64,000 nt of DNA from an uncultured Saprospiraceae bacterium (lineage in GTDB: Bacteria > Bacteroidota > Bacteroidia > Chitinophagales > Saprospiraceae): NCBI GenBank assembly GCA_938045585.1, contig CALIAU010000001.1:62001-126000 (forward strand), read 5' to 3'. Position numbers and translations under genes: made by a program. Shown here piece after piece: positions 1 to 64,000 of this stretch; positions within the stretch are counted from its first letter, which is position 1; every line of letters begins with the position of its first letter. Below the pieces are notes generated by a model, which was not told the DNA's origin, searched no databases, and saw only the letters and a list, made by a program, of their open reading frames with translations.

Positions 1-1
1 T

Positions 2-1675
2 TATGAAATTTGCGTTACCGCTGCAAATGTGTGTGATGAAGCTCCTCCGAGCTGCTCTACGTTTACAGTACGTGAAGTAGGTTCTTCTTCTTTTAATGAA
101 AGGCTCTGTGATGGAGAATGTTTTGAAGCAAATGGTGTTCAGTTTTGTACAACTGGAAGCTTTCAAGAAGTTATTCCTTTGGCCAACGGATGTGATAGTA
201 TAATTGATATTGAAATACTGGTACTCCCGCAAGCACTGGCGAATTTAGATGTTTGGATTTGCGATGTAGATACATTTTTTATAGGAACGAGTCCCTATAC
301 ACAAACGGGTTCGTTCACAGAGACAATTCTTACAGCAGATGACTGCGATAGTCTAGTAAATTTAGACTTACTTGTAATTGAATGTGAAATAATAGGGACT
401 GCTGAAGAGATACCTGTAATATGCCACGGTACTGCAACAGGTACTTTAATTTTTTCTGTGAACCAGGGTACTCCTCCCTTAAACTTTACCTACACAAATA
501 TTGAAGACTCAAGCATAACTGGAACAGGAACAACAAACCTACTTGTCGATAACGAAATACCAGGAATACCCATTGGTGTGTATCAAATATATATTCAAGA
601 TGATTTTGGAAATGATGCGGTAGTACTCCAAGAAATAACAGAGCCACCACCTTTAGAAATAGATATTGTTGCCTCAGATTATGGAGGCTTTAATGTGTCT
701 TGTGAATCGGACGAAGGAGATTTAGATGAAAATGGTACGCTAGAAGCAATAGTGTCCGGCGGAGTAGCTCCTTATACGTTTCAATGGAGTGATAGCCAGC
801 AAGGACAGTTAGCAACAGGACTATCTGCACAGACGTATTCTGTAATCGCGACTGATGCTGTAGGTTGTCCAATAGAAATGAGTTATACCCTCATACCACC
901 ACCTGCCATTGTACCTACTGTAAATTTTATAGACCCAAATTGTGATGGCTTTGATACAGGGATAGTACAGGTAGATAATGTGGTGGGTGGTACGCCCGGA
1001 TATGCCTACTCGCTCTCTCCTAATAACTTTAGTTCTGACTCTATATATTCTGGTTTGACTGAAGGGAGCTATTCTTTGTATGTACAAGATGCAAATGGAT
1101 GTGTCATCTTTGTTGAAGAAGAGATTACAGCTCCCCAAATACCTGTGATAAGTTTTGGAGATGATTTGGAACTTTGTTTAGGAGATAGCATATTGGTTAT
1201 ACCAGGTTTGAATGATATTAATGTCAAAGAAGTAATTTGGACACAGCAGCAATTTCTGAGCTGTGATACCTGTCTGTCTACGATAGCCCAACCGGTAAAC
1301 ACTACCGTATTTGATCTGACTGTTATTTCCGAGGATGATTGTACAGATTCAAATTCAATACGCATCAATTTGATTAAGAATAGAGAATTTTATGTTCCCA
1401 ATATATTTTCCCCAAACAATGATGGAATGAATGACCGCTTTACTATTTACGGTTCTAAAGAGGTAGAACAAATAGAAAATTTGAGTATCTACGACCGCTG
1501 GGGCAACCTCGTTTTTTCTCAGAACAACTTATTTCCCGGAGACGAACAAGCAGGTTGGGATGGGAGATTAGATAACAAAGAGTTGAATCCAGGCGTATAT
1601 GTTTGGTATGCAGAACTTGAGTTTAAAGATGCAGAGGTCTTTACGTATTCTGGAAGTATTACCTTAGCGCGCTAA
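2..1675 (+). CDS. Secreted adhesin-like protein, C-terminal part (T9SS type B)
   Basis: The frame is open from the left edge, so this is the C-terminal part of a longer protein; the GTG at 29 in the ORF track is not a true start. About 550 residues are visible. Several Cys-containing stretches such as VICHGTATGTLIFSV and TYSVIATDAVGCP look like SprB-type repeats found in gliding-motility adhesins. The last ~95 residues (FYVPNIFSPNNDGMNDRF, then SIYDRWGNLVF and a GxYVWYAELEF strand) are a gliding-motility-associated C-terminal domain, the type B sorting signal of the type IX secretion system. The protein should be exported and displayed or released at the cell surface. Its ligand cannot be told from this fragment. 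Confidence 0.9.
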   Translation, partial: YEICVTAANVCDEAPPSCSTFTVREVGSSSFNERLCDGECFEANGVQFCTTGSFQEVIPLANGCDSIIDIEILVLPQALANLDVWICDVDTFFIGTSPYTQTGSFTETILTADDCDSLVNLDLLVIECEIIGTAEEIPVICHGTATGTLIFSVNQGTPPLNFTYTNIEDSSITGTGTTNLLVDNEIPGIPIGVYQIYIQDDFGNDAVVLQEITEPPPLEIDIVASDYGGFNVSCESDEGDLDENGTLEAIVSGGVAPYTFQWSDSQQGQLATGLSAQTYSVIATDAVGCPIEMSYTLIPPPAIVPTVNFIDPNCDGFDTGIVQVDNVVGGTPGYAYSLSPNNFSSDSIYSGLTEGSYSLYVQDANGCVIFVEEEITAPQIPVISFGDDLELCLGDSILVIPGLNDINVKEVIWTQQQFLSCDTCLSTIAQPVNTTVFDLTVISEDDCTDSNSIRINLIKNREFYVPNIFSPNNDGMNDRFTIYGSKEVEQIENLSIYDRWGNLVFSQNNLFPGDEQAGWDGRLDNKELNPGVYVWYAELEFKDAEVFTYSGSITLAR

Positions 1676-1709
1676 TACCGCAAACGCGCATGAGCATAAT
1701 ATTATTAGC

Positions 1710-2126
1710 ATGTCTTTAGATTGGGATTTAATAGAGCAAGAACTTGTATTTACAACTGCCCGTTCAGGGGGTAGTGGGGGTCAGCATGTGAATAAGGTAG
1801 AAACCAAAGTTGTATTGAAATTTGATCTTAAAAATTCTCAACTATTCACACGAGAAGAAAAGAAACGGATTGAGAATAAGCTTGAAAATAAATTTGACAA
1901 GTCCGGAGTCTTATCCATATACAATCAAGAAAGCCGATCTCAAAAAAAGAATAAAGAGAAGGTTATTCAGCAGTTTAAAGTGCTAATCACAAAGGCCTTA
2001 GTGATAGAAAAACCAAGAAAAAGAACTAAAACACCAAAGGCAGTTAAAGAACAAATTCTTAAGAATAAGAAGTACAGGTCTGCAATTAAAAAGAACAGAG
2101 GAAAACCGAATGTATCTGATGATTAG
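1710..2126 (+). CDS. arfB: Peptidyl-tRNA hydrolase ArfB (ribosome rescue)
   Basis: 138 residues, the usual ArfB/YaeJ length. The RF-1-type catalytic loop GGSGGQHVNKVETKV lies at residues ~20-34 with the GGQ at 23-25, followed by a small alpha/beta domain and a Lys/Arg-rich C-terminal tail (KKNRGKPN). In the family, the GGQ loop hydrolyses peptidyl-tRNA on ribosomes stalled at mRNA ends and the basic tail enters the empty mRNA channel. It lacks the stop-codon-recognition domains of RF1/RF2, so it is not a release factor. The ATG start fits the family N-terminus. It stands alone, 34 nt after the preceding gene and 32 nt before an M1 peptidase gene. Confidence 0.93.
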   Translation: MSLDWDLIEQELVFTTARSGGSGGQHVNKVETKVVLKFDLKNSQLFTREEKKRIENKLENKFDKSGVLSIYNQESRSQKKNKEKVIQQFKVLITKALVIEKPRKRTKTPKAVKEQILKNKKYRSAIKKNRGKPNVSDD

Positions 2127-2158
2127 TCTCATTTTTTGGTATTTTAGAAGTATCAAAT

Positions 2159-4036
2159 ATGAGAAGACTTGCTGCTACACTCCTTATGCTCTTTTTAGCT
2201 GCTGTTCAGTTACTCAATAGCCAGAACATCTCTCCTCGCATTGCCAATTATAAAATTGATGTAGCCCTAGATGTAGAGAAGAAAACTCTTGAAGCGGATC
2301 AAATAATAATCTGGCAAAACATTTCTACGGATACCATAAAGGAATTGCGTTTTCATATGTACTATAATGCATTCAAAAATGATAACTCTACCTTCTTACG
2401 AGCACGTGGCATGAGTGACATACTTTCTGGTTCAGAATTTGGATGGACAGAGGTACAGTCGCTAAAAGACGATGATGAAATAGAATTGATTGGAAATAGT
2501 TATTACGATCCTGTTGATGATGGAAATGAAGCGGATAAAACAGTCTTGGTAATACCCTTAGCAACTCCAATTCTCCCCCTTGGGCTAGCAACATTTGAAA
2601 TGAAATGGCAGGCAAAGGTACCTAAGATTATGCCACGTACGGGATATAATAAAGACTTCTATTTTTTCGCACAGTGGTTTCCAAAATTAGGTGTCTACGA
2701 ACCTGCAGGCATGCGATATGCGGAAGAAGGGCAATGGAACTGTCACCAGTATCATTCATCTGGAGAATATTATGCTGACTTCGGGAATTATGATGTAACG
2801 ATGACCCTCCCAAAAGAATTTAAGGTAGCTTCTTCAGGTGACTTGGTACAACACACGGACCTAGGAGAAAAGGCAGCCTGGCATTTTAGAGTAGAAGATG
2901 TTATAGACTTTACTTGGTCCTGCAGTCCACATTTTGTCTTAGAAGAACGGGTACACAATGAGGTCCAATTGAAATTTTATGCCTATCCGTATAAAACACA
3001 TTTTGCAGATAGGTATTTTCATACGCTTACGTTTGCAATGGATTATTTAGAAGAACATTTAGGACCCTATCCATATCCTACTTTGAGTATTGTAGATGCA
3101 CCCTTGCATGGCATTTTTTGTGGTGGGATGGAATATCCTACTCTTGTTTCATCTATTAGTTTTTGTTTTTTGCCCAAAGGAGTGCGCATTGCTGAAACCT
3201 TTGTCGCACATGAATACATTCATCAATATTTTATGCAATTGGTTGCTACAAATGAAGCAGAAGAGCCTTGGATGGATGAGGGCATAACAACCTATTATGA
3301 AGGCCGTATAATGGATGCCTTGTATGAAGGGGATCGAGCCTCCATAGACGTGCTTGGAGTCACTGTAGGAAATGCAGAATATAATCGTACCGAATTTTTT
3401 GGCTCTCCCAATATAAAGATAGCGCCTAACACTCGGAATAGTTGGGAGTATAAAGATGGGGGATATAGTACTGTTTCCTATAATAAGACGGCTATTTGGT
3501 TAAAAACATTGGAAGGTTTAGTAGGCATAGAAAAGATGGATGAAATTATGCAGGCATATTTTTTACGTTGGAAATATAAGCACCCTTGCAAAAATGATTT
3601 CATTGATGTTGTTAATGAAATTTCAGGAAAGGATATGTATTGGTATTTTGATCAAGTGATGGAAGATGTGCTCGTTTGTGATTATGCAACTGATTTCTTA
3701 TGGTCGTACAAGGATGAAGAAGATTTGTTTAAATCTGGAGTAATTGTACATCGCTTAGGAGAGATGAAATTACCTGTGGAACTCCTGGTGAGATTTGAAG
3801 ATGGAACAGAACAACTTGAAACCTGGGATGGTAAATCTCCTACGCATCGTTTTGAATTTGAAAGTACAAGTAGGCTTGTGTCAGCTGAAGTGGACCCAGA
3901 TCGAAAAATATATATTGATAAAAATTTCTTGAATAATTCTCTAATGGAGAAACCATCGAAAGGTATAAAGAATTTTTTCAATCTGGTTCTCGTGCATACG
4001 CAACAGGCCTTAGAAACATTAAATTGGATCATTTAA
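2159..4036 (+). CDS. M1 family zinc metallopeptidase (aminopeptidase N-like)
   Basis: 625 residues with an N-terminal signal sequence (RRLAATLLMLFLAAVQLL). The catalytic core shows the exopeptidase motif variant CGGMEYP and the zinc site HEYIHQY followed, 18 residues later, by the third ligand in WMDEG; this is the HExxH-x18-E layout of M1 (gluzincin) peptidases. An N-terminal beta domain precedes it. The signal peptide puts it in the periplasm or outside, so peptide scavenging is the likely role. The final ~50 residues are hydrophobic-rich and unusual. The next gene starts one base after the stop codon, so the two are probably cotranscribed. Confidence 0.9.
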   Translation: MRRLAATLLMLFLAAVQLLNSQNISPRIANYKIDVALDVEKKTLEADQIIIWQNISTDTIKELRFHMYYNAFKNDNSTFLRARGMSDILSGSEFGWTEVQSLKDDDEIELIGNSYYDPVDDGNEADKTVLVIPLATPILPLGLATFEMKWQAKVPKIMPRTGYNKDFYFFAQWFPKLGVYEPAGMRYAEEGQWNCHQYHSSGEYYADFGNYDVTMTLPKEFKVASSGDLVQHTDLGEKAAWHFRVEDVIDFTWSCSPHFVLEERVHNEVQLKFYAYPYKTHFADRYFHTLTFAMDYLEEHLGPYPYPTLSIVDAPLHGIFCGGMEYPTLVSSISFCFLPKGVRIAETFVAHEYIHQYFMQLVATNEAEEPWMDEGITTYYEGRIMDALYEGDRASIDVLGVTVGNAEYNRTEFFGSPNIKIAPNTRNSWEYKDGGYSTVSYNKTAIWLKTLEGLVGIEKMDEIMQAYFLRWKYKHPCKNDFIDVVNEISGKDMYWYFDQVMEDVLVCDYATDFLWSYKDEEDLFKSGVIVHRLGEMKLPVELLVRFEDGTEQLETWDGKSPTHRFEFESTSRLVSAEVDPDRKIYIDKNFLNNSLMEKPSKGIKNFFNLVLVHTQQALETLNWII

Positions 4037-4037
4037 G

Positions 4038-4898
4038 ATGGGTTTAGCAATACAAGCCTTCCTTAAGGGTTTATCGACTCTAACAAACTCAAAGCGTATT
4101 TGGATATTTCAATATGTCATGAATTTCTTATTTGCCTTATTGATTGCATATCCGTTTTCACGTTTGCTAAAGAGTACAGTGGGAAAATCTCTGAGTGTAG
4201 AACATGCCTTATCTGGATTTAACTATACACTTCTTAATGACTTCTTGCAAAATTATGGACTTGGTCTTGATGCGATTAGAAGTCAAGGCCTGATTGTTTT
4301 TCTTGCTTTCTTTTTACTCTTGGTTTTTTTTAATGCAGGCATAGTACATGTTGTTCAGAGATATCCAGGATCGTATAGATTCCGTGAATTTTTTTCAGGA
4401 GGAATCGAATATTTTTGGCGTTTTTTTAGATTGAGTTTATATTTTCTGTTAGCATATTTATTCTTAGCCTTTGTCGGGTTTAAGATCATAACATTAGGAG
4501 GTGTTTCCCCCTTTGAGTTAGAGAATGAATTAGGATTAATATCACGTAGTAAAATTGTACTTATTGTATTAGCTATTGTGTTTGTCTTACTACGTATGAT
4601 ACAAGATGTGATTAAGATCATGATTACTAAATCAAGAGAACCGATAATTTTTAAACCTATATTCTCTGGGTTTAGCTTTTTTAAACGCCATTTTTTATCC
4701 TCTCTAGTTCTTGCCGTTTTACATCTCATACTTAGCGTAGTGTTTATAGGAGCCTATATTCTTGCCCAAAAAAGTTTTGGAAATGGGGGTGGCATTTTTT
4801 TTCTAGTGTTTTTTATGGGCCAATTATTTGCTCTGGTAAGAATAGCTTTGCGCATTTGGCGATTGTCGAGTGTTTATCAACTTGTCCTTCGAGCCTAA
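4038..4898 (+). CDS. Integral membrane protein of unknown function
   Basis: 286 residues with about six hydrophobic segments (e.g. IVFLAFFLLLVFFNAGIVHVV, YFLLAYLFLAFVGF, IVLIVLAIVFVLL). I do not recognise a named family or any catalytic motif. The ATG lies one base after the stop of the M1 peptidase gene, which implies one transcript and possibly translational coupling. A helper or membrane partner of the peptidase is possible but is only a context guess. The 198 bases that follow, up to the next gene, show nothing I can name. Confidence 0.75.
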   Translation: MGLAIQAFLKGLSTLTNSKRIWIFQYVMNFLFALLIAYPFSRLLKSTVGKSLSVEHALSGFNYTLLNDFLQNYGLGLDAIRSQGLIVFLAFFLLLVFFNAGIVHVVQRYPGSYRFREFFSGGIEYFWRFFRLSLYFLLAYLFLAFVGFKIITLGGVSPFELENELGLISRSKIVLIVLAIVFVLLRMIQDVIKIMITKSREPIIFKPIFSGFSFFKRHFLSSLVLAVLHLILSVVFIGAYILAQKSFGNGGGIFFLVFFMGQLFALVRIALRIWRLSSVYQLVLRA

Positions 4899-5096
4899 TT
4901 CAATTTAGAATAGACATGATCTAGACAAGCTTTAGAGTTAATATCTTAATCTAAGATTTGTGAATGCTATGTTAATACATGTGATATTGACCTTCAACAC
5001 CTCTTTTTGAATGACATTTGCTGAAATATTTCCCAAAGCTCCAAACAAGGGTATAAGAAATACTATTTTTGTTTTAAAATAGATCGTTCTATTGAT

Positions 5097-7355
5097 ATGA
5101 GAATCAGATTGTTCAGTAAGATTTTTACCATTCTTTGCATAGCTAGTAGCAGTGTGGCCCAGATGAATTTTGTTGAAGATGACCATTCTTTTGTGGTCAA
5201 AAAACTACAAGGATCTATAGTTCTAGACGGGCATCTAGATGAGTCGAGTTGGGCTAATGCTTCTAAGCTTGAAAATTTTTCACAGTATGCACCCAGTAGT
5301 GAGGTAACGGCAAATAGCCAGACTGAGGTGTTTATGCAATACGATGATGACAATCTTTACATTGGCGTACGTTGTTATACCAAAGCAGATAAGTTCAGTG
5401 CGTCAACCCTTAAGCGAGATTATGGGTTTATGTCAAATGATAATATGACCTTTATCTTTGACACCTATAATGATGTAACGAATGCATTTGTATTTGGTGT
5501 AAATCCCTTTGGTGCGAATAGAGAGGCTTTAATTTCAGATGGCGGTCGCGATCGTGGAGCCTTTGATGATTCCTGGGATAATAAATGGAGAGCTGAGGCA
5601 CAGAGGCATGAAGATAATTGGACAGCAGAATTGATTATACCTTTTAAGGCAATACGGTTTAAAGAAGGGACAACTAAATGGCGTTTTAATACCTATAGAA
5701 ATGATGCGCAATCGGATGAGATAAGTTCGTGGATGAATATTCCTAGGAATCGTATTCTTATGGATTTAACCTACATGTCAGATATGCGTTTTGAAGAACC
5801 GCTTAAAAGTGCGGGATCCAATACAGTAATCATCCCCTATGTAGCAGCTTCTGCAACTCGGGATTTTGAGAATGTAGACGAATTAGAATCGCAGTTAAGT
5901 TACGGTATAGGGGGTGATGCAAAAATTGCATTAAGTCCAAGTATGAATTTAGACCTAACGTTTAACCCGGATTTTTCTCAGGTAGAGGTAGATAGGCAGG
6001 TGACAAATTTGGATAGGTTTGAAATTTTCTTTCCAGAACGCAGACAGTTCTTTCTAGAGAATGCAGATTTATTTGGTGGCTTTGGATTTAGAAGAGTAAA
6101 CCCATTTTTCTCTCGTAGAATAGGTGTAGCAGTTGACACGACGACCGGTAGTAATATACAGAACACAATTTACGCAGGTGCGCGACTAAACGGTAAGTTG
6201 AATGAGCGTTTACGATTGGGTGTCTTGACAATGCAAACCGCTTCTCAGATTGAGAACGATTTACCATCTTTTAATTACTCTGTTGTAGCAGCAGAGCAAA
6301 GAGTCTTTAGTCGTTCTAATATTGGATTCATCTTAGTAAATAAGCAAGCTTTGAATACAAGTGAGTATTCTGGAACAGTGGATAATTATGATAGAGTTGC
6401 GGGTGTAGAATACAGATTAGCTTCTAGTGATAATAGGTGGACAGGTAAGGCTGGTTGGATGCAGGCGATCACTCCCAATAATGAGGAACAGAAGTTTGCC
6501 CATGTGTTTAACTTGAATTATATAGTCCGCAGATTTTCATTGCAGTATGCACATTCCTATGTAGGAGAGGGCTTTGATGCCGAGGTAGGATTTGTACCTA
6601 GAAGAGATTATTTTGCAAGCAATCCAGAAGCTAGAATTGATTTTTATCCTTTAGAAAGTCGATTTTCGCAAATTACATTGGGAGTGAATACGCGGTTTGG
6701 ATATAAGGTGGGTAAAGAAGAGAATGACTATGTGGAGGGATTTTCATTAGTAGACAGGCAACTTGAGTTATTTGCGCGCTTTAATTTTACAAACAACTAT
6801 GGTTTAAATTTTAATTTGGTCCAAGAGCATGTTTTCCTATTAGATGATTTTGACCCCACAGGAATTCAATCGGATGAAGTTTTTTTAGCTGGAGGAGAGG
6901 AGTTTGACTTCACTTATTTCCGTGCAAGATTTAATACTGATAGAAGAAAGCGATTTTTCTTAAATATGAATGGAACGATCGGTCAGTTCTTTAGCGGGCA
7001 ACGTTTTGGTTTAAATGGGTCTATAGGTTATAATATTCAACCCTATGTTTCCTTAGCAAGCAATGTTAATTATAATAGGATTTCATTTGATGCACCTTTC
7101 GAGACAGCAAATTTATGGTTAATAGGTCCTAGAGTGGATGTTGCATTCACAAAAAAAGTATTCCTCACAAGTTTCTTTCAGTATAATAACCAAGAAGAAA
7201 ATTTTAATATCAATACACGCTTTCAATGGCGTTTCGCACCAGTGTCTGACTTTTTCTTAGTCTATACGGATAATTATCTTACGGATAATTTTTCACAGTT
7301 CTCTAAACGGAATAGAGCATTGGTTGCTAAGTTGACATATTGGCTAGGTGTATGA
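5097..7355 (+). CDS. DUF5916 protein: CBM9-like domain plus outer-membrane barrel
   Basis: 752 residues with a signal peptide (FTILCIASSSVAQ). Residues ~35-230 resemble the family 9 carbohydrate-binding fold (VLDGHLDESSWANA, VFMQYDDDNLYIGVRC). The remainder has the aromatic, alternating pattern of a beta-barrel and the conserved block FEIFFPERRQFFLENADLF of DUF5916 proteins, ending in an aromatic strand (KLTYWLGV) typical of outer-membrane proteins. The family is common in Bacteroidota and its function is not established. It stands alone and converges with the M50 peptidase gene. Confidence 0.85.
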   Translation: MRIRLFSKIFTILCIASSSVAQMNFVEDDHSFVVKKLQGSIVLDGHLDESSWANASKLENFSQYAPSSEVTANSQTEVFMQYDDDNLYIGVRCYTKADKFSASTLKRDYGFMSNDNMTFIFDTYNDVTNAFVFGVNPFGANREALISDGGRDRGAFDDSWDNKWRAEAQRHEDNWTAELIIPFKAIRFKEGTTKWRFNTYRNDAQSDEISSWMNIPRNRILMDLTYMSDMRFEEPLKSAGSNTVIIPYVAASATRDFENVDELESQLSYGIGGDAKIALSPSMNLDLTFNPDFSQVEVDRQVTNLDRFEIFFPERRQFFLENADLFGGFGFRRVNPFFSRRIGVAVDTTTGSNIQNTIYAGARLNGKLNERLRLGVLTMQTASQIENDLPSFNYSVVAAEQRVFSRSNIGFILVNKQALNTSEYSGTVDNYDRVAGVEYRLASSDNRWTGKAGWMQAITPNNEEQKFAHVFNLNYIVRRFSLQYAHSYVGEGFDAEVGFVPRRDYFASNPEARIDFYPLESRFSQITLGVNTRFGYKVGKEENDYVEGFSLVDRQLELFARFNFTNNYGLNFNLVQEHVFLLDDFDPTGIQSDEVFLAGGEEFDFTYFRARFNTDRRKRFFLNMNGTIGQFFSGQRFGLNGSIGYNIQPYVSLASNVNYNRISFDAPFETANLWLIGPRVDVAFTKKVFLTSFFQYNNQEENFNINTRFQWRFAPVSDFFLVYTDNYLTDNFSQFSKRNRALVAKLTYWLGV

Positions 7356-7395
7356 CATAGAGAGTCATGACGAACAGAGGAACGGACAAGCACTT

Positions 7396-8103
7396 CTACG
7401 CAGACTTTGGCATATCCAAAAAACTTTCATCTCCATCATCTAGTGGTCCCTTTTTATCTTCTTTCATTATAATACGCAGATTAAAGTAGAATAGGATAAG
7501 TGCAAGACCTAACCAGATATACATCCAAACATTTGCTGGAAGGACACGCATAATCTCCGCATATTTTTTTAGATCAGACGTAGGACCAACATTAAAATCT
7601 TGAATAATAAATATAATGGAAGCGAGTCCAAGGAACATAAGAACTTCTCTGCCAAAATTAGTCTTCCATATGATTAGGAATAGTATCAATGCAAATCCAA
7701 TAAGGAAGCCTGTGGTAAACATACTGTTGAACCAAAAAATGGCAGTAAAAATCATCCCTGAGGCAAGAAGGCCAAGAAATGGTTTTACGAGTGGTTTCAT
7801 TCTTGCTCCAACAAGAAAGAGTATATTCCCAAACAGAGCACTGCCTAAGTAGCCCCCCATAAGCGTTACAGATCTATTTCCCCCTATCGTGCGTGTGAAG
7901 CCACTACCATCCTGATTAACCTGCACGTTTTCTACTGACCCCCCTGTAACGACCGCTCCTAAAGCATGACCAAATTCATGTAAAAAGGTGACAAACAAGT
8001 TAATAGGATATAGAATTTTTCGTCCTATATCTCCACCAAAGTATTTTAAACCGAGATAGATGCCTAGGATGGTAATAATTCGAAGTAATAGTGAGCCGCG
8101 CAT
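7396..8103 (-). CDS. M50-family membrane metallopeptidase
   Basis: 235 residues, mostly hydrophobic, with the zinc motif HEFGH at residues 42-46 followed by ALGAVVTGG, as in M50B-like proteins (FtsH-independent, site-2-protease type fold). A glycine-rich NRSVTLMGGYLGSALFGN segment fits the second conserved region. Family members cleave or bind membrane proteins inside the bilayer; no substrate is suggested by the neighbours. It is transcribed alone on the minus strand, converging with the DUF5916 gene. Confidence 0.82.
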   Translation of the reverse strand: MRGSLLLRIITILGIYLGLKYFGGDIGRKILYPINLFVTFLHEFGHALGAVVTGGSVENVQVNQDGSGFTRTIGGNRSVTLMGGYLGSALFGNILFLVGARMKPLVKPFLGLLASGMIFTAIFWFNSMFTTGFLIGFALILFLIIWKTNFGREVLMFLGLASIIFIIQDFNVGPTSDLKKYAEIMRVLPANVWMYIWLGLALILFYFNLRIIMKEDKKGPLDDGDESFLDMPKSA

Positions 8104-8228
8104 ACTTATGTGTATTTATGGTAATATCTGTATTCTTTTATGAAAACAGAAATTTCTTCGACAATCATACACTGATAATCGAGCAGCTATTTTGTGCTTC
8201 TCATTTATTAATAAAGATTAAAAGCAAA

Positions 8229-9149
8229 TTAGTCTTCTTTTAAATTTTTGCCTTTAAATCGCTCAGAATTAATAAAATACACACCAATAAAGAGTATAAA
8301 AGCTGCAAGAATGGACTGTGAAGTAACGAGTTCGTCTCTGAAATACCAGCCTACAAAAAGGGCGACTAAGGGATTAATATAGGTACTTGTAGCGACCTTT
8401 TCTGGAGAAACATGTTGCAAGAGGTAATTGAAGGCGGTAAATGTGACTATGCTACCTAGAAAAATAAGATACCACATAGACCAATATGAGATTGCAGAGA
8501 CTTGAGATAGTTTTTTCATAGATAGGTCTTCTATGCCTATGCTAATTACCAAGAGCAAGATTCCGCCCACTAGCATCTGTACTGCAGTATTTAAAAAATG
8601 AGATTTTGGTAAATCTACTTTGGTAACAAAAAGGCTAGCGTAACCCCAAGAGATTAAACAGACAAAAGACAGTCCAATACCTATTGTTTGATTTCTGTTA
8701 AAGTCAAAGGCATCCTGATTTATGAGCAAATACATCCCAAGGAGTCCTAAAAAGCAACCAAATAGCGACATAAGCTTTGGGACTTTTCCCTGAAGAAACC
8801 ACATCATTACTAGTAAGACGAGTGGTTGAGTAGCTACAAGTAAAGACATGAAACCAGAATCCACAAACTGTAATGCCCAGCACATTAATCCATTTCCAAC
8901 TGTTAAAAAAAGAAAGCCGGCTATAGAAGAATTTATAAATTGGGTTTTTGTAATACGCGTGTCTATACCACGGATCCACATAAAAATATAAATACAGAAT
9001 CCAGCAATTATAAATCGAATTGCAGCCCAGAAAAAGGGAGGTACTTCTTCTACACCATAGGCATTTGCCAAATAAGTTGTTCCCCAAATGATATAGATCG
9101 CTAAGAAAGCACCTATAGTGAGAAGTTTGTTTGTATTTTTGATTTGCAA
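8229..9149 (-). CDS. DMT-superfamily EamA transporter
   Basis: 306 residues, about ten hydrophobic helices arranged as two EamA repeats (first starts AIYIIWGTTYLANAYGVEE, second LISWGYASLFVTKVDL). The conserved HVSPEKVATSTYINPLVALF near the end is typical of the RhaT/PecM/YedA-like exporters, which move small metabolites or amino acids across the inner membrane. The substrate cannot be predicted. The best start is a TTG at 9149; there is no in-frame ATG before an upstream stop. It is divergent from the metal-uptake operon, separated by the palindromic control region. Confidence 0.85.
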   Translation of the reverse strand: MQIKNTNKLLTIGAFLAIYIIWGTTYLANAYGVEEVPPFFWAAIRFIIAGFCIYIFMWIRGIDTRITKTQFINSSIAGFLFLTVGNGLMCWALQFVDSGFMSLLVATQPLVLLVMMWFLQGKVPKLMSLFGCFLGLLGMYLLINQDAFDFNRNQTIGIGLSFVCLISWGYASLFVTKVDLPKSHFLNTAVQMLVGGILLLVISIGIEDLSMKKLSQVSAISYWSMWYLIFLGSIVTFTAFNYLLQHVSPEKVATSTYINPLVALFVGWYFRDELVTSQSILAAFILFIGVYFINSERFKGKNLKED

Positions 9150-9220
9150 GCTTTTAGCAAAGCTAGAATTTTAACGATGTAAGCGCTGAATTTTAGAGGA
9201 TTGATTAAAAAGAATGGCCT

Positions 9221-9241
9221 AAATGCAACATTGTTGCATTT
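9221..9241. promoter_or_regulatory. Perfect 21-bp palindrome, probable Fur-family (Zur-like) operator
   Basis: The arms AAATGCAACA and TGTTGCATTT are perfect reverse complements around one central base. This 10-1-10 dyad has the size and shape of Fur-superfamily boxes. It lies 46 bases upstream of the lipoprotein ATG and overlaps the -33 region of the candidate promoter, a position that suits repression. Assignment to a zinc regulator is inference from the genes downstream. Confidence 0.7.
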
Positions 9242-9256
9242 ATTTATTTACCTTTG
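9231..9256 (+). promoter_or_regulatory. Candidate promoter of the metal-uptake operon
   Basis: TACCTTTG at 9249-9256 matches the Bacteroidota -7 element TAnnTTTG. A TTG at 9231-9233 could be the -33 element, although the 15-base spacing is shorter than the usual 17-23. The upstream half sits inside the palindrome. Confidence 0.5.
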
Positions 9257-9286
9257 ATTTATCTTATTAATCAAAATTACTATAGA

Positions 9287-9847
9287 ATGAAAAATTTTGC
9301 TTATTTACTTACGCTTCTGTTGGTGTGTAGCTTTGCTTTTACAAGTTGTGATAAAGATGAACCAATGATTCCAAATCCAGAAGAAGTGATTACTACTGTG
9401 ATATATAATCTTACTTCTACAAGTGGAGATGTTGTTGTCTTAAGCTGGCAAGACTTAGATGGAGATACTGGCGGAGATGACCCAGTAATAGTAGGTGGTA
9501 CACTCGGTGCAAATGAGACCTATACTGGGTCTATTGAATTGTTGAATGAGTCTGTTACACCTACAGAGGATATAGGAGAAGAAGTAGCGGAGGAAGATGA
9601 TGAACACCAACTATTTTTTGAAACAAACCTGCCGGGTATAACAGTTACGTATGATGATGCAGATGGAGATGGAAATCCAGTTGGTCTGAAAACTATGCTG
9701 ACTACAGGAGATGTGGGCTCTGGCACAATTACTATAACGCTTAAGCATGAACCAGTTAAAGATGCATCTGGAGTGGCAGAAGGAGATATCACGAATGCTG
9801 AGGGTTCTACAGATGCTGAGGTCACTATACCTATTAATGTGGTATAG
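9287..9847 (+). CDS. Lipoprotein, metal-receptor partner
   Basis: I chose the ATG at 9287 rather than the TTG at 9254 because it gives a clean lipoprotein signal (MKNFAYLLTLLLVCSFAFTSC, lipobox Cys at residue 21); 186 residues. The mature part is acidic with the blocks QDLDGDTGGDDPVIVGGTL, EEDDEHQLFFE and VTYDDADGDGNPVGLKTML, a pattern I know from small Bacteroidota lipoproteins, often loosely named 'type 1 periplasmic binding fold', encoded just before zinc-type TonB receptors. The Asp/Glu/His content suits metal capture. The next gene starts inside this one (11-base overlap), so the two are coupled. Confidence 0.8.
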   Translation: MKNFAYLLTLLLVCSFAFTSCDKDEPMIPNPEEVITTVIYNLTSTSGDVVVLSWQDLDGDTGGDDPVIVGGTLGANETYTGSIELLNESVTPTEDIGEEVAEEDDEHQLFFETNLPGITVTYDDADGDGNPVGLKTMLTTGDVGSGTITITLKHEPVKDASGVAEGDITNAEGSTDAEVTIPINVV

Positions 9848-12167
9848 CAGAATTTCCATATCTTTTATTTTACTCATTGCTTTTTTTACTTGTGATGCGC
9901 AGACGTGCACATTCACAGTAGATGGTGTTGTCTATGATGAAGCTTCGCAGTCTCCTTTGTCCTATGTAAATATCTATGTCCAGGAAACACAGTCTGGAAC
10001 AACAACAGATGAAGAGGGTAATTTCATGCTTGAAAACATTTGCCCTGGCGAATATCACTTTATACTTTCACACATAGGCTGTGAAGGCAAAAAGTTTCAT
10101 ATTGACATCGATCAGGATACAACAATCCGTCTTGCCTTATCACATACACACACGACCCTGGGTACCTTTACTGTCGAGGGCAAGAAAGAAGATTTTAGTA
10201 AGCAGGGAAATGTTTCTGTTAACCGACTGACGATAGAAGATAATACAAATCTTAATATTTCCGGAATGCTTGAAAACGAATCAGGCATTCATTTATTGAA
10301 AAACGGGAATGGTATTTCTAAACCAGTTGTCCATGGACTATATGGGAATCGTCTTTTGATTCTGAATAATGGAATTGCACAGAGTGGACAACAGTGGGGA
10401 AATGACCATAGCCCAGAGATAGATCCTTTTTCTGCAGATAAAATAAGCGTATTAAAAGGAGCAAGTGCAATCGAGTATGGAGGAGGAAATCTAGGGAGTG
10501 TCATTCTTTCTGAGCCGAAAAAGATTGAACGCGAACCGCATCTCCATGGACAGGTAAATTATATTTTTGATACAAATGGAAGAGGACATACCATAAATGC
10601 ACGTCTTGAAAAATATTCCTCAACCATACCTTGGCGACTCAACGGAACACTCAAGAAATTTGGCGATAAAAGTTCAGTGGATTACTTCCTGAATAATACG
10701 GGATTAGAAGAAGCTAACCTTTCTTTGCAGTTAGAAAAGAGCTGGAATGAAAATTTATTTTTTGATTTTTATGCAAGTACTTTCAATACAAGCCTAGGTA
10801 TATTGCGTGGTTCGCATATAGGGAATCTCACTGATTTAGAGGCAGCAATAAATAGTGAAGTGCCATTTAATACAGAGGATAATTTTAGTTATGACTTAGA
10901 GGCACCTAAGCAAGATGTATCTCATCATTTTGCAAAAGCGAAAATTAAATACTTTCTAAAAGAAAATCAAACGTTTGAATTTGTATTGGCAGGTCAGTTG
11001 AATGATAGAAAAGAGTTTGACATCAGAAGGGGAGAACGATCAGAAATACCAGCACTCAGCTTGAGGCAGTATACTACACATCTGGATTTTAAATATGCAC
11101 ATTATATAAATGAAGATTGGGTATTTAAATTAGGAAGCCAAAATGTGCTTACAGATAATACGAATGATCCTGAGACGGGCATCCTGCCACTGATTCCTGA
11201 TTATCGTAGTTTGAGAAATGCTGTCTTTAGCACTGTTTCTGGACGTGTACATAAGACCGCATTACACTTTGGCTTACGCTATGATTATGAGTATCAAAAT
11301 GCTCTGACCATAAGCAGTACTCTGCCAAGAGAGATCATACAATTTGAGAACCGGTTTAACAATGTCAGTGCTTTAATTGCTATAAAAAATAAAATTACCA
11401 AGGCACATTCTATAAGTTGGAAACTGGGCTTTGCGACTCGGAACCCGGCAATAAACGAACTCTATAGTGCAGGCTTGCATCAGGGTGTGAGTGGGATAGA
11501 AGAAGGAAATATAAATCTTAATACAGAGAAGGCCTTAAAGAATACCTTGGAATATATATGGTTAGCAAGTTCAAAATTTAGTATTAATGCGCTTGCCTAC
11601 TTTCAACGATTTAATGGGTATATTTTTTTAGAACCGCAGGATGAATTCCGTTTGACGATACGCGGTGCATTTCCAGTGTTTATATATCAACAGACGGATG
11701 CAAATATTTACGGCATTGATCTGTCTTCACAATTTACGCTCAGTCCATCCTTGGTGGGAGTCTTAAAATATAGCTATCTAAAAGGGCAGGAAAGAGAGAA
11801 TGATACCCCGCTCGTTTTTATGCCACCAAATAGTTTATTTGGGAGTCTTACTTACCGCGTTCAAAGTAATATAAAACTGTCTGAAGGATTTAGGATGGAG
11901 GACTCTGAGATAGAGCTAACGAATAGATTTGTATTTGAGCAAACGAATATCCTTCCAGAGCAAGATTTTATTCCACCTCCAGATGCGTATAATCTGCTAG
12001 GATTAAAATTCTCTACTAACCTGATCTTACCTAAATATAAGCTTCGATTTTTTGTCAAGGCAGACAATCTGCTGAATGCTAAATATCGCGACTATCTCAA
12101 TCGTCAAAGATACTTTGCTGATGACCTAGGTAGGAGTCTAAGCATGGGAGTTAACCTTAAGTTTTAA
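9837..12167 (+). CDS. TonB-dependent outer-membrane receptor, probably for zinc
   Basis: I place the start at the ATG at 9837, giving a signal peptide (MWYSRISISFILLIAFFTCDAQ) and 776 residues; the ORF-track start at 9747 is an out-of-frame extension into the lipoprotein gene. Domains: carboxypeptidase-like regulatory domain (VDGVVYDEASQSPLSYVNIY), a His-containing linker (SHTHTTLGTF), plug (GISKPVVHGLYGNRLLILNN, then GQQWGNDHSPEIDPFSAD) and a C-terminal beta-barrel ending MGVNLKF. The plug resembles ZnuD-like and related metal receptors rather than siderophore receptors. With the lipoprotein and upstream palindrome it forms a compact regulated uptake unit. Zinc specificity is inferred. Confidence 0.85.
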   Translation: MWYSRISISFILLIAFFTCDAQTCTFTVDGVVYDEASQSPLSYVNIYVQETQSGTTTDEEGNFMLENICPGEYHFILSHIGCEGKKFHIDIDQDTTIRLALSHTHTTLGTFTVEGKKEDFSKQGNVSVNRLTIEDNTNLNISGMLENESGIHLLKNGNGISKPVVHGLYGNRLLILNNGIAQSGQQWGNDHSPEIDPFSADKISVLKGASAIEYGGGNLGSVILSEPKKIEREPHLHGQVNYIFDTNGRGHTINARLEKYSSTIPWRLNGTLKKFGDKSSVDYFLNNTGLEEANLSLQLEKSWNENLFFDFYASTFNTSLGILRGSHIGNLTDLEAAINSEVPFNTEDNFSYDLEAPKQDVSHHFAKAKIKYFLKENQTFEFVLAGQLNDRKEFDIRRGERSEIPALSLRQYTTHLDFKYAHYINEDWVFKLGSQNVLTDNTNDPETGILPLIPDYRSLRNAVFSTVSGRVHKTALHFGLRYDYEYQNALTISSTLPREIIQFENRFNNVSALIAIKNKITKAHSISWKLGFATRNPAINELYSAGLHQGVSGIEEGNINLNTEKALKNTLEYIWLASSKFSINALAYFQRFNGYIFLEPQDEFRLTIRGAFPVFIYQQTDANIYGIDLSSQFTLSPSLVGVLKYSYLKGQERENDTPLVFMPPNSLFGSLTYRVQSNIKLSEGFRMEDSEIELTNRFVFEQTNILPEQDFIPPPDAYNLLGLKFSTNLILPKYKLRFFVKADNLLNAKYRDYLNRQRYFADDLGRSLSMGVNLKF

Positions 12168-12226
12168 TGAGCTGTTTTTCTTGCTGTGCTATTACCATGA
12201 AGGTATGATTAGCTCCCGCGAGAAGG

Positions 12227-12254
12227 ACCTGCCTGCGTGCACAAGCAGGCAGGT
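12227..12254. repeat. Palindromic repeat, 10-bp arms (copy 1)
   Basis: ACCTGCCTGC and GCAGGCAGGT are exact reverse complements around an 8-base loop. The same CCTGCCTGC / GCAGGCAGG arms recur at 43638-43699, and a degenerate version occurs near 59229, which suggests a dispersed intergenic repeat family. Confidence 0.75.
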
Positions 12255-12322
12255 AGGAATGATTCTGTAAGAAGTCCGAAGGACCGTCTAGCCCATAGGA
12301 CTGAAGTCATGGATAGCCTGGT

Positions 12323-12347
12323 GCAGTCTGCCTGTAAGGCAGACTGC
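12323..12347. repeat. Perfect 11-bp stem hairpin
   Basis: GCAGTCTGCCT, loop GTA, AGGCAGACTGC. There is no T-run on either side, so a terminator role is weak; it belongs with the GC-rich repeat block. Termination of the upstream receptor gene is not excluded. Confidence 0.7.
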
Positions 12348-12391
12348 GCTCGCCCAAATTATACTTTAAGTAGCCTTAGCATATCAAAAAC

Positions 12392-12422
12392 TTTGGATAT
12401 TAAAATTAATCCGATATATTTG
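12392..12422 (+). promoter_or_regulatory. hppD promoter
   Basis: TTTG at 12392-12395, 19 bases of spacer, then TATATTTG at 12415-12422. This is an exact match to the Bacteroidota sigma-ABfr consensus TTTG-N19-TAnnTTTG and is the clearest promoter in the window. Transcription should begin near 12428-12430, about 32 bases before the hppD ATG. Confidence 0.8.
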
Positions 12423-12441
12423 TCAAGACAACTATTGTCAA
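12420..12441. promoter_or_regulatory. Operator-like TTGTC/GACAA triple repeat at the hppD start site
   Basis: TTGTC-AA-GACAA-CTA-TTGTC: three alternating half-sites form two overlapping dyads (5-2-5 and 5-3-5). They cover the end of the -7 element and the expected transcription start, where a bound repressor would block RNA polymerase. The MarR-family gene downstream in the same operon is the obvious candidate. Confidence 0.6.
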
Positions 12442-12461
12442 TGCAACTAAAACATTAAGCA

Positions 12462-13586
12462 ATGAACTATATGACAAATCCAGCTCCTGAAGTGAGCAAC
12501 GATATCATGCCTATAAACGGAACAGACTATATTGAATTATATGTAAGTAATTCTAAGCAAGCGGCATATTACTATAAGGCGGCCTTTGGTTTTCATTCAG
12601 TTGCATATTCTGGATTGGAAACTGGGAATCAAGAAAGTGAATCGTATGTTGTAGGCCAGGACAAGATTAGGCTTGTATTTACTTCTCCCTTGCATAGTAA
12701 TTCAATCGTTGGAAAACATATAGACAAACATGGAGACGGTGTTAAGGTAAATGCACTTTGGGTAGACGATGCTACACAGGCTTACGAAGATGCAATCAGC
12801 CGAGGAGCAAAACATTACATGGCACCTACAGTAGAAAAAGATGAGCATGGACAGATTGTGCGCTCTGGAATTTACACCTATGGAGAAGTGGTGCATGTCT
12901 TTGTGGAACGAAAGGATTATACAGGCGTGTTTATGCCGGGATACAGAAAATGGGAGCCACGTTTTGAAGCGGAGCCTACAGGTCTAAAGTACGTAGATCA
13001 CATGGTAGGAAATGTAGAATTGGGAAATATGAATAAGTGGGTTAAGTTCTATGAGGATGTAATGGGCTTCAAGCAGATTCTTTCTTTTGATGATAAAGAT
13101 ATTTCAACAGAGTATACTGCCTTGATGAGTAAGGTGATGAGTAATGGCAACGGAAAAATAAAATTTCCAATTAATGAGCCAGCAGAAGGAAAAAAGAAAT
13201 CTCAGGTAGACGAGTATCTTGAATTTTATGAAGGCGAAGGTGTGCAACATGTTGCTATGGCAACGGATAATATTATAGCAACAGTGACTGCTCTCAGAGC
13301 GCGCGGTGTAGAATTTTTGGATATACCGGAGACCTACTATGAAGCCTTATTGGATAGAGTAGGAGAAATTGATGAGGATCTTGCGCCCCTAAAAGACTTA
13401 GGTATTCTTGTAGACCGAGATGAAGATGGTTACCTACTACAGATTTTTACAAAGACCGTTAATCCGCGTCCTACTATGTTTTTTGAAATCATACAAAGAA
13501 AGGGTGCTAACTCCTTTGGGAAAGGAAATTTTAAGGCGCTATTTGAAGCGATAGAAAGAGAGCAAGAATTAAGAGGTACCTTGTAG
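12462..13586 (+). CDS. hppD: 4-Hydroxyphenylpyruvate dioxygenase
   Basis: 374 residues, normal length for a bacterial HPPD. It shows two vicinal-oxygen-chelate halves. The catalytic C-terminal half carries the expected iron-ligand regions: YVDHMVGNVE (first His), EGVQHVAMATDNI (second His) and PTMFFEIIQRKG (Glu), as well as the family signature DEDGYLLQIFTK. It converts 4-hydroxyphenylpyruvate, from tyrosine transamination, to homogentisate with O2 and release of CO2. Expression should start at the promoter just upstream. A MarR regulator gene follows 12 bases after the stop, and hmgA and fahA for the next steps lie on the opposite strand. Confidence 0.96.
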   Translation: MNYMTNPAPEVSNDIMPINGTDYIELYVSNSKQAAYYYKAAFGFHSVAYSGLETGNQESESYVVGQDKIRLVFTSPLHSNSIVGKHIDKHGDGVKVNALWVDDATQAYEDAISRGAKHYMAPTVEKDEHGQIVRSGIYTYGEVVHVFVERKDYTGVFMPGYRKWEPRFEAEPTGLKYVDHMVGNVELGNMNKWVKFYEDVMGFKQILSFDDKDISTEYTALMSKVMSNGNGKIKFPINEPAEGKKKSQVDEYLEFYEGEGVQHVAMATDNIIATVTALRARGVEFLDIPETYYEALLDRVGEIDEDLAPLKDLGILVDRDEDGYLLQIFTKTVNPRPTMFFEIIQRKGANSFGKGNFKALFEAIEREQELRGTL

Positions 13587-13598
13587 TCAGTTACATTC

Positions 13599-14051
13599 AT
13601 GACATCAAAAGAATCGAATAAGACGTCTAGGCGTGTTGGGTTTTTATTAGAGAGCACAACACGTGTGGTTAAATTAAGTTTTACGAAGGCGTTTAAAAAC
13701 TTAGGGATAGATATTACACCTGAACAGTGGGTGATTCTAGATACACTCTATCAACGCGGGGAGTTGTCACAAAATGCGCTTGCAGAAGCAGCGTATAAAA
13801 ATGCACCAACTATTTCTAGAATTATTGATAAGCTAGAGCAAAAGAATTTTGTCGCACGCTCTGAAGATGCTGAAGATCGCCGGAGAACGACTATCCGTAT
13901 TACCAAGCAGGGCATAAAAACGGCAACACTTTGTTATCCTGAAGTGTACAAATTGAGAGCACTTTCATGGGAAGGTTTGTCTGACAAAGATTATAAAACC
14001 TTACAAAGGATATTGGAAAAGGTGTTTAATAATAGTGAAACGTATTTGTGA
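13599..14051 (+). CDS. MarR-family transcriptional regulator of the hppD operon
   Basis: 150 residues. The winged-helix core is clear: ITPEQWVILDTLYQRGELSQNALAEAAYKNAPTISRIIDKLEQKNFVARS, then the wing residues EDAEDRRRTTIRITKQG. It is 12 bases downstream of hppD and so cotranscribed. Many members bind palindromes at their own promoter and release them on binding an aromatic ligand; the overlapping TTGTC/GACAA dyads at 12420-12441 are the likely target. A homogentisate- or hydroxyphenylpyruvate-type inducer is inference only. Confidence 0.9.
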   Translation: MTSKESNKTSRRVGFLLESTTRVVKLSFTKAFKNLGIDITPEQWVILDTLYQRGELSQNALAEAAYKNAPTISRIIDKLEQKNFVARSEDAEDRRRTTIRITKQGIKTATLCYPEVYKLRALSWEGLSDKDYKTLQRILEKVFNNSETYL

Positions 14052-14094
14052 TTATTTTTTATCTAACTAGTTGATATAAAGTCTCTCAGTTTTT

Positions 14095-14988
14095 TTATTT
14101 CTTCTCAATACCCATCAATATACACATAGCTGTATGGCTATCTCCATTCAGTAAATAGGCCTGTGCTAGAAGTTCTAAGGAGGTAGATGTATTTTCTGAT
14201 TCTTGATCGAGTAGATCAGCTAATTCTGACTGTACTTTTGAAATTTCATCCTGTGTAGGGAGCGCTTCCATGTTGCCTAGCATGCCCAAGTTATTTCCAG
14301 TAAGGATATCGCTGTTTTTTATGTGATCGGGAAGATTATCAATGCCAATTCCGAGAGTACTCAATGGTTTTTCCACTTCAAAAAGGGCATCACCAGAAGC
14401 CCTACAATACCAATTGCCTCCTAGGCGTCCTACTAAATCCAAAGTGACCGTATCTAATCTATTCTCCTCTGTGAGGTAGTCTGGATGAATATGCATTTTT
14501 AAAACCTCTGAAATAACCATATTGCCCGCTCCCCCCTCTGTGCCTAATTCTATCACTTGTCGCACCTTGCATTCAAATGCTACAGGAGATTCAGCGACCC
14601 TTGGAGGACTTACCAGATCAGAAGAGATTTCCGTAAAGCCAGCTTTGATAAATTCATTTACACCCTTAGCGTAAGCGGTACTTGCTAAGGACATTTGTTG
14701 CACCATAGGAAAGTTCACCACGTTTATGACGACTTCTGCATGTTCTTTTACATTATGATAGGTGTGTTTTTGGGATCCATCACGTGCACTCACTGCTGGA
14801 GAAAAAACCAAAATGGGAGGATTAGTACTAAATGCATTGAAGAAACTATAGGGGGCTAAATTGACTTGACCATCCTTATCTACAGTACTTGCAAAGGCGA
14901 TAGGCCTAGGTCCAATGGCAGTGAGTAGATAGGAGAAACGCTCTCTTTGCGAAATCGAATTTAAATCAATACTTAGGTATTCTTTCAT
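14095..14988 (-). CDS. Flavin reductase-family FMN-binding protein in the homogentisate operon
   Basis: 297 residues. The N-terminal ~205 residues are a flavin-reductase-like split barrel (YLLTAIGPRPIAFASTVDKDGQVNLAPYSFFNAFSTNPPILVFSPA), related to flavoredoxin. A ~90-residue C-terminal extension (ALPTQDEISKVQSELADLL onward) is helical and rarer. It begins 15 bases after the fahA stop, so it is the third gene of hmgA-fahA-flavin reductase. Its reaction in tyrosine breakdown is not known to me; its fixed place with hmgA and fahA points to a pathway role. Confidence 0.85.
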   Translation of the reverse strand: MKEYLSIDLNSISQRERFSYLLTAIGPRPIAFASTVDKDGQVNLAPYSFFNAFSTNPPILVFSPAVSARDGSQKHTYHNVKEHAEVVINVVNFPMVQQMSLASTAYAKGVNEFIKAGFTEISSDLVSPPRVAESPVAFECKVRQVIELGTEGGAGNMVISEVLKMHIHPDYLTEENRLDTVTLDLVGRLGGNWYCRASGDALFEVEKPLSTLGIGIDNLPDHIKNSDILTGNNLGMLGNMEALPTQDEISKVQSELADLLDQESENTSTSLELLAQAYLLNGDSHTAMCILMGIEKK

Positions 14989-15003
14989 AATGTAGTTTCA
15001 AAA

Positions 15004-16236
15004 TTATTTTGCTGCTAAGACCTGAGCGCGCACCTCGCCAAAACCCACGCGTATTCCATCTTTTTCACAATGGCCGCGCATGACTATTGTGTCGTTATCT
15101 TTAATAAATTTGCGTTCAGCTCCATCTCGTAAAGGAATTGTTTTTTTACCCGCATAACTCATCTCTAACATAGAGCCAAAGGATCGTTCATCTTTCCCAC
15201 TGATAGTACCTGAAGCCATCATATCACCTACATGGACATTGCAACCGTTAACCGTGTGGTGAGCAAGTTGCTGTGCCATATTCCAATACATGTATTTAAA
15301 GTTTGACTCACTAATTACTGTTTCTGATCCATTTTCTGGCGTTAGGGAAACCTCTAGCTTTAAATCAATGTTGCGGACTCCCTGATACTTTAGATAATCT
15401 AATACTTCCGGTTCTTGCTTAGGACCTGGAACCCTAAACCTATCGAGGGCTTCTAGTGTGACTACCCAGGGTGAGATCGAACTGGCAAAACTTTTCCCGA
15501 GGAAGGGACCTAGCGGGACATATTCCCACTTTTGAATGTCTCGCGCACTCCAATCATTGAATAGAACCAAACCAAAAATATGTTCTTCTGCTGCTTCCGT
15601 ACTAATAGAATCGGATAGCTGCGTTTCTTTCCCTATAATAAAGCCCACCTCTAATTCAAAATCCAATAATTTACAAGGCCCAAAAACAGGTGGACCATCT
15701 GCTGGCTTCATCTGTCCCTTCGGTCTATGAATATTTACACCAGACTCTACAATAGAACTTGCTCTTCCATGATAACCCACAGGAAGATGTCTCCAGTTCG
15801 GTAGCAGAGCATTTTCAGGATCTCTAAAGAGCTTCCCTAAGTTCGTAGCATGTTCTATACTGCTATAAAAATCTGTATAGTCTGTTACCTTCACAGGCAT
15901 GTGCACCTGCACCTCAGCTTCGTCTAGAAATACTTGTGGATTATGTTTTAAGATACTTTGATCATCCGTAAGCATTTCTTGAATCTTCTTTCTTACAGCC
16001 TTTGTTTTTTCCTTGCCTTCTGCAATGAAATCATTCAAGAAGTCTGCATTAAAGACATCAGGAAGTACACCTAAAGATGAAAATACATCTAACTTGGCAA
16101 GCGCATACAGATCAATTATGGAATCGCCTATACGCGTTGCTACACGCTTAGAAAGACTTGCAGATGAAATAATACCAAATGGAATATTGTGGATACTAAA
16201 ATCTGATGTGGGATCTAATTTAAACCAACTCTTCAT
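15004..16236 (-). CDS. fahA: Fumarylacetoacetase
   Basis: 410 residues, full length. It has the N-terminal SH3-like domain (DFSIHNIPFGIIS) and the FAH catalytic domain with YTDFYSSIEHATNLG, LPVGYHGRASSIVESG, DFELEVGFIIG (metal-binding acidic residues) and FNDWSARDIQKWEYVPLGPFLGKSF. It hydrolyses fumarylacetoacetate to fumarate and acetoacetate, the last step of tyrosine degradation. It follows hmgA by 19 bases and precedes the flavin reductase-family gene, on one minus-strand transcript. No maleylacetoacetate isomerase gene is present nearby. Confidence 0.97.
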   Translation of the reverse strand: MKSWFKLDPTSDFSIHNIPFGIISSASLSKRVATRIGDSIIDLYALAKLDVFSSLGVLPDVFNADFLNDFIAEGKEKTKAVRKKIQEMLTDDQSILKHNPQVFLDEAEVQVHMPVKVTDYTDFYSSIEHATNLGKLFRDPENALLPNWRHLPVGYHGRASSIVESGVNIHRPKGQMKPADGPPVFGPCKLLDFELEVGFIIGKETQLSDSISTEAAEEHIFGLVLFNDWSARDIQKWEYVPLGPFLGKSFASSISPWVVTLEALDRFRVPGPKQEPEVLDYLKYQGVRNIDLKLEVSLTPENGSETVISESNFKYMYWNMAQQLAHHTVNGCNVHVGDMMASGTISGKDERSFGSMLEMSYAGKKTIPLRDGAERKFIKDNDTIVMRGHCEKDGIRVGFGEVRAQVLAAK

Positions 16237-16255
16237 TTTCTTTTGTTCATGTTAA

Positions 16256-17422
16256 TTAATGTGCGCCCTCTAACCAAGACTGATAATATTTACCATCATC
16301 GATGGCAAGAGCCGCCTCAGTTATCATTAGAGGCTTAAATGTATCTATCATCACAGCCAGTTCTTCCGTTTGCTTTTGTCCTATGCTACGTTCATAAGCA
16401 CCTGGGTGCGGGCCGTGTGGAATACCTCCTGGATGCAAAGTCATATAGCCTGGCCCTATGTCGTTTCTACTCATAAAATCACCATCGACATAATACAACA
16501 ATTCGTCTGAATCGATATTACTATGGTTATAAGGAGCTGGTATCGCATTGGGGTGATAATCATACAGTCGAGGGCAAAAAGAACAAATCACGAAGGCCTT
16601 TGTTTCGAAGGTTTGATGAACAGGCGGTGGCTGATGAACTCTTCCTGTAATAGGCTCAAAATTATGAATAGAAAAACCATACGGAAAGTTATATCCATCC
16701 CAGCCCACTACATCAAAAGGATGCGACTTGTACACAAGCGAGTGTAGATGCCCTTGCTTTTTAATTTTCATCAAAAACGAACCCGTTTCGTCATGTGTTT
16801 CAAGTTCGTATGGAAGTTTGTAATCTCTTTCACAATAAGGTGAATGTTCAAGCAATTGCCCAAAATAATTTCGGTAACGCTTGGGAGAATAGATAGGGTG
16901 GAAAGATTCAGCATAAAGAATCCTATTCTCTTCTGTGTCAAATTCAATTTGATAAATCATCCCTCGGGGAATAATAAGGTAGTCCCCATATTCAAAGTCT
17001 ATATTTCCTAGTAGAGTCCTGAGTTTTCCCGATCCTTTGTGGATAAAAAGCATTTCGTCCGCATCTGCATTTTTATAGAAGTACTCTGTCAGCGACTTTC
17101 TAGGTGCTGCAACTCCAATGTGTACGTCATTATTAGCCAACATAGTTTTGCGACTCTCTAAATAATCATCTTCTGCTGCGATATTGTATCCAAGAAGTTT
17201 TCTTGCCTTCATGTTTTTTGAAACAGATATTTTTGGAGATACATCTATAGATTCTCCTATTTCACTTACCATGGTGGGACGATGGTTGTGATACATGAGA
17301 GAGGACATACCATCAAAGCCTATGGTTCCGAATAGCTGTTCATAATATAAATTACCGTCTGGTTTCCTAAAGGTAGTGTGGCGTTTTGGAGGAACTTTCC
17401 CGAGTCTGTGATATAAAGGCAT
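16256..17422 (-). CDS. hmgA: Homogentisate 1,2-dioxygenase
   Basis: 388 residues with a cupin core. Recognisable parts are MPLYHRLGKVPPKRHTTFRK at the N-terminus, HQPPPVHQTFETKAFVIC (iron-ligand region), SNIDSDELLYYVDGDF and LHPGGIPHGPHPGAYERS near the C-terminus. It opens the ring of homogentisate to maleylacetoacetate using iron and O2. It is the first gene of hmgA-fahA-flavin reductase and is divergent from a tetR gene. Two copies of an 18-bp palindrome lie in the shared control region. Confidence 0.96.
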   Translation of the reverse strand: MPLYHRLGKVPPKRHTTFRKPDGNLYYEQLFGTIGFDGMSSLMYHNHRPTMVSEIGESIDVSPKISVSKNMKARKLLGYNIAAEDDYLESRKTMLANNDVHIGVAAPRKSLTEYFYKNADADEMLFIHKGSGKLRTLLGNIDFEYGDYLIIPRGMIYQIEFDTEENRILYAESFHPIYSPKRYRNYFGQLLEHSPYCERDYKLPYELETHDETGSFLMKIKKQGHLHSLVYKSHPFDVVGWDGYNFPYGFSIHNFEPITGRVHQPPPVHQTFETKAFVICSFCPRLYDYHPNAIPAPYNHSNIDSDELLYYVDGDFMSRNDIGPGYMTLHPGGIPHGPHPGAYERSIGQKQTEELAVMIDTFKPLMITEAALAIDDGKYYQSWLEGAH

Positions 17423-17449
17423 AGTCCAATTATTTTGTTGTGTCTAATA

Positions 17450-17467
17450 TACTAACAATTGTTAGTA
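17450..17467. promoter_or_regulatory. TetR operator, copy 1 (hmgA side)
   Basis: TACTAACAATTGTTAGTA is a perfect 18-bp palindrome, 28 bases upstream of the hmgA ATG. A near-identical copy lies 59 bases further on toward tetR. Paired dyads in a divergent tetR/target intergenic region are classic for TetR autoregulation. Confidence 0.8.
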
Positions 17468-17525
17468 AACTCTAAGTTATATTCGTATAATTGAGTAGAA
17501 CACCTAATATTTATAGGTAAATAGA

Positions 17526-17543
17526 TACTAACAACTGTTAGTA
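17526..17543. promoter_or_regulatory. TetR operator, copy 2 (tetR side)
   Basis: TACTAACAACTGTTAGTA differs from copy 1 at one central base. It ends 17 bases before the tetR ATG, where binding would repress tetR itself. Confidence 0.8.
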
Positions 17544-17560
17544 TTGATATTGATTTTAGT

Positions 17561-18136
17561 ATGAATAGAAAAATCTCAGAAGCTGATATTTATAGATCTA
17601 CGCTCAAGGGTATTTACCATCAGGGCTATAAGTCTACTACCATGCGTGCCATCGCAGCAGATATCGGGATAGAAGCTGCCACTATTTATAATTATGTCGA
17701 TAGTAAAGAACAACTACTAGAAACCCTGCTGTTTGAAATTGCTGATAAGTTTCTTGAAGGCGTGATACACATAGATGAATCTTCATATGCACCTTTGGAT
17801 AAAATCAAACAATTTGTCGCGCTGAATATAAACTTAAGTAGAAGCTATCCATACCAGGTTTCGTTATTAGTAAACGAATGGCGTCATTTAAAATCAAATA
17901 AGCAAGAAAAGTTTCTTGCGCATAGAAAAGCCTATGAAGACATTGTAGCTAAGATAATTCAAGAAGCTATTGATTGTGGTGATTTACGAGATGTGCATGT
18001 AGATATATTGAAGAATACAATCTTGTCTGCCGTACGTTGGCTCTTTTCTTGGCTGCCTGAAAACAAAGAGAAAATAAATCCAGTAGAAATGGAGAAACAC
18101 ATTTTGGAATTAATTTTAAACGGAATATCAAAATAA
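17561..18136 (+). CDS. TetR/AcrR-family regulator divergent from hmgA
   Basis: 191 residues. The N-terminal helix-turn-helix (GYKSTTMRAIAADIGIEAATIYNYVDSKEQLLETLL) is typical of TetR; the rest is a helical ligand-binding domain. It is divergent from hmgA-fahA with two copies of an 18-bp palindrome between them. I infer that it controls the homogentisate operon and itself; the effector could be a pathway intermediate or an acyl-CoA. A DUF4286 gene starts 7 bases after its stop. Confidence 0.9.
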   Translation: MNRKISEADIYRSTLKGIYHQGYKSTTMRAIAADIGIEAATIYNYVDSKEQLLETLLFEIADKFLEGVIHIDESSYAPLDKIKQFVALNINLSRSYPYQVSLLVNEWRHLKSNKQEKFLAHRKAYEDIVAKIIQEAIDCGDLRDVHVDILKNTILSAVRWLFSWLPENKEKINPVEMEKHILELILNGISK

Positions 18137-18143
18137 AATAAAT

Positions 18144-18482
18144 ATGTCAAAATTTGTCTATAAAGTTCGATGCCTAGTTGAACAAGATGTAGCCGAAAAA
18201 TGGGTAAGATTTTTTTTAGATAAACATCTTGCGGATGTTATGAATACAGGTTACTTTACTAAGTGCAAATTCTTCGAAATACAAACCAATAGTAAATTAA
18301 CTAGAACATTTTGTTCTGAGTACTATTATGAAAAAGAAGAAGACTTAGAAGCATACAATCAAAACTCTGCTAGTTCCTTAAAAACAGAAACAAAAGATCT
18401 CTTTGGCGATAAGTTTTCTTGTCAACGAGAATTATTAGTACAAATCGGTGCTATAAAACGAGCAGAACTTACTAGTGTATAA
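18144..18482 (+). CDS. DUF4286-family protein
   Basis: 112 residues, no signal peptide or membrane segment. The N-terminal KFVYKVRCLVEQDVAEKWVRFFLDKHLADV and the later CSEYYYEKEEDLEAYNQN match the DUF4286 pattern, a ferredoxin-like small-domain family of unknown function found widely in Bacteroidota. It is 7 bases behind tetR and so cotranscribed with it, but nothing shows a role in tyrosine metabolism. Confidence 0.75.
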   Translation: MSKFVYKVRCLVEQDVAEKWVRFFLDKHLADVMNTGYFTKCKFFEIQTNSKLTRTFCSEYYYEKEEDLEAYNQNSASSLKTETKDLFGDKFSCQRELLVQIGAIKRAELTSV

Positions 18483-18493
18483 TAACATGAGCT

Positions 18494-18868
18494 CTAAGCA
18501 CTCAACAATGATTTAAATCTGTCCCTATAAGCATACACCAGGATAAGCCCTAAGACGAAACCTACTATTGCACCAACAATATTTTTAGGATCATGAAGTG
18601 CATGAAATAATATTGCATTAAACATGATTGCAATCAAGAAGGTGAGAGCTAGTGGAACAAATTTATTACTTATTAATGCTAATCCCCCCAAAATTTCAAG
18701 CACACCAATTATTTTCATAAATCCAGAGCTGGCATAAATACCCATTAGTGTACCACCATCTCCTGGTATAGGAGGAAAAGGCATAAAGTTTAAAAATTTG
18801 TTTAATCCGAAAATAAGGCAGAATAGTCCAAATAGAATACGGACTCCCATGGTTACTTTATTGTTCAT
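18494..18868 (-). CDS. DoxX-like small membrane protein
   Basis: I take the ATG at 18868 (MNNKVTMGVRILFGLFCLIFGLNKFLNF), giving 124 residues; the ORF-track start adds an unlikely 19-residue leader. Four hydrophobic helices and the pattern FGLNKFLNFMP...GGLALISNKFVPLALTFL fit the DoxX / quinone-oxidoreductase-subunit-like family. Proposed roles of the family vary (redox partner, membrane stress), so function remains open. It converges with DUF4286 with an 11-base gap. Confidence 0.75.
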   Translation of the reverse strand: MNNKVTMGVRILFGLFCLIFGLNKFLNFMPFPPIPGDGGTLMGIYASSGFMKIIGVLEILGGLALISNKFVPLALTFLIAIMFNAILFHALHDPKNIVGAIVGFVLGLILVYAYRDRFKSLLSA

Positions 18869-18985
18869 AAGTGATTGTTTTGTTGTATTAAAGTACAAAA
18901 AATCTCTAAAGTAAATTGCAAGCAAAAGTTCTTTTAATGGCGGAAAGGAAAATTATCTCTACATTTACTGAGTAACAATTGAAAA

Positions 18986-19198
18986 ATGAAAGAAACTAGT
19001 ATTACAGCTCTCGTATTTCTCATTTTGGGTGGCACTATAGTCTGGGGTATCTTGACGGGGATTTTTAAAATGGTAGGTAAAGAATGGACGGAAGGTTCTT
19101 TTAATGCACAAGCTATTTGGAATCTTTTTAAGTGGCCTGCAATCGCACTTATCTTACTCTTAGTTTACATTTTTGCTATCATGCCTAGAATCCAATGA
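18986..19198 (+). CDS. Small two-helix membrane protein
   Basis: 70 residues with two hydrophobic helices (ITALVFLILGGTIVWGILTGIF and WPAIALILLLVYIFAIMP) around a short polar loop. I do not recognise a family. Its TGA stop overlaps the ATG of the aminotransferase gene (ATGA, 4 bases), which implies translational coupling. Confidence 0.7.
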   Translation: MKETSITALVFLILGGTIVWGILTGIFKMVGKEWTEGSFNAQAIWNLFKWPAIALILLLVYIFAIMPRIQ

Positions 19199-20343
19199 AA
19201 CTTAGTATACAATCCAAATTACCAGACGATGTAACGAGCATATTCGCGGTAATGGCCAAAATCTGTAATGATGCACATGCAATAAATCTTGGGCAGGGAT
19301 TTCCTAACTTTGATTGTGCTGATGGACTCAAAGATAAAATAGAAGAATATTTACGCGCTGGGAAAAATCAGTATTGTGCCATGCCAGGCTTATTTGCATT
19401 GCGAGAAGTCTTAGCCAATAAAGTAAATGCAGCATACGACTCCTCTGTAAATCCAGAAGCTGAAATTACAATTTCGGCTGGAGCAACACAGGCGATTTCA
19501 AATATTATTACAGCCTTTGTCAAACCAAAGGATGAGGTGATTATATTAGAGCCTGCCTATGATTCTTATAAACCAAGTATCGAATTATGTGGTGGAGTAG
19601 TTGTACCCTATATATTGAAAGCGCCTGAATTTTTAGTAGACTGGGATGCTTTTGAGGAATGTATTTCTGACAAAACAAGGCTCATAATTATAAATACTCC
19701 GCACAATCCAATAGGCAAAACACTTAAGCAGCATGATATGGAAGCGCTGCAAGAGTTAGTGCAGGGTAAAAATATAATTGTTTTAAGCGACGAGGTGTAT
19801 GAACATCTCATCTATGATAAGCAAGTACATCAAAGTATCTTACGATTTCCCAAATTATACGAACAAGCAATAGCTGTATATTCTTTTGGAAAAACTTTTC
19901 ATAGTACAGGATGGAAATTGGGTTATTCTATAGCACCAGATTATATTACGAAAGAGATTCGTAAAGTCCATCAATGGAATGTCTTTAGTGTGAATTCCTT
20001 CTTGCAATACGCTTTAGCAGATTATATGTCTGACCCAGAACCCTATCTTGGTCTAGGAAAATTTTATCAAGAAAAGCGAGACTTCTTTAATGAGGCAATG
20101 AAAGACTCAAAACTCCGGCCTCTAGCCTGTGAAGGTACCTACTTTCAATTGTTTGACTATTCTGAGTTATCGGATGAAGATGATCTAGAGATGGCTACAC
20201 GTCTTACACGCGAATATGGAGTTGCCAGCATTCCAGTTTCTCCATTTTATTCGGATAGATCTCAAGGAAAGGTATTGCGTTTTTGTTTCGCTAAAACTGA
20301 AGATCTACTTAGCCAAGCCGCAGAAAAACTGAGTGGCATATAA
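19195..20343 (+). CDS. PLP-dependent aminotransferase, probably methionine aminotransferase
   Basis: 382 residues, fold-type I. The N-terminal SIFAVMAKICNDAHAINLGQGFPNFDC is the mark of the YbdL/kynurenine-aminotransferase group. The PLP lysine is in YSFGKTFHSTGWKLGY and the cofactor-binding Asp/Tyr in VLSDEVYEHLIYD. YbdL-type enzymes use methionine and also aromatic amino acids such as phenylalanine, so a contribution to tyrosine transamination near the hppD cluster is possible. It is coupled to the upstream 70-residue membrane protein gene. Confidence 0.88.
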   Translation: MKLSIQSKLPDDVTSIFAVMAKICNDAHAINLGQGFPNFDCADGLKDKIEEYLRAGKNQYCAMPGLFALREVLANKVNAAYDSSVNPEAEITISAGATQAISNIITAFVKPKDEVIILEPAYDSYKPSIELCGGVVVPYILKAPEFLVDWDAFEECISDKTRLIIINTPHNPIGKTLKQHDMEALQELVQGKNIIVLSDEVYEHLIYDKQVHQSILRFPKLYEQAIAVYSFGKTFHSTGWKLGYSIAPDYITKEIRKVHQWNVFSVNSFLQYALADYMSDPEPYLGLGKFYQEKRDFFNEAMKDSKLRPLACEGTYFQLFDYSELSDEDDLEMATRLTREYGVASIPVSPFYSDRSQGKVLRFCFAKTEDLLSQAAEKLSGI

Positions 20344-20374
20344 TCAAATCTGTATTGCTTTGTATCTTTAGAAC

Positions 20375-21760
20375 ATGAAGAATGTCATTGAAGAAATTGC
20401 ACAAGCTATAGGTCCAGATAAGTTCTTGAGTGCTGATCAAATATCTGAACGATTTGACCATGTATGGAATACTGAGAAGCCTCTCCTAGCTAAAGCTGTC
20501 ATACTAGCCACAAAGACAGAAGATGTATCTCAGGTGCTTAAAATTTGTAATGCTGCTGATCAACCAGTAGTCATGCATGGAGGACTAACAAATTTAGTGG
20601 GCTCCACTCGATGTAAGGCTGAGGATATAATTCTTAGTTTGGAGAAGATGAATAGCATTTTGGAAGTTGACGAACAAAGTAGAACGATGACGGTGGAGGC
20701 TGGTTGTATTTTAGAAACTATCCAACAAGCAGCAGCCAGACGCAATCTACTTTTTCCATTAAATTTTGGAGCAAAGGGTTCGGCACAAATTGGAGGCTGT
20801 GTAGCAACAAATGCAGGCGGACTGCGTGTGCTCCGGTATGGGATGACACGTAACTTGATCCTAGGGATGGAAGCGGTGCTTGCAGATGGAACAATCCTGA
20901 GTTCTCTAAAGAAGATTATTAAAAATAATTCAGGTTATGATTTAAAACACTTATTGATTGGCTCTGAAGGGACCCTAGGAATAGTAACAAAATTAGTCTT
21001 GAAATTAGAAGAGGCACCGCAGAGTAGAAACAGCGCCTTTGTTGGCTTCGATGATTTCAATAAGCTGATTGCGTTTTTAAAATTTGCTGACAATCGATTA
21101 GGAGGAACACTCAGTGCGTTTGAATTGCTTTGGCATGAAACTTACAAAGCACTAACAACTGAGCCATCCCAAATGAAACCACCACTACCATATGATTTTA
21201 AGTACTATGTACTATTTGAATCCTTAGGCGGAAATGTGATAAAGGACAATGCACTCTTTATGGAAGTTCTTGTGTCTGCAATGGAAAAAGAATTAATCCT
21301 AGATGCAGCACCTGCACATACACAAGCTGACCAGGCTTGGTTTTGGAATATTAGAGAAGATGTAGGAGTTATAAATGCAGTCTGTATTTTTGATCAGCAT
21401 TTTGATGTCAGTCTGCCTATATCTAAAATAGATGCTTATGTAGACAAGATCTTAAAAGAAATAGTTGAAATAGAAGGAGTAGACGCATGCTATGCCTTTG
21501 GTCATGTGGCTGATGGAAATATTCACTTTATAGTAGATAAAATGGATGATAGTGATGCATTGCGTAAGGCAATTAATGCAGTAGTGTATCCTCCCTTAGA
21601 AGGCTTTAATGGTTCGGTTTCTGCTGAGCATGGAATAGGATTAGATAAAAAACCCTATTTGAGTATTTGTCGAACGCAAGAAGAAATTGCTACTATGCGA
21701 TTGATAAAGAATTCTTTGGATCCAAAGGGGATATTAAATCCGGGAAAGATTATAGATTAG
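20375..21760 (+). CDS. FAD-linked 2-hydroxyacid oxidase/dehydrogenase (GlcD-like)
   Basis: 461 residues. The PCMH-type FAD domain is clear (PVVMHGGLTNLVGSTR, then NFGAKGSAQIGGCVATNAGG, and GSEGTLGIVTKLVLKLE). The C-terminal oxidase domain has CYAFGHVADGNIHFIV and ends GSVSAEHGIGLDKKPYL...NSLDPKGILNPGKI. This is the pattern of D-2-hydroxyglutarate, D-lactate and glycolate dehydrogenases. D-2-hydroxyglutarate dehydrogenase is the most likely activity, but the substrate cannot be fixed by reading. It lies 31 bases after the aminotransferase. Confidence 0.88.
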   Translation: MKNVIEEIAQAIGPDKFLSADQISERFDHVWNTEKPLLAKAVILATKTEDVSQVLKICNAADQPVVMHGGLTNLVGSTRCKAEDIILSLEKMNSILEVDEQSRTMTVEAGCILETIQQAAARRNLLFPLNFGAKGSAQIGGCVATNAGGLRVLRYGMTRNLILGMEAVLADGTILSSLKKIIKNNSGYDLKHLLIGSEGTLGIVTKLVLKLEEAPQSRNSAFVGFDDFNKLIAFLKFADNRLGGTLSAFELLWHETYKALTTEPSQMKPPLPYDFKYYVLFESLGGNVIKDNALFMEVLVSAMEKELILDAAPAHTQADQAWFWNIREDVGVINAVCIFDQHFDVSLPISKIDAYVDKILKEIVEIEGVDACYAFGHVADGNIHFIVDKMDDSDALRKAINAVVYPPLEGFNGSVSAEHGIGLDKKPYLSICRTQEEIATMRLIKNSLDPKGILNPGKIID

Positions 21761-21767
21761 AAAACGA

Positions 21768-23501
21768 TTATTTTTCATCATTCGTTTGTAGTGCTATATT
21801 CCCACCAGACAATTCCTTTTTGCCTTCAATAAAGCATACACATTCATAGATATTAATATGATGTTTGTCGTGCTCCGTCATAAGACCAGACACCTTTAGC
21901 ATATCTCTTACGGGACCATGCGCACCGCACATGTATAAATCTATACCTGATGCCTTTAAGCTATTGTCTAAATCTCTTAGAGCATGTATTCCACTGCTAT
22001 CTATGCTACTCATATTGGAAGCATCTAATAAGACCTTGTTGACTTTTTCATTTTCAGCATGTGTGGCCATTTTAAAAATACGTTGCTTGAACTCAGCAGC
22101 GTTTCCAAAATATAGCTGTTCATCAAAACGTATAATTAAAGCGTCTTCGATTTCTTCTGTTTCTTCAAAACGATCTAGATTTCTAAAATAGTTCGTCCCA
22201 GGTATTTTTCCAAGGACTGCAATGTGTGGTTTCGATGTGTTTAATAACATAGCAAAAACAGATAAGGCAACACCTATAAATACACCATGATCAATGCCAA
22301 AGGCAAAGCAGCTTAAAAAAGTAACCGCCATTACTCCAAAATCTTTTCGATGTGTTTTCCATAAATTTTTAGCTTCTTTATAATCAAACAAACTAATAAC
22401 GGACAATATGATTATTGCAGCTAAGACTGCCTTAGGAAGATAATAGAATAGTGGAGTAAAAAATAATAATACAAGGGCAACGATAAGGGCAGCAAACACA
22501 GAAGAGAAACTTGTTTTTGCTCCAGAGTCTGAATTTAATGCGGATCTAGAAAAGCTGGCAGAACTTGGAATTGCTTGAAAAAAAGCACCCAAAATTTTTC
22601 CAGTACCCAATGCTAATAATTCTTGATTTGGACGAATTGTATACTCTTTGTGTTTTGACTCCAAGGCTTTGGCAATACTAATACTTTCTACAATGCCGAC
22701 TATAGTGACTGTGATCAGGGTTGGAATTAAAATCCGAATAGTTTCCAAACTGAGGTCAGGTAGAATGATAGCAGGTAATCCCCCTGGAACTCTATTTACG
22801 ATATCTACACCCTGGTTTTGTAGCTGCATGTAGTAGGTGAAAATACTAGCAATAATAACAGCTAGTAAAGAACCTGGTATTGCCTTGTTTATTTTTTTAA
22901 GGATAAATATGAATACCATGGCAGAAAGCGCAATTATAACAGTTGCAGAATTTCTTTCCCCAAAATTGTTAACTAAATAACTAATACTTTCAAGCATATT
23001 TAAATTTCCAGGAAGAGGAATACCAAAAACATCCTTTAATTGAGTAATGCTTATAATTATAGCTGCGGCAGAGGTAAAACCTGATATCACAGGATGGGAA
23101 AGAAAATTTGCTAGAAAACCCATTCGTAATAAAGCAAGTACAAGCTGGATTATACCAATTAATAAGCCACAGGTTATGACAAGTGAAATATACTGCTCGG
23201 TACCAGGTTCAGCTAGCTTACTTATTCCTGCTAAGACAAGTAAGGCAGACACGGCAACTGGTCCGACTGATAGCTGGGGAGTAGAGCCTAAAAATGCATA
23301 TACGAGTAAGGGAATGAGAGCAGTGTACAAGCCATAAATTGGAGGGACTCCTGCAAGTAAAGCATATGCCATTGCCTGCGGTACTAGTAAGACAGCTACA
23401 TTTATACTTGCAATAAGATCGCATCGAAATTTACTTTTGTTGTAAGAATTGAAATTTCGAATAATAGGTATGATATGTTCCTTGGGATACGTTCTTGCCA
23501 A
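21768..23501 (-). CDS. SulP-family anion transporter with STAS domain
   Basis: 577 residues. About a dozen helices begin LIASINVAVLLVPQAMAYALLAGVPPIYGLYTALIPLLVYAFLG, the SulP/SLC26 signature. A cytoplasmic STAS domain occupies the last ~130 residues (IRFDEQLYFGNAAEFKQRI; DASNMSSIDSSGIHALRDL). Family members move sulfate, bicarbonate, dicarboxylates or chloride; the ion is not predictable. It starts 3 bases after the dinB-like gene, the last gene of the operon truC-dinB-sulP. Confidence 0.92.
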   Translation of the reverse strand: MARTYPKEHIIPIIRNFNSYNKSKFRCDLIASINVAVLLVPQAMAYALLAGVPPIYGLYTALIPLLVYAFLGSTPQLSVGPVAVSALLVLAGISKLAEPGTEQYISLVITCGLLIGIIQLVLALLRMGFLANFLSHPVISGFTSAAAIIISITQLKDVFGIPLPGNLNMLESISYLVNNFGERNSATVIIALSAMVFIFILKKINKAIPGSLLAVIIASIFTYYMQLQNQGVDIVNRVPGGLPAIILPDLSLETIRILIPTLITVTIVGIVESISIAKALESKHKEYTIRPNQELLALGTGKILGAFFQAIPSSASFSRSALNSDSGAKTSFSSVFAALIVALVLLFFTPLFYYLPKAVLAAIIILSVISLFDYKEAKNLWKTHRKDFGVMAVTFLSCFAFGIDHGVFIGVALSVFAMLLNTSKPHIAVLGKIPGTNYFRNLDRFEETEEIEDALIIRFDEQLYFGNAAEFKQRIFKMATHAENEKVNKVLLDASNMSSIDSSGIHALRDLDNSLKASGIDLYMCGAHGPVRDMLKVSGLMTEHDKHHINIYECVCFIEGKKELSGGNIALQTNDEK

Positions 23502-23504
23502 GTG

Positions 23505-24029
23505 CTAATACTTTTCTTTTAGTGTTTTTAAATGATGCAGGTTGTGATAACTCGTCCACATGAGAAGTTCTCTGATAGTCATTTTGCCCATTAACGGGTG
23601 GGGTAGGAGATATGTATCTAGTTTGCTTTCAGAACATTTGCTAGCTAGCTTTGACACTAGTGTACCTGCTTTATTGAATTTTTTTAAGCAGCTATTTTTT
23701 TGTTCTATTGTGAAATCGTGAATCGTCATAGGAGATGTTACTCCGTGAGGAATGTTTTCAAGCTTCTCTTTATATCGTGTACATACTTCCTCATAATTCC
23801 GTAAACTTCTATTTGGTTTACCAAATTTCCATCTAAGTATGGGTCTAGGAATGCGTAATCCTTTAGCTACCATTTCTGCCGTTTGTGTTAAATGGTCTAG
23901 GTGACCTGATGTTTTCCACTTATCCTTGGGTCCTTCGACAAAATGTGCATTTTCTTGTTGCTCTATCCATGCACTTACCTGCTCGAAACTATCATCAAGT
24001 CTATGAACTATCTGTGTTAAAGATTCCAT
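23505..24029 (-). CDS. DinB-family protein
   Basis: 174 residues, four-helix DinB/YfiT-like fold. The three metal-binding histidines fit WKTSGHLDHLTQTAE and MWTSYHNLHHLKTL. The family includes thiol transferases and uncharacterised damage-inducible proteins. It is the middle gene between truC and sulP, with short spacing on both sides. Confidence 0.8.
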   Translation of the reverse strand: MESLTQIVHRLDDSFEQVSAWIEQQENAHFVEGPKDKWKTSGHLDHLTQTAEMVAKGLRIPRPILRWKFGKPNRSLRNYEEVCTRYKEKLENIPHGVTSPMTIHDFTIEQKNSCLKKFNKAGTLVSKLASKCSESKLDTYLLPHPLMGKMTIRELLMWTSYHNLHHLKTLKEKY

Positions 24030-24053
24030 ATTGTAAAGATAGAGAATTGTCCA

Positions 24054-24746
24054 TTAGTGAAGGGCTTTCTGGGGGTAGGACTGTAAGATTTGTATCATCT
24101 TTTCAAATTCTTTGTGGTAAGCAGCCTTCAAAAGGAGTGGAGTTTCAAAATGAAGTGTTAGCTCATTCGCATGCAGAAACATGGTCATGCTATTAAAATG
24201 TTCTTTAAACAATTTATTTTGTTTGTTGCAACCATGGGGTCTGTCACCAATTATGGGATGAAAGATGTGTGCCATGTGCATACGTAATTGATGGTATCTG
24301 CCTGTTTCTGGTTTGAGTTCTACAAGAGAATATCGAGATGAATTATGCTTTCCAAAAGCGATTGGAACTTCAAAATGTTCTAGAGTCCTGTAGTAAGAAA
24401 TGGCATCCTTTGTTTTACCGGTTTCATTTTTAATAGGATAGTCAATTGTGCCTATGTCCTTAGTAAACCCCCTTACAATAGCGTGATATGTCTTACTGAC
24501 CCTACGTTGTTCAAATAAACTACTTGCCTTGGATTGACTTTCTTTATCCAAGGCAAAAACAACAACTCCTGAAGTTTTTCTATCTAGTCTATGTATAGTA
24601 TAGAGAAACTTATTAGTTTGTAATTTGAGTTCGCGAAGCAAGGAGGTTTCTGCATCTCTTGCAATCTGACTTCTATGCATTAGTAAACCACAGGGTTTAT
24701 TAACTGCAATAAAGTGTTGGTCTTCATATATTATCTCTAATGGCAT
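24054..24746 (-). CDS. truC: tRNA pseudouridine synthase C
   Basis: 230 residues, RluA-type fold without an S4 domain. The catalytic Asp is in TIHRLDRKTSGVVVFAL, and the start IIYEDQHFIAVNKPCGLLMHRS closely follows E. coli TruC. The C-terminal TGRYHQLRMHMAHIFHPIIGD is the conserved RluA motif. The enzyme makes pseudouridine at position 65 of tRNA. It is first in the minus-strand operon truC-dinB-sulP. Confidence 0.9.
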   Translation of the reverse strand: MPLEIIYEDQHFIAVNKPCGLLMHRSQIARDAETSLLRELKLQTNKFLYTIHRLDRKTSGVVVFALDKESQSKASSLFEQRRVSKTYHAIVRGFTKDIGTIDYPIKNETGKTKDAISYYRTLEHFEVPIAFGKHNSSRYSLVELKPETGRYHQLRMHMAHIFHPIIGDRPHGCNKQNKLFKEHFNSMTMFLHANELTLHFETPLLLKAAYHKEFEKMIQILQSYPQKALH

Positions 24747-24862
24747 AGCTAATTTTCAGGGTTTGCCGTTAATAAATTAGTGTTTACCCTGAATTTTCTT
24801 ATTGTCTTTTGCTTTAAATTTGATTGTATAGTAAGAACAATTCCGTTATTAAATCCTAAACT

Positions 24863-25495
24863 ATGAAATATTTAACTACACTCTTATTTCTTGCTTTTTT
24901 ATTACCTAATACAGCTCAGTTGAGTCCAAAACAAGACCATAATCCCTTACAACAACAGTCATTAAAGGGGTCAGAAATTCTTCCTGTAACTATTTTGGAA
25001 TTTAGAGGAAAAATAGTGCTGGGGCAGTACATCTTATTAAATTGGGCGGTTCGTGATGAAGACAATGTAGATTACTACGAAGTTCAAAAAATTGTTCAGG
25101 GATTTTGGACTCCTATAGATAGAGTAGAGGCGAATGGAGGAGATGAATATAATTATCAGGATCCTAATATTGATGCATTTAATATATATCGTTTAAAGGT
25201 GGTAGACCTGGATGAAAGTTTTGCGTTTTCAGATCAGGTAAGAATTAAATCGAGACGCTTAGCTTCACCATTTTCGGTATTTCCAAATCCTTTTACAGAG
25301 TCGTTTAAAATCATAAATGAAAATCAAGATTATAGTTATAAATTATATGACACTATGGGAAATTTGAAAGCAGAGGGTGAAAGTAATGCAGAAATTGAAG
25401 ATGCTTCATTCCGATTGTCAAAGGGCGCATATATTTTACAAGTGATAGATAAAACTACACAATTAAAAGAAACGATTAAGATTAGAAAAAATTGA
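24863..25495 (+). CDS. Secreted protein with T9SS type A sorting domain
   Basis: 210 residues with a signal peptide (YLTTLLFLAFLLPNTAQ). The middle (LNWAVRDEDNVDYYEVQKI...DEYNYQDPNIDAFNIYRLKVVD) resembles a fibronectin-like beta-sandwich. The C-terminus SPFSVFPNPFTESFKI...YKLYDTMGNL...KGAYILQVIDK is a type A sorting domain of the type IX secretion system. It is exported and processed; function unknown. A strong terminator follows. Confidence 0.85.
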   Translation: MKYLTTLLFLAFLLPNTAQLSPKQDHNPLQQQSLKGSEILPVTILEFRGKIVLGQYILLNWAVRDEDNVDYYEVQKIVQGFWTPIDRVEANGGDEYNYQDPNIDAFNIYRLKVVDLDESFAFSDQVRIKSRRLASPFSVFPNPFTESFKIINENQDYSYKLYDTMGNLKAEGESNAEIEDASFRLSKGAYILQVIDKTTQLKETIKIRKN

Positions 25496-25532
25496 TAGGA
25501 ATATCATAAGTTAATTACACACCCTTAATATG

Positions 25533-25570
25533 CAGGAGCTTCAATGTAAAATGGAGCTCCTGTTCTTTTA
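25533..25570 (+). terminator. Rho-independent terminator
   Basis: CAGGAGCTTC, 10-base loop, GGAGCTCCTG: a 10-bp stem with one G-U pair, followed by TTCTTTTA. It lies 38 bases after the T9SS gene and separates it from the aldo/keto reductase. Confidence 0.8.
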
Positions 25571-25645
25571 TAATGAGTCCCCCTTTTTTTAAGATTCTAC
25601 TTGATAGAATTACTTGGAGATAAGTGCATATTCTTATCTTTAGCT

Positions 25646-26644
25646 ATGCTTTTTAAACAGTTGGGAAATTCCGATCTAAATGTAAGTGCTGTCTGCTTAG
25701 GTATGATGAGTTATGGTAGCAAGCAATGGAGGTCATGGGTGCTCAGTCAGCAAGATGATTGTGATCTTCATGTGAAGAGAGCTTTGGAACAAGGGATTAA
25801 TTTTTTTGATACATCTAATACCTATTCTTCTGGAGTCAGCGAACGTATGACTGGTAAAGCACTTGCAAAATATGCACAGAGGCAAGATTACATAATTGCA
25901 ACTAAAGTGGGTTTACCAGTTCCTGATTTTCCTGATCGAGTTGGTTTATCTAAAGAACAAATAATTTTAAACTTAGAACAATCACTAAAGAATTTGGGTA
26001 CAGATTATATTGATCTATATCAGGTTCATAGATGGGATTATCAAACCCCTATTGATGAAACATTAGAAGCTCTACATAGTCTAGTTCAATCTGGTAAGAT
26101 TAGATACATTGGTGCCTCAAGTATGTATGCTTGGCAGTTTTGTAAAGCACAATATGTAGCAGACATAAAGAAATGGACGCGGTTTGTATCTATGCAAAAC
26201 CATTATAATATTATTTATAGAGAAGAGGAACGTGAGATGAATCCGTTTTGTAAAGAGGAAGGCATCTCATTGATTCCCTGGAGTCCAATTGCCAGAGGAA
26301 TTGTATGTGGAACGCGTACAAGAAATGGAGGGACAACACCTAGAAGTAAACATGACCCCTACGGAGATAAACTGTATAATAGAGAATGTGATTTTAAAGT
26401 AGCAGATGCAGTAATGGACTTAGGCAGACAGAAAGGAGTCAGTGGTGCCGAGATTGCCCTTGCATGGTTACACAGAAATCCTATAGTGGCCTCACCTATT
26501 TTTGGTGCCACAAAACTAGAGCATATTGATGAGGCAGTACATTCAGTGTTTTTGCCCCTTAGCGAAGAAGATGTTATGAGTATAGAAAAACCATATGAGG
26601 TCAACATTGTAAAACCATGGAATTTAGATATTAATCAGTTCTAA
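25646..26644 (+). CDS. Aldo/keto reductase
   Basis: I use the ATG at 25646 (MLFKQLGNSDLNVSAVCLG), 332 residues. The TIM-barrel family marks are GINFFDTSNTYSSG (catalytic Asp and Tyr), YIIATKVGLP (Lys), LYQVHRWD (His) and the NADPH-binding SPIFGATKLEHIDEA. It reduces aldehydes or ketones with NADPH, substrate unknown. A same-frame TTG-started gene follows directly after tandem stop codons TAA TAA. Confidence 0.92.
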   Translation: MLFKQLGNSDLNVSAVCLGMMSYGSKQWRSWVLSQQDDCDLHVKRALEQGINFFDTSNTYSSGVSERMTGKALAKYAQRQDYIIATKVGLPVPDFPDRVGLSKEQIILNLEQSLKNLGTDYIDLYQVHRWDYQTPIDETLEALHSLVQSGKIRYIGASSMYAWQFCKAQYVADIKKWTRFVSMQNHYNIIYREEEREMNPFCKEEGISLIPWSPIARGIVCGTRTRNGGTTPRSKHDPYGDKLYNRECDFKVADAVMDLGRQKGVSGAEIALAWLHRNPIVASPIFGATKLEHIDEAVHSVFLPLSEEDVMSIEKPYEVNIVKPWNLDINQF

Positions 26645-26656
26645 TAAACCAATGCT

Positions 26657-27055
26657 TTGGAGAATAGAAGAGAGAACATATTAGCAATTCGTCCAGATTT
26701 AGGTTTGAAAGAAGCAGAGTACCATTCTGTTTTGGAAGAATTCCAGAATAAAACATTGCGACCTATTCTAAAATTGCAACATACCATTTGCAAACGTTTA
26801 CTTCTTGCTGAGAAAAATTTCGATAGAAAAATATTCAAGCAGAATAATCAGGACATAGGAAAAGCGCTTATGCAATATCTAAAATCAAATTCAAGATTTA
26901 GAAATCAAATTATTGCAATGATAGTTGGAATGATGACAGTAGAAGAGTTTGAATTGTATCTTGAAAATCGATCAGAATGTAATAGACGTATTATTTCCAT
27001 GCAAATTAAGCGCTATATGGATACCTTTGTATCAGGTGGACTAGCAGACTATTAA
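26657..27055 (+). CDS. Conserved-looking protein of unknown function
   Basis: 132 residues beginning at a TTG; the nearby ATG at 26652 is in another frame and closes at once. It is helical, basic and soluble, with no signal or membrane segment. Residues such as KALMQYLKSNSRFRNQIIAMIVGMMTVEEFELYLENRSE are strongly protein-like. It lies 12 bases after the aldo/keto reductase stop and in the same frame; the two stop codons between them make a single broken gene possible but unlikely. I do not recognise the family. Confidence 0.65.
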   Translation: MENRRENILAIRPDLGLKEAEYHSVLEEFQNKTLRPILKLQHTICKRLLLAEKNFDRKIFKQNNQDIGKALMQYLKSNSRFRNQIIAMIVGMMTVEEFELYLENRSECNRRIISMQIKRYMDTFVSGGLADY

Positions 27056-27066
27056 CTTTCCAATAA

Positions 27067-27321
27067 TTACTTGCGTTCTCTAGATTTCATCTCTTCTTGT
27101 ACTTTTCTTAGTTCAGAATATACAGTTACTGCTCCTCCTATAGAACAAATTATAATAGTAAGAGTGGCCCAGTCTAATCCTTCACCCTGGGAATAGTCAC
27201 GCCATAAAAAGAAAATTAAGGCAAGTATGATAGGAATGAAAATGCCAAATAAAGTTTTATGCCCCTTTAATTGTTTTTGTAAATCTTCCAGAGAGATTTC
27301 TTTCAGATTCAGTCTATTCAT
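27067..27321 (-). CDS. Small membrane protein with coiled C-terminus
   Basis: 84 residues from the ATG at 27321 (MNRLNLKEISLEDLQKQLKGHK); the longer ORF-track form overlaps the lipoprotein gene in another frame. Two hydrophobic helices (TLFGIFIPIILALIFFLW and WATLTIIICSIGGAVTVY) are followed by a charged helix (RKVQEEMKSRERK). Function unknown. It starts 29 bases after the lipoprotein stop, so both may be cotranscribed. Confidence 0.65.
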   Translation of the reverse strand: MNRLNLKEISLEDLQKQLKGHKTLFGIFIPIILALIFFLWRDYSQGEGLDWATLTIIICSIGGAVTVYSELRKVQEEMKSRERK

Positions 27322-27349
27322 AATGTATTCATATTTGCAACATCTGAGA

Positions 27350-27838
27350 TTAATCACAAATCTTTGCTGACCATGTCCCACTGACCATAGAACTACCATC
27401 TTCATTTAATAAGCTAAGCGTTCCACTTACGTTAGTATCCGTAATACTATCTACAGAATAACAACCAGATGTTGTGGTAGCAAATTCCATTGATGCAGCG
27501 TGAAATAAGGTGACAATTTTAAGACCTCCAAAGTCTTGCGTCTCTGTTGTGTTATCTACGAAGAAGGTAATTTGACTTCCAATTAATAGAGTGCCAGAAG
27601 TTTCGCATACGTCTGTGATATTAATATCATCATCACCAAACATTTGAATTTGATATTCATCCTCATCTTCATCGTACAGTGCGCGAGCAGCTTGTAAACC
27701 AAATGGGCGTTCTAAGACGGTACCTGAAAGCTCTGCTACGGAGCTTGAAGAACAATCTGAGTTATCTGCATTTTCGTCGCCACAAGAAGTAAAAAAGAAC
27801 AAAAGACATATGCTTAAAAATATCAAAGGATTTTTCAT
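27350..27838 (-). CDS. Hypothetical lipoprotein
   Basis: 162 residues. The signal ends at a lipobox (LFFFTSC, Cys at residue 19), after which the protein is acidic (DEDEDEYQIQMFGDDDI) with four further cysteines in the mature part. It should be lipid-anchored in the cell envelope. I do not recognise the family. Confidence 0.75.
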   Translation of the reverse strand: MKNPLIFLSICLLFFFTSCGDENADNSDCSSSSVAELSGTVLERPFGLQAARALYDEDEDEYQIQMFGDDDINITDVCETSGTLLIGSQITFFVDNTTETQDFGGLKIVTLFHAASMEFATTTSGCYSVDSITDTNVSGTLSLLNEDGSSMVSGTWSAKICD

Positions 27839-27902
27839 ACACTAGTTTTTATGAATTAAATATATACTATTTCTGTGAATCAAAAATGCAAGTAGCTATA
27901 CA

Positions 27903-28721
27903 TTAGCTATGTATTGTAGCCCATTCTGTCCATGAACCATCATACACAGAATATGCGCCATCGCCATAGGCAAGTTGCATTGCTAAAAGTACTATGCAAG
28001 CCGTAATCCCAGAGCCACAACTAAATATCATCGGCTTTCTAACTAAACTGCTTTCTTCTAAAATACTTTTTAATTCTTCCTTGCTCTTCATAAGACCATT
28101 TGCGTGTAAAGTAGTATGAGGTATGTTTATAGAATTTGGAATACAGCCACTTGCTAATCCTTGTCTGGGTTCTGGAGCTGTTCCATTAAAACGACCAGAA
28201 GATCGTGCGTCTACTACTAAGTGCGTTTCTAGGTCGATATTGTTTTCGATAAAGTGTGCATCTTTCACGACTTGCGGGTTTAGCTTTGCGTTAAAGTCAC
28301 CGGCAGGATATACTTTTTCAGTCATGTTTTCTGTGGTGTAGCCCTGCCTAAGCCATTCCGGGAGACCACCATCTAAGACTGCGATGTTAGAAAATCCCAT
28401 AACATGAAACATCCACCAAACTCTTGGGCTAGAAAAAATACCTACACTATCATATACTACAAGTTTGTTCGAATTATTCAAGCCTAAGTTTCTACATTCT
28501 TTTTGAAAAATTTCTTGCGTCGGAAGCATATTGGGATAGGGGGAGGAAGCATCACTAAAGACCTCTTTAATATTGAAGTAACGGGCATTTGGAATGCTCA
28601 ATTTATCTGGATTGTTTTTTAAAGTCTTTGCGTCTATTTTTTGTGTAGCGTCAAGAATGACAAGATTGGGGTCTGTTAAGTTATTTTTGAGCCATTCTAC
28701 TGAAACAAGAGGAGTGTCCAT
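27903..28721 (-). CDS. sseA: Sulfurtransferase, 3-mercaptopyruvate type
   Basis: 272 residues, two rhodanese domains. The N-terminal domain is inactive (lacking the Cys); the C-terminal active loop is FSCGSGITA, and CGSGxTA is the mark of 3-mercaptopyruvate sulfurtransferases rather than thiosulfate ones. Also seen are DARSSGRFNGTAPEPRQGLASGCIPNS and the domain signature FSSPRVWWMFHVMGF. It transfers sulfur from mercaptopyruvate to an acceptor. It stands alone in the minus direction. Confidence 0.88.
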   Translation of the reverse strand: MDTPLVSVEWLKNNLTDPNLVILDATQKIDAKTLKNNPDKLSIPNARYFNIKEVFSDASSPYPNMLPTQEIFQKECRNLGLNNSNKLVVYDSVGIFSSPRVWWMFHVMGFSNIAVLDGGLPEWLRQGYTTENMTEKVYPAGDFNAKLNPQVVKDAHFIENNIDLETHLVVDARSSGRFNGTAPEPRQGLASGCIPNSINIPHTTLHANGLMKSKEELKSILEESSLVRKPMIFSCGSGITACIVLLAMQLAYGDGAYSVYDGSWTEWATIHS

Positions 28722-28779
28722 ACATAGTCTATTTGTTAAGACAAGTATACGAACTATAATTTTTAATTAAGGAGGAGAG

Positions 28780-29670
28780 TTATTTGGTTTCAGGAAATAT
28801 CTTTAAAAATTTCTTAGGAAGATTCGATTCTACTTTTAAATTCTCCTTAGTTACGGGATGTACAAATTCAAGAGAAGTAGCATGCAGGTATAACCCTTTT
28901 CCTTTCAATACTTTCCCCGCAATACCGTACTTCGCATCCCCTAAAATAGGATTCTTCAATTCGAGCATATGTATGCGTAATTGATGTCGTCTACCTGTCT
29001 TAGGATGTAATGCAACCAAATTTAGAAATTCAAATTTTTCTGATTCAATGGATGCAATAACTTTATAATCTGTGGTAGCAAGTTTTCCTTTTAATATGTT
29101 TTCGATATTCCCCTCTGTATCCATATTGCCTATTGTAACAGCATGGTAGGTTTTATCTATTTTTTTCTCTTCAAACAATTTATTGAGTGCCATTACTACC
29201 TTATGTGTTTTACCACAAAGGAGGGCTCCGCTTGTAGGAAGGTCAAGTCGGTGGATAGGTTCAGCTCTTGTAAGTGCATCTTTCTCTTTGCTTAGACTGA
29301 GATTAGAATTGAGTGCATTCTCTAGCTTCCATTTTTTATTTCCACTTACGACTATGCCAGCAGGCTTGTTTACGACAGCAAGAAATTCATCTTCATAAAG
29401 TACTTCAAGATCTAGGTCAATTTTTGTCTTATGTTCCTTTGGCTTGCTTTGGTATAATTCTACAATTTCACCGCCTTGTACGTAGTCTGCTGTATGGCCA
29501 GTTTCTCCGTTGAGTTTTACAAGTCGTTTTTCTATAGCCTTCTTCATTCCTTTTTTTGATTGAATGGATTCAAACTTGCCAGGAAGATGGTCGGATAAGC
29601 GTTCTTGCTTTTCTAAGGGAGGGACGGTATATGTTTCTATCTTTTTCAGAGTAGTTGATTGTTTGGACAA
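28780..29670 (-). CDS. RluA-family pseudouridine synthase with S4-like domain
   Basis: 296 residues. The N-terminal ~75 residues look like an S4 RNA-binding domain (KKAIEKRLVKLNGETGHTADYVQGGEIVEL). The catalytic domain has DEFLAVVNKPAGIVVSG, the active Asp in PIHRLDLPTSGALLCG and the C-terminal KTGRRHQLRIHMLELKNPILGDAKYG. It modifies rRNA or tRNA, with exact position unknown. This is the second RluA-type gene in the window, distinct from truC. Confidence 0.88.
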   Translation of the reverse strand: MSKQSTTLKKIETYTVPPLEKQERLSDHLPGKFESIQSKKGMKKAIEKRLVKLNGETGHTADYVQGGEIVELYQSKPKEHKTKIDLDLEVLYEDEFLAVVNKPAGIVVSGNKKWKLENALNSNLSLSKEKDALTRAEPIHRLDLPTSGALLCGKTHKVVMALNKLFEEKKIDKTYHAVTIGNMDTEGNIENILKGKLATTDYKVIASIESEKFEFLNLVALHPKTGRRHQLRIHMLELKNPILGDAKYGIAGKVLKGKGLYLHATSLEFVHPVTKENLKVESNLPKKFLKIFPETK

Positions 29671-29714
29671 AGGTAGAGAAAGGAATTGATTATATTCACC
29701 TTATAATTTTTATT

Positions 29715-30128
29715 ATGAATACAATATTAGAAGATAAGGCAAAACCTCTTGGTAATTATCCACATGTTAAAAGAGTGGGAGATTTATTATTTGTTTCTGG
29801 AACAAGTAGTAGAAAACCGGACAATACCCATGTAGGTGCTACACAAGATGAAAATGGTAAATGGACCTATGATATACGCCTACAAACGGAGGCAGTCTTA
29901 AATAATATTGATGCGTATCTAAAAAGTGTGGGTGCAGATATTTCACATGTTGTCGATATTACCAGCTTTTTAGTAGATATGAAGGACTTTCCTGGCTACA
30001 ATGAAACTTACGCCAAGTTCTTCAATAAAGAGTCAGGTCCTGCTAGAACTACGGTTGCCGTACATCAGTTACCACATCCAAACATTATTATAGAGATAAA
30101 AGCAATTGCTCATTTTCCTATAAAGTAG
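29715..30128 (+). CDS. RidA-family deaminase, aminomuconate-deaminase-like
   Basis: 137 residues from the ATG at 29715 (MNTILEDKAKPLGNYPHVKRVGDLLFVSGTSSRKPDN). The RidA (YjgF) trimer fold is clear, with the conserved Arg in SGPARTTVAVHQLPHPNIIIEIKAIA. The extended N-terminal block GTSSRKPDNTHVGATQDENG fits the 2-aminomuconate deaminase branch of the family, which acts in 3-hydroxyanthranilate catabolism. No other genes of that route are in the window, so a general imine/enamine deaminase role is also possible. Confidence 0.82.
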   Translation: MNTILEDKAKPLGNYPHVKRVGDLLFVSGTSSRKPDNTHVGATQDENGKWTYDIRLQTEAVLNNIDAYLKSVGADISHVVDITSFLVDMKDFPGYNETYAKFFNKESGPARTTVAVHQLPHPNIIIEIKAIAHFPIK

Positions 30129-30303
30129 TTCATCGTTTTTTAACTCACCAGCCTGATTGTAAAACACCAAATTCTTACTCTCAACATTTTTAACGTTTTT
30201 TTTGAATAAAAAAATTTAGTTTATTCGCAATGATATTTAGCTTAGCTGTGAAAATGAAGTAGCTTGATTTTGGAATTAATAATTGAATAATAAAACTGTT
30301 TAC

Positions 30304-31116
30304 ATGGAATTTAATTTGGAAAAGCTAATTGAAAAAGCATATGAGTATGGGCCAGGTGTCATAAAAGCGATAGTGGTTCTTATCATCGGCTTATGGATTA
30401 TTTCTCGTCTCGTTAAGTTTTTAAAACAATTGATGATAAAAAATGGAGTAGACAATGATTTAATTCCATTTTTAAGCTCACTGACTTCCGTAATATTAAA
30501 AGTTCTTTTGGTTTTTTCAGTAGCTGAAATGGTTGGTATTAAAACAACATCCTTTGTAGCTATGCTTGCGGCAGCTGGATTTGCTATTGGAATGGCATTG
30601 CAAGGTAGTCTGGGCAATTTTGCATCTGGTGTATTAGTCTTACTATTTAAGCCTTACAAAACGGGTGATTTAGTTGAGATCGATGGACAAAAGGGTTGGG
30701 TAAAAGGAATAGAAATATTTAATACCACACTTAAGACGGCTACGAATCAAAATGTAATCATTCCTAATAGCAAGGCAACAGGAGATACTATAGTGAATCA
30801 CTCTTCAAATGGATATATCCGAGTTGATTTATTTTTTGCTATGCCCTATGAGGAGGATTTTGAAAAGGTCAAATATGCTATCTTAAATGATGTCCGTTCT
30901 TTGGATGGTGTTTATTCTGATCCAGCACCATCGGTGGCAATTGAATCGTTTGAAAGCCATAATATAAATGTTGGAGTCTTTCTGCATTGCAAGCCTGAAG
31001 ACTATTGGAATGTGTTCTATGCAGCTAATAATCAAATCAAGGCTACGCTAGGACAGAACAATTTCAAAATGGCATATTCTGAAGGGATTGAATTGGGTAA
31101 TATTGGAAAGAATTAG
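30304..31116 (+). CDS. MscS-family mechanosensitive channel
   Basis: 270 residues from the ATG at 30304 (MEFNLEKLIEKAYEYGPGVIKAIVVLIIG); the TTG at 30283 is less likely. Three helices, with the pore helix AAAGFAIGMALQGSLGNFASGVLVLLFKPYKTGDLVEI, the hallmark of small MscS channels. A beta domain and C-terminal mixed domain follow. It opens under membrane tension on osmotic down-shock. It stands alone. Confidence 0.93.
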   Translation: MEFNLEKLIEKAYEYGPGVIKAIVVLIIGLWIISRLVKFLKQLMIKNGVDNDLIPFLSSLTSVILKVLLVFSVAEMVGIKTTSFVAMLAAAGFAIGMALQGSLGNFASGVLVLLFKPYKTGDLVEIDGQKGWVKGIEIFNTTLKTATNQNVIIPNSKATGDTIVNHSSNGYIRVDLFFAMPYEEDFEKVKYAILNDVRSLDGVYSDPAPSVAIESFESHNINVGVFLHCKPEDYWNVFYAANNQIKATLGQNNFKMAYSEGIELGNIGKN

Positions 31117-31139
31117 GAATGAAAATTTTGCTCTTATAA

Positions 31140-31340
31140 TTACTCATATTTTAGAATGTCTCCCGGTTGGCAATCCAATTCTTTACAAATTGCACTTAGC
31201 GTAGAGAAACGAACGGCCTTTGCTTTTCCAGATTTCAGAATCGATAAATTTGCTGTTGTTATTCCTATGGCATTTGCCAAATCCTTGCTTTTCATTTTAC
31301 GTAAGGCTAGCATGATATCAAGCTGAACAATAATCTTCAT
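31140..31340 (-). CDS. YozG-like helix-turn-helix regulator
   Basis: 66 residues, a single Cro/C1-type HTH (MKSKDLANAIGITTANLSILKSGKAKAVRFSTLSAICKELDCQPGDILKYE). It lies 2 bases after the DUF2975 gene; the pair DUF2975-YozG-type HTH is common and usually self-regulating. An array of alternating ATTATTG/CAATAAT half-sites at 31906-31942 precedes the operon. Confidence 0.85.
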   Translation of the reverse strand: MKIIVQLDIMLALRKMKSKDLANAIGITTANLSILKSGKAKAVRFSTLSAICKELDCQPGDILKYE

Positions 31341-31342
31341 AA

Positions 31343-31861
31343 TTAAATGGTTAAGTCGTTTTCAGTTTTCAATTGAATTGCATTTGTGAATAGTTTGCTT
31401 GTTAGCATAAAAAACAAACCAATGCAGATGATGAATAAATAAATGAAGGTTTTGTCACTAACACCAATGGAGAGTGTATTGTCAAAATGTATGCTTGAAA
31501 GACCATCAAATAACCACCAAAAGACACCAGTAAGAATAAAACTTTTACCAGCCAAATCAGTATTCATACTAAGAGAAGGATTGTAAATATTATTTGAAAG
31601 GATGAGCTTTGCAGCTGTACGTAATTTGATTAAGCCAAAAATAAATACAAAATAGAATATGAGATTAAGACCCATAAAGATGTAATGAGCAATTGTTAAA
31701 TCACTTATTGCTATTTTGTTTCCATCGAAAGTAAAAGAATAATCTATCTCTCCAAGCTCGGTAAAGGAAAAGAAGCTGAGTATGAGCCCTAAGCCAATTG
31801 ATAAGAGGGTCAGAAATATTAATACATTCAAAGTTGTAAATAAGGTCTTTGCAGTGTTCAT
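31343..31861 (-). CDS. DUF2975 membrane protein
   Basis: 172 residues with four hydrophobic helices (VLIFLTLLSIGLGLILSFFSF, IAHYIFMGLNLIFYFVFIFG, SFILTGVFWWLFDGL, FIYLFIICIGLFFMLTS). The pattern and the following HTH gene fit DUF2975. It may sense a membrane signal and hold or release the regulator; that role is inference. Confidence 0.8.
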   Translation of the reverse strand: MNTAKTLFTTLNVLIFLTLLSIGLGLILSFFSFTELGEIDYSFTFDGNKIAISDLTIAHYIFMGLNLIFYFVFIFGLIKLRTAAKLILSNNIYNPSLSMNTDLAGKSFILTGVFWWLFDGLSSIHFDNTLSIGVSDKTFIYLFIICIGLFFMLTSKLFTNAIQLKTENDLTI

Positions 31862-31905
31862 AAGTAAAGTAATTATTTTTTAACTACTCCAAAGTTATAT
31901 AAAAA

Positions 31906-31942
31906 ATTATTGAAAAACAATAATAAATTATTATTATACAAT
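31906..31942. promoter_or_regulatory. Alternating ATTATTG/CAATAAT half-sites upstream of DUF2975-HTH
   Basis: Half-sites ATTATTG (31906-31912), CAATAAT (31918-31924), ATTATTA (31927-31933) and CAATAAT (31936-31942) alternate in orientation. They are 45-81 bases upstream of the DUF2975 start. The region is very AT-rich, so chance is a concern, but the order is regular. Confidence 0.45.
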
Positions 31943-31987
31943 AATTTGTATACAATCATTCACTAATTAGGAACGAGTTAGGTGATA

Positions 31988-33103
31988 TTACTTCTGAATG
32001 TCATTATAAAAAGCCTTCTCTGTAAGTTCTGACCATTTATTAATCTTCTTTCTAAAAGCATTATAACTATTATATACCTTTTTCGCCATCGGATCAGATT
32101 CAGTTAATTCGGCTAGGACCTCATCGGTTTTTTCTCTGAGCACATCCAGTACCTCCTTTGGGAATCGTCTAACTTCTGTTCCGCTGTCTAGAATTTTTTC
32201 CAAATAGGCTCCATTCTGTGCATCAAATTCTGCAAGTACCCAGGCTTGGACACGAAGACTAGCAGTAAATAAAATCTCTTGGAGATCGGCTGGAAGACTG
32301 TCATGTGCTTTTTTGTTCACTATAAATTCTAATTGCGAACCAGTTTCGTGCCAACCAGGGGTGTAATAATATTTGGCTGCTTTATTGAGTCCAAGTTTAT
32401 AGTCATGGTAGGGACCTACCCATTCTGTAGCATCAATAACGCCGCGTTCTAAGTTTGTATAAATTTCACCACCAGGTACTGTGATAGCGGCACCGCCCGC
32501 TTTTTCAATGACCTTCCCTGCTAGACCTGGAATCCGCATTTTTAAGCCTTGTAAATCAGTAGCTTTATTTATCTCCTTATTAAACCAGCCTCCCATTTGA
32601 ACTCCTGTATTGCCAGCAAGCAATGGAATTAAGTCAAAGGGTGCATATACTTCTTTCCATAGTTCATAACCCTCGCGGTCACCACCAATTAACCAAGCCA
32701 ATATCTGTTGCGCATTCATACCAAAAGGAACAGCGGTAAAGAAGGGTGCTGCTGGGGCTATTCCTTGCCAGTAATACGCACCACCTGCACCCATTTCTGT
32801 CGTACCAACCGAGGTGGTATAGAATGTTTGCAATCCTGGCGCCAGCTCACCTGCACCAAACACCTTAATATTTAATCGACCTCCTGACATTTTCCCTACC
32901 CATTCCGCAAACAGATTACAAGACTCACCAAATACAGGAAAATTTTTCCCCCATACAGTAGTCATCCTCCAATTAAACACCGTATTAGAATGCATATTAA
33001 CCAAGGGTACTGCGGCTTCATTTTTACAAGCACTTGTGTTTGCAAGTAAAGCTGCGCCTGTAATTCCTAGTGCGGATTTTTTAAGAAAGTCTTTTCGTTT
33101 CAT
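31988..33103 (-). CDS. dctP: TRAP transporter substrate-binding protein, TakP-like
   Basis: 371 residues with a twin-Lys/Arg and hydrophobic N-terminus (MKRKDFLKKSALGITGAALLANTSAC), possibly a lipoprotein. The blocks LLAGNTGVQMGGWFNKEI and ERGVIDATEWVGPYHDYKLG match the TakP branch of DctP receptors, which binds 2-oxo acids such as pyruvate, often with a cation. It delivers substrate to the DctQM permease encoded just upstream; dctM ends 5 bases before its start. Confidence 0.88.
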   Translation of the reverse strand: MKRKDFLKKSALGITGAALLANTSACKNEAAVPLVNMHSNTVFNWRMTTVWGKNFPVFGESCNLFAEWVGKMSGGRLNIKVFGAGELAPGLQTFYTTSVGTTEMGAGGAYYWQGIAPAAPFFTAVPFGMNAQQILAWLIGGDREGYELWKEVYAPFDLIPLLAGNTGVQMGGWFNKEINKATDLQGLKMRIPGLAGKVIEKAGGAAITVPGGEIYTNLERGVIDATEWVGPYHDYKLGLNKAAKYYYTPGWHETGSQLEFIVNKKAHDSLPADLQEILFTASLRVQAWVLAEFDAQNGAYLEKILDSGTEVRRFPKEVLDVLREKTDEVLAELTESDPMAKKVYNSYNAFRKKINKWSELTEKAFYNDIQK

Positions 33104-33108
33104 AGTTA

Positions 33109-34455
33109 TTAAGTGAACATGTAAATCAATTCAGGATAAAACATAAGTATGGAGATACAGACTATTTGAATTAGAATAAAGGGTAAAATACCTCTATATA
33201 AATGTGTGCTCGTAATCTGGGGAGGTGCAACCCCTTTGAGATAAAATAGAGAAAATCCAAACGGAGGGGTAAGGAATGAAGTCTGTAAATTCATTGCCAT
33301 TAAAATTGCCACCCAAAGCATGTCCACTTCATAGACATTAAAAATAGGTGTAACAACTGGAATGAAAATAAATATGATCTCAATAAAGTCAATAAAAAAG
33401 CCACTTATAAACATGACAAGCATAACGATAATAAGAAAGCCAGTCGCAGATAAATTGGCAGACTCCACTAGGTGCACTAAAAATTCATCTCCGCCTAAGG
33501 TTCTAAATACAAGTGTAAAAGTAGTTGCGCCTAATAGAATTAAAAACACCATAGCTGTCAGACGCATCGTTTGTCGCATGACCTGATGCAAAACACTCAA
33601 ATTAAATTTCCCCTCGATGAAAGTAAGTACACTAGCTCCAAAAGCTCCTACTGCCGCCGCCTCTGTGGGTGAGGCTATTCCTTTTAGAATAGACCCAAGC
33701 ACAGCAATAATTAAAAGCAGAGGAAGCACAAAGGCCTTAACTACTTTTTTCCCAAAACCCTTAGCTCTACTTCTTTGTATCTCTTCTTTGGAAATAGAAG
33801 GTGCCCAGTCAGGATACATTTTACAGATAATCAAAACATACATAATGTATGCAAAAACTAGAAAGACACCTGGGAGAATTGCTGCCTTAAAAATAGTGCC
33901 TACATCTACTTGTGAAACACCTGTGGAGTTGGCACCAATCTGATCTGCTAACAAGATTAAGACCACTGATGGAGGAATTATTTGCCCTAAGGTCCCTGAG
34001 GATGCAATAACGCCTGTAGCTAACTCTTCCTTGTATCCTCGCTTCAACATAACAGGCAAACTTATAACACCCATAGTAACAACTGTTGCTCCTACTATTC
34101 CTGTAGAGGCAGCCAAAAGAGCTCCCACTAAGATGACAGAGATAGCAAGACCTCCTTTTATTTCTCCAAAAAGATTGGACATGGTATCTAGTAGGCTTTC
34201 TGCTAAACCTGATTTTTCTAACATTATTCCCATGTAAATAAAAAGAGGGACTGCCATGAGCATAGTATTATTTAATGTGCCCATGAAACGAGGTGGAAGT
34301 AAATAGAAATCACCCAAGCGAATTGTGCCTGGGGCAACTAGCATCAATACTAGAGCAAATAAAGTAGATACTCCGCCAAGTGTGAGAGCAACGGGATAAC
34401 CCTTGAGGATTAAAATGAAAATTATCAGAAACAATATGACTGCAAGTATTCCCAT
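33109..34455 (-). CDS. dctM: TRAP transporter large permease
   Basis: 448 residues, about twelve helices, a normal DctM. Family marks: RLGDFYLLPPRFMGTLNNTMLMAVPLFIYMGIMLEKSG, TGVIASSGTLGQIIPPSVVLILL and LQTSFLTPPFGFSLFYLKGVAP. It uses a sodium gradient with DctQ to import the substrate captured by DctP. Its ATG overlaps the dctQ stop codon by one base (TAATG). Confidence 0.93.
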   Translation of the reverse strand: MGILAVILFLIIFILILKGYPVALTLGGVSTLFALVLMLVAPGTIRLGDFYLLPPRFMGTLNNTMLMAVPLFIYMGIMLEKSGLAESLLDTMSNLFGEIKGGLAISVILVGALLAASTGIVGATVVTMGVISLPVMLKRGYKEELATGVIASSGTLGQIIPPSVVLILLADQIGANSTGVSQVDVGTIFKAAILPGVFLVFAYIMYVLIICKMYPDWAPSISKEEIQRSRAKGFGKKVVKAFVLPLLLIIAVLGSILKGIASPTEAAAVGAFGASVLTFIEGKFNLSVLHQVMRQTMRLTAMVFLILLGATTFTLVFRTLGGDEFLVHLVESANLSATGFLIIVMLVMFISGFFIDFIEIIFIFIPVVTPIFNVYEVDMLWVAILMAMNLQTSFLTPPFGFSLFYLKGVAPPQITSTHLYRGILPFILIQIVCISILMFYPELIYMFT

Positions 34456-34985
34456 TAATAGGAAGGATTATTTTTTTGACTGCCTGAGTCATCTTTACCT
34501 AAGGTTTGTATTGCTTGAATGATGCTTGCAATACCCTGTAGCAATAAAAGAATGAATCCTAAAACAAGACAAAACTTTAATATATATAAACAGGGGAGAC
34601 CACCAGATTGCGCAGAACTTTCTCTAAAGGTAAAAGAGAATGAAAAATATTTCCAACAAGCGATAATAGAAACAATACTCCAAGGGAGTAAAAACAAGAG
34701 GCCACCCAATAAGTTTACCAATGCCTTTCGTTTATCTGACCATTTATCATAAAATACATCTACACGCACATGCTTGTCGTGCTTCAATGTGTATCCAATA
34801 CCAAAAAGAATAATGAAGGAAAAAAGATACACCTCTAGTTCAGAAAGCCAAATAAATGAAATATTGAATACATATCTCAAAATTACATCAAATACAATCA
34901 TCCACACAAGTAGGGTACATGACCAGGCAAACAGATTGCCTATGTACTCATTCAAGTTTGAAAATGTGTCTTTTAGAAATTCCAT
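34455..34985 (-). CDS. dctQ: TRAP transporter small permease
   Basis: 176 residues with four helices; LLVWMIVFDVILRYVFNISFIWLSELEVYLFSFIILFGIGYTLKHDKHVRVDVFY is the DctQ core. It is the first gene of dctQ-dctM-dctP. The operon is divergent from a tetR gene, with inverted repeats in the 216-base gap that suggest control by that regulator. Confidence 0.9.
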   Translation of the reverse strand: MEFLKDTFSNLNEYIGNLFAWSCTLLVWMIVFDVILRYVFNISFIWLSELEVYLFSFIILFGIGYTLKHDKHVRVDVFYDKWSDKRKALVNLLGGLLFLLPWSIVSIIACWKYFSFSFTFRESSAQSGGLPCLYILKFCLVLGFILLLLQGIASIIQAIQTLGKDDSGSQKNNPSY

Positions 34986-35105
34986 TGCTTAATTCTAGCA
35001 TAAAATATAGGATAATTTACATAAGTCTAATGAAACAGATAATATCCTTATTATTTCTAAAAATTGAGGATGTAATCCATAAGGACAATGGGTCTTGAAA
35101 ATCTC

Positions 35106-35131
35106 AAAATTAGTCATATTCGACTAATTTT
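35106..35131. promoter_or_regulatory. Inverted repeat between dctQ and tetR, probable TetR operator
   Basis: AAAATTAGTC, six bases, GACTAATTTT: perfect 10-bp arms. It sits between the divergent TRAP operon and the tetR-acyl-CoA dehydrogenase operon, 121 bases from dctQ and 71 from tetR. Confidence 0.65.
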
Positions 35132-35149
35132 ATTTAGTATATTCGTCAC

Positions 35150-35184
35150 CAACGACTATAAGGATGCCTAATCATCGGTCGTTG
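35150..35184. promoter_or_regulatory. Second inverted repeat before tetR
   Basis: CAACGAC at 35150 and GTCGTTG at 35178 are perfect 7-bp arms 21 bases apart, ending 17 bases before the tetR ATG. It could be an operator with separated half-sites or a leader hairpin. Confidence 0.45.
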
Positions 35185-35201
35185 AAGACTATACTCAAAG
35201 T

Positions 35202-35858
35202 ATGAAAACCAGAGAACGTATAATGTATGCCGTTGTAGATGCCTTTAATGACAAGGGCTTTCATGCGTATTCTTTGACCGATCTGGCGCACTTATGCAAA
35301 ATGAGTAGAGGGAATTTAGCCTACCATTACAAATACAAAGAAGACATCCTCGATGATATTGCTGTTAAAATGCAACGCGATATAAATAGATTTAGAAGAT
35401 ATCGAAAAGAAAATCCGGCCTTCTATAATCTAAATCTTGATATACGCACTTGCCGATTTTTACAAAAACGTTATCCATTTGTTTTTAGAGATATGTCCAT
35501 TTTAGAACATGATTCTATTAAGGAGGTTATGAACAATTGGTCAAGAGAAATTATCAAACGGAATTTAGAGGCATTTGCATATGGGATTTCTATTGGTAAC
35601 ATAAAACCCGAGCCCTATCAAGGATTGTACTACCAGCTATCAGTAAATGCTTGGTTGATTACGTATACTTGGTTAGCACAGGATCAGGTGCGCAAGATTG
35701 GTGTAAAAGAAGAAGCTGAACGCATGGTTTGGAGTACCATTGTAGCGTATTTTACGCCCAAAGGATTAGATGACTTCATAAAGCATTATGGGAAAGATTT
35801 TCTTGTTGATTACGGAATTCCCATGAAGCAATACGCAACATTGAAACACTTATTTTAA
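35202..35858 (+). CDS. TetR/AcrR-family regulator
   Basis: 218 residues. The HTH is KGFHAYSLTDLAHLCKMSRGNLAYHYKYKEDILDDIA. The C-terminal domain is helical and Tyr/Trp-rich. It is divergent from the TRAP operon and 13 bases before an acyl-CoA dehydrogenase gene, so it probably regulates both and itself. An acyl-CoA ligand would be typical for a TetR paired with this enzyme, but is inference. Confidence 0.88.
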   Translation: MKTRERIMYAVVDAFNDKGFHAYSLTDLAHLCKMSRGNLAYHYKYKEDILDDIAVKMQRDINRFRRYRKENPAFYNLNLDIRTCRFLQKRYPFVFRDMSILEHDSIKEVMNNWSREIIKRNLEAFAYGISIGNIKPEPYQGLYYQLSVNAWLITYTWLAQDQVRKIGVKEEAERMVWSTIVAYFTPKGLDDFIKHYGKDFLVDYGIPMKQYATLKHLF

Positions 35859-35871
35859 ATATAATATAGAG

Positions 35872-37062
35872 ATGAATCAAAATTATTTTACTGAAGAGCA
35901 TAATTTATTCCGAGAAGGTTTCAGAACATTTTTAAAAAACGAGGTGGTACCACATTTAGACGAGTGGGAAAAGACAGGAACAATTGCTAGAGATATTTGG
36001 AAAAAGTTTGGAGAGATGGGCTACTTCGGAATTCGTTATCCAGAAAAATATGGCGGCTTAGATCTTGATATATTTTACCTAGTCATCTGGCTTGAAGAAT
36101 TACAACGTATAAATTCTGGTGGATTTGCGGCCGCAATGTGGGCACATACCTATTTAGCGATGACCCATCTCAATAAAGAAGGAAGTGAAGAGATAAAACA
36201 AAAATATCTAAGAGGAAGTATAGATGGCACTATGATGGGATGCCTATGCATAACTGAACCATTTGGCGGATCTGATGTAGGTGCCATGCGTACCACAGCA
36301 GTAAGAGAAGGAGATGAGTATGTGCTCAATGGCTCCAAAACATTTATCACAAATGGAGTTTACTCAGATTACCTTATAGTGATTGCAAAAATGGATGCAG
36401 ATATAAACCCTAAATCTATGGGTGTTTTTTTAGTAGATAGAGATACACCAGGCCTGAGCGCTTCTAAGTTAGATAAATTAGGTTGGCGTGCTTCTGATAC
36501 AGGTGAAATAGCATTCGATAATGTACGTATTCCTGCAAGTCATTTAATGGGCGAACCTGGAAAAGGATTTTATTATGTAATGGAGCATTTTGCCTTGGAA
36601 AGACTTATTATGGGAATTAATGCACATGCCCGAGCAGAATATGCCATTGAGTATACCTTAAAATATATGACAGAACGCATTGCGTTTGGAAAATCTTTAG
36701 ACAAGTTTCAAGTCTTAAGACACAGAGCAGCTGAAATGTCTGCTGAAGTGGAAATAATCAAAACGTTTAATTACCAAGTGGCCCATAGTCTAGATGCAGG
36801 GGAATATGTTGTAAAAGAAGCATGTATGTCTAAAATGCAAGCAACAAAAATTGCAGATGAGGTTATCTACGATTGCCTACAATTTTTAGGAGGATATGGC
36901 TATATGGAAGAATATCCGCTTGCTCGTATGTTTCGAGATAGCAGGTTAGGACCTATTGGAGGGGGTACATCTGAAATTCTAAAAGAGATTCTCGCTAAAA
37001 TGATTATTGATAAAAAAGAATATAAGTCAAAACTAAAGAAAGCTAAGCCTCTAGCTGTCTAA
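35872..37062 (+). CDS. Acyl-CoA dehydrogenase, isovaleryl/long-chain type
   Basis: 396 residues with all three domains. Conserved marks: GCLCITEPFGGSDVGAM, GSKTFITNGVYSDYLIV, YGYMEEYPLARMFRDSRL and IGGGTSEI. The medium-chain catalytic Glu position (EGT) is Gly here; the Glu of HFALERL aligns with the catalytic base of isovaleryl-CoA and long-chain dehydrogenases. It oxidises an acyl-CoA with FAD; chain length unknown. It is cotranscribed with tetR and divergent from the TRAP operon. Confidence 0.92.
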   Translation: MNQNYFTEEHNLFREGFRTFLKNEVVPHLDEWEKTGTIARDIWKKFGEMGYFGIRYPEKYGGLDLDIFYLVIWLEELQRINSGGFAAAMWAHTYLAMTHLNKEGSEEIKQKYLRGSIDGTMMGCLCITEPFGGSDVGAMRTTAVREGDEYVLNGSKTFITNGVYSDYLIVIAKMDADINPKSMGVFLVDRDTPGLSASKLDKLGWRASDTGEIAFDNVRIPASHLMGEPGKGFYYVMEHFALERLIMGINAHARAEYAIEYTLKYMTERIAFGKSLDKFQVLRHRAAEMSAEVEIIKTFNYQVAHSLDAGEYVVKEACMSKMQATKIADEVIYDCLQFLGGYGYMEEYPLARMFRDSRLGPIGGGTSEILKEILAKMIIDKKEYKSKLKKAKPLAV

Positions 37063-37238
37063 TAGTGATGTTCTTACCATTAGATGATTTGCGGATTTAG
37101 ATACAGTTTAAAACATCCTTAATCCAATTTCTAATAATCTTTTATTATTATCGACTAAGATGATTTTAGACAGAAGTATTGCAATTGATTTATCCAGTGG
37201 TCCAGCTTATTTAGAAATAGATTACTTTTAAGAGATCT

Positions 37239-38549
37239 ATGCTTAAACATTTGTTAGAGAACATTAGAAATATTGGAGTTCATCCGCATCTAAGTGATGA
37301 GGAAAGTAGTGTTGTGAAAATGGTAAATGATGGATTAATAATAGCTATCATTTTTACAATTTTGGACACCATAATCTCGCTTCTAACAGGAAAGATAGAT
37401 ACCGCTTTGTTTACCATGATGTTTCCTGTCCTTTTTATGCTATCTATGGTGTTGCATCACTATGGTAAGTATTATTTAGCTAAGGTATTTCTCATAACTA
37501 TTTTGGGAGTACTGTTGGTTATACAATCTTATTTTTTTGGAGATACAGTTGACATAACAAATCTATTTATTGTTTTGATAGTATTTGTAATAGTTGTGTT
37601 TGAAAAAGATTTTCTTTCTATAATAATATTTACCCTATATATTTTACTGGCATTCTTTTTAAAAAATTGGATAGTCAAAAACTTAGATCATCCCTTGGCA
37701 AATGAAGGAATGATATATGCTAAAGAAGTATATTTCATTCTATCCTTAATACTTACAAGTATATTAATTTTGAGAGTGCTAAAGCGTAAGCAGAGATATA
37801 TAGATTTATCAAATAGCTTGCTTACTGATTTAGAAAAAAATAATTCTGCACTCAAAGAAAGTAATGATAGACTAAAGAGTTTTGCATATGCAACTTCCCA
37901 TGATTTGAAAACACCCTTGAGAAATGTAGCAAGTTATATTGAATTGTTGTCACGGCGAATTTCAAATTTAGACGATCAAAAAATTCAAGATTATTTGTCT
38001 CTGACTAAGAAAGGGGTTGGAATAATGAACGAAAGTATAGACGACATTCTTACTCTTTCAAGTCTAGAGTACAATTCAGAGAGATGGGTAATTTTGGATT
38101 TGGAAGAAATAATTGATGAACTCAAATTTAATTATCAAGTTAAGTTAGAATCTGATAGTTTGGAAATTAGAACAAAAGCCTTGCCTAAGATTTTGGGTAA
38201 TAGAGCCCAATTAATTGTATTGTTTCAAAATCTAATTGATAATAGCATAAAATATAATGAGAATTCTAAGGTCATTATCCAAATGTATGGAGAGAAAAGA
38301 TCAACGGATACTTTAATTTTATTTAAAGATAACGGTATTGGAATAGAGCAAGAATATGATACTTATATTTTTGAACCCTTCAAACGTCTACATAGTAATT
38401 CTAAATATGATGGGACTGGGCTAGGTCTGGCAATCGTTAAAAAAATCATGGATTCACACAGTGGATCTATAAAACTGCAGAACAATAAACAGAATTTCGG
38501 GACACTGTTCGAACTTCGTTTCCCAAAGTTAAATAATGACAAGGGGTAG
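37239..38549 (+). CDS. Orphan sensor histidine kinase with six-helix membrane input
   Basis: 436 residues. An N-terminal region of about six hydrophobic helices (residues ~30-185) resembles the 5TM/7TM-like inputs. Then a short coiled coil, the His-phosphorylation box SHDLKTPLRNVASYIELL, and the ATPase with NLIDNSIKYNE (N), FKDNGIGIEQE (G1) and GTGLGLAIVKKIM (G2). No receiver domain and no adjacent response-regulator gene. It shares the SFAYxxSHDLKxPLRN box with the TPR kinase 1 kb downstream. Confidence 0.9.
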   Translation: MLKHLLENIRNIGVHPHLSDEESSVVKMVNDGLIIAIIFTILDTIISLLTGKIDTALFTMMFPVLFMLSMVLHHYGKYYLAKVFLITILGVLLVIQSYFFGDTVDITNLFIVLIVFVIVVFEKDFLSIIIFTLYILLAFFLKNWIVKNLDHPLANEGMIYAKEVYFILSLILTSILILRVLKRKQRYIDLSNSLLTDLEKNNSALKESNDRLKSFAYATSHDLKTPLRNVASYIELLSRRISNLDDQKIQDYLSLTKKGVGIMNESIDDILTLSSLEYNSERWVILDLEEIIDELKFNYQVKLESDSLEIRTKALPKILGNRAQLIVLFQNLIDNSIKYNENSKVIIQMYGEKRSTDTLILFKDNGIGIEQEYDTYIFEPFKRLHSNSKYDGTGLGLAIVKKIMDSHSGSIKLQNNKQNFGTLFELRFPKLNNDKG

Positions 38550-38591
38550 TTTTCCGTTCTTCTTTTCTGTCCGGTGTTTATTTGTAATTAT

Positions 38592-39200
38592 CTAAGAGTC
38601 TTCATAACTATGCTTTCCTCTTGTCCAGCCATTTTTGCCTAAGTATTTTACTCCATCATCAGCTGCAGGCTCTTCTAATTGTGTACCCATAGAATCATTC
38701 CATCTGTTTAGATATCCAAATAATGCTATTACAGCTAAAATTTCAACAATTTCACCGTCATCCCAATGTGCGTGCAAACGATCCGATATTTCTTGATTTA
38801 CCGCATTAGGTATAGAAGAGGCAGCGATGGCAAAATCAAAAACTGCTCGTTCTGCCTCTGAAAAGGCAGGGTAGCTTTTGTAATCCCATATATTATTTAG
38901 TTTATCTTGTTCGGACCCATAACGCTCGGCAGCTCGAATAGCATGTGCTTCACAGTATCGACATCCTGCTGTCCTACTAGAAATATAGGCCAATAGACGT
39001 TTCAAACCACTGGTGACTCTGCCTTTATTCTCCATGACTGCCTGATTCATCTCTAGAAAAGCGCTTGCAATCCTAGGTCGGTGCATCATTGTGAATAGGC
39101 TATTGGGGGTAAAACCAAGAGTTTCTTGATAAAATTCAGCCATCTCCTTGGCTTTCGTGCTTGCGTTTTTATCTAGAGGAGTAACTAAGGGTTTTTTCAT
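38592..39200 (-). CDS. Carboxymuconolactone-decarboxylase/AhpD-like protein
   Basis: 202 residues from the ATG at 39200. The redox motif CRYCEAHAIRAAERYG (CxxC followed by His) is typical of AhpD-like, peroxidase-related enzymes of the CMD superfamily. The flanks YQETLGFTPNSLFTMMHRPRIASAFLEMNQAVM and VEILAVIALFGYLNRWNDSM fit the same group. It probably acts in peroxide or thiol redox chemistry. It lies alone on the minus strand between the two kinases. Confidence 0.85.
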   Translation of the reverse strand: MKKPLVTPLDKNASTKAKEMAEFYQETLGFTPNSLFTMMHRPRIASAFLEMNQAVMENKGRVTSGLKRLLAYISSRTAGCRYCEAHAIRAAERYGSEQDKLNNIWDYKSYPAFSEAERAVFDFAIAASSIPNAVNQEISDRLHAHWDDGEIVEILAVIALFGYLNRWNDSMGTQLEEPAADDGVKYLGKNGWTRGKHSYEDS

Positions 39201-39317
39201 TTTTCTTTTTTGCAAATGTAAATAATTTACTAGAAGTATTTCGTCGCTTAGAATGCTTACATAAATGTCAGCTAAAAGGACTATTTTAGCACTATATCAG
39301 TATTGAAAACAATCGGA

Positions 39318-41387
39318 ATGGAAAGGATTTTTAGATCATTGCTATTTAGGTCTGTTATTATTTGTATTCTCAGTACAAGTTATTCAGCTACCATTTTAGG
39401 AAAAGATCCAAATTTAGATAGCCTAAAGTCTTTAATACGTATTGATAATACAGATATATCGCAGGTTGATTTACTGAATGATATAGCATTTATCTACAAT
39501 AAATCAGACTTAGATACTACCTTCCATTATGCAAGTATTGCCTTAGAAAAGGCTAAAAAATTATCCTATGTCATAGGAGAGGCAAGAGCACTCAATTTAG
39601 TAAGTGGAAAGTATTTATATAAGAAAGATTATGATACTTCCATCCAATTAAATGAGGAAGCCTTACAATTGGTAAAGGATAGCTCTAATCATAAAATACT
39701 TTCTCAGATTTATAACACACTTGCAGTAAATTATTATTACATGCAGGATCAAGCAAGGAGTATTGCTCTGCTTCAACGTTCCTTGGACGAATCAAAATTG
39801 GCTAAAGATTCTCTTAGTACAGTTATTATAAGTACAAATATTGGTTTCTTGCATTTAGAAAATAACGAATTAGACTTAGTCGAGGATTACCTTAATGAAT
39901 CTGCTGAGATATCTGAAAAAATTGATTATACCCTTGGAAAGACCTTAGCTCTGAGAAATTTAGGAACCCTATATTACAAAAGAGGGAATAAGGACAAAGC
40001 TATCGCATTATACCAAAAGGGATTAGCTCTTTCTGTTGCGAATGATGACCATTTTAATACAGGCCATATCAATCTCTTACTAGGAAAAGCATATCACGAA
40101 AACCAAATGTATAATGAAGCCCTATCATATTATTTTGAAGCAGTCAAGCATTTTAAAATTCGTAAAGAAGATCAGACAACCATAGATTGTTACTTTCAAA
40201 TTTCAGAACTCTACTTTGATACGCAGAAATATGAAGATGCAATGCAATACGCAAATTTAGGAAAAGACTTAGCAGATACGGATGCAACATTTGAACATCA
40301 AGTACGCTATAGCGAGCTAATGGCCAATGCCTATGAAGCAAAAAATAACTTACCTCTTGCATTTAAGTACCAAAAAGAACTTAAGTCTTGGAGTGATAGT
40401 CTATACAATCGGGAAAAAAAACAAAAAGTAAATGAACTTGAGAGAAAATATCAGCTGCAAAGAATTGATGTAGAAAATCAGTTACTTAAAGAGGAAAAAG
40501 CAAAGCAATCCGCAGTCATAAGCGAACAGAAAACTAGGACTATTGCATTTGTTATTTTTTCATTATTGGCATCTGCCTTAGCCTTTGTATTGTATAGAAG
40601 TATAAAAGCAAGTAGAAATTATAGTACAAAATTAGAACAGGTAGTACAACAACGTACCCTAGACTTAAAGGTAGCAAATAACGAATTGAAACGTTCAAAT
40701 GAAGAGCTTGAAAGTTTTGCATATATCGCCTCGCATGATTTGAAAGAGCCCTTAAGAAATATCTCAACGTTTTCACAATTGATCAAGAAAGAACTTGGTG
40801 AAAAGACAAATACAAAATTGGACAGTTACATTGGTATAATTAACGGGATGACCGAACAAATGAATTTTTTGGTAACAGGAATTCTTCAGTATTCTAAAAC
40901 AGCAAATGCACGTGACTATAAACCAGTAGATCTGAACTTAATTTGTAAGAATGTACAAGAATATCTTAAAGTACAAATTGATGAGAAACGTGCTAAGATT
41001 ACTGTAGATAGACTCCCCACTATAATGGCGAATGAGGCACAAATATTCCAAGTGTTTAAAAACCTTATTGAGAACGGGATTAAATACACGACGTGTTGTC
41101 AACCTCAAATCCACGTAAAATATGAGGAAGATAAGAACTTGCATGCTTTTTCCATCACAGATAATGGAATCGGTATTGATGAGAAATACCTAGATCAGAT
41201 TTTTGAAATGTTTAATAGACTACACAACAGATCCGAATTTAAAGGAGCTGGACTAGGCTTATCTATTGTCAAAAAAATAGTTCATGGGATGGGTGGTGAT
41301 ATTACTGTGGAAAGTATGCCAGGGGAGGGGAGTGTTTTTAAGTTTACTTTACCTAAAAAACAAATAAAGGAAGAAAACCTAAGTTAG
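39318..41387 (+). CDS. TPR-containing sensor histidine kinase
   Basis: 689 residues from the ATG at 39318. Order: signal/anchor helix; periplasmic tetratricopeptide repeats (residues ~75-360, e.g. NLGTLYYKRGNKDKAIALYQKGLAL); coiled coil; membrane helix TIAFVIFSLLASALAFVLY; second coiled coil; box SHDLKEPLRNISTFSQLI; ATPase motifs NLIENGIKYTT, ITDNGIGIDEK, GAGLGLSIVKKI. This is the common Bacteroidota TPR-kinase layout. No receiver or regulator gene is next to it. The final codons form one arm of the yceI terminator hairpin. Confidence 0.9.
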   Translation: MERIFRSLLFRSVIICILSTSYSATILGKDPNLDSLKSLIRIDNTDISQVDLLNDIAFIYNKSDLDTTFHYASIALEKAKKLSYVIGEARALNLVSGKYLYKKDYDTSIQLNEEALQLVKDSSNHKILSQIYNTLAVNYYYMQDQARSIALLQRSLDESKLAKDSLSTVIISTNIGFLHLENNELDLVEDYLNESAEISEKIDYTLGKTLALRNLGTLYYKRGNKDKAIALYQKGLALSVANDDHFNTGHINLLLGKAYHENQMYNEALSYYFEAVKHFKIRKEDQTTIDCYFQISELYFDTQKYEDAMQYANLGKDLADTDATFEHQVRYSELMANAYEAKNNLPLAFKYQKELKSWSDSLYNREKKQKVNELERKYQLQRIDVENQLLKEEKAKQSAVISEQKTRTIAFVIFSLLASALAFVLYRSIKASRNYSTKLEQVVQQRTLDLKVANNELKRSNEELESFAYIASHDLKEPLRNISTFSQLIKKELGEKTNTKLDSYIGIINGMTEQMNFLVTGILQYSKTANARDYKPVDLNLICKNVQEYLKVQIDEKRAKITVDRLPTIMANEAQIFQVFKNLIENGIKYTTCCQPQIHVKYEEDKNLHAFSITDNGIGIDEKYLDQIFEMFNRLHNRSEFKGAGLGLSIVKKIVHGMGGDITVESMPGEGSVFKFTLPKKQIKEENLS

Positions 41388-41404
41388 TACTTAAGTTTTC
41401 TTCC
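41369..41404 (-). terminator. Terminator of the marR-yceI operon
   Basis: GGAAGAAAACCTAAG and CTTAAGTTTTCTTCC pair with one mismatch over 15 bp around a 6-base loop. In the minus direction it is followed by CTTTATTTGTTTTTT. It overlaps the last codons of the TPR kinase. Confidence 0.65.
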
Positions 41405-41412
41405 AAAACAAT

Positions 41413-42000
41413 TTATTTGACAACAAGCATTACACTAAGATCAAAATCATCATAAATGGTTTTGTCACCTAGGTTATCAAAAAAACTTCCTGAGCCATAA
41501 CGCACATCAAAATCTGTTCTGTCAATTGTAATGTCCGCACGCACCTTTGTATCTCCTTTCATGTTTTCTACTTGCGCATTAAACTTTATCTCTTTCGTCG
41601 TTTCTTTAATGGTAAGATCACCAACAATCTTATAGTCACCCTCCATTCCTCTTGAACTTACCTTAGTAATTTGGAAAGTTGCTGTTGGATATAGTTTTAC
41701 CCCAAAAAAGTCTTCGGATTTTAAATGTCCCTCTAGTTTAGCTGCTCCACCTCCTTGTAGATCAGTGCATTTAATTGAATTCATATCAATAACAAACTTA
41801 CCACCAGTCAGTACACCCTCGCTCATCTCTAACTCACCAGACTGGAGTTGTATAGTACCCATGTGGGAACCTGTTACTTTCTTACCGCTCCATTCCACAG
41901 AAGATTTTGTTAAATCTATTGCCGATGTTTCCATTCCAGTAAACGACAAACCAATTAAGAGAACAAGAGCACCTACGCTCATTAGCATCATTTTTTTCAT
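41413..42000 (-). CDS. YceI-family lipid-binding protein
   Basis: 195 residues with a signal peptide (MLMSVGALVLLIGLSFTG). The lipocalin-like YceI core is seen in SSVEWSGKKVTGSHMGTIQL, LKSEDFFGVKLYPTATFQITKV and the C-terminal KTIYDDFDLSVMLVV. Family members bind polyisoprenoids or amphiphiles in the periplasm. It follows a marR gene by 44 bases, and is cotranscribed. Confidence 0.9.
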   Translation of the reverse strand: MKKMMLMSVGALVLLIGLSFTGMETSAIDLTKSSVEWSGKKVTGSHMGTIQLQSGELEMSEGVLTGGKFVIDMNSIKCTDLQGGGAAKLEGHLKSEDFFGVKLYPTATFQITKVSSRGMEGDYKIVGDLTIKETTKEIKFNAQVENMKGDTKVRADITIDRTDFDVRYGSGSFFDNLGDKTIYDDFDLSVMLVVK

Positions 42001-42044
42001 TGTACAGTTTTTATTTAAGTTTTAAAAAATAGTTCTTTAGAGGT

Positions 42045-42497
42045 CTAAGACCTTAATTTATCTAGCAGAGTACTTAATTGTTCTGCCTCTTTTTTACTAA
42101 GCTTTCCAGCTATATTTTCAATGTTAGAATCTGAATCAGAAATCTTATTTAATAATTGTTTGCCCAACTTAGTAATCTGAACATCAACACGACGCTTGTC
42201 AAGGTTACTTTTACTTTTTTCTACTAATCCTTTTACTTCTAAACGGTCTACCATGCGTGAAGCATCCGACATCTTTTCAACAAGTCGTTGACGAATATCA
42301 CAAGTTGATATCGCCTTGTTCGCACCTTTCAAAATCCGCAATACATTATATTGTTGTCCAGTTAATTCATACTGAGAGAACACCCTTTGTAATTCTGCTT
42401 TTACCCAAGCATGCGTATATATGAGATTCACCAATGCCTTTTGATAGGACGACTCAAAGGGCTTAGACTGTTTAAGAGCTTCTTCAATACGAATCAT
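42045..42497 (-). CDS. MarR-family regulator upstream of yceI
   Basis: 150 residues. Winged helix: YELTGQQYNVLRILKGANKAISTCDIRQRLVEKMSDASRMVDRLEVKGLVEKSKSNLDKRRVDVQITKLG. It precedes yceI in one operon. Two palindromes related to ATGTTrcAACAT sit 13-39 bases upstream of its start, which suggests autoregulation. Confidence 0.92.
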   Translation of the reverse strand: MIRIEEALKQSKPFESSYQKALVNLIYTHAWVKAELQRVFSQYELTGQQYNVLRILKGANKAISTCDIRQRLVEKMSDASRMVDRLEVKGLVEKSKSNLDKRRVDVQITKLGKQLLNKISDSDSNIENIAGKLSKKEAEQLSTLLDKLRS

Positions 42498-42509
42498 AAA
42501 TCAAATATA

Positions 42510-42536
42510 ATGTTATAACATCAATGTTGCAACATT
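42510..42536. promoter_or_regulatory. Tandem palindromes, probable MarR operators
   Basis: ATGTTATAACAT (42510-42521) and AATGTTGCAACATT (42523-42536) are both perfect palindromes of the same TGTT-nn-AACA design, their centres 14 bases apart, just upstream of marR. Such spacing permits two dimers side by side. Confidence 0.7.
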
Positions 42537-42620
42537 AAAATGTAATTTTTTGATCACATACCAATTATTCGTAGGATGTACCTTCAAATCCATATTCTAA
42601 TCTAAGCTCTAGCATCAAAT

Positions 42621-42658
42621 AAAAAAGCGATGACAAGAATCCTTATCACCGCTTTTTT
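42621..42658 (-). terminator. Terminator of the Bax-inhibitor-1 gene
   Basis: AAAAAAGCG ... CGCTTTTTT: a 9-bp perfect base plus TGA/TCA and AAG/CTT pairs higher in the stem, 22 bases after the gene's stop. A/T runs on both sides would allow termination in both directions. Confidence 0.8.
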
Positions 42659-42679
42659 ACTTTTTTAGTATCTACTTTC

Positions 42680-43444
42680 TTAGTCGCTCTGTAACTTACT
42701 CAGTAATCGTAAGAATTCAACATACAACCATATAAGAGTAAAGAGCAGCCCCATACCAAATAGCCATTCATAATGCTTTGCTAATTGATTACGTTCCCCT
42801 TTTTCAAAATTATCAAAGTCTAACAATAGATTTAGAGCAGCAACTCCAATGACAACTACAGTTATTCCTATACCTATGGTGCCTGACTCATGGATAAATG
42901 GAATTTCAAATCCAACAAAATGTCCAACCCAACTAATTAAATAAACTAGCATAATTGCTCCTACTGCCATCGATACTCCCATTCTAAACTTATCCGTAAC
43001 CTGAATGAGACCTGACTTATATACAAGAAGCATAGTGAGTAGGGTACATATTGTTAAACTCACCGCCTGAAATAAAATACCTTCAAATTGCGCAGCATAA
43101 ATTGCTGAGACAGTTCCCACAAACAGCCCTTCCAAGATTGCATACAAAGGCGCTAGGGTAGGCGCAAAGTGCGGTTTGAAACTAGTAAACATATATACCG
43201 CTGCTCCTCCCAAAACACCCACAGGCATATAAATACTTGCCGGACTCATAAATGAGAAGACTGCTGCAACTAACATGATACCTACTAATAAAATGGTTTT
43301 ATTCACTGCACCGCTCACAGTCATGTACTCCGTAGCCTCATCAAAAGAACCACCTGTTCTTGCTTTTTCTAAAGTTTCAACCTTAGCCTTAGCAATTGCT
43401 TTATCATTTAGCATGGGGTTGTTAGATTTAAATATTCTACTCAT
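42680..43444 (-). CDS. Bax inhibitor-1/YccA-family membrane protein
   Basis: 254 residues with seven hydrophobic helices. YAILEGLFVGTVSAIYAAQFEGILFQAVSLT is the BI-1/YccA-type signature, close to the YbhL/YccA branch with a soluble N-terminal segment. In E. coli YccA binds FtsH and TMBIM relatives are pH-sensitive Ca2+ leak channels; the role here is unknown. It stands alone with its own terminator. Confidence 0.9.
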   Translation of the reverse strand: MSRIFKSNNPMLNDKAIAKAKVETLEKARTGGSFDEATEYMTVSGAVNKTILLVGIMLVAAVFSFMSPASIYMPVGVLGGAAVYMFTSFKPHFAPTLAPLYAILEGLFVGTVSAIYAAQFEGILFQAVSLTICTLLTMLLVYKSGLIQVTDKFRMGVSMAVGAIMLVYLISWVGHFVGFEIPFIHESGTIGIGITVVVIGVAALNLLLDFDNFEKGERNQLAKHYEWLFGMGLLFTLIWLYVEFLRLLSKLQSD

Positions 43445-43786
43445 TTTTCTTCGTTTTAATACATTTTACTACAATATATACAACACAAGCAGAAATATAT
43501 AAGTTTCAGCAGCTTAGTTAATATCTCTTAAGGTTTATGGGATAATGACTTCTTGGGCGATACCTGCTTGCTACGCATTTCGGCGCAGGTCATCCAGGGG
43601 TTCCGTCGCCAAAAGAATTGTGGCGACAGCTTTTGGCCCTGCCTGCTTCCGCACGTAGGCGGGTTCCTTACCAACTGCCTTCCGAGGAACGCAGGCAGGC
43701 CCTTATCGCAAAAAATTCCTAATTAAATTTCTCTGACACCCATATATCACTTACCATAAAGGGATAAACCGTTTTTAGACTTAACA
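43445..43786. other. Intergenic region with GC-rich palindromic block
   Basis: No gene. The 43552-43700 part is a complex of inverted repeats described separately; the flanks are AT-rich and show nothing. Confidence 0.7.
43552..43700. repeat. GC-rich palindromic repeat complex (copy 2)
   Basis: Nested inverted repeats: ACCTGC (43562) with GCAGGT (43585); GCCAAAAG (43608) with CTTTTGGC (43630); CCTGCCTGC (43638) with GCAGGCAGG (43691). The last pair repeats the arms of the element at 12227. GC content is far above the flanks. There is no ORF; the block looks like a folded, dispersed intergenic element. Confidence 0.7.
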
Positions 43787-43820
43787 AAAAAAAGGCCGTC
43801 CAATTAGGACGGCCTTTTTT
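43787..43820 (-). terminator. Strong terminator after the giant repeat gene
   Basis: GGCCGTCC, loop AATTA, GGACGGCC: an 8-bp perfect stem with A-run on one side and T-run on the other, 21 bases past the stop of the giant gene. It can work in both directions. Confidence 0.9.
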
Positions 43821-43840
43821 ATATCATGAACAAGAAGTGA

Positions 43841-46800
43841 TTATTTTACAACCACAAAACTTGTTGACTGTACTTGATTTGCAGTCTGGATCATTAGAAT
43901 GTATTTACCCGCTCTTAAATCACTAACGTCAAGCATCTGAGTGCCTTCAATTTCAAGAGCTGTAAAATCACGTAAACGCTTACCAAACATATCATAGATC
44001 ATAACCGTAGCATTGATTCTATTTCTTCCGCTCATCTCTAGGTGAATATTCTCAGTAGTAGGGTTAGGATAAATAGACATAAGCAATTCATCTTCTCCTT
44101 CAGAAACTAAGTTTTCATCACATAGTGATCCGTCACCTGGAGTCCATTCAGATGAAGAGTCTCCTTCACCTGAATATTCTAAACTATTAGATCCGGTCCA
44201 GTCCGGTACAAAGTCACCAGTTGTCCATATCCCTGCTGCTACTGCAACAGATGAACGTTGATGACCAGTACTGCCCCATTCCACATAATCAACGATGCTA
44301 TTTGAACTTCCAAAGCTATCGTCAGAATAAAGCCCCATTTCACCGTCATCACTAGATAATAAAATACCTGACTGTACAACTAGAATTTCTCCTGGATCTA
44401 GAATTAGATCATCACCGCAGACTATTATTAAGTCATCCATTAGCACATAGCTAGGGAAATCACATAACCACCATCCAGATAAATCTTGTGGTGCAAGTCC
44501 TATGTTCTTTAATTCTATCTCCGTACTTACATTGATTTCATTTATCACGATGATAGGCGCTAGATTATCGCAATCATCACCTACTACTCTAACGACTTCA
44601 ATTGGATTAGAAAGGCTAAAGCAACCCATTAGATCATCAGCGTTATTTCCTACTTCAGCACCTGTTAAACCATCTTCAAAAGATAAATGCCAAACAAGAC
44701 AAGTGCCTTCCCCAGCTCCATCAAAATCCACTTCTTCATATCCAGGTGGAAGACCTAAGATCATTCCATTCTGATCCGTTACTACCCACTGTGAGTTAGT
44801 ACCAGAATTACCTGTTAAGACGATATCACCAGTAGCAATATTGTCCGCTTCACCATCGCCTACACAGAATGTGAATGGACCACCTTCTAAGGTTCCACCA
44901 TTCGGCTGATTACGTACAACTGAAATTGGATTAGACAGGCTGAAACAACCTCCTAAGTCAGAGGCATTGTTACCTAATTCTGCACCTGTTAAATCATCTT
45001 CATGTGATAAATGCCATACTAGACAAGTACCTGGTCCAGCTCCGTCAAAGTCTACTGCTTCATATGCAGGTGGAAGACCTAAGATCATTCCATCCTCATC
45101 TGTTACTACCCACTGTGAGTTAGTACCTGAATTTCCTGAAAGTGTAATTAAGCCAGTTGCTATTGTATCTGAAACACCGTCTCCTACACAGAATTCAAAA
45201 GGTCCTCCTTCTAGTGTACCACCCTCTGCCATACAATCATCTTGACAATCATCTCCTGTTAATCTAACCACTGAAATTGGATTAGACAGATTGAAACAAC
45301 CCATAAGATCAGAAGCATTGTTGCCTACTTCAGCACCTGTTAAACCATCTTCAAAAGATAAATGCCAAACAAGACAAGTGCCTTCTCCTGCGCCATCAAA
45401 ATCTACAGCTTCGTATGCTGGTGGAAGACCTAATATCATTCCATCCTCATCCGTTACTACCCACTGTGAGTTAGTACCAGAGTTTCCTAAAAGTGTTATA
45501 AGACCTGTTGCAATTGTATCCGCAACACCGTCTCCTACACAGAACTCAAAAGGTCCCCCTTCCAAAGTTCCACCATTTGGTTGATTACGTACAACTGAAA
45601 TTGGATTGGACAGGCTGAAACAACCTCCTAAGTCAGAGGCGTTGTTACCCAATTCTGCACCTGTTAAATCATCTTCATGTGACAAATGCCATACTAGGCA
45701 AGTGCCTGGTCCAGCTCCGTCAAAATCTACTGCTTCATATGCAGGTGGAAGGCCTAATATCATTCCATCCTCATCTGTTACTACCCATTGTGAGTTAGTA
45801 CCTATATTTCCTGTAAGTGTAATTGCACCCGCTGGGATATTGTCCGCTTCACCATCGCCTACACAGAATTCAAAAGGTCCACCTTCCAGTGTTCCACCCT
45901 CTGCCATACAATCATCTTGACAATCATCTCCCGTTAATCTAACGACTGATATAGGATTAGAAAGGTTGAAACAACCCATAAGATCAGAAGCATTATTACC
46001 TAATTCTGCACCTGTTAAACCATCTTCAAACGATAAGTGCCAAACCAGACAAGTACCTTCTCCTGCTCCGTCAAAGTTTACTGCTTCATATGCAGGTGGA
46101 AGACCTAATATCATTCCATCCTCATCTGTTACAACCCACTGTGAGTTAGTGCCAGAGTTTCCTGTCAATGTTATTAAGCCTGTAGCAATAGTATCTGCAA
46201 CACCGTCTCCTACACAGAATTCAAAAGGTCCCCCTTCCAAAGTTCCACCATTTGGTTGATTACGTACTACTGAAATAGGATTAGAAAGGTTGAAACAACC
46301 CATAAGATCAGAAGCATTGTTACCTAATTCTGCACCTGTTAAACCATCTTCAAAAGATAAATGCCAAACTAAACAAGTTCCTGGTCCAGCTCCGTCAAAG
46401 TTTACTGCTTCATATGCAGGTGGAAGACCTAAGATCATTCCATCCTCATCTGTTACTACCCATTGTGAGTTAGTACCCATATTCCCTGTCAATGTAATTA
46501 AGCCAGTTGCAATAGTATCCGCAACACCGTCTCCTACACAGAACTCAAAAGGTCCCCCTTCCAAAGTTCCACCATTCGGCTGGTTTCGTACTACTGCAAT
46601 CGGATTAGAAAGGCTAAAGCAACCTCCTAAGTCTGAGGCATTGTTTCCTACTGCCGCACCCGTTAAATCATCTTCATGTGATAAATGCCACACAAGGCAA
46701 GTACCCGGTCCAGCTCCGTCAAAATCTACTGCTTCATATGCAGGCGGAAGACCTAAGATCATTCCATCTTCATCTGTTACTACCCATTGTGAGTTACTAC

Positions 46801-49800
46801 CCATATTTCCTGTAAGTGTAATTGCACCTTCTGGGATATTGTCAGCTTCCCCATCGCCCACACAGAATTCAAAAGGTCCCCCTTCCAATGTACCACCTTC
46901 TGCCATACATAGGTCTTGGCAATCATCACCTGCTAGTCTTACAACTTCAATTGGATTAGATAGGTTAAAACAACCTTCTAAGTCAGAAGCATTGTTACCC
47001 ATTTCTGCACCCATAAGTCCATCTTCAAAAGATAAATGCCAAACGAGACAAGTACCCGGTCCAGCTCCGTCAAAGTCAACTGCCTCATATGCAGGCGGAA
47101 GACCTAAGATCATTCCATCCTCATCTGTTACTACCCATTGCGAGTTTGAACCTATATTTCCTGATAATGTGATGGCACCCATTGGAATATTATCCGCTTC
47201 ACCATCTCCTACACAGAATGCAAAAGGTCCCCCTTCCAACATACCACCATCAGGCTGGTTACGGATGACTTCAATCGGATTAGATAGGTCAAAACAACCT
47301 TCTAAATCATCTGCATTCATACCCATTTCTAAACCAGAGATATCTTCATAAGCTAATCTCCAGATTAAACAAGTACCATTTCCAGCGCCATCAAAGTTTA
47401 CATTGTCATATATAGCAGTCACTGTCGGCGGAAGTCCTAGGATTGTTCCATCCGAATCAGTTATAACCATAGTTGTATTTGTTCCTACACCTGGAGTAAC
47501 CGTGATTGCTCCAGCAGGGATAAAGTCCTCTTCACCATCTCCTACACAGAACTCAAAAGGTCCCCCTTCTAAGATTCCACCATCAGGCTGGTTACGAACA
47601 ACTTCAATCGGATTAGACAGGTCAAAACAGCCTTCTAAGTCAGCAGCATTGCTACCCATTTCAGCACCCATTAAACCATCTTCAAAAGCGAGATACCAGA
47701 TTAAACAAGTACCATTTCCAGCACCATCAAAATCCACTGCATTTAAACTTGGCGGTAGTCCGAGAATAGTACCATCAGCGTCCGTAATTACCCACTGGAA
47801 GTTAGATCCTACTGCACCTGTAACCGTCACCTCATCATCAGCTATATTATCCGATTCACCATCTCCTACACAGAACTCAAAAGGTCCCCCTTCTAGTGTT
47901 CCACCATCCGGTTGGTTACGGATGACTTCAAGCGGATTAGACAGGTCAAAACAGCCTGCTAAATCATTTGCATTCATCCCCATTTCTAAACCTGAGATAT
48001 CTTCATAGGCTAATCTCCAAATTAAACAGGTACCATTTCCAGCACCATCAAAGTTTACATTATCATAAATAGCAGTAACTGTTGGTGGAAGTCCTAAAAT
48101 TGTTCCATCCGAATCAGTTATAACCATCGTTGTATTTGTTCCTAGACCCGGAGTAACCGTGATTGCTCCAGCAGGGATAAAGTCTTCTTCACCATCTCCT
48201 ACACAGAATTCAAAAGGTCCCCCTTCCAATGTTCCTGCATCAGGTTGGTTACGTACTACTTCAATCGGATTAGATAGGTCAAAACAGCCTTCTAAGTCAT
48301 CAGCATTCATACCCATTTCAGCACCCATAAGTCCATCTTCAAAAGAAAGATGCCAGATTAAACAAGTTCCATAACCAGCACCATCAAAATCCACTGCACT
48401 AATAGTAGGTGGCAATCCAAGAATAGTACCATCCGAATCAGTAATTACCCATTGGAAATTAGATCCTACTGCACCTGTAACCGTCACTTCATCATCGGCT
48501 ATATTGTCCGCTTCCCCATCTCCTACACAGAATTCAAAAGGTCCCCCTTCTAAAGTTCCACCATCAGGTTGGCTACGCACCACTTCAATTGGATTAGAAA
48601 GGTCAAAACACCCTTCTAAATCATTTGCATTCATCCCCATTTCTAAACCTGAGATATCTTCATAGGCTAATCTCCAAATTAAACAGGTACCATTTCCAGC
48701 ACCATCAAAGTTTACATTATCATAAATAGCAGTAACTGTTGGTGGAAGTCCTAAGATTGTTCCATCCGAATCAGTTATAACCATAGTCGTATTTGTTCCT
48801 ACACCTGGAGTAACTGTGATTGCTCCAGCAGGAATAAAGTCCTCTTCACCATCTCCTACACAGAATGCAAAAGGTCCACCTTCTAGTGTTCCACCATCCG
48901 GTTGGTTACGTACTACTTCAATCGGATTAGACAGGTCAAAACAACCTTCTAAGTCATTTGCATTCATACCCATTTCTAAACCGGAGATATCTTCATAAGC
49001 TAATCTCCATATTAAACAAGTACCATATCCAGCACCATCAAAGTTTACATTATCATAAATAGCAGTAACTGTTGGTGGAAGCCCTAAGATTGTTCCATCC
49101 GAATCAGTTATAACCATCGTTGTATTTGATCCAATACCCGGAGTTACTGTGATTGCTCCAGCAGGAATGAAGTCGTCTTCACCATCTCCTACACAGAACT
49201 CAAAAGGTCCTCCTTCTAGCACACCCCCATCTGGTTGGTTACGAATAACTTCAATCGGATTAGACAGATCAAAGCAACCTTCTAAGTCAGCAGCATTCAT
49301 CCCCATTTCAGCACCCATCAGTCCATCTTCAAAAGAAAGATGCCATATCAAACAAGTACCATAACCAGCACCATCAAAATCTACTGCACTTATAGTAGGA
49401 GGTAATCCTAGAATAGTACCATCTGAATCAGTTATTACCCACTGAAAATTAGATCCAACTGCACCTGAAACTGTTACTTCATCATCTGCGATGTTATCCA
49501 CTTCACCATCTCCTACACAGAATTCAAAAGGTCCTCCTTCCAAAGAACCTCCATCCGGTTGGTTACGGATGACTTCAAGCGGATTAGACAGGTCAAAGCA
49601 TCCTTCTAAATCATTTGCATTCATCCCCATTTCTAAACCGGAGATATCTTCATAAGCTAATCTCCATATTAGGCAGGTACCATTTCCAGCACCATCAAAG
49701 TTTACATTATCATAAATAGCAGTAACTGTTGGTGGAAGTCCTAAGATTGTTCCATCCGAATCAGTTATAACCATAGTTGTATTTGATCCAATTCCCGGAG

Positions 49801-50902
49801 TTACTGTAATTGCTCCAGTTGGAATAAAGTCCGCTTCACCATCTCCTACACAGAACTCAAAAGGTCCTCCTTCCAAGGTTCCACCATCAGGTTGGTTACG
49901 AACAACTTCTATTGGATTGGATAGGTCAAAGCATCCTTCTAAATCAGCTGCATTATTGCCCATTTCTGCACCAATAAGTCCATCTTCAAAAGCAAGATGC
50001 CATATCAAGCAAGTACCATATCCAGCACCATCAAAATTTACTGCACTTATAGTAGGTGGCAATCCAAGAATAGTACCATCTGAATCAGTTATTACCCACT
50101 GAAAGTTAGTTCCTTCTGCACCAGTCACCGTCACTTCATCATCTGCAATATTGTCATCTTCTCCATCACCTACACAGAACTCAAAAGGTCCCCCTTCTAA
50201 AGTACCTCCGTCTGTTTCAGTTTCACAGCAAGAGGCTGTAATTGTAATCTCATCTACATCCCATACGGATATAAGCGCGCCATTACCCACAGGACAATAC
50301 GCTAACATTTCTATATTAAATACAGTTTCCTCTGTTACAGTGAACTCAGGATTATCTGCAAAGTCAAAATCTACCTGTGTCCATTCAATATTAGTTGCTA
50401 TCCCGCTTTGTGCATATATCTCTGCACCGTCTTTAAGGACACGTACAGCGAATTGAGTAGGATAGTTATTATCGCCTGAATTTCCACCAATCCAGTCGTA
50501 TTCTGGATTTGACTTTTCATAAAATGAAAGATAGGATAGAGAACCAATACCTGAGGATCCAGGTGTGACTGTTACATCTATCAAAACGGATTTATCTGAG
50601 CCAGGATTGTAATCACAACCAGCATCATAACTTACACACATACCTTCCGAATCATTTACACCGGGAGTACATGAGTGTGAGTTTACAGTTGGGTTGACAC
50701 GATATACGTTATCTATGCTCATTATGTCACATCCCATATCAGAAGTAAATACAGGAGTAAATTCACTAAAATCTTGATTTGTTCCATTACTTGGAGATGC
50801 AGTACATGCATCCATATCAAAATATGCAGTGCTTTGCTGTGCCTGCGAGAGTTGCAGAGAAAGCAGGAAAATAAAAAAGAGGAGAATGTTACGTTTTTCC
50901 AT
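43841..50902 (-). CDS. Giant secreted repeat protein, T9SS type A, lamin-tail domain
   Basis: 2353 residues. Order: signal peptide (ILLFFIFLLSLQLSQAQ); a unique ~210-residue beta-rich region (FDMDACTASPSNGTNQDF onward, Cys-rich); 17 tandem repeats of ~110 residues (~232-2105) each starting GG-x-LEGGPFEFCVGDG and ending GCFDLSNPIEVVR; a lamin-tail-like domain (IIVINEINVSTEIELKNIG; ~2110-2260); and a type A sorting domain (SIYPNPTTENIHLEM; ~2275-2353). Each repeat has three Cys (FCVGDG, GTCLIWHL, GCFDLS). It should be exported by the type IX system to the surface. Adhesion or a structural role is likely; no enzyme motif is seen. Confidence 0.92.
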   Translation of the reverse strand: MEKRNILLFFIFLLSLQLSQAQQSTAYFDMDACTASPSNGTNQDFSEFTPVFTSDMGCDIMSIDNVYRVNPTVNSHSCTPGVNDSEGMCVSYDAGCDYNPGSDKSVLIDVTVTPGSSGIGSLSYLSFYEKSNPEYDWIGGNSGDNNYPTQFAVRVLKDGAEIYAQSGIATNIEWTQVDFDFADNPEFTVTEETVFNIEMLAYCPVGNGALISVWDVDEITITASCCETETDGGTLEGGPFEFCVGDGEDDNIADDEVTVTGAEGTNFQWVITDSDGTILGLPPTISAVNFDGAGYGTCLIWHLAFEDGLIGAEMGNNAADLEGCFDLSNPIEVVRNQPDGGTLEGGPFEFCVGDGEADFIPTGAITVTPGIGSNTTMVITDSDGTILGLPPTVTAIYDNVNFDGAGNGTCLIWRLAYEDISGLEMGMNANDLEGCFDLSNPLEVIRNQPDGGSLEGGPFEFCVGDGEVDNIADDEVTVSGAVGSNFQWVITDSDGTILGLPPTISAVDFDGAGYGTCLIWHLSFEDGLMGAEMGMNAADLEGCFDLSNPIEVIRNQPDGGVLEGGPFEFCVGDGEDDFIPAGAITVTPGIGSNTTMVITDSDGTILGLPPTVTAIYDNVNFDGAGYGTCLIWRLAYEDISGLEMGMNANDLEGCFDLSNPIEVVRNQPDGGTLEGGPFAFCVGDGEEDFIPAGAITVTPGVGTNTTMVITDSDGTILGLPPTVTAIYDNVNFDGAGNGTCLIWRLAYEDISGLEMGMNANDLEGCFDLSNPIEVVRSQPDGGTLEGGPFEFCVGDGEADNIADDEVTVTGAVGSNFQWVITDSDGTILGLPPTISAVDFDGAGYGTCLIWHLSFEDGLMGAEMGMNADDLEGCFDLSNPIEVVRNQPDAGTLEGGPFEFCVGDGEEDFIPAGAITVTPGLGTNTTMVITDSDGTILGLPPTVTAIYDNVNFDGAGNGTCLIWRLAYEDISGLEMGMNANDLAGCFDLSNPLEVIRNQPDGGTLEGGPFEFCVGDGESDNIADDEVTVTGAVGSNFQWVITDADGTILGLPPSLNAVDFDGAGNGTCLIWYLAFEDGLMGAEMGSNAADLEGCFDLSNPIEVVRNQPDGGILEGGPFEFCVGDGEEDFIPAGAITVTPGVGTNTTMVITDSDGTILGLPPTVTAIYDNVNFDGAGNGTCLIWRLAYEDISGLEMGMNADDLEGCFDLSNPIEVIRNQPDGGMLEGGPFAFCVGDGEADNIPMGAITLSGNIGSNSQWVVTDEDGMILGLPPAYEAVDFDGAGPGTCLVWHLSFEDGLMGAEMGNNASDLEGCFNLSNPIEVVRLAGDDCQDLCMAEGGTLEGGPFEFCVGDGEADNIPEGAITLTGNMGSNSQWVVTDEDGMILGLPPAYEAVDFDGAGPGTCLVWHLSHEDDLTGAAVGNNASDLGGCFSLSNPIAVVRNQPNGGTLEGGPFEFCVGDGVADTIATGLITLTGNMGTNSQWVVTDEDGMILGLPPAYEAVNFDGAGPGTCLVWHLSFEDGLTGAELGNNASDLMGCFNLSNPISVVRNQPNGGTLEGGPFEFCVGDGVADTIATGLITLTGNSGTNSQWVVTDEDGMILGLPPAYEAVNFDGAGEGTCLVWHLSFEDGLTGAELGNNASDLMGCFNLSNPISVVRLTGDDCQDDCMAEGGTLEGGPFEFCVGDGEADNIPAGAITLTGNIGTNSQWVVTDEDGMILGLPPAYEAVDFDGAGPGTCLVWHLSHEDDLTGAELGNNASDLGGCFSLSNPISVVRNQPNGGTLEGGPFEFCVGDGVADTIATGLITLLGNSGTNSQWVVTDEDGMILGLPPAYEAVDFDGAGEGTCLVWHLSFEDGLTGAEVGNNASDLMGCFNLSNPISVVRLTGDDCQDDCMAEGGTLEGGPFEFCVGDGVSDTIATGLITLSGNSGTNSQWVVTDEDGMILGLPPAYEAVDFDGAGPGTCLVWHLSHEDDLTGAELGNNASDLGGCFSLSNPISVVRNQPNGGTLEGGPFTFCVGDGEADNIATGDIVLTGNSGTNSQWVVTDQNGMILGLPPGYEEVDFDGAGEGTCLVWHLSFEDGLTGAEVGNNADDLMGCFSLSNPIEVVRVVGDDCDNLAPIIVINEINVSTEIELKNIGLAPQDLSGWWLCDFPSYVLMDDLIIVCGDDLILDPGEILVVQSGILLSSDDGEMGLYSDDSFGSSNSIVDYVEWGSTGHQRSSVAVAAGIWTTGDFVPDWTGSNSLEYSGEGDSSSEWTPGDGSLCDENLVSEGEDELLMSIYPNPTTENIHLEMSGRNRINATVMIYDMFGKRLRDFTALEIEGTQMLDVSDLRAGKYILMIQTANQVQSTSFVVVK
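44587..50209 (-). repeat. Array of 17 ~330-bp coding repeats
   Basis: Counted by the EGGPF block, there are 17 copies. Three classes are seen: A (NIADDEVTVTG...NFQWVITDSDG), B (FIPAGAITVTPG...TTMVITDSDG plus extra AIYDNVNFDG) and C (GLITLTGN...NSQWVVTDEDG). From the N-terminus the order is A B A B B A B A B then eight C copies. C copies are joined by NQPNGG or by a DDCQDDCMAEGG linker, the last four alternating in a two-repeat unit. Confidence 0.9.
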
Positions 50903-51204
50903 AAGTTAAGATTATTTGTTGAATTAGAAAGCTAGAATTTAGTATTAAACTATTAATACTATTTGCCAGATTAATAAAGGTTGCTTTGTGATTAAAAAAT
51001 TCTTGAATCTACCTAGTTGATTCTCAGTGAGGTGTTGTAGCTTAAATTTATACAAAAATTATTGTTTTTTATGGCTGGTTTTGCCACTTTCTCTAACATA
51101 TTAAATTTCATAATATATGAATAATTGAATGTGTTGATAATCGCGTAAAAAACGTATTATTTTTTTATATAATATGAAGAGAGGAATATTCTAAGTAACT
51201 ATAA
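50903..51204. other. AT-rich leader region of the giant gene
   Basis: About 300 bases without a gene, very AT-rich. The promoter of the giant gene must be here or within it, but I find no clear TAnnTTTG on the minus strand. Confidence 0.5.
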
Positions 51205-51239
51205 ATAGAAAAAGCTCCATCGTATTAAGATGAAGCTTT
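51205..51239 (-). terminator. Terminator of the tRNA gene
   Basis: On the minus strand AAAGCTTCATC, 7-base loop, GATGGAGCTTT, then TTCTA: an 11-bp stem with one G-U pair, beginning one base after the tRNA end. Confidence 0.8.
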
Positions 51240-51240
51240 G

Positions 51241-51314
51241 TGGTCCCACAAGGGCTCGAACCTTGGACCCTCTGATTATGAGTCAGATGCTCTAACCAAC
51301 TGAGCTATGGGACC
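51241..51314 (-). tRNA. tRNA with CAT anticodon (Met elongator or Ile2)
   Basis: The minus strand reads GGTCCCA-TA-GCTCAGTTGGTTAGAGC (acceptor and D arm), anticodon arm TCTGA-CTCATAA-TCAGA, T arm AAGG-TTCGAGC-CCTT, and acceptor TGGGACC-A. All stems pair; 74 nt, CCA not encoded. The anticodon is CAT. The pairs C4-G69 and C5-G68 match the determinants used by TilS on the isoleucine-2 tRNA, so Ile2 cannot be excluded. It is not the initiator type, as the anticodon stem lacks the three G-C pairs. Confidence 0.93.
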
Positions 51315-51471
51315 CTGCTTTTTCAAGCGAGGCAAAGTTAATAGATTTTCAAAAATATACCTCTGATTCATCATATATCTTATCGCAAGCTTTTGTCGAT
51401 AAATGCTCTCTGTTTGTATATATATTCTAAAATAGCGCTTCCTCTAAACCGTAGGGATGGCTATATATCCT

Positions 51472-51479
51472 TACTTTTG
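51472..51479 (+). promoter_or_regulatory. -7 promoter element before the outer-membrane receptor
   Basis: TACTTTTG matches TAnnTTTG and lies 17 bases before the ATG at 51496, giving a very short leader. No good -33 TTTG is seen. Confidence 0.45.
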
Positions 51480-51495
51480 TACAGAATAACTGCGT

Positions 51496-53946
51496 ATGAA
51501 ACCAATAATATCTCTTTTCTACATTCTTTCTTTTAGTTTGTCCATTACTGCCCAGAGCTCAAGTATCTCAGGTAAACTCTTAGATAATACGGGGGAGCCT
51601 GTCATTTATGCCAATGTGGTTCTGTATGCTGCCATAGATTCTACTCTTGCAAAGGTAGAAACGACAAACGATTCTGGTGATTTTAGTTTTCAGGCTTTAA
51701 ATCCGGGCAATTACTATATCATGGCTAGCTATATTGGCTTGCAAGATGCACAGGTAGATGCTCTTAGCCTTACAGAGGATGAGGATAAAAAATTAGACGC
51801 AATAGAAATGACTGCCACCTCTTTTCAATTAGAAACAGCAACGGTGACTGCTAGAAGAGCTATGGTTGAGGTAAAAGCAGACCGTACCGTATTTAATGTG
51901 CAAGGAACAATCAACAGTACAGGCGATAATGGTCTGGACTTGCTGAGAAAAGCGCCTGGCGTGCTTATAGATAATAATGATAATGTGACCGTATTAAGCA
52001 GATCTGGTGTTCTCTTCTACGTAGATGGTAAGCGTATACCTCTAAGCGGAGAGGATTTGACTAACTACTTAAGAAATCTGAGAGCGGAGCAAATTGATCG
52101 TGTAGATATTATTACCAATCCAGGAGCAAAATATGAGGCACAAGGAAATGCAGGAATCATTGATATTCGTCTCAAGAAAAATGAAAATCATGGCACAAAT
52201 GGATCAATCTCTTCTACGACAACTAAGGCTACATACTGGTCGCAAAACCTAAATTTGAATGGTAATTTTAGAAATAGCAAACTCAATAGCTACGCCCAAT
52301 TAGGGGGAGGACTTGGTAAACGAGCAAATACCATGTTCTTTACTGATAATGTTGCAAACAATAGAATTGTCAATAATTTTTCTTCAAGCGATGAGAATAA
52401 TAACGTGAATTATAGATGGGGTACAGATTTTTTCATTGCAAAAAACCAAACTGTTGGCTTTATACTAGGTGGTGGGTTTACGGATAATGAATCTCTATCT
52501 GATTCTGATAATTCTATTGCGAATAGAAGCACTCCACAGCAGATTGATAGTATCCTACTCGCGGATAATACAGGAGATGCTCAAAGACAAAACCAAAGTT
52601 TCAACTTGAACTATGCCTACGATACAAAAGAAAAGACCTTTAATATAGATGTCGATTATGGACGTTATAGAAATGAGTCAGATAACTTTCAACCAAATCA
52701 ATATTTTACAGCGGATACAGTAACACTCTTGAGAGAAATTAATACCGCAATTAATACACCTGTTGATATTGATATTTATACGCTGAAATTAGATTATGAG
52801 ATGACTGCAGGCAAGGGAAGATTGGGTTTTGGAAGTAAATTATCTAGGGTTGCAACGGATAATACCTTTCTGTTTTTTGATATTCCAGCTTCAGATCGCA
52901 TCCAGAATAATTTTAAATCGAATCAGTTTTTCTATGACGAGAATGTATATGCGGGCTATGTTTCCTACTCAGCAAGCATTAATGATAAATGGAGCTATGT
53001 GTCTGGTCTACGTTTAGAACAAACAGATGCCACTGGAAATTTAGAACCCTTTGATGTCAGTTTGCAAGAAGATCCTGTGGAGCAAAACTACCTGAGTTTT
53101 TTCCCTAGTGCTGGATTAACCTGGCAAAAAAGTAGGATGGAACAATTTTCATTGAACTACAGTAGACGTATTAATAGACCCGATTATAATGTTTTGAATC
53201 CTTTTAGAAATCAATTAAATGAGCTGTCTTTTAGTACTGGTAATCCATTCCTCCAACCAGAGATAGTGAATAATCTGGAACTTGGGTTTTTGTGGAAATA
53301 TAGATACAATTTCAAACTTGCTTACAGCAGAACCACTGATCAGATTACGCGATTGATCGGTGTAGATACTACGGATGATAGAGCCCGTTTTATTAATTGG
53401 GATAACTTAGCAGTGCAGACGGTTATAAGTGCAAACGTAAGTTTACCCATCCAATTTGCTTCTAGATGGTCTGCCTTTTTCAATCTTTCAGGATCTTATC
53501 TAACGAATGAAGCAGACTATGGGGATGCAGGGGTAATTGATTTAAGTGCGTGGAATTATAACATCTTCCAGCAACATTCTCTAACACTAGGGAAGGGTTA
53601 TATTGGGGAGGTCTCTGGATGGTTCTCAGGCCCAGGAATCTGGGGAGGTACCTTTGAGTATGATACAAGTTGGTCTCTAAATCTGGGACTTCAAAAGAAA
53701 TTCTTGGAAGATAAGCTCAATGTTAGATTGAGTGCGCAGGATATTTTTAATCAAGCACACTGGAGTGGACGTTCTGTGTTTAATGGTCTAGAATCTGAAG
53801 GAATAGGATACTGGGATTCCAGAAGAGCTTCAATAAGCCTGAATTACAATTTTGGTAACTCCAAGGTAAAGTCTAGGAAAAGAAAGACGGGTAATGAAGA
53901 CGAGGAAAAGAGAACTGGTGGAGGCAATTCAAATGCCGGAGGATAA
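51496..53946 (+). CDS. Outer-membrane barrel receptor (CarboxypepD/plug/OMP_b-brl type)
   Basis: 816 residues with signal peptide (LFYILSFSLSITAQ). A carboxypeptidase-like regulatory domain (ISGKLLDNTGEPVIYANVVLY), a plug (NGLDLLRKAPGVLIDNNDNVTVLSRSGVLFYVDGKRI) and a long barrel follow, with INRPDYNVLNPFRNQLNELSFSTGNPFLQPE typical of the 'outer membrane beta-barrel family protein' class. The protein ends with a basic, Gly-rich tail (SRKRKTGNEDEEKRTGGGNSN), which is unusual since barrels normally end in an aromatic residue. The ligand is unknown. Confidence 0.9.
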   Translation: MKPIISLFYILSFSLSITAQSSSISGKLLDNTGEPVIYANVVLYAAIDSTLAKVETTNDSGDFSFQALNPGNYYIMASYIGLQDAQVDALSLTEDEDKKLDAIEMTATSFQLETATVTARRAMVEVKADRTVFNVQGTINSTGDNGLDLLRKAPGVLIDNNDNVTVLSRSGVLFYVDGKRIPLSGEDLTNYLRNLRAEQIDRVDIITNPGAKYEAQGNAGIIDIRLKKNENHGTNGSISSTTTKATYWSQNLNLNGNFRNSKLNSYAQLGGGLGKRANTMFFTDNVANNRIVNNFSSSDENNNVNYRWGTDFFIAKNQTVGFILGGGFTDNESLSDSDNSIANRSTPQQIDSILLADNTGDAQRQNQSFNLNYAYDTKEKTFNIDVDYGRYRNESDNFQPNQYFTADTVTLLREINTAINTPVDIDIYTLKLDYEMTAGKGRLGFGSKLSRVATDNTFLFFDIPASDRIQNNFKSNQFFYDENVYAGYVSYSASINDKWSYVSGLRLEQTDATGNLEPFDVSLQEDPVEQNYLSFFPSAGLTWQKSRMEQFSLNYSRRINRPDYNVLNPFRNQLNELSFSTGNPFLQPEIVNNLELGFLWKYRYNFKLAYSRTTDQITRLIGVDTTDDRARFINWDNLAVQTVISANVSLPIQFASRWSAFFNLSGSYLTNEADYGDAGVIDLSAWNYNIFQQHSLTLGKGYIGEVSGWFSGPGIWGGTFEYDTSWSLNLGLQKKFLEDKLNVRLSAQDIFNQAHWSGRSVFNGLESEGIGYWDSRRASISLNYNFGNSKVKSRKRKTGNEDEEKRTGGGNSNAGG

Positions 53947-54006
53947 TTACAATTCCTCTATTCATTTCGGGAATCAGAATTCTACCCTAAGCTGCGATAC
54001 TTGTCT

Positions 54007-54014
54007 TATCTTTG
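54007..54014 (+). promoter_or_regulatory. -7 promoter element at galE
   Basis: TATCTTTG is an exact TAnnTTTG and ends 4 bases before the GTG I use for galE. If active, the transcript would be leaderless or nearly so, or the TTG at 54001 could not be the start of this transcript. Confidence 0.5.
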
Positions 54015-54018
54015 TATC

Positions 54019-55059
54019 GTGAAGCAAAAAATTATTATTACGGGCGGCATGGGCTATATTGGTTCGCATACAGCTGTCGAACTAATCGAAAGTGGTTTTG
54101 CAGTTGTTATTATTGATAACTTATCGAATGCACGCGAAGAGGTACTAGATGGTATTCATAGCATTACAGGTGTAAGACCTGTTTTTGAAAAACTAGATTT
54201 GGTTGAACATGAAAAAACCTTAGCAGTCTTTGAAAAACACAAGGATGCAATTGGAGTTATTCATTTCGCAGCATTAAAGGCAGTAGGGGAGAGTGTGGCA
54301 AAACCTGGTTTGTATTTTAAAAATAACATTTTAAGTTTGGTCCATGTCCTTGAATGCATGGAGCGATTCCAGATTCCAAATCTAATATTTTCTTCTTCTT
54401 GTACCGTCTATGGTGAGCCAGATAAATTACCTGTAACAGAAGAAACGCCTACCAAAAAAGCAAATTCACCTTATGGGGCTACCAAACAAATAGGAGAGGA
54501 AGTCATCCAAGCAGAATTACATGCAAATTCCCAGTTAAAAGCAATATCTCTGCGTTACTTTAATCCAGTAGGTGCACATAACTCAGCAAAAATAGGAGAA
54601 CTTCCTCTGGGTGTTCCCAATAATCTCATGCCTTACATTACGCAAACAGCTCTTGGTATTCGTGAAGAGTTGTCTGTATTTGGTGCAGATTATAATACAA
54701 AAGATGGCACAGCGATACGAGATTACATACATGTTGTAGATCTTGCGAAAGCACATGTCTCAGCCTTGGATAGGCTTGCACATGATACACAAGAAAAGAA
54801 CTATGAAATATATAATATAGGAACAGGTAAGGGGTATACTGTATTGGAGGTGATTCATGCCTTTGAACGCGCAACGGGTCAAAGCATACAGTATAAAATG
54901 GTAACAAGGCGTGCGGGCGATGTAGAAGCGGTGTATGCAAATGCTAATCTAGCAAATGAAAAACTAGCTTGGTCTGCTCAGGAATCCTTAGAGACTATGT
55001 GTAGTAGTGCGTATACGTGGGAAAAAATGTACAGAGGAACAGAAAAGAGCGCAACTTAA
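54019..55059 (+). CDS. galE: UDP-glucose 4-epimerase
   Basis: I prefer the GTG at 54019 (VKQKIIITGGMGYIGSHTAVEL) to the TTG at 54001 because it begins right at the Rossmann strand and follows a -7 element; 346 residues. The NAD motif GGMGYIG, the active-site Ser region FSSSCTVYGEP and the YxxxK pair in SPYGATKQ are all present. It interconverts UDP-glucose and UDP-galactose for polysaccharide and lipopolysaccharide synthesis. Its stop overlaps the stop of the convergent small gene. Confidence 0.95.
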   Translation: MKQKIIITGGMGYIGSHTAVELIESGFAVVIIDNLSNAREEVLDGIHSITGVRPVFEKLDLVEHEKTLAVFEKHKDAIGVIHFAALKAVGESVAKPGLYFKNNILSLVHVLECMERFQIPNLIFSSSCTVYGEPDKLPVTEETPTKKANSPYGATKQIGEEVIQAELHANSQLKAISLRYFNPVGAHNSAKIGELPLGVPNNLMPYITQTALGIREELSVFGADYNTKDGTAIRDYIHVVDLAKAHVSALDRLAHDTQEKNYEIYNIGTGKGYTVLEVIHAFERATGQSIQYKMVTRRAGDVEAVYANANLANEKLAWSAQESLETMCSSAYTWEKMYRGTEKSAT

Positions 55060-55397
55060 TTTAAATACTTCTTTCTAAAGATGACACCTTTTTTAGCATC
55101 ATACCCAGGTTGTATACCTCTATGGATGAGGGCCTGTTTGTAATTAAATTTATTGGAGTCAATGATAAATACCCTGCAGGCTAAACACTTCTCTAATTCT
55201 TTATGAGACTTTTTCCAACAGTATGCCAGTTCTTGAGCTGTTGCATTATAGTTCTTGCTCCATTTCTTGGACATAACAACTTCAATAGTAAAGATACCAT
55301 TCTCGACTTCCAATAATTTAGAAGACAGGCCGAATCCAACCCGATAGTACATATCAGTTTCTACAAAGTGTTTCCTGTTAATTTCTTCTATATTCAT
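55056..55397 (-). CDS. Small protein of unknown function
   Basis: 113 residues from the ATG at 55397 (MNIEEINRKHFVETDMYYRVGFGLSS). Soluble and basic, with two Cys and Trp residues (SKKWSKNYNATAQELAYCWKKSHKELEKCLACRVFIID). I do not recognise the family. It converges on galE with a 4-base overlap of stop codons. Confidence 0.65.
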   Translation of the reverse strand: MNIEEINRKHFVETDMYYRVGFGLSSKLLEVENGIFTIEVVMSKKWSKNYNATAQELAYCWKKSHKELEKCLACRVFIIDSNKFNYKQALIHRGIQPGYDAKKGVIFRKKYLN

Positions 55398-55614
55398 CAC
55401 GACCTTATGAAAACAGAAATTATGCCACAATGCTGATCGTATTTGAATTTTTTGAATATGAGGCATATTATTTAAGTAAAGCCAAAGGATTTCCTATTTA
55501 TACCCTTGATTGTCAATGAGAAATGAATATCTATGTATGTATGCATTTTTTATTTTTTTCAATTAGACTTGCTTGGTTCGAACTAATTTCTATGAATTCA
55601 GTTATATTTCCATC

Positions 55615-56631
55615 ATGAGATATTTAGAGATTATATGGGAAGCGTATAGTGGATATGCTAGCTATTTGTGGTATGAAATAACCCATCCCGGGATCAACAA
55701 TTATTTTTATTGGCTAATCCTTATCTCCTTGTTCTTCTTTAGTCTCGAAATCATGAATCCTTGGAGGAAAACACAGGCTAGATTTCGAAAAGACTTTTGG
55801 TTGGATGTGTTTTATATGTTTTTCAACTTCTTTTTGTTTTCACTTATAATCTATAATGCAGCGTCGGATGTTTTTGTAAATCTGTTTAATGATGCAATTA
55901 AGGCGATAAGTAGTTTTGATTTGCAGGCGAGTAATCCAATGCGAGGTTTACCTATGTGGGGCATCTTACTGATAGGTTTTGTGGTGAGAGATTTTGTGCA
56001 ATGGATGACACATAGGTTATTACATCGATTTGAATTCTTGTGGGAATTCCATAAGGTGCATCACTCAGTAGAAGAGATGGGATTTGCAGCACACTTACGC
56101 TATCATTGGATGGAAACGATAGTGTATAGAACCCTAGAATATATTCCGCTTGCACTGCTGGGGATAGGTTTGTACGACTTTTTTATTATTCACATATTTA
56201 CTCTAGCCGTAGGTCATTACAATCATTCTAATATTACTGTATCTGGAAAAATTACAGGAGGAATTCTGGGAGGGGGCATTGGCTTGATCATAGCATGTTC
56301 ATTTTTTGACATACAGTTGTTAGACAATCCTTCTTTGGCTCTTCAAGTGACTACAGTCGGTATAGGAATAGTTTTGGGTAGTTTGCTTTTAGGTAGATTT
56401 ATGAAGTATTTATTCAATAGTCCCGAGATGCATATCTGGCATCATGCATACAATCTTCCTGAGGAAAGACGCTATGGTGTAAACTTTGGGTTGACGCTTG
56501 CGATTTGGGATTATCTTTTTGGAACTGCACATATTCCGGAAGATGGTAGGGATATACGCTTAGGCTTTAAGGGGATAGAAGAATTTCCTAGTACATTTAA
56601 AGATCAGACTCTGCATGGGTGGAAACGCTAA
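55615..56631 (+). CDS. Sterol desaturase/fatty acid hydroxylase family protein
   Basis: 338 residues from the ATG at 55615. Several membrane helices and the eight-His di-iron signature: HRLLH, FHKVHHS, and HIWHH near the C-terminus, plus GHYNHSN. The family hydroxylates or desaturates lipids using O2 and two iron ions. In Bacteroidota the substrate may be a sulfonolipid, fatty acid or carotenoid; not decidable here. Its end overlaps the convergent thioesterase gene by 35 bases. Confidence 0.88.
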   Translation: MRYLEIIWEAYSGYASYLWYEITHPGINNYFYWLILISLFFFSLEIMNPWRKTQARFRKDFWLDVFYMFFNFFLFSLIIYNAASDVFVNLFNDAIKAISSFDLQASNPMRGLPMWGILLIGFVVRDFVQWMTHRLLHRFEFLWEFHKVHHSVEEMGFAAHLRYHWMETIVYRTLEYIPLALLGIGLYDFFIIHIFTLAVGHYNHSNITVSGKITGGILGGGIGLIIACSFFDIQLLDNPSLALQVTTVGIGIVLGSLLLGRFMKYLFNSPEMHIWHHAYNLPEERRYGVNFGLTLAIWDYLFGTAHIPEDGRDIRLGFKGIEEFPSTFKDQTLHGWKR

Positions 56632-57331
56632 TAAGGGCAACTATTTTTTCATCATGTGCTTTTGTAGCTTTTAATAATGCTTCATTTTCCTCTTGATAAA
56701 ATGAAACCTGCAAATGATCTCCTAAGAGGACTTCAGATTTAAATAAGATTTTAAAATGACGGAAGCTCTTAAATTGCTCTTGCGGAATAGCTGCAAGCAT
56801 GTATTCAATTAACTTACTATTGTTGAGATGATTGTTCCAGTCCAGATCAAATCTGTTTATTACATAGTCAGTCACAGAGCTGGCTTCTTTTTCAAATCGA
56901 ATTTTGAAATTTGTTTTAGCTAAGTTGGATTTTGGAAGTTGAATGTCGAATAGATGTTTTGGTAGCTTATCCATTTTACGCGTCTCAAGATGGATAACGG
57001 CCCATTGTGAGCGTGCCTCTGCAACTAAGTTGTTTTCTTGATCAAATACCTGCCATTCTCTGTAAGCGAAGAATTTATCAAAGTCTGAAGGATAGGTTTC
57101 CACACGTAAGACTGCATTTAGAAGTGGGTAACTGAACACCTCCATTTCTTTTTTAATGAGAACCCAAGTTTTATTTGCCATGCGTGTATCCCAGATAGAT
57201 GCTCCTAGTAGAATAGCATGTTGTAAAGATGCCTCCTGCAGCATACGCAGCAGAGCGGGGAGATGCATGTGTTTGTCTGCACTGACATCGTGCGCGCGGA
57301 CACGGTAATTTGCTATGTGTTTTCCTTCCAT
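56597..57331 (-). CDS. Acyl-ACP thioesterase family protein
   Basis: I use the ATG at 57331 (MEGKHIANYRVRAHDVSADKHMHLPALLRMLQEASLQHA), 244 residues; the 413-residue ORF-track form runs antisense into recQ and is not credible. Two hotdog domains: the first with HLPALLRMLQEASLQHA, the second with VINRFDLDWNNHLNNSKLIEYML (the DxNxHxNN motif of FatA/FatB-type enzymes). It releases fatty acids from acyl carrier protein or acyl-CoA. It is divergent from recQ. Confidence 0.87.
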   Translation of the reverse strand: MEGKHIANYRVRAHDVSADKHMHLPALLRMLQEASLQHAILLGASIWDTRMANKTWVLIKKEMEVFSYPLLNAVLRVETYPSDFDKFFAYREWQVFDQENNLVAEARSQWAVIHLETRKMDKLPKHLFDIQLPKSNLAKTNFKIRFEKEASSVTDYVINRFDLDWNNHLNNSKLIEYMLAAIPQEQFKSFRHFKILFKSEVLLGDHLQVSFYQEENEALLKATKAHDEKIVALISVSTHAESDL

Positions 57332-57418
57332 GCGTAATAATAGTTTGTAAACAAATGATTTTCTATGTTTACAAGCACGTTCAAAATTACATAAGTATTT
57401 AGTACTTAGATAGAATTC

Positions 57419-59218
57419 ATGCATAAGGATACCATACATACGATTCTCAAGGATACATTTGGTTATTCTTCCTTCCGTGGGAGGCAAGAAGAAATCATCA
57501 CGGATGTATTGCAGGGCAAGGATGCGCTGGTGATTATGCCCACAGGAGGAGGAAAGTCTATATGCTATCAGATTCCTTCCTTGGCAAAAGAAGGTTTTGG
57601 TGTTGTCGTTTCTCCTTTGATCGCCCTGATGGACGATCAGGTAACTGCACTGAAGCAGATGGGAGTCAATGCTGCAGCCCTGCATAGTAATTCTGTAGAT
57701 AGTCAAACGGTATATGCAGATATTGATAAGGGAACACTGGATGTGCTGTATGTTTCTCCAGAGAAAATCCTTAGCATGGGCTTTATGGATTTTCTTAAAG
57801 AGAAAGAGGTGGCCTTGTTTGCTATAGATGAAGCGCATTGTGTTTCTGTCTGGGGTAATGATTTTAGACCAGACTATGTAAAGTTGTCTGTGCTAAAAGA
57901 GCAGTTTCCGCAAACGCCCATGTTGGCCCTAACAGCTACAGCAGATAGCACAACCCAAGATGATATTATTGGCCAATTGAAACTGAACGTACAGAATAAA
58001 TTTATTTCCAGTTTTGAAAGAGAAAATATTAAGACGATAGCACGCTCAGGCTTAAAACGTAAAGAGCAAATCATTTCTTTTTTGCGACAGCACCATGATG
58101 AGGCTGGCATAATCTATTGTCTGAGTAGAAAAAGTACAGAACAATTGGCAAGTTCATTAAAGGGGCGTGGTTTTAAGGCAGAAGCCTATCATGCCGGTTT
58201 AGATGCAGCTCTAAGAAGAAAGGTGCAAACTGATTTTCAGAATGATGATCTGCAGATTGTTTGTGCAACGATAGCCTTTGGTATGGGAATCGACAAACCT
58301 AATATTCGCTGGGTGGTGCATTACAATATGCCTAAGAACATTGAGTCGTATTATCAAGAAATAGGAAGAGCAGGAAGAGATGGGCATCCGTCTGAAACTT
58401 TATTGTTTTATAGTTGGGGTGACTACGTTAATCTAAAACGATTTATAGACGAGGGTAGTGCAGAGAAAGATTTTAAAATAGTACAAACTGCTAAGTTAGA
58501 TCGCATGTGGCAATTTGCTACTGCTATTAGTTGTAGAACCAATGTGGTCCTAAACTATTTCGGAGAGTATAAAGACGCAGCATGCAATCACTGTGATAAC
58601 TGCATTCATCCTCCAGAAGTATTTGACGGAACAAGGTATGTGCAGATGATACTTTCAGCTGTCATTCGTACGCGAGAAGCCGTAGGGATAAATGTGCTCA
58701 TCGATATTTTACGAGGAGGGTTTACACAAGAAATAAAACACAATCAATACAACCTGATAAAAACCTATGGAGTAGGGCGTGATATTCCATTTCTTGACTG
58801 GAAGCATTATGTAACCCAATGCATAAATCAGGGTGTACTGCGCATTGATTTTAAGGATGGTTCGCGATTAAAAACAACACCGCTGTCTATGCCAGTATTA
58901 AAGGAAGGCAAAGAGATACAACTTGCACGCTTTGTACCAGAAAATAGAAAGAAGAAAGCAAAAATCACAAAGTTGAGTATTGATACTACAGATGCTGACT
59001 CTAATTTAGTTGCAACCTTAAGAGAGTGGCGCACGGATAAGGCTAGAGAATTGGGTGTGCCTGCTTACATTGTGTTTAATGATAAGGCTTTGTTGCAAAT
59101 TGCAACTTTGAAGCCTCGATCATCTGCCGCCTTGTTAGCAGTGGAAGGGATTGGCAAAGTAAAATTAGGGAAGTATGGTCCGGCTATTTTGGCAATGGTA
59201 GATGAGAGTAGTGCGTAA
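57419..59218 (+). CDS. recQ: ATP-dependent DNA helicase RecQ
   Basis: 599 residues, typical of short RecQ. Helicase motifs: Walker A MPTGGGKSICYQ, motif II IDEAHCVSVWGNDFRPDY, motif VI QEIGRAGRDGHPSE. The RQC zinc-binding cysteines are in CRTNVVLNYFGE and CNHCDNCI. A C-terminal HRDC domain starts near VATLREWRTDKARELGVPAYIVFND. It unwinds 3'-5' in recombination and repair of stalled forks. Divergent from the thioesterase with 87 bases between. Confidence 0.96.
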   Translation: MHKDTIHTILKDTFGYSSFRGRQEEIITDVLQGKDALVIMPTGGGKSICYQIPSLAKEGFGVVVSPLIALMDDQVTALKQMGVNAAALHSNSVDSQTVYADIDKGTLDVLYVSPEKILSMGFMDFLKEKEVALFAIDEAHCVSVWGNDFRPDYVKLSVLKEQFPQTPMLALTATADSTTQDDIIGQLKLNVQNKFISSFERENIKTIARSGLKRKEQIISFLRQHHDEAGIIYCLSRKSTEQLASSLKGRGFKAEAYHAGLDAALRRKVQTDFQNDDLQIVCATIAFGMGIDKPNIRWVVHYNMPKNIESYYQEIGRAGRDGHPSETLLFYSWGDYVNLKRFIDEGSAEKDFKIVQTAKLDRMWQFATAISCRTNVVLNYFGEYKDAACNHCDNCIHPPEVFDGTRYVQMILSAVIRTREAVGINVLIDILRGGFTQEIKHNQYNLIKTYGVGRDIPFLDWKHYVTQCINQGVLRIDFKDGSRLKTTPLSMPVLKEGKEIQLARFVPENRKKKAKITKLSIDTTDADSNLVATLREWRTDKARELGVPAYIVFNDKALLQIATLKPRSSAALLAVEGIGKVKLGKYGPAILAMVDESSA

Positions 59219-59611
59219 AGCGGCTTGACTGCCTATGCACGTAGGTAGGTTTCATAATTGTTTACACCTGTATCCTTCTCTCTCTCTCTTTCGTCCGTTT
59301 CGTCCCTTACGTTATATTCTCGTCTTTTAAAATATATCGATCTCTCCGTCTTGTATTCCGCGTGAGTCTGCCTGGATGGCACCGCAGGTGGTCGCGAAGC
59401 GACCGAGCCGAGTAGGCGAGTCAGGAAGGGAGCGACCTCCATCCTTGGGATGGATGGGCACGCCCAAATAATCAATGGAATCAGTTTCTTTTCGGAAAGT
59501 TTGCTTTTCCACTCATTCTCTAGTGAAATAAGGGTAAATAAGCAATAATTGTGTATTTTCGCAGCCGTTTAAAATGAATAACAAACTTAAAATCAATAAA
59601 TTATACAGATT
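59219..59611. other. Intergenic region with GC-rich repeats and a TC microsatellite
   Basis: About 390 bases without a credible gene. It contains a degenerate CTGCCTATGCACGTAGGTAGG element near 59229, a run of TC dinucleotides (~59275-59290), and a GC-rich hairpin block (59360-59470). The two minus-strand ORFs here lie in these repeats. Confidence 0.7.
59360..59470. repeat. GC-rich hairpin block (copy 3 region)
   Basis: Perfect hairpins GGTCGC-GAA-GCGACC (59390-59404) and CCATCC-TTG-GGATGG (59439-59453) plus TGGGC-AC-GCCCA, in a stretch far richer in GC than the flanks. No T-run follows, so terminator function is not evident. It resembles the blocks at 12.2 and 43.6 kb in character. Confidence 0.6.
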
Positions 59612-61792
59612 ATGGGACAGAATTTAATCTATATGATTCCGGTCTTTGGAGTGATTGCCTTGATGTACACATTTTGGAAGTCAGCTTGGGTAACTAAGCA
59701 AGAGGTAGGATCAGCAAAGATGGCTGGGATTGCTAAGAATATTTCAGATGGTGCTATGGCTTTCTTGAAAGCTGAATATAAGGTACTCTCCATTTTTGTG
59801 GCAGTGGTGGCATGTCTTATGTTATGGAGTGGAACTACAGAAGGTTCGTCTCCACTCGTAGCCTTATCGTTTGTTCTAGGAGCATTTTGCTCGGCGCTAG
59901 CAGGCTTTATAGGAATGAAGGTGGCAACAAAGGCAAATGTTAGAACGACAAACGCAGCAAGAACAAGTTTAGGGAAAGCCTTAGAAGTTGCATTTGCAGG
60001 AGGTGCAGTAATGGGACTAGGTGTTGTAGGACTGGGAGTCTTAGGATTAGGTACCCTTTTACTAGCATATAGTAATATGGGCTGGGATATATCAAAAATT
60101 ATTACTGTAATCACAGGTTTTTCTTTTGGAGCGTCTTCCATTGCACTTTTCGCTAGAGTTGGAGGAGGTATCTATACAAAAGCTGCTGATGTGGGAGCGG
60201 ATTTGGTAGGGAAAGTGGAAGCAGGAATTCCTGAGGATCACCCATTGAACCCAGCAACTATTGCAGATAATGTAGGGGATAATGTAGGAGATGTTGCGGG
60301 TATGGGAGCGGATCTTTTCGAATCGTATGTAGGATCTATTATTGGAACGATGGTACTAGGAGCTACGTTTATAGGCGCTAGCGGATTTGATGTAGCTAAT
60401 CAGTTTAATGGATTAAACGCAGTATTGCTTCCACTTGTCTTAGCCTGTGTAGGAATTGTATCTTCTATTATAGGAACGTTCTTTGTGAAAGTGAAGGAAG
60501 GTGGAGATCCTCAGAAAGCATTGAATACCGGAGAATTTGTAGCGGCAGGGTTAATGCTCGTAGCTACATTCTTTATTATCAGGTGGATGTTACCAGCTGA
60601 TTGGACTTTTGGTGGTGCTGATTATGGTGCTATGGGTGTATTCTATGCGGTACTTTTTGGACTTGTATCAGGGTTATTGATAGGATTAGTAACCGAGCAT
60701 TACACAGGAACAGGTACAAAGGCTGTACAGTCTATCGTAAATCAGTCTGTAACCGGAGCGGCAACGAACATTATCGCTGGTTTAGGAGTAGGGATGATTT
60801 CAACAGTAATTCCAATCTTAATCTTAGCAGCAGCAATTATTGCAGCGCATCATTTTGCTGGTCTCTACGGGATTGCAATCGCAGCAGTAGGTATGTTATC
60901 GAATACAGGAATTCAGTTAGCAGTAGATGCATACGGACCTATTGCAGATAATGCAGGTGGAATAGCAGAAATGGCGGAATTGGAAAAAGAAGTAAGACAA
61001 AAAACAGATAAATTGGATGCAGTTGGAAATACAACGGCAGCAATTGGTAAAGGATTTGCAATAGGTTCTGCAGCCTTAACGACTTTGGCATTATTTGCTG
61101 CCTATATCACAGCATACAATGTAGCCAACCCAGATAATATTCTTACTGGGATTGATATCATGAACCCAAAGGTTATGGCAGCACTTCTCGTAGGAGGTAT
61201 GCTTCCGTTTCTTTTCTCTGCATTGTCTATGAATGCAGTGGGAAGGGCAGCAATGGATATGATTCAAGAGGTGAGAAGACAGTTCAAGGATATTCCTGAA
61301 TTAACAAAGGCACTTGCTATGATGAGAAAGAATGAAGGGAGAGAGATGAAAGATTGGAGCGAGTCAGATAGAAAAGTGTTTGATGCTGCAGAAGGAAAAG
61401 CGGAATATGATAAGTGTGTAGCAATTTCTACAAAGGCTTCCATTCGTGAAATGGTCTTACCTGGTATGATCGCAGTACTATCACCTGTACTTGTTGGATT
61501 TTTAGGAGGAGCAGAAATGCTTGGAGGATTACTTGCTGGTGTGACAGTGTGCGGTGTGCTTATGGCAATCTTCCAATCGAATGCTGGGGGAGCATGGGAT
61601 AATGCAAAGAAGATGTTTGAAGAAGGCGTAGAAGTAGATGGTAAGAAGTATTACAAAGGTTCAGATGCACACAAAGCAACTGTGGTAGGTGATACTGTAG
61701 GAGATCCATTTAAGGATACATCAGGACCTTCACTAAATATATTATTGAAGTTGATGACAGTGGTTGCACTTGTAATTGCACCATTTATCTAG
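59612..61792 (+). CDS. hppA: Membrane-bound pyrophosphatase (K+-stimulated, Na+ or H+ pump)
   Basis: 726 residues, about sixteen helices. The catalytic segments are [51 protein letters not shown] and [17 protein letters not shown]. The residue after GNTT in [19 protein letters not shown] is Ala, the mark of the K+-dependent class (Lys in K+-independent enzymes). It couples PPi hydrolysis to Na+ or H+ export; Na+ pumping is common in this class and fits a marine host, but the ion is inferred. A clear terminator follows. Confidence 0.95.
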
Positions 61793-61814
61793 AAAATATA
61801 TCATTACAATATAT

Positions 61815-61851
61815 AAGCAGCTTTGACCAGAGTGTTAAAGCTGCTTTTTTT
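61815..61851 (+). terminator. Terminator of hppA
   Basis: AAGCAGCTTT, 12-base loop, AAAGCTGCTT then TTTTTTA: a 10-bp perfect stem with T-run 23 bases after the stop. Confidence 0.9.
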
Positions 61852-61910
61852 ATTGACTGCACAATGAAAGATATCTACATTTGAGGAATTGAAATAATCT
61901 ACATTGATAG

Positions 61911-61943
61911 GGTAATTCGGAGTTTTCTGGATTACCTTTTTTT
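61911..61943 (+). terminator. Second terminator-like hairpin before the toxin-antitoxin pair
   Basis: GGTAATTC, 10-base loop, GGATTACC then TTTTTTT: an 8-bp stem with one G-U pair. It is about 60 bases past the hppA terminator, with no gene between, so it may end a short RNA or back up the first. Confidence 0.6.
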
Positions 61944-61995
61944 ATTGGGTATAGTTATAAAAGTTAGTTATGCGTATGATATGATGAACTAATGG

Positions 61996-62029
61996 GTAAT
62001 ATTACTTGTTTAATAAGGTAAAAATACCT
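61996..62029. promoter_or_regulatory. Dyads upstream of the antitoxin gene
   Basis: GTAATATTAC (61996-62005), a perfect 10-bp palindrome, and AGGTA-AAAA-TACCT (62016-62029) lie within 45 bases of the antitoxin ATG. Xre-type antitoxins usually repress their own promoter, so these are candidate operators. Confidence 0.45.
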
Positions 62030-62039
62030 ATATTGAACT

Positions 62040-62462
62040 ATGACATCTAGAGAAAAGAAACTATATACCGCAATACCCTCTCAAATAAATCCTGTACAGG
62101 TATTGGAATTAGTCCACAAAGGATCTGTGACGTCTAAGTATATGCATATACTTAAGAGTGTTTCTGAGATAGCAGACGATGTTATTTCGCAGTGGCTAAA
62201 TATCAATGTCAAGACATTTAGAAGCTACAAGTCTAAGAATGTAAAAATCAAAGAAGACTTGCAAGAACATACCCTGATGTTGTTATCATTAATGCGGCAC
62301 GGGGAAGAGGTGTTTGGGGATACAGAGACCTTCAATACTTGGTTAGACACGGACAACTTTTTTTTAAATTGGAAGAAGCCCAATGTCTATCTAAATACTA
62401 TTTCAGGTATACAGTTTGTTGACGACCAGTTGACAGGTATGGAGTATGGAGACAACGCATAG
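62040..62462 (+). CDS. Xre/ParS-type antitoxin (DUF2384)
   Basis: 140 residues. The middle (ISQWLNINVKTFRSYKSKNVKIKEDLQEHTLMLLSLMRHGEEVFGDTETFNTWLDTDNFFLNWKKP) has the Xre-like HTH followed by the MbcA/ParS/Xre toxin-binding region. The RES toxin gene follows with 5 bases between. The antitoxin neutralises the toxin and usually represses the operon. Confidence 0.88.
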   Translation: MTSREKKLYTAIPSQINPVQVLELVHKGSVTSKYMHILKSVSEIADDVISQWLNINVKTFRSYKSKNVKIKEDLQEHTLMLLSLMRHGEEVFGDTETFNTWLDTDNFFLNWKKPNVYLNTISGIQFVDDQLTGMEYGDNA

Positions 62463-62467
62463 CAAGG

Positions 62468-62929
62468 ATGGAAGTGTATCGCATTGCAGCAGAGAAATTT
62501 GCTAATAATTTATTTGCTTCTGGAAGACCTGCACGTTGGAATGCTAAAAATCAATTTGTTCTCTATACAGGAAGTTCGCGATCTCTTTGCGCCCTAGAAT
62601 TACTTGTCCGGCGGGCAGCAATCAAAACTAAGATTCCTTACAAGATCATGTGCATAGAACTTAGTATTACAAAGAAACAGATCCAGCAAATACGATTAGA
62701 GGATCTAGGTAATAATTGGAGGACTACAGGTGCCTACGCAGACCTGCGAAAACGTGGTTCGGATTGGTATCTACGTGCAGATAAAATGGTACTCAGTGTG
62801 CCCTCAGCTGTGATTCCACAAGAGCAAAATTATATTATTAATACCCAACATAGAGACTATAGTAAGGCAGCTAAACTTATTAAGGCTGAAGAGTTCCTTT
62901 GGGACGAACGATTATTACTTAATGATTAA
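62468..62929 (+). CDS. RES-domain toxin
   Basis: 153 residues. The RES pattern is visible: VYRIAAEKFANNLFASGRPARWNAKNQFVLYTGSSRSLCALELLVRRAA, then WRTTGAYADLRKRGSDWYLRADKMVLSVPSAVIPQEQNYIINTQH. Arg, Tyr and Ser/Glu of the Arg-Glu-Ser-type site fit. Members degrade NAD+ and halt growth when not held by the Xre antitoxin. It forms a complete type II pair with the preceding gene. Confidence 0.9.
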   Translation: MEVYRIAAEKFANNLFASGRPARWNAKNQFVLYTGSSRSLCALELLVRRAAIKTKIPYKIMCIELSITKKQIQQIRLEDLGNNWRTTGAYADLRKRGSDWYLRADKMVLSVPSAVIPQEQNYIINTQHRDYSKAAKLIKAEEFLWDERLLLND

Positions 62930-63122
62930 AAAAGCGTCCTGATTTAGACAATCATTTATCCAAGCCATCTATTTTGATAAAATTCAACCAATATGCTTAT
63001 ACAAATGAACGTTAGAAGCTCTAGAACGTTATACATTAGTTAAATGGCCATTAAGGACAATCTATTGAAAACTTTTATCGTCCAAAAACTATATATTTAT
63101 AAAGACTATTTTCTAATAAAAA

Positions 63123-64000
63123 TTGAAGAAGTTGAGAAGTTATATAATCGTAGCACTAGCAGCCCTCCTGATTGGATTTGGGGCATTTTATCCAAGTGAT
63201 GATTTTAAAGAGAAAGAAGGAATGATCCTCCATGCGGTCATGAACTATTTGAAGGTTCTCCATTTTGCGCCCCAAGATATTAATGATGAATTTTCTAAGA
63301 AAGCTTATGATAATTATCTAAAGAGTCTAGATGGGAATAAACGATTTTTGATCCAATCAGAAATTGACTCGCTTAAATTATATGAAACGGAGATAGATGA
63401 CCAGGTACATTTACGTACGTTCGAGTTTTTTGGAAAGTCTGTAGATATAATTGAAAATAGCTATGATCGTGCAGAACGCTTGTACAAAGAATTAATAGAT
63501 CAATCCTTTGACTTTAACGAGAAAGAATACATTGAGTTTGATAGTGAGAAAAAGGATTATGCAGAGAATGAAGACGCATTAAAAGAAGTGTGGAGAAAAT
63601 ATCTAAAGTATGAGGTGCTGACTAAGTTACAGTCTAAATTAGAAATACAAGAAAAGCAAGAAAAAGAGGGAGTAGCAGAAGGAGAAGAAGCGGTGGAGAT
63701 AAAGACGATGAAGGAACTGGAAGTAGAATCAAGAGAGGAAGTGAAAGAGACCTTCGATGACTGGTTTGTTAGACTAGAAAAGATTCGACGTTCTGATAGA
63801 TTTGAATCTTATATAAATGCAATAGTACATGTCTATGATCCGCACACAGATTATTTGAATCCGAAGGAAAAGCAAGACTTTGATATTCGTATGGGAGGAA
63901 AGTTAGAAGGGATAGGAGCGAGACTATCTCCAGAAGGTGAGTATACGCGTGTTGTGAGTATAGTGCCCGGAGGACCAGCGTATAAGGCGGGCGATCTAGA
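63123..64000 (+). CDS. prc: Tail-specific protease Prc, N-terminal part (cut by window edge)
   Basis: The frame opens at TTG 63123 (KKLRSYIIVALAALLIGFGAFYP, a signal/anchor) two codons after an in-frame stop; no suitable ATG precedes the signal segment. 292 residues are visible and run off the window, so the ORF track does not list it. The N-terminal helical region (QDINDEFSKKAYDNYLKSLDGNKRFL; DRFESYINAIVHVYDPHTDYLNPKEKQDFDIRM) is that of Prc/Tsp C-terminal processing peptidases, and a PDZ domain starts at GKLEGIGARLSPEGEYTRV. The S41 catalytic domain lies beyond the edge. It degrades or trims periplasmic proteins. Confidence 0.88.
   Translation, partial: MKKLRSYIIVALAALLIGFGAFYPSDDFKEKEGMILHAVMNYLKVLHFAPQDINDEFSKKAYDNYLKSLDGNKRFLIQSEIDSLKLYETEIDDQVHLRTFEFFGKSVDIIENSYDRAERLYKELIDQSFDFNEKEYIEFDSEKKDYAENEDALKEVWRKYLKYEVLTKLQSKLEIQEKQEKEGVAEGEEAVEIKTMKELEVESREEVKETFDDWFVRLEKIRRSDRFESYINAIVHVYDPHTDYLNPKEKQDFDIRMGGKLEGIGARLSPEGEYTRVVSIVPGGPAYKAGDL

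Follow-up and report, generated by a model that had tools for sequence, protein, structure and literature searches.

The architecture of the locus

The locus raises the question of what kind of protein is built from a long array of cysteine-bearing repeats in a member of the Saprospiraceae, and of how such an array is held together. The window, i.e. the whole stretch of 64,000 nucleotides that was analysed, contains one intact gene of this kind, placed between two conserved flanking genes (Table 1). The original prediction had called its product a surface protein, and this is supported by a T9SS type A sorting domain that exceeds the cut-off of both libraries searched (PF18962, 45.4 bits against a cut-off of 27; TIGR04183, 38.8 bits against 23), together with the SprA translocon in the same genome (SprA_N, E 1e-120). 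With SprA encoded and type A sorting domains numbering at least 150 in this genome, the machinery for export is present.

Table 1. Features of the giant repeat protein gene and its flanks in the window
Feature	Position	Strand	Remarks
ORF of the giant repeat protein	43841..50902	-	2353 aa, intact, uninterrupted
Signal peptide	50837..50902	-	Residues 1-22 (MEKRNILLFFIFLLSLQLSQAQ); putative, clear by eye in the translation
N-terminal domain (N-domain)	50210..50836	-	Residues 23-231 (209 aa); predicted jelly roll, CBM-like, putative adhesive tip
17-unit Ig-like array	44585..50209	-	Residues 232-2106; order A B A B B A B A B C C C C C C C C
A/B half	47249..50209	-	Nine units: A1 B2 A3 B4 B5 A6 B7 A8 B9
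C half	44585..47248	-	Units C10-C17; two-cysteine linkers after C10, C13, C15
Lamin-tail-domain-like (LTD-like) module	44075..44584	-	Residues 2107-2276; starts with linker DDC (C2111)
T9SS type A C-terminal sorting domain	43853..44074	-	Residues 2277-2350; PF18962, TIGR04183
Outer-membrane beta-barrel gene	51496..53946	+	Conserved flank anchoring synteny; PF14905, E 6e-93
BaxI_1 membrane protein gene	42680..43444	-	Conserved flank; PF12811, E 7e-67

The module that follows the array resembles the Pfam LTD domain (PF00932) with an E of 0.0018 and 19.1 bits, below the cut-off of 34.3, and is treated as a similarity only; in many relatives it stands at the N-terminal or the C-terminal side. The first description of the gene lacked this module, the signal peptide, the N-domain and the sorting domain, as well as the rule for cysteine pairing set out below. 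Two plus-strand ORFs (46290-47351 and 47403-48008) are antisense readings of the array and not genes.

Repeat units, classes and linkers

All 17 units start at an LEGGPF motif, with spacings of 108, 111 or 117 aa, and each carries cysteines at positions 12, 67 and 93 (numbered as in unit C14). The predicted 17 copies of a unit of about 110 residues with three fixed cysteines were thus found in the translation, in the class order that had been proposed. Amino acid identity is 89-95% among A units, 92-95% among B units and 81-97% among C units, compared to 71-78% between A and B and 62-78% between classes, and TRF scores of 2447-2926 for periods of 324/333 bp are far beyond chance. The linkers after C10 to C16 follow the order D N N D N D N, where D stands for DDCQDxCMAEGG and N for NQPNGG; the alternation proposed for the last C linkers is strict only from C13 onward, the linkers after C10 to C12 being D N N.

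The unit was also expected not to be a named domain, and no credible match reached a Pfam or NCBIfam cut-off, no named bacterial Ig-like family scoring above its gathering score in that scan. PDB sequence searches with the unit and with the N-domain gave no real match for either. Matches of the array to DUF4141, DUF3782, Inhibitor_I42 and GldD (Pfam) and to snapalysin (NCBIfam) were rejected as compositional, being short or scattered stretches, mostly below cut-off, and in most of them no single stretch was significant alone.

Distribution and copy number among relatives

A profile of the unit matched 127 of the 199 sampled genomes of the family Saprospiraceae and 6 of 297 genomes sampled phylum-wide, three of these six, the window's genome included, belonging to the same family. 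Judging from these profile matches, the unit is common in the family and sporadic in other Bacteroidota. Genera among the named matches are Lewinella, Winogradskyella, Psychroserpens, Aquimarina, Poritiphilus and Snuella; of the cultured relatives, Lewinella cohaerens and Poritiphilus flavus have arrays of units.

Complete ORFs of the same plan (N-domain, array, LTD, CTD) differ widely in length, with 3-25 units among orthologues: 25 in L094, 18 in L031, 12 in L098, 11 in L039, 10 in L067, 7 in L038, 6 in L069 and 3 in L060, the sorting domains of L031 and L069 not being recovered by single-sequence search. At the syntenic locus the species of the window has 17 units and its congener (L039) 11, each species being represented by one genome. 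The congener locus shares both flanks with the window (beta-barrel gene, 77% identical; BaxI_1 gene, 74%) and appears to be the same as that in congener genome G001, which has an ORF of the same 1684 aa.

Many relatives lack the N-domain and start with units or with the LTD-like domain. Two other arrangements were observed. In L023 (4166-10249, minus strand), repeated modules of about 700 aa make up a 2027-aa protein. Each module has a propeller-like part and a region similar to a spondin domain; two units lie between the modules, and a T9SS tail is present. In L024 (4839-7337), the LTD-like module is N-terminal, and behind it come a standard unit, four diverged units of the GAPAGECRVWGW type and a T9SS tail.

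Predicted folds of the unit and the N-domain

AF2 modelling of the A1-B2 pair, with 82 homologous pairs as input, yielded a confident two-unit arrangement (mean pLDDT 95.6, pTM 0.79), and Foldseek searches with this model returned Ig/cadherin-like sandwiches (best E 1e-4), cadherin-23 being among the matches. The predicted fold of the unit is Ig/cadherin-like.

The N-domain, for which no match was found in Pfam, was modelled together with unit A1 (mean pLDDT 91.9). Its Foldseek matches are CBM4-2, CBM51, CBM6, CBM16 and CBM35 (E 6e-5 to 2e-3), CBM4-2 being the best isolated module (E 6e-5, TM-score 0.57 by target length); identity to these structures is 7-16%, the CBM-like fold being assigned by Foldseek only. 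A jelly-roll fold alone is no proof that the N-domain binds sugars, and such binding is presumed from the model. In relatives, 25 ORFs share the conserved domain, and an alignment of 27 rows shows aromatic, Asn and Cys residues that are invariant. One 2418-aa protein (L047, 44-7297) carries the CBM-like N-domain twice, near its start and after residue 2018.

These features bear on the possibility that the protein is a passive surface coat or spacer with no dedicated adhesive tip, the N-domain being structural. A coat of this kind would agree with the many relatives that dispense with the N-domain and with a genome that holds at least 150 type A cargo domains, but the conservation of the domain, with invariant residues in all 27 rows, and its structural match to binding modules argue against it, and we consider a passive role unlikely.

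A parity rule for cysteines at unit junctions

The presence or absence of the cysteines at positions 12, 67 and 93 was scored in 390 units, in which the patterns 111 (264 units), 011 (78) and 110 (36) dominate. Cys12 or Cys93 is kept in 384 of the 390 units, and in the arrays of Flavobacteriia 110 and 011 units alternate. When neighbouring units are taken together, Cys12 of unit n, the cysteines of the linker and Cys93 of unit n+1 add up to an even number at 303 of 305 junctions from 67 proteins. Under independence 63% would be expected to be even, and shuffling the order of units inside proteins gave 264 +/- 4.5 even junctions, with a maximum of 283 in 5000 shuffles. Informative junctions, those where something is missing or added, obey the rule in 78 cases out of 80, in 36 ORFs, and the code changes 114 times along the arrays of 38 proteins. 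Twenty regions from other, previously unused genomes were held out, with the rule fixed beforehand; here 134 of 136 junctions obey, against 118-120 (87-88%) for other pairing schemes, and 10 of the 12 informative ones do so. All these counts come from related homologues and arrays and not from independent events, a concern that the 114 changes and the held-out set reduce and do not remove.

The ends of the arrays were also considered. Where an array starts straight after the signal peptide, the first unit has Cys93 if, and only if, there is a cysteine ahead of it; this applies to 15 of 15 arrays that could be read (6 with and 9 without; one masked locus was left out). At the 3' ends, 42 of 57 arrays obey the rule without considering the next domain, and most of the failures precede other cysteine-bearing stretches. 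In the window the last Cys12 (C2013) is followed by one linker cysteine (C2111), and the side of the N-domain is odd in parity (8 cysteines plus Cys93). All junctions of the window are complete and hence do not inform on the rule.

Parity is a statement on the co-occurrence of cysteines and not on bonding. The topology of the fold agrees with a link between units. Strand A of an Ig-like sandwich ends at the C-terminal pole, and the loop that leads into strand G is located at the N-terminal pole. Given these positions and the DSSP string of the A1-B2 model, Cys12 of unit n and Cys93 of unit n+1 would be opposite one another where the two units meet, and from the pattern of cysteines in the sequences we infer a disulfide staple between units at each junction. 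Cys67 is nearly invariant and is the most conserved of the three. In Aquimarina (L096, 6875-13912 and 14089-16617), there are units that have lost both junction cysteines and keep only Cys67. Since it has no partner under the rule and persists in these units, we take Cys67 to be buried.

Two other pairing schemes were weighed. The rule could be real while the bonds are formed inside units (Cys12-Cys67 or Cys67-Cys93), parity resulting from the shuffling of units. The strong conservation of Cys67 would fit, as would the retention of Cys12 or Cys93 in all but a few units, as if Cys67 needed one partner. However, within-unit parity holds at 243-249 of the 305 junctions (80-82%) and at 87-88% in the held-out set, against 98.5-99.3% for the inter-unit scheme; moreover, Cys67 persists in the Aquimarina units that lost the other two cysteines, and bonds inside units would leave unexplained the linker cysteines that replace Cys12 of the preceding unit. 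We regard this explanation as quite improbable. Reverse pairing, Cys93 of unit n with Cys12 of unit n+1, is even at 245 junctions (80%) and was rejected: its permutation P is 0.0002, yet 20% of the junctions are odd and whole proteins (L098) remain unexplained.

A proposed stapled stalk with a putative adhesive tip

The reading that we prefer, with a probability of roughly two in three, is that of a T9SS-anchored fibrillar adhesin with a CBM-like tip on a disulfide-stapled stalk of Ig-like units. Its C-terminal type A domain would take the protein through the outer membrane via type IX secretion and leave it on the cell surface, where the 17 Ig-like units would form a stalk of roughly 70 nm, at about 4 nm per Ig-like domain, carrying the CBM-like N-domain outward. 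Along this stalk, a disulfide would connect the A strand of one unit, through Cys12, to the loop that precedes the final strands of the next unit, through Cys93 (C243-C435, C351-C543 and so on to C1905-C2094), and the last Cys12, C2013, would pair with C2111 after the array; in units of relatives without Cys12, a linker cysteine would substitute for it. Stapling would lock neighbouring units into a stiff rod resistant to shear and proteases. Recombination between units would change their number, which differs between species, and in this way set the reach of the tip.

It seems likely that this is a stalk design new to bacterial adhesins, in which each Ig-like unit would be disulfide-bonded through its Cys12, or through a cysteine of the linker in its place, to Cys93 of the next unit, and parity would be kept through amplification, loss and shuffling across Saprospiria and Flavobacteriia. 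Literature searches on Saprospiraceae adhesin repeats returned nothing on point, those on inter-domain disulfides in bacterial stalks returned no description of stapled junctions, and the libraries searched covered neither the stalk unit and the N-domain nor the rule of stapling.

A gliding adhesin similar to SprB, which the gliding motor would move along the cell, would come from the same phylum and would likewise be a giant repetitive surface protein exported by the T9SS. SprB-type cargo carries a type B sorting domain, though, whereas the sorting domain here is of type A, and the SprB repeat (PF13573) is absent from the ORF despite at least 88 matches elsewhere in the genome, which makes a gliding function very unlikely.

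History of the array

Synonymous divergence between the copies in the window is high (dS 0.25-1.35), indicating that the copies are old, so that recent length variation between strains is not implied here. The dN/dS values of 0.06-0.14 point to purifying selection on each unit. Synonymous divergence is greater among A copies (dS 0.49-1.04) than among B copies (0.25-0.49), so AB dimers were not amplified block-wise in a simple manner. Also, unit C16 looks chimeric, its N-terminal part being like C12/C13/C15 and its C-terminal part like C14. Of the duplication history first proposed, several rounds of unequal duplication are supported in outline by the unit tree; amplification as dimers fits the alternation of linkers within C13-C17, but not the chimeric look of C16 or the greater divergence of A.

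In the unit tree, unit 1 of the congener protein (L039) groups with A/B and its units 2-9 fall beside the C clade. This placement indicates that A-type and C-type positions predate the split of the species, and that amplifications were lineage-specific or copies were homogenised afterwards. Units of class B occur only in the window's genome, in the window itself and, at 80-83%, in a paralogue on contig C15; a search for their origin found none in a relative, the best full-length match elsewhere being 67-72%. Their presence at both loci suggests an exchange of units between them. In L031 (9353-15000) neighbouring units are 100% identical in DNA (3=4=5 and 9=10, counting full-length units), which suggests that the amplification process is still active there.

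An array inflated or collapsed by assembly is very unlikely, because, although the draft comprises 44 contigs and a second, paralogous array is interrupted by contig ends, the longest exact repeat within the window gene is 139 bp, no pair of units exceeds 93% nucleotide identity, and the array is intact between single-copy flanks. The broken paralogous array lies at the end of contig C15 (L021, 6469-8751) and at the start of contig C25 (L022, 1-2952); the two parts are probably one gene split by assembly, and in a comparison for exact overlap the contigs shared only 24 bp.

Significance and comparison with known systems

The unit described here is an unnamed stalk domain in 127 of the 199 family genomes. 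As both it and the N-domain lie outside Pfam, domain-based surveys would miss such proteins, and naming the unit would let them find many missed adhesins. The parity rule offers a prediction, from sequence only, of covalent links between tandem domains, and it constrains unequal recombination in the array. It also provides a testable hypothesis on how the stalk of a Gram-negative bacterium may withstand shear in the absence of isopeptide bonds such as those of Gram-positive pili.

Bacterial Ig-like families (Big_6, Fn3_arc and others) have the same overall beta-sandwich and give sub-threshold Pfam matches; since many unrelated families score similarly and none attains its gathering score, these matches look compositional. 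The grappling-hook protein GhpA of Aureispira (PDB 9fls, 9flu), a related filamentous predator among the Bacteroidota, is likewise a giant T9SS-secreted protein. The beta-sandwich units of GhpA have a weak fold similarity to the unit (Foldseek E about 0.03), and no homology was detected in a profile search of PDB sequences up to an E of 10; the hooks of GhpA are heptameric.

The gliding adhesins SprB and RemA are also giant T9SS surface adhesins of Bacteroidota, SprB being a 6497-aa surface filament of Flavobacterium johnsoniae (PMC9870892); the window protein differs from them by the lack of SprB repeats and by its type A sorting domain. At least 88 SprB repeats occur on contigs C1, C11, C20, C22 and C28 of the 4.3 Mb genome, whose repertoire of secreted repeat proteins is large.

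Closer in plan are the Periscope Proteins, with variable-length stalks such as those of SasG, Rib and Sgo_0707 (PMC8201768). An N-terminal domain, tandem domains of similar fold, C-terminal surface attachment and a repeat number that differs between homologues are common to both, the variation in number being known here between species, with one genome each. In contrast to these proteins, the host here belongs to the Bacteroidota, anchoring would depend on the T9SS and not on sortase, and the window copies, at up to 93% DNA identity, are below the near-identity typical of the class, 100% identical units being present only in the relative L031.

Fibrillar adhesins are defined by the combination of adhesive, stalk and anchor domains, and Por_Secre_tail anchors have already been recorded for those of Bacteroidetes (PMC8286594). 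The stalk unit and N-domain of the window protein are both outside Pfam. The protein follows the same three-part plan, with a putative ligand-binding tip suggested by the CBM-like predicted fold.
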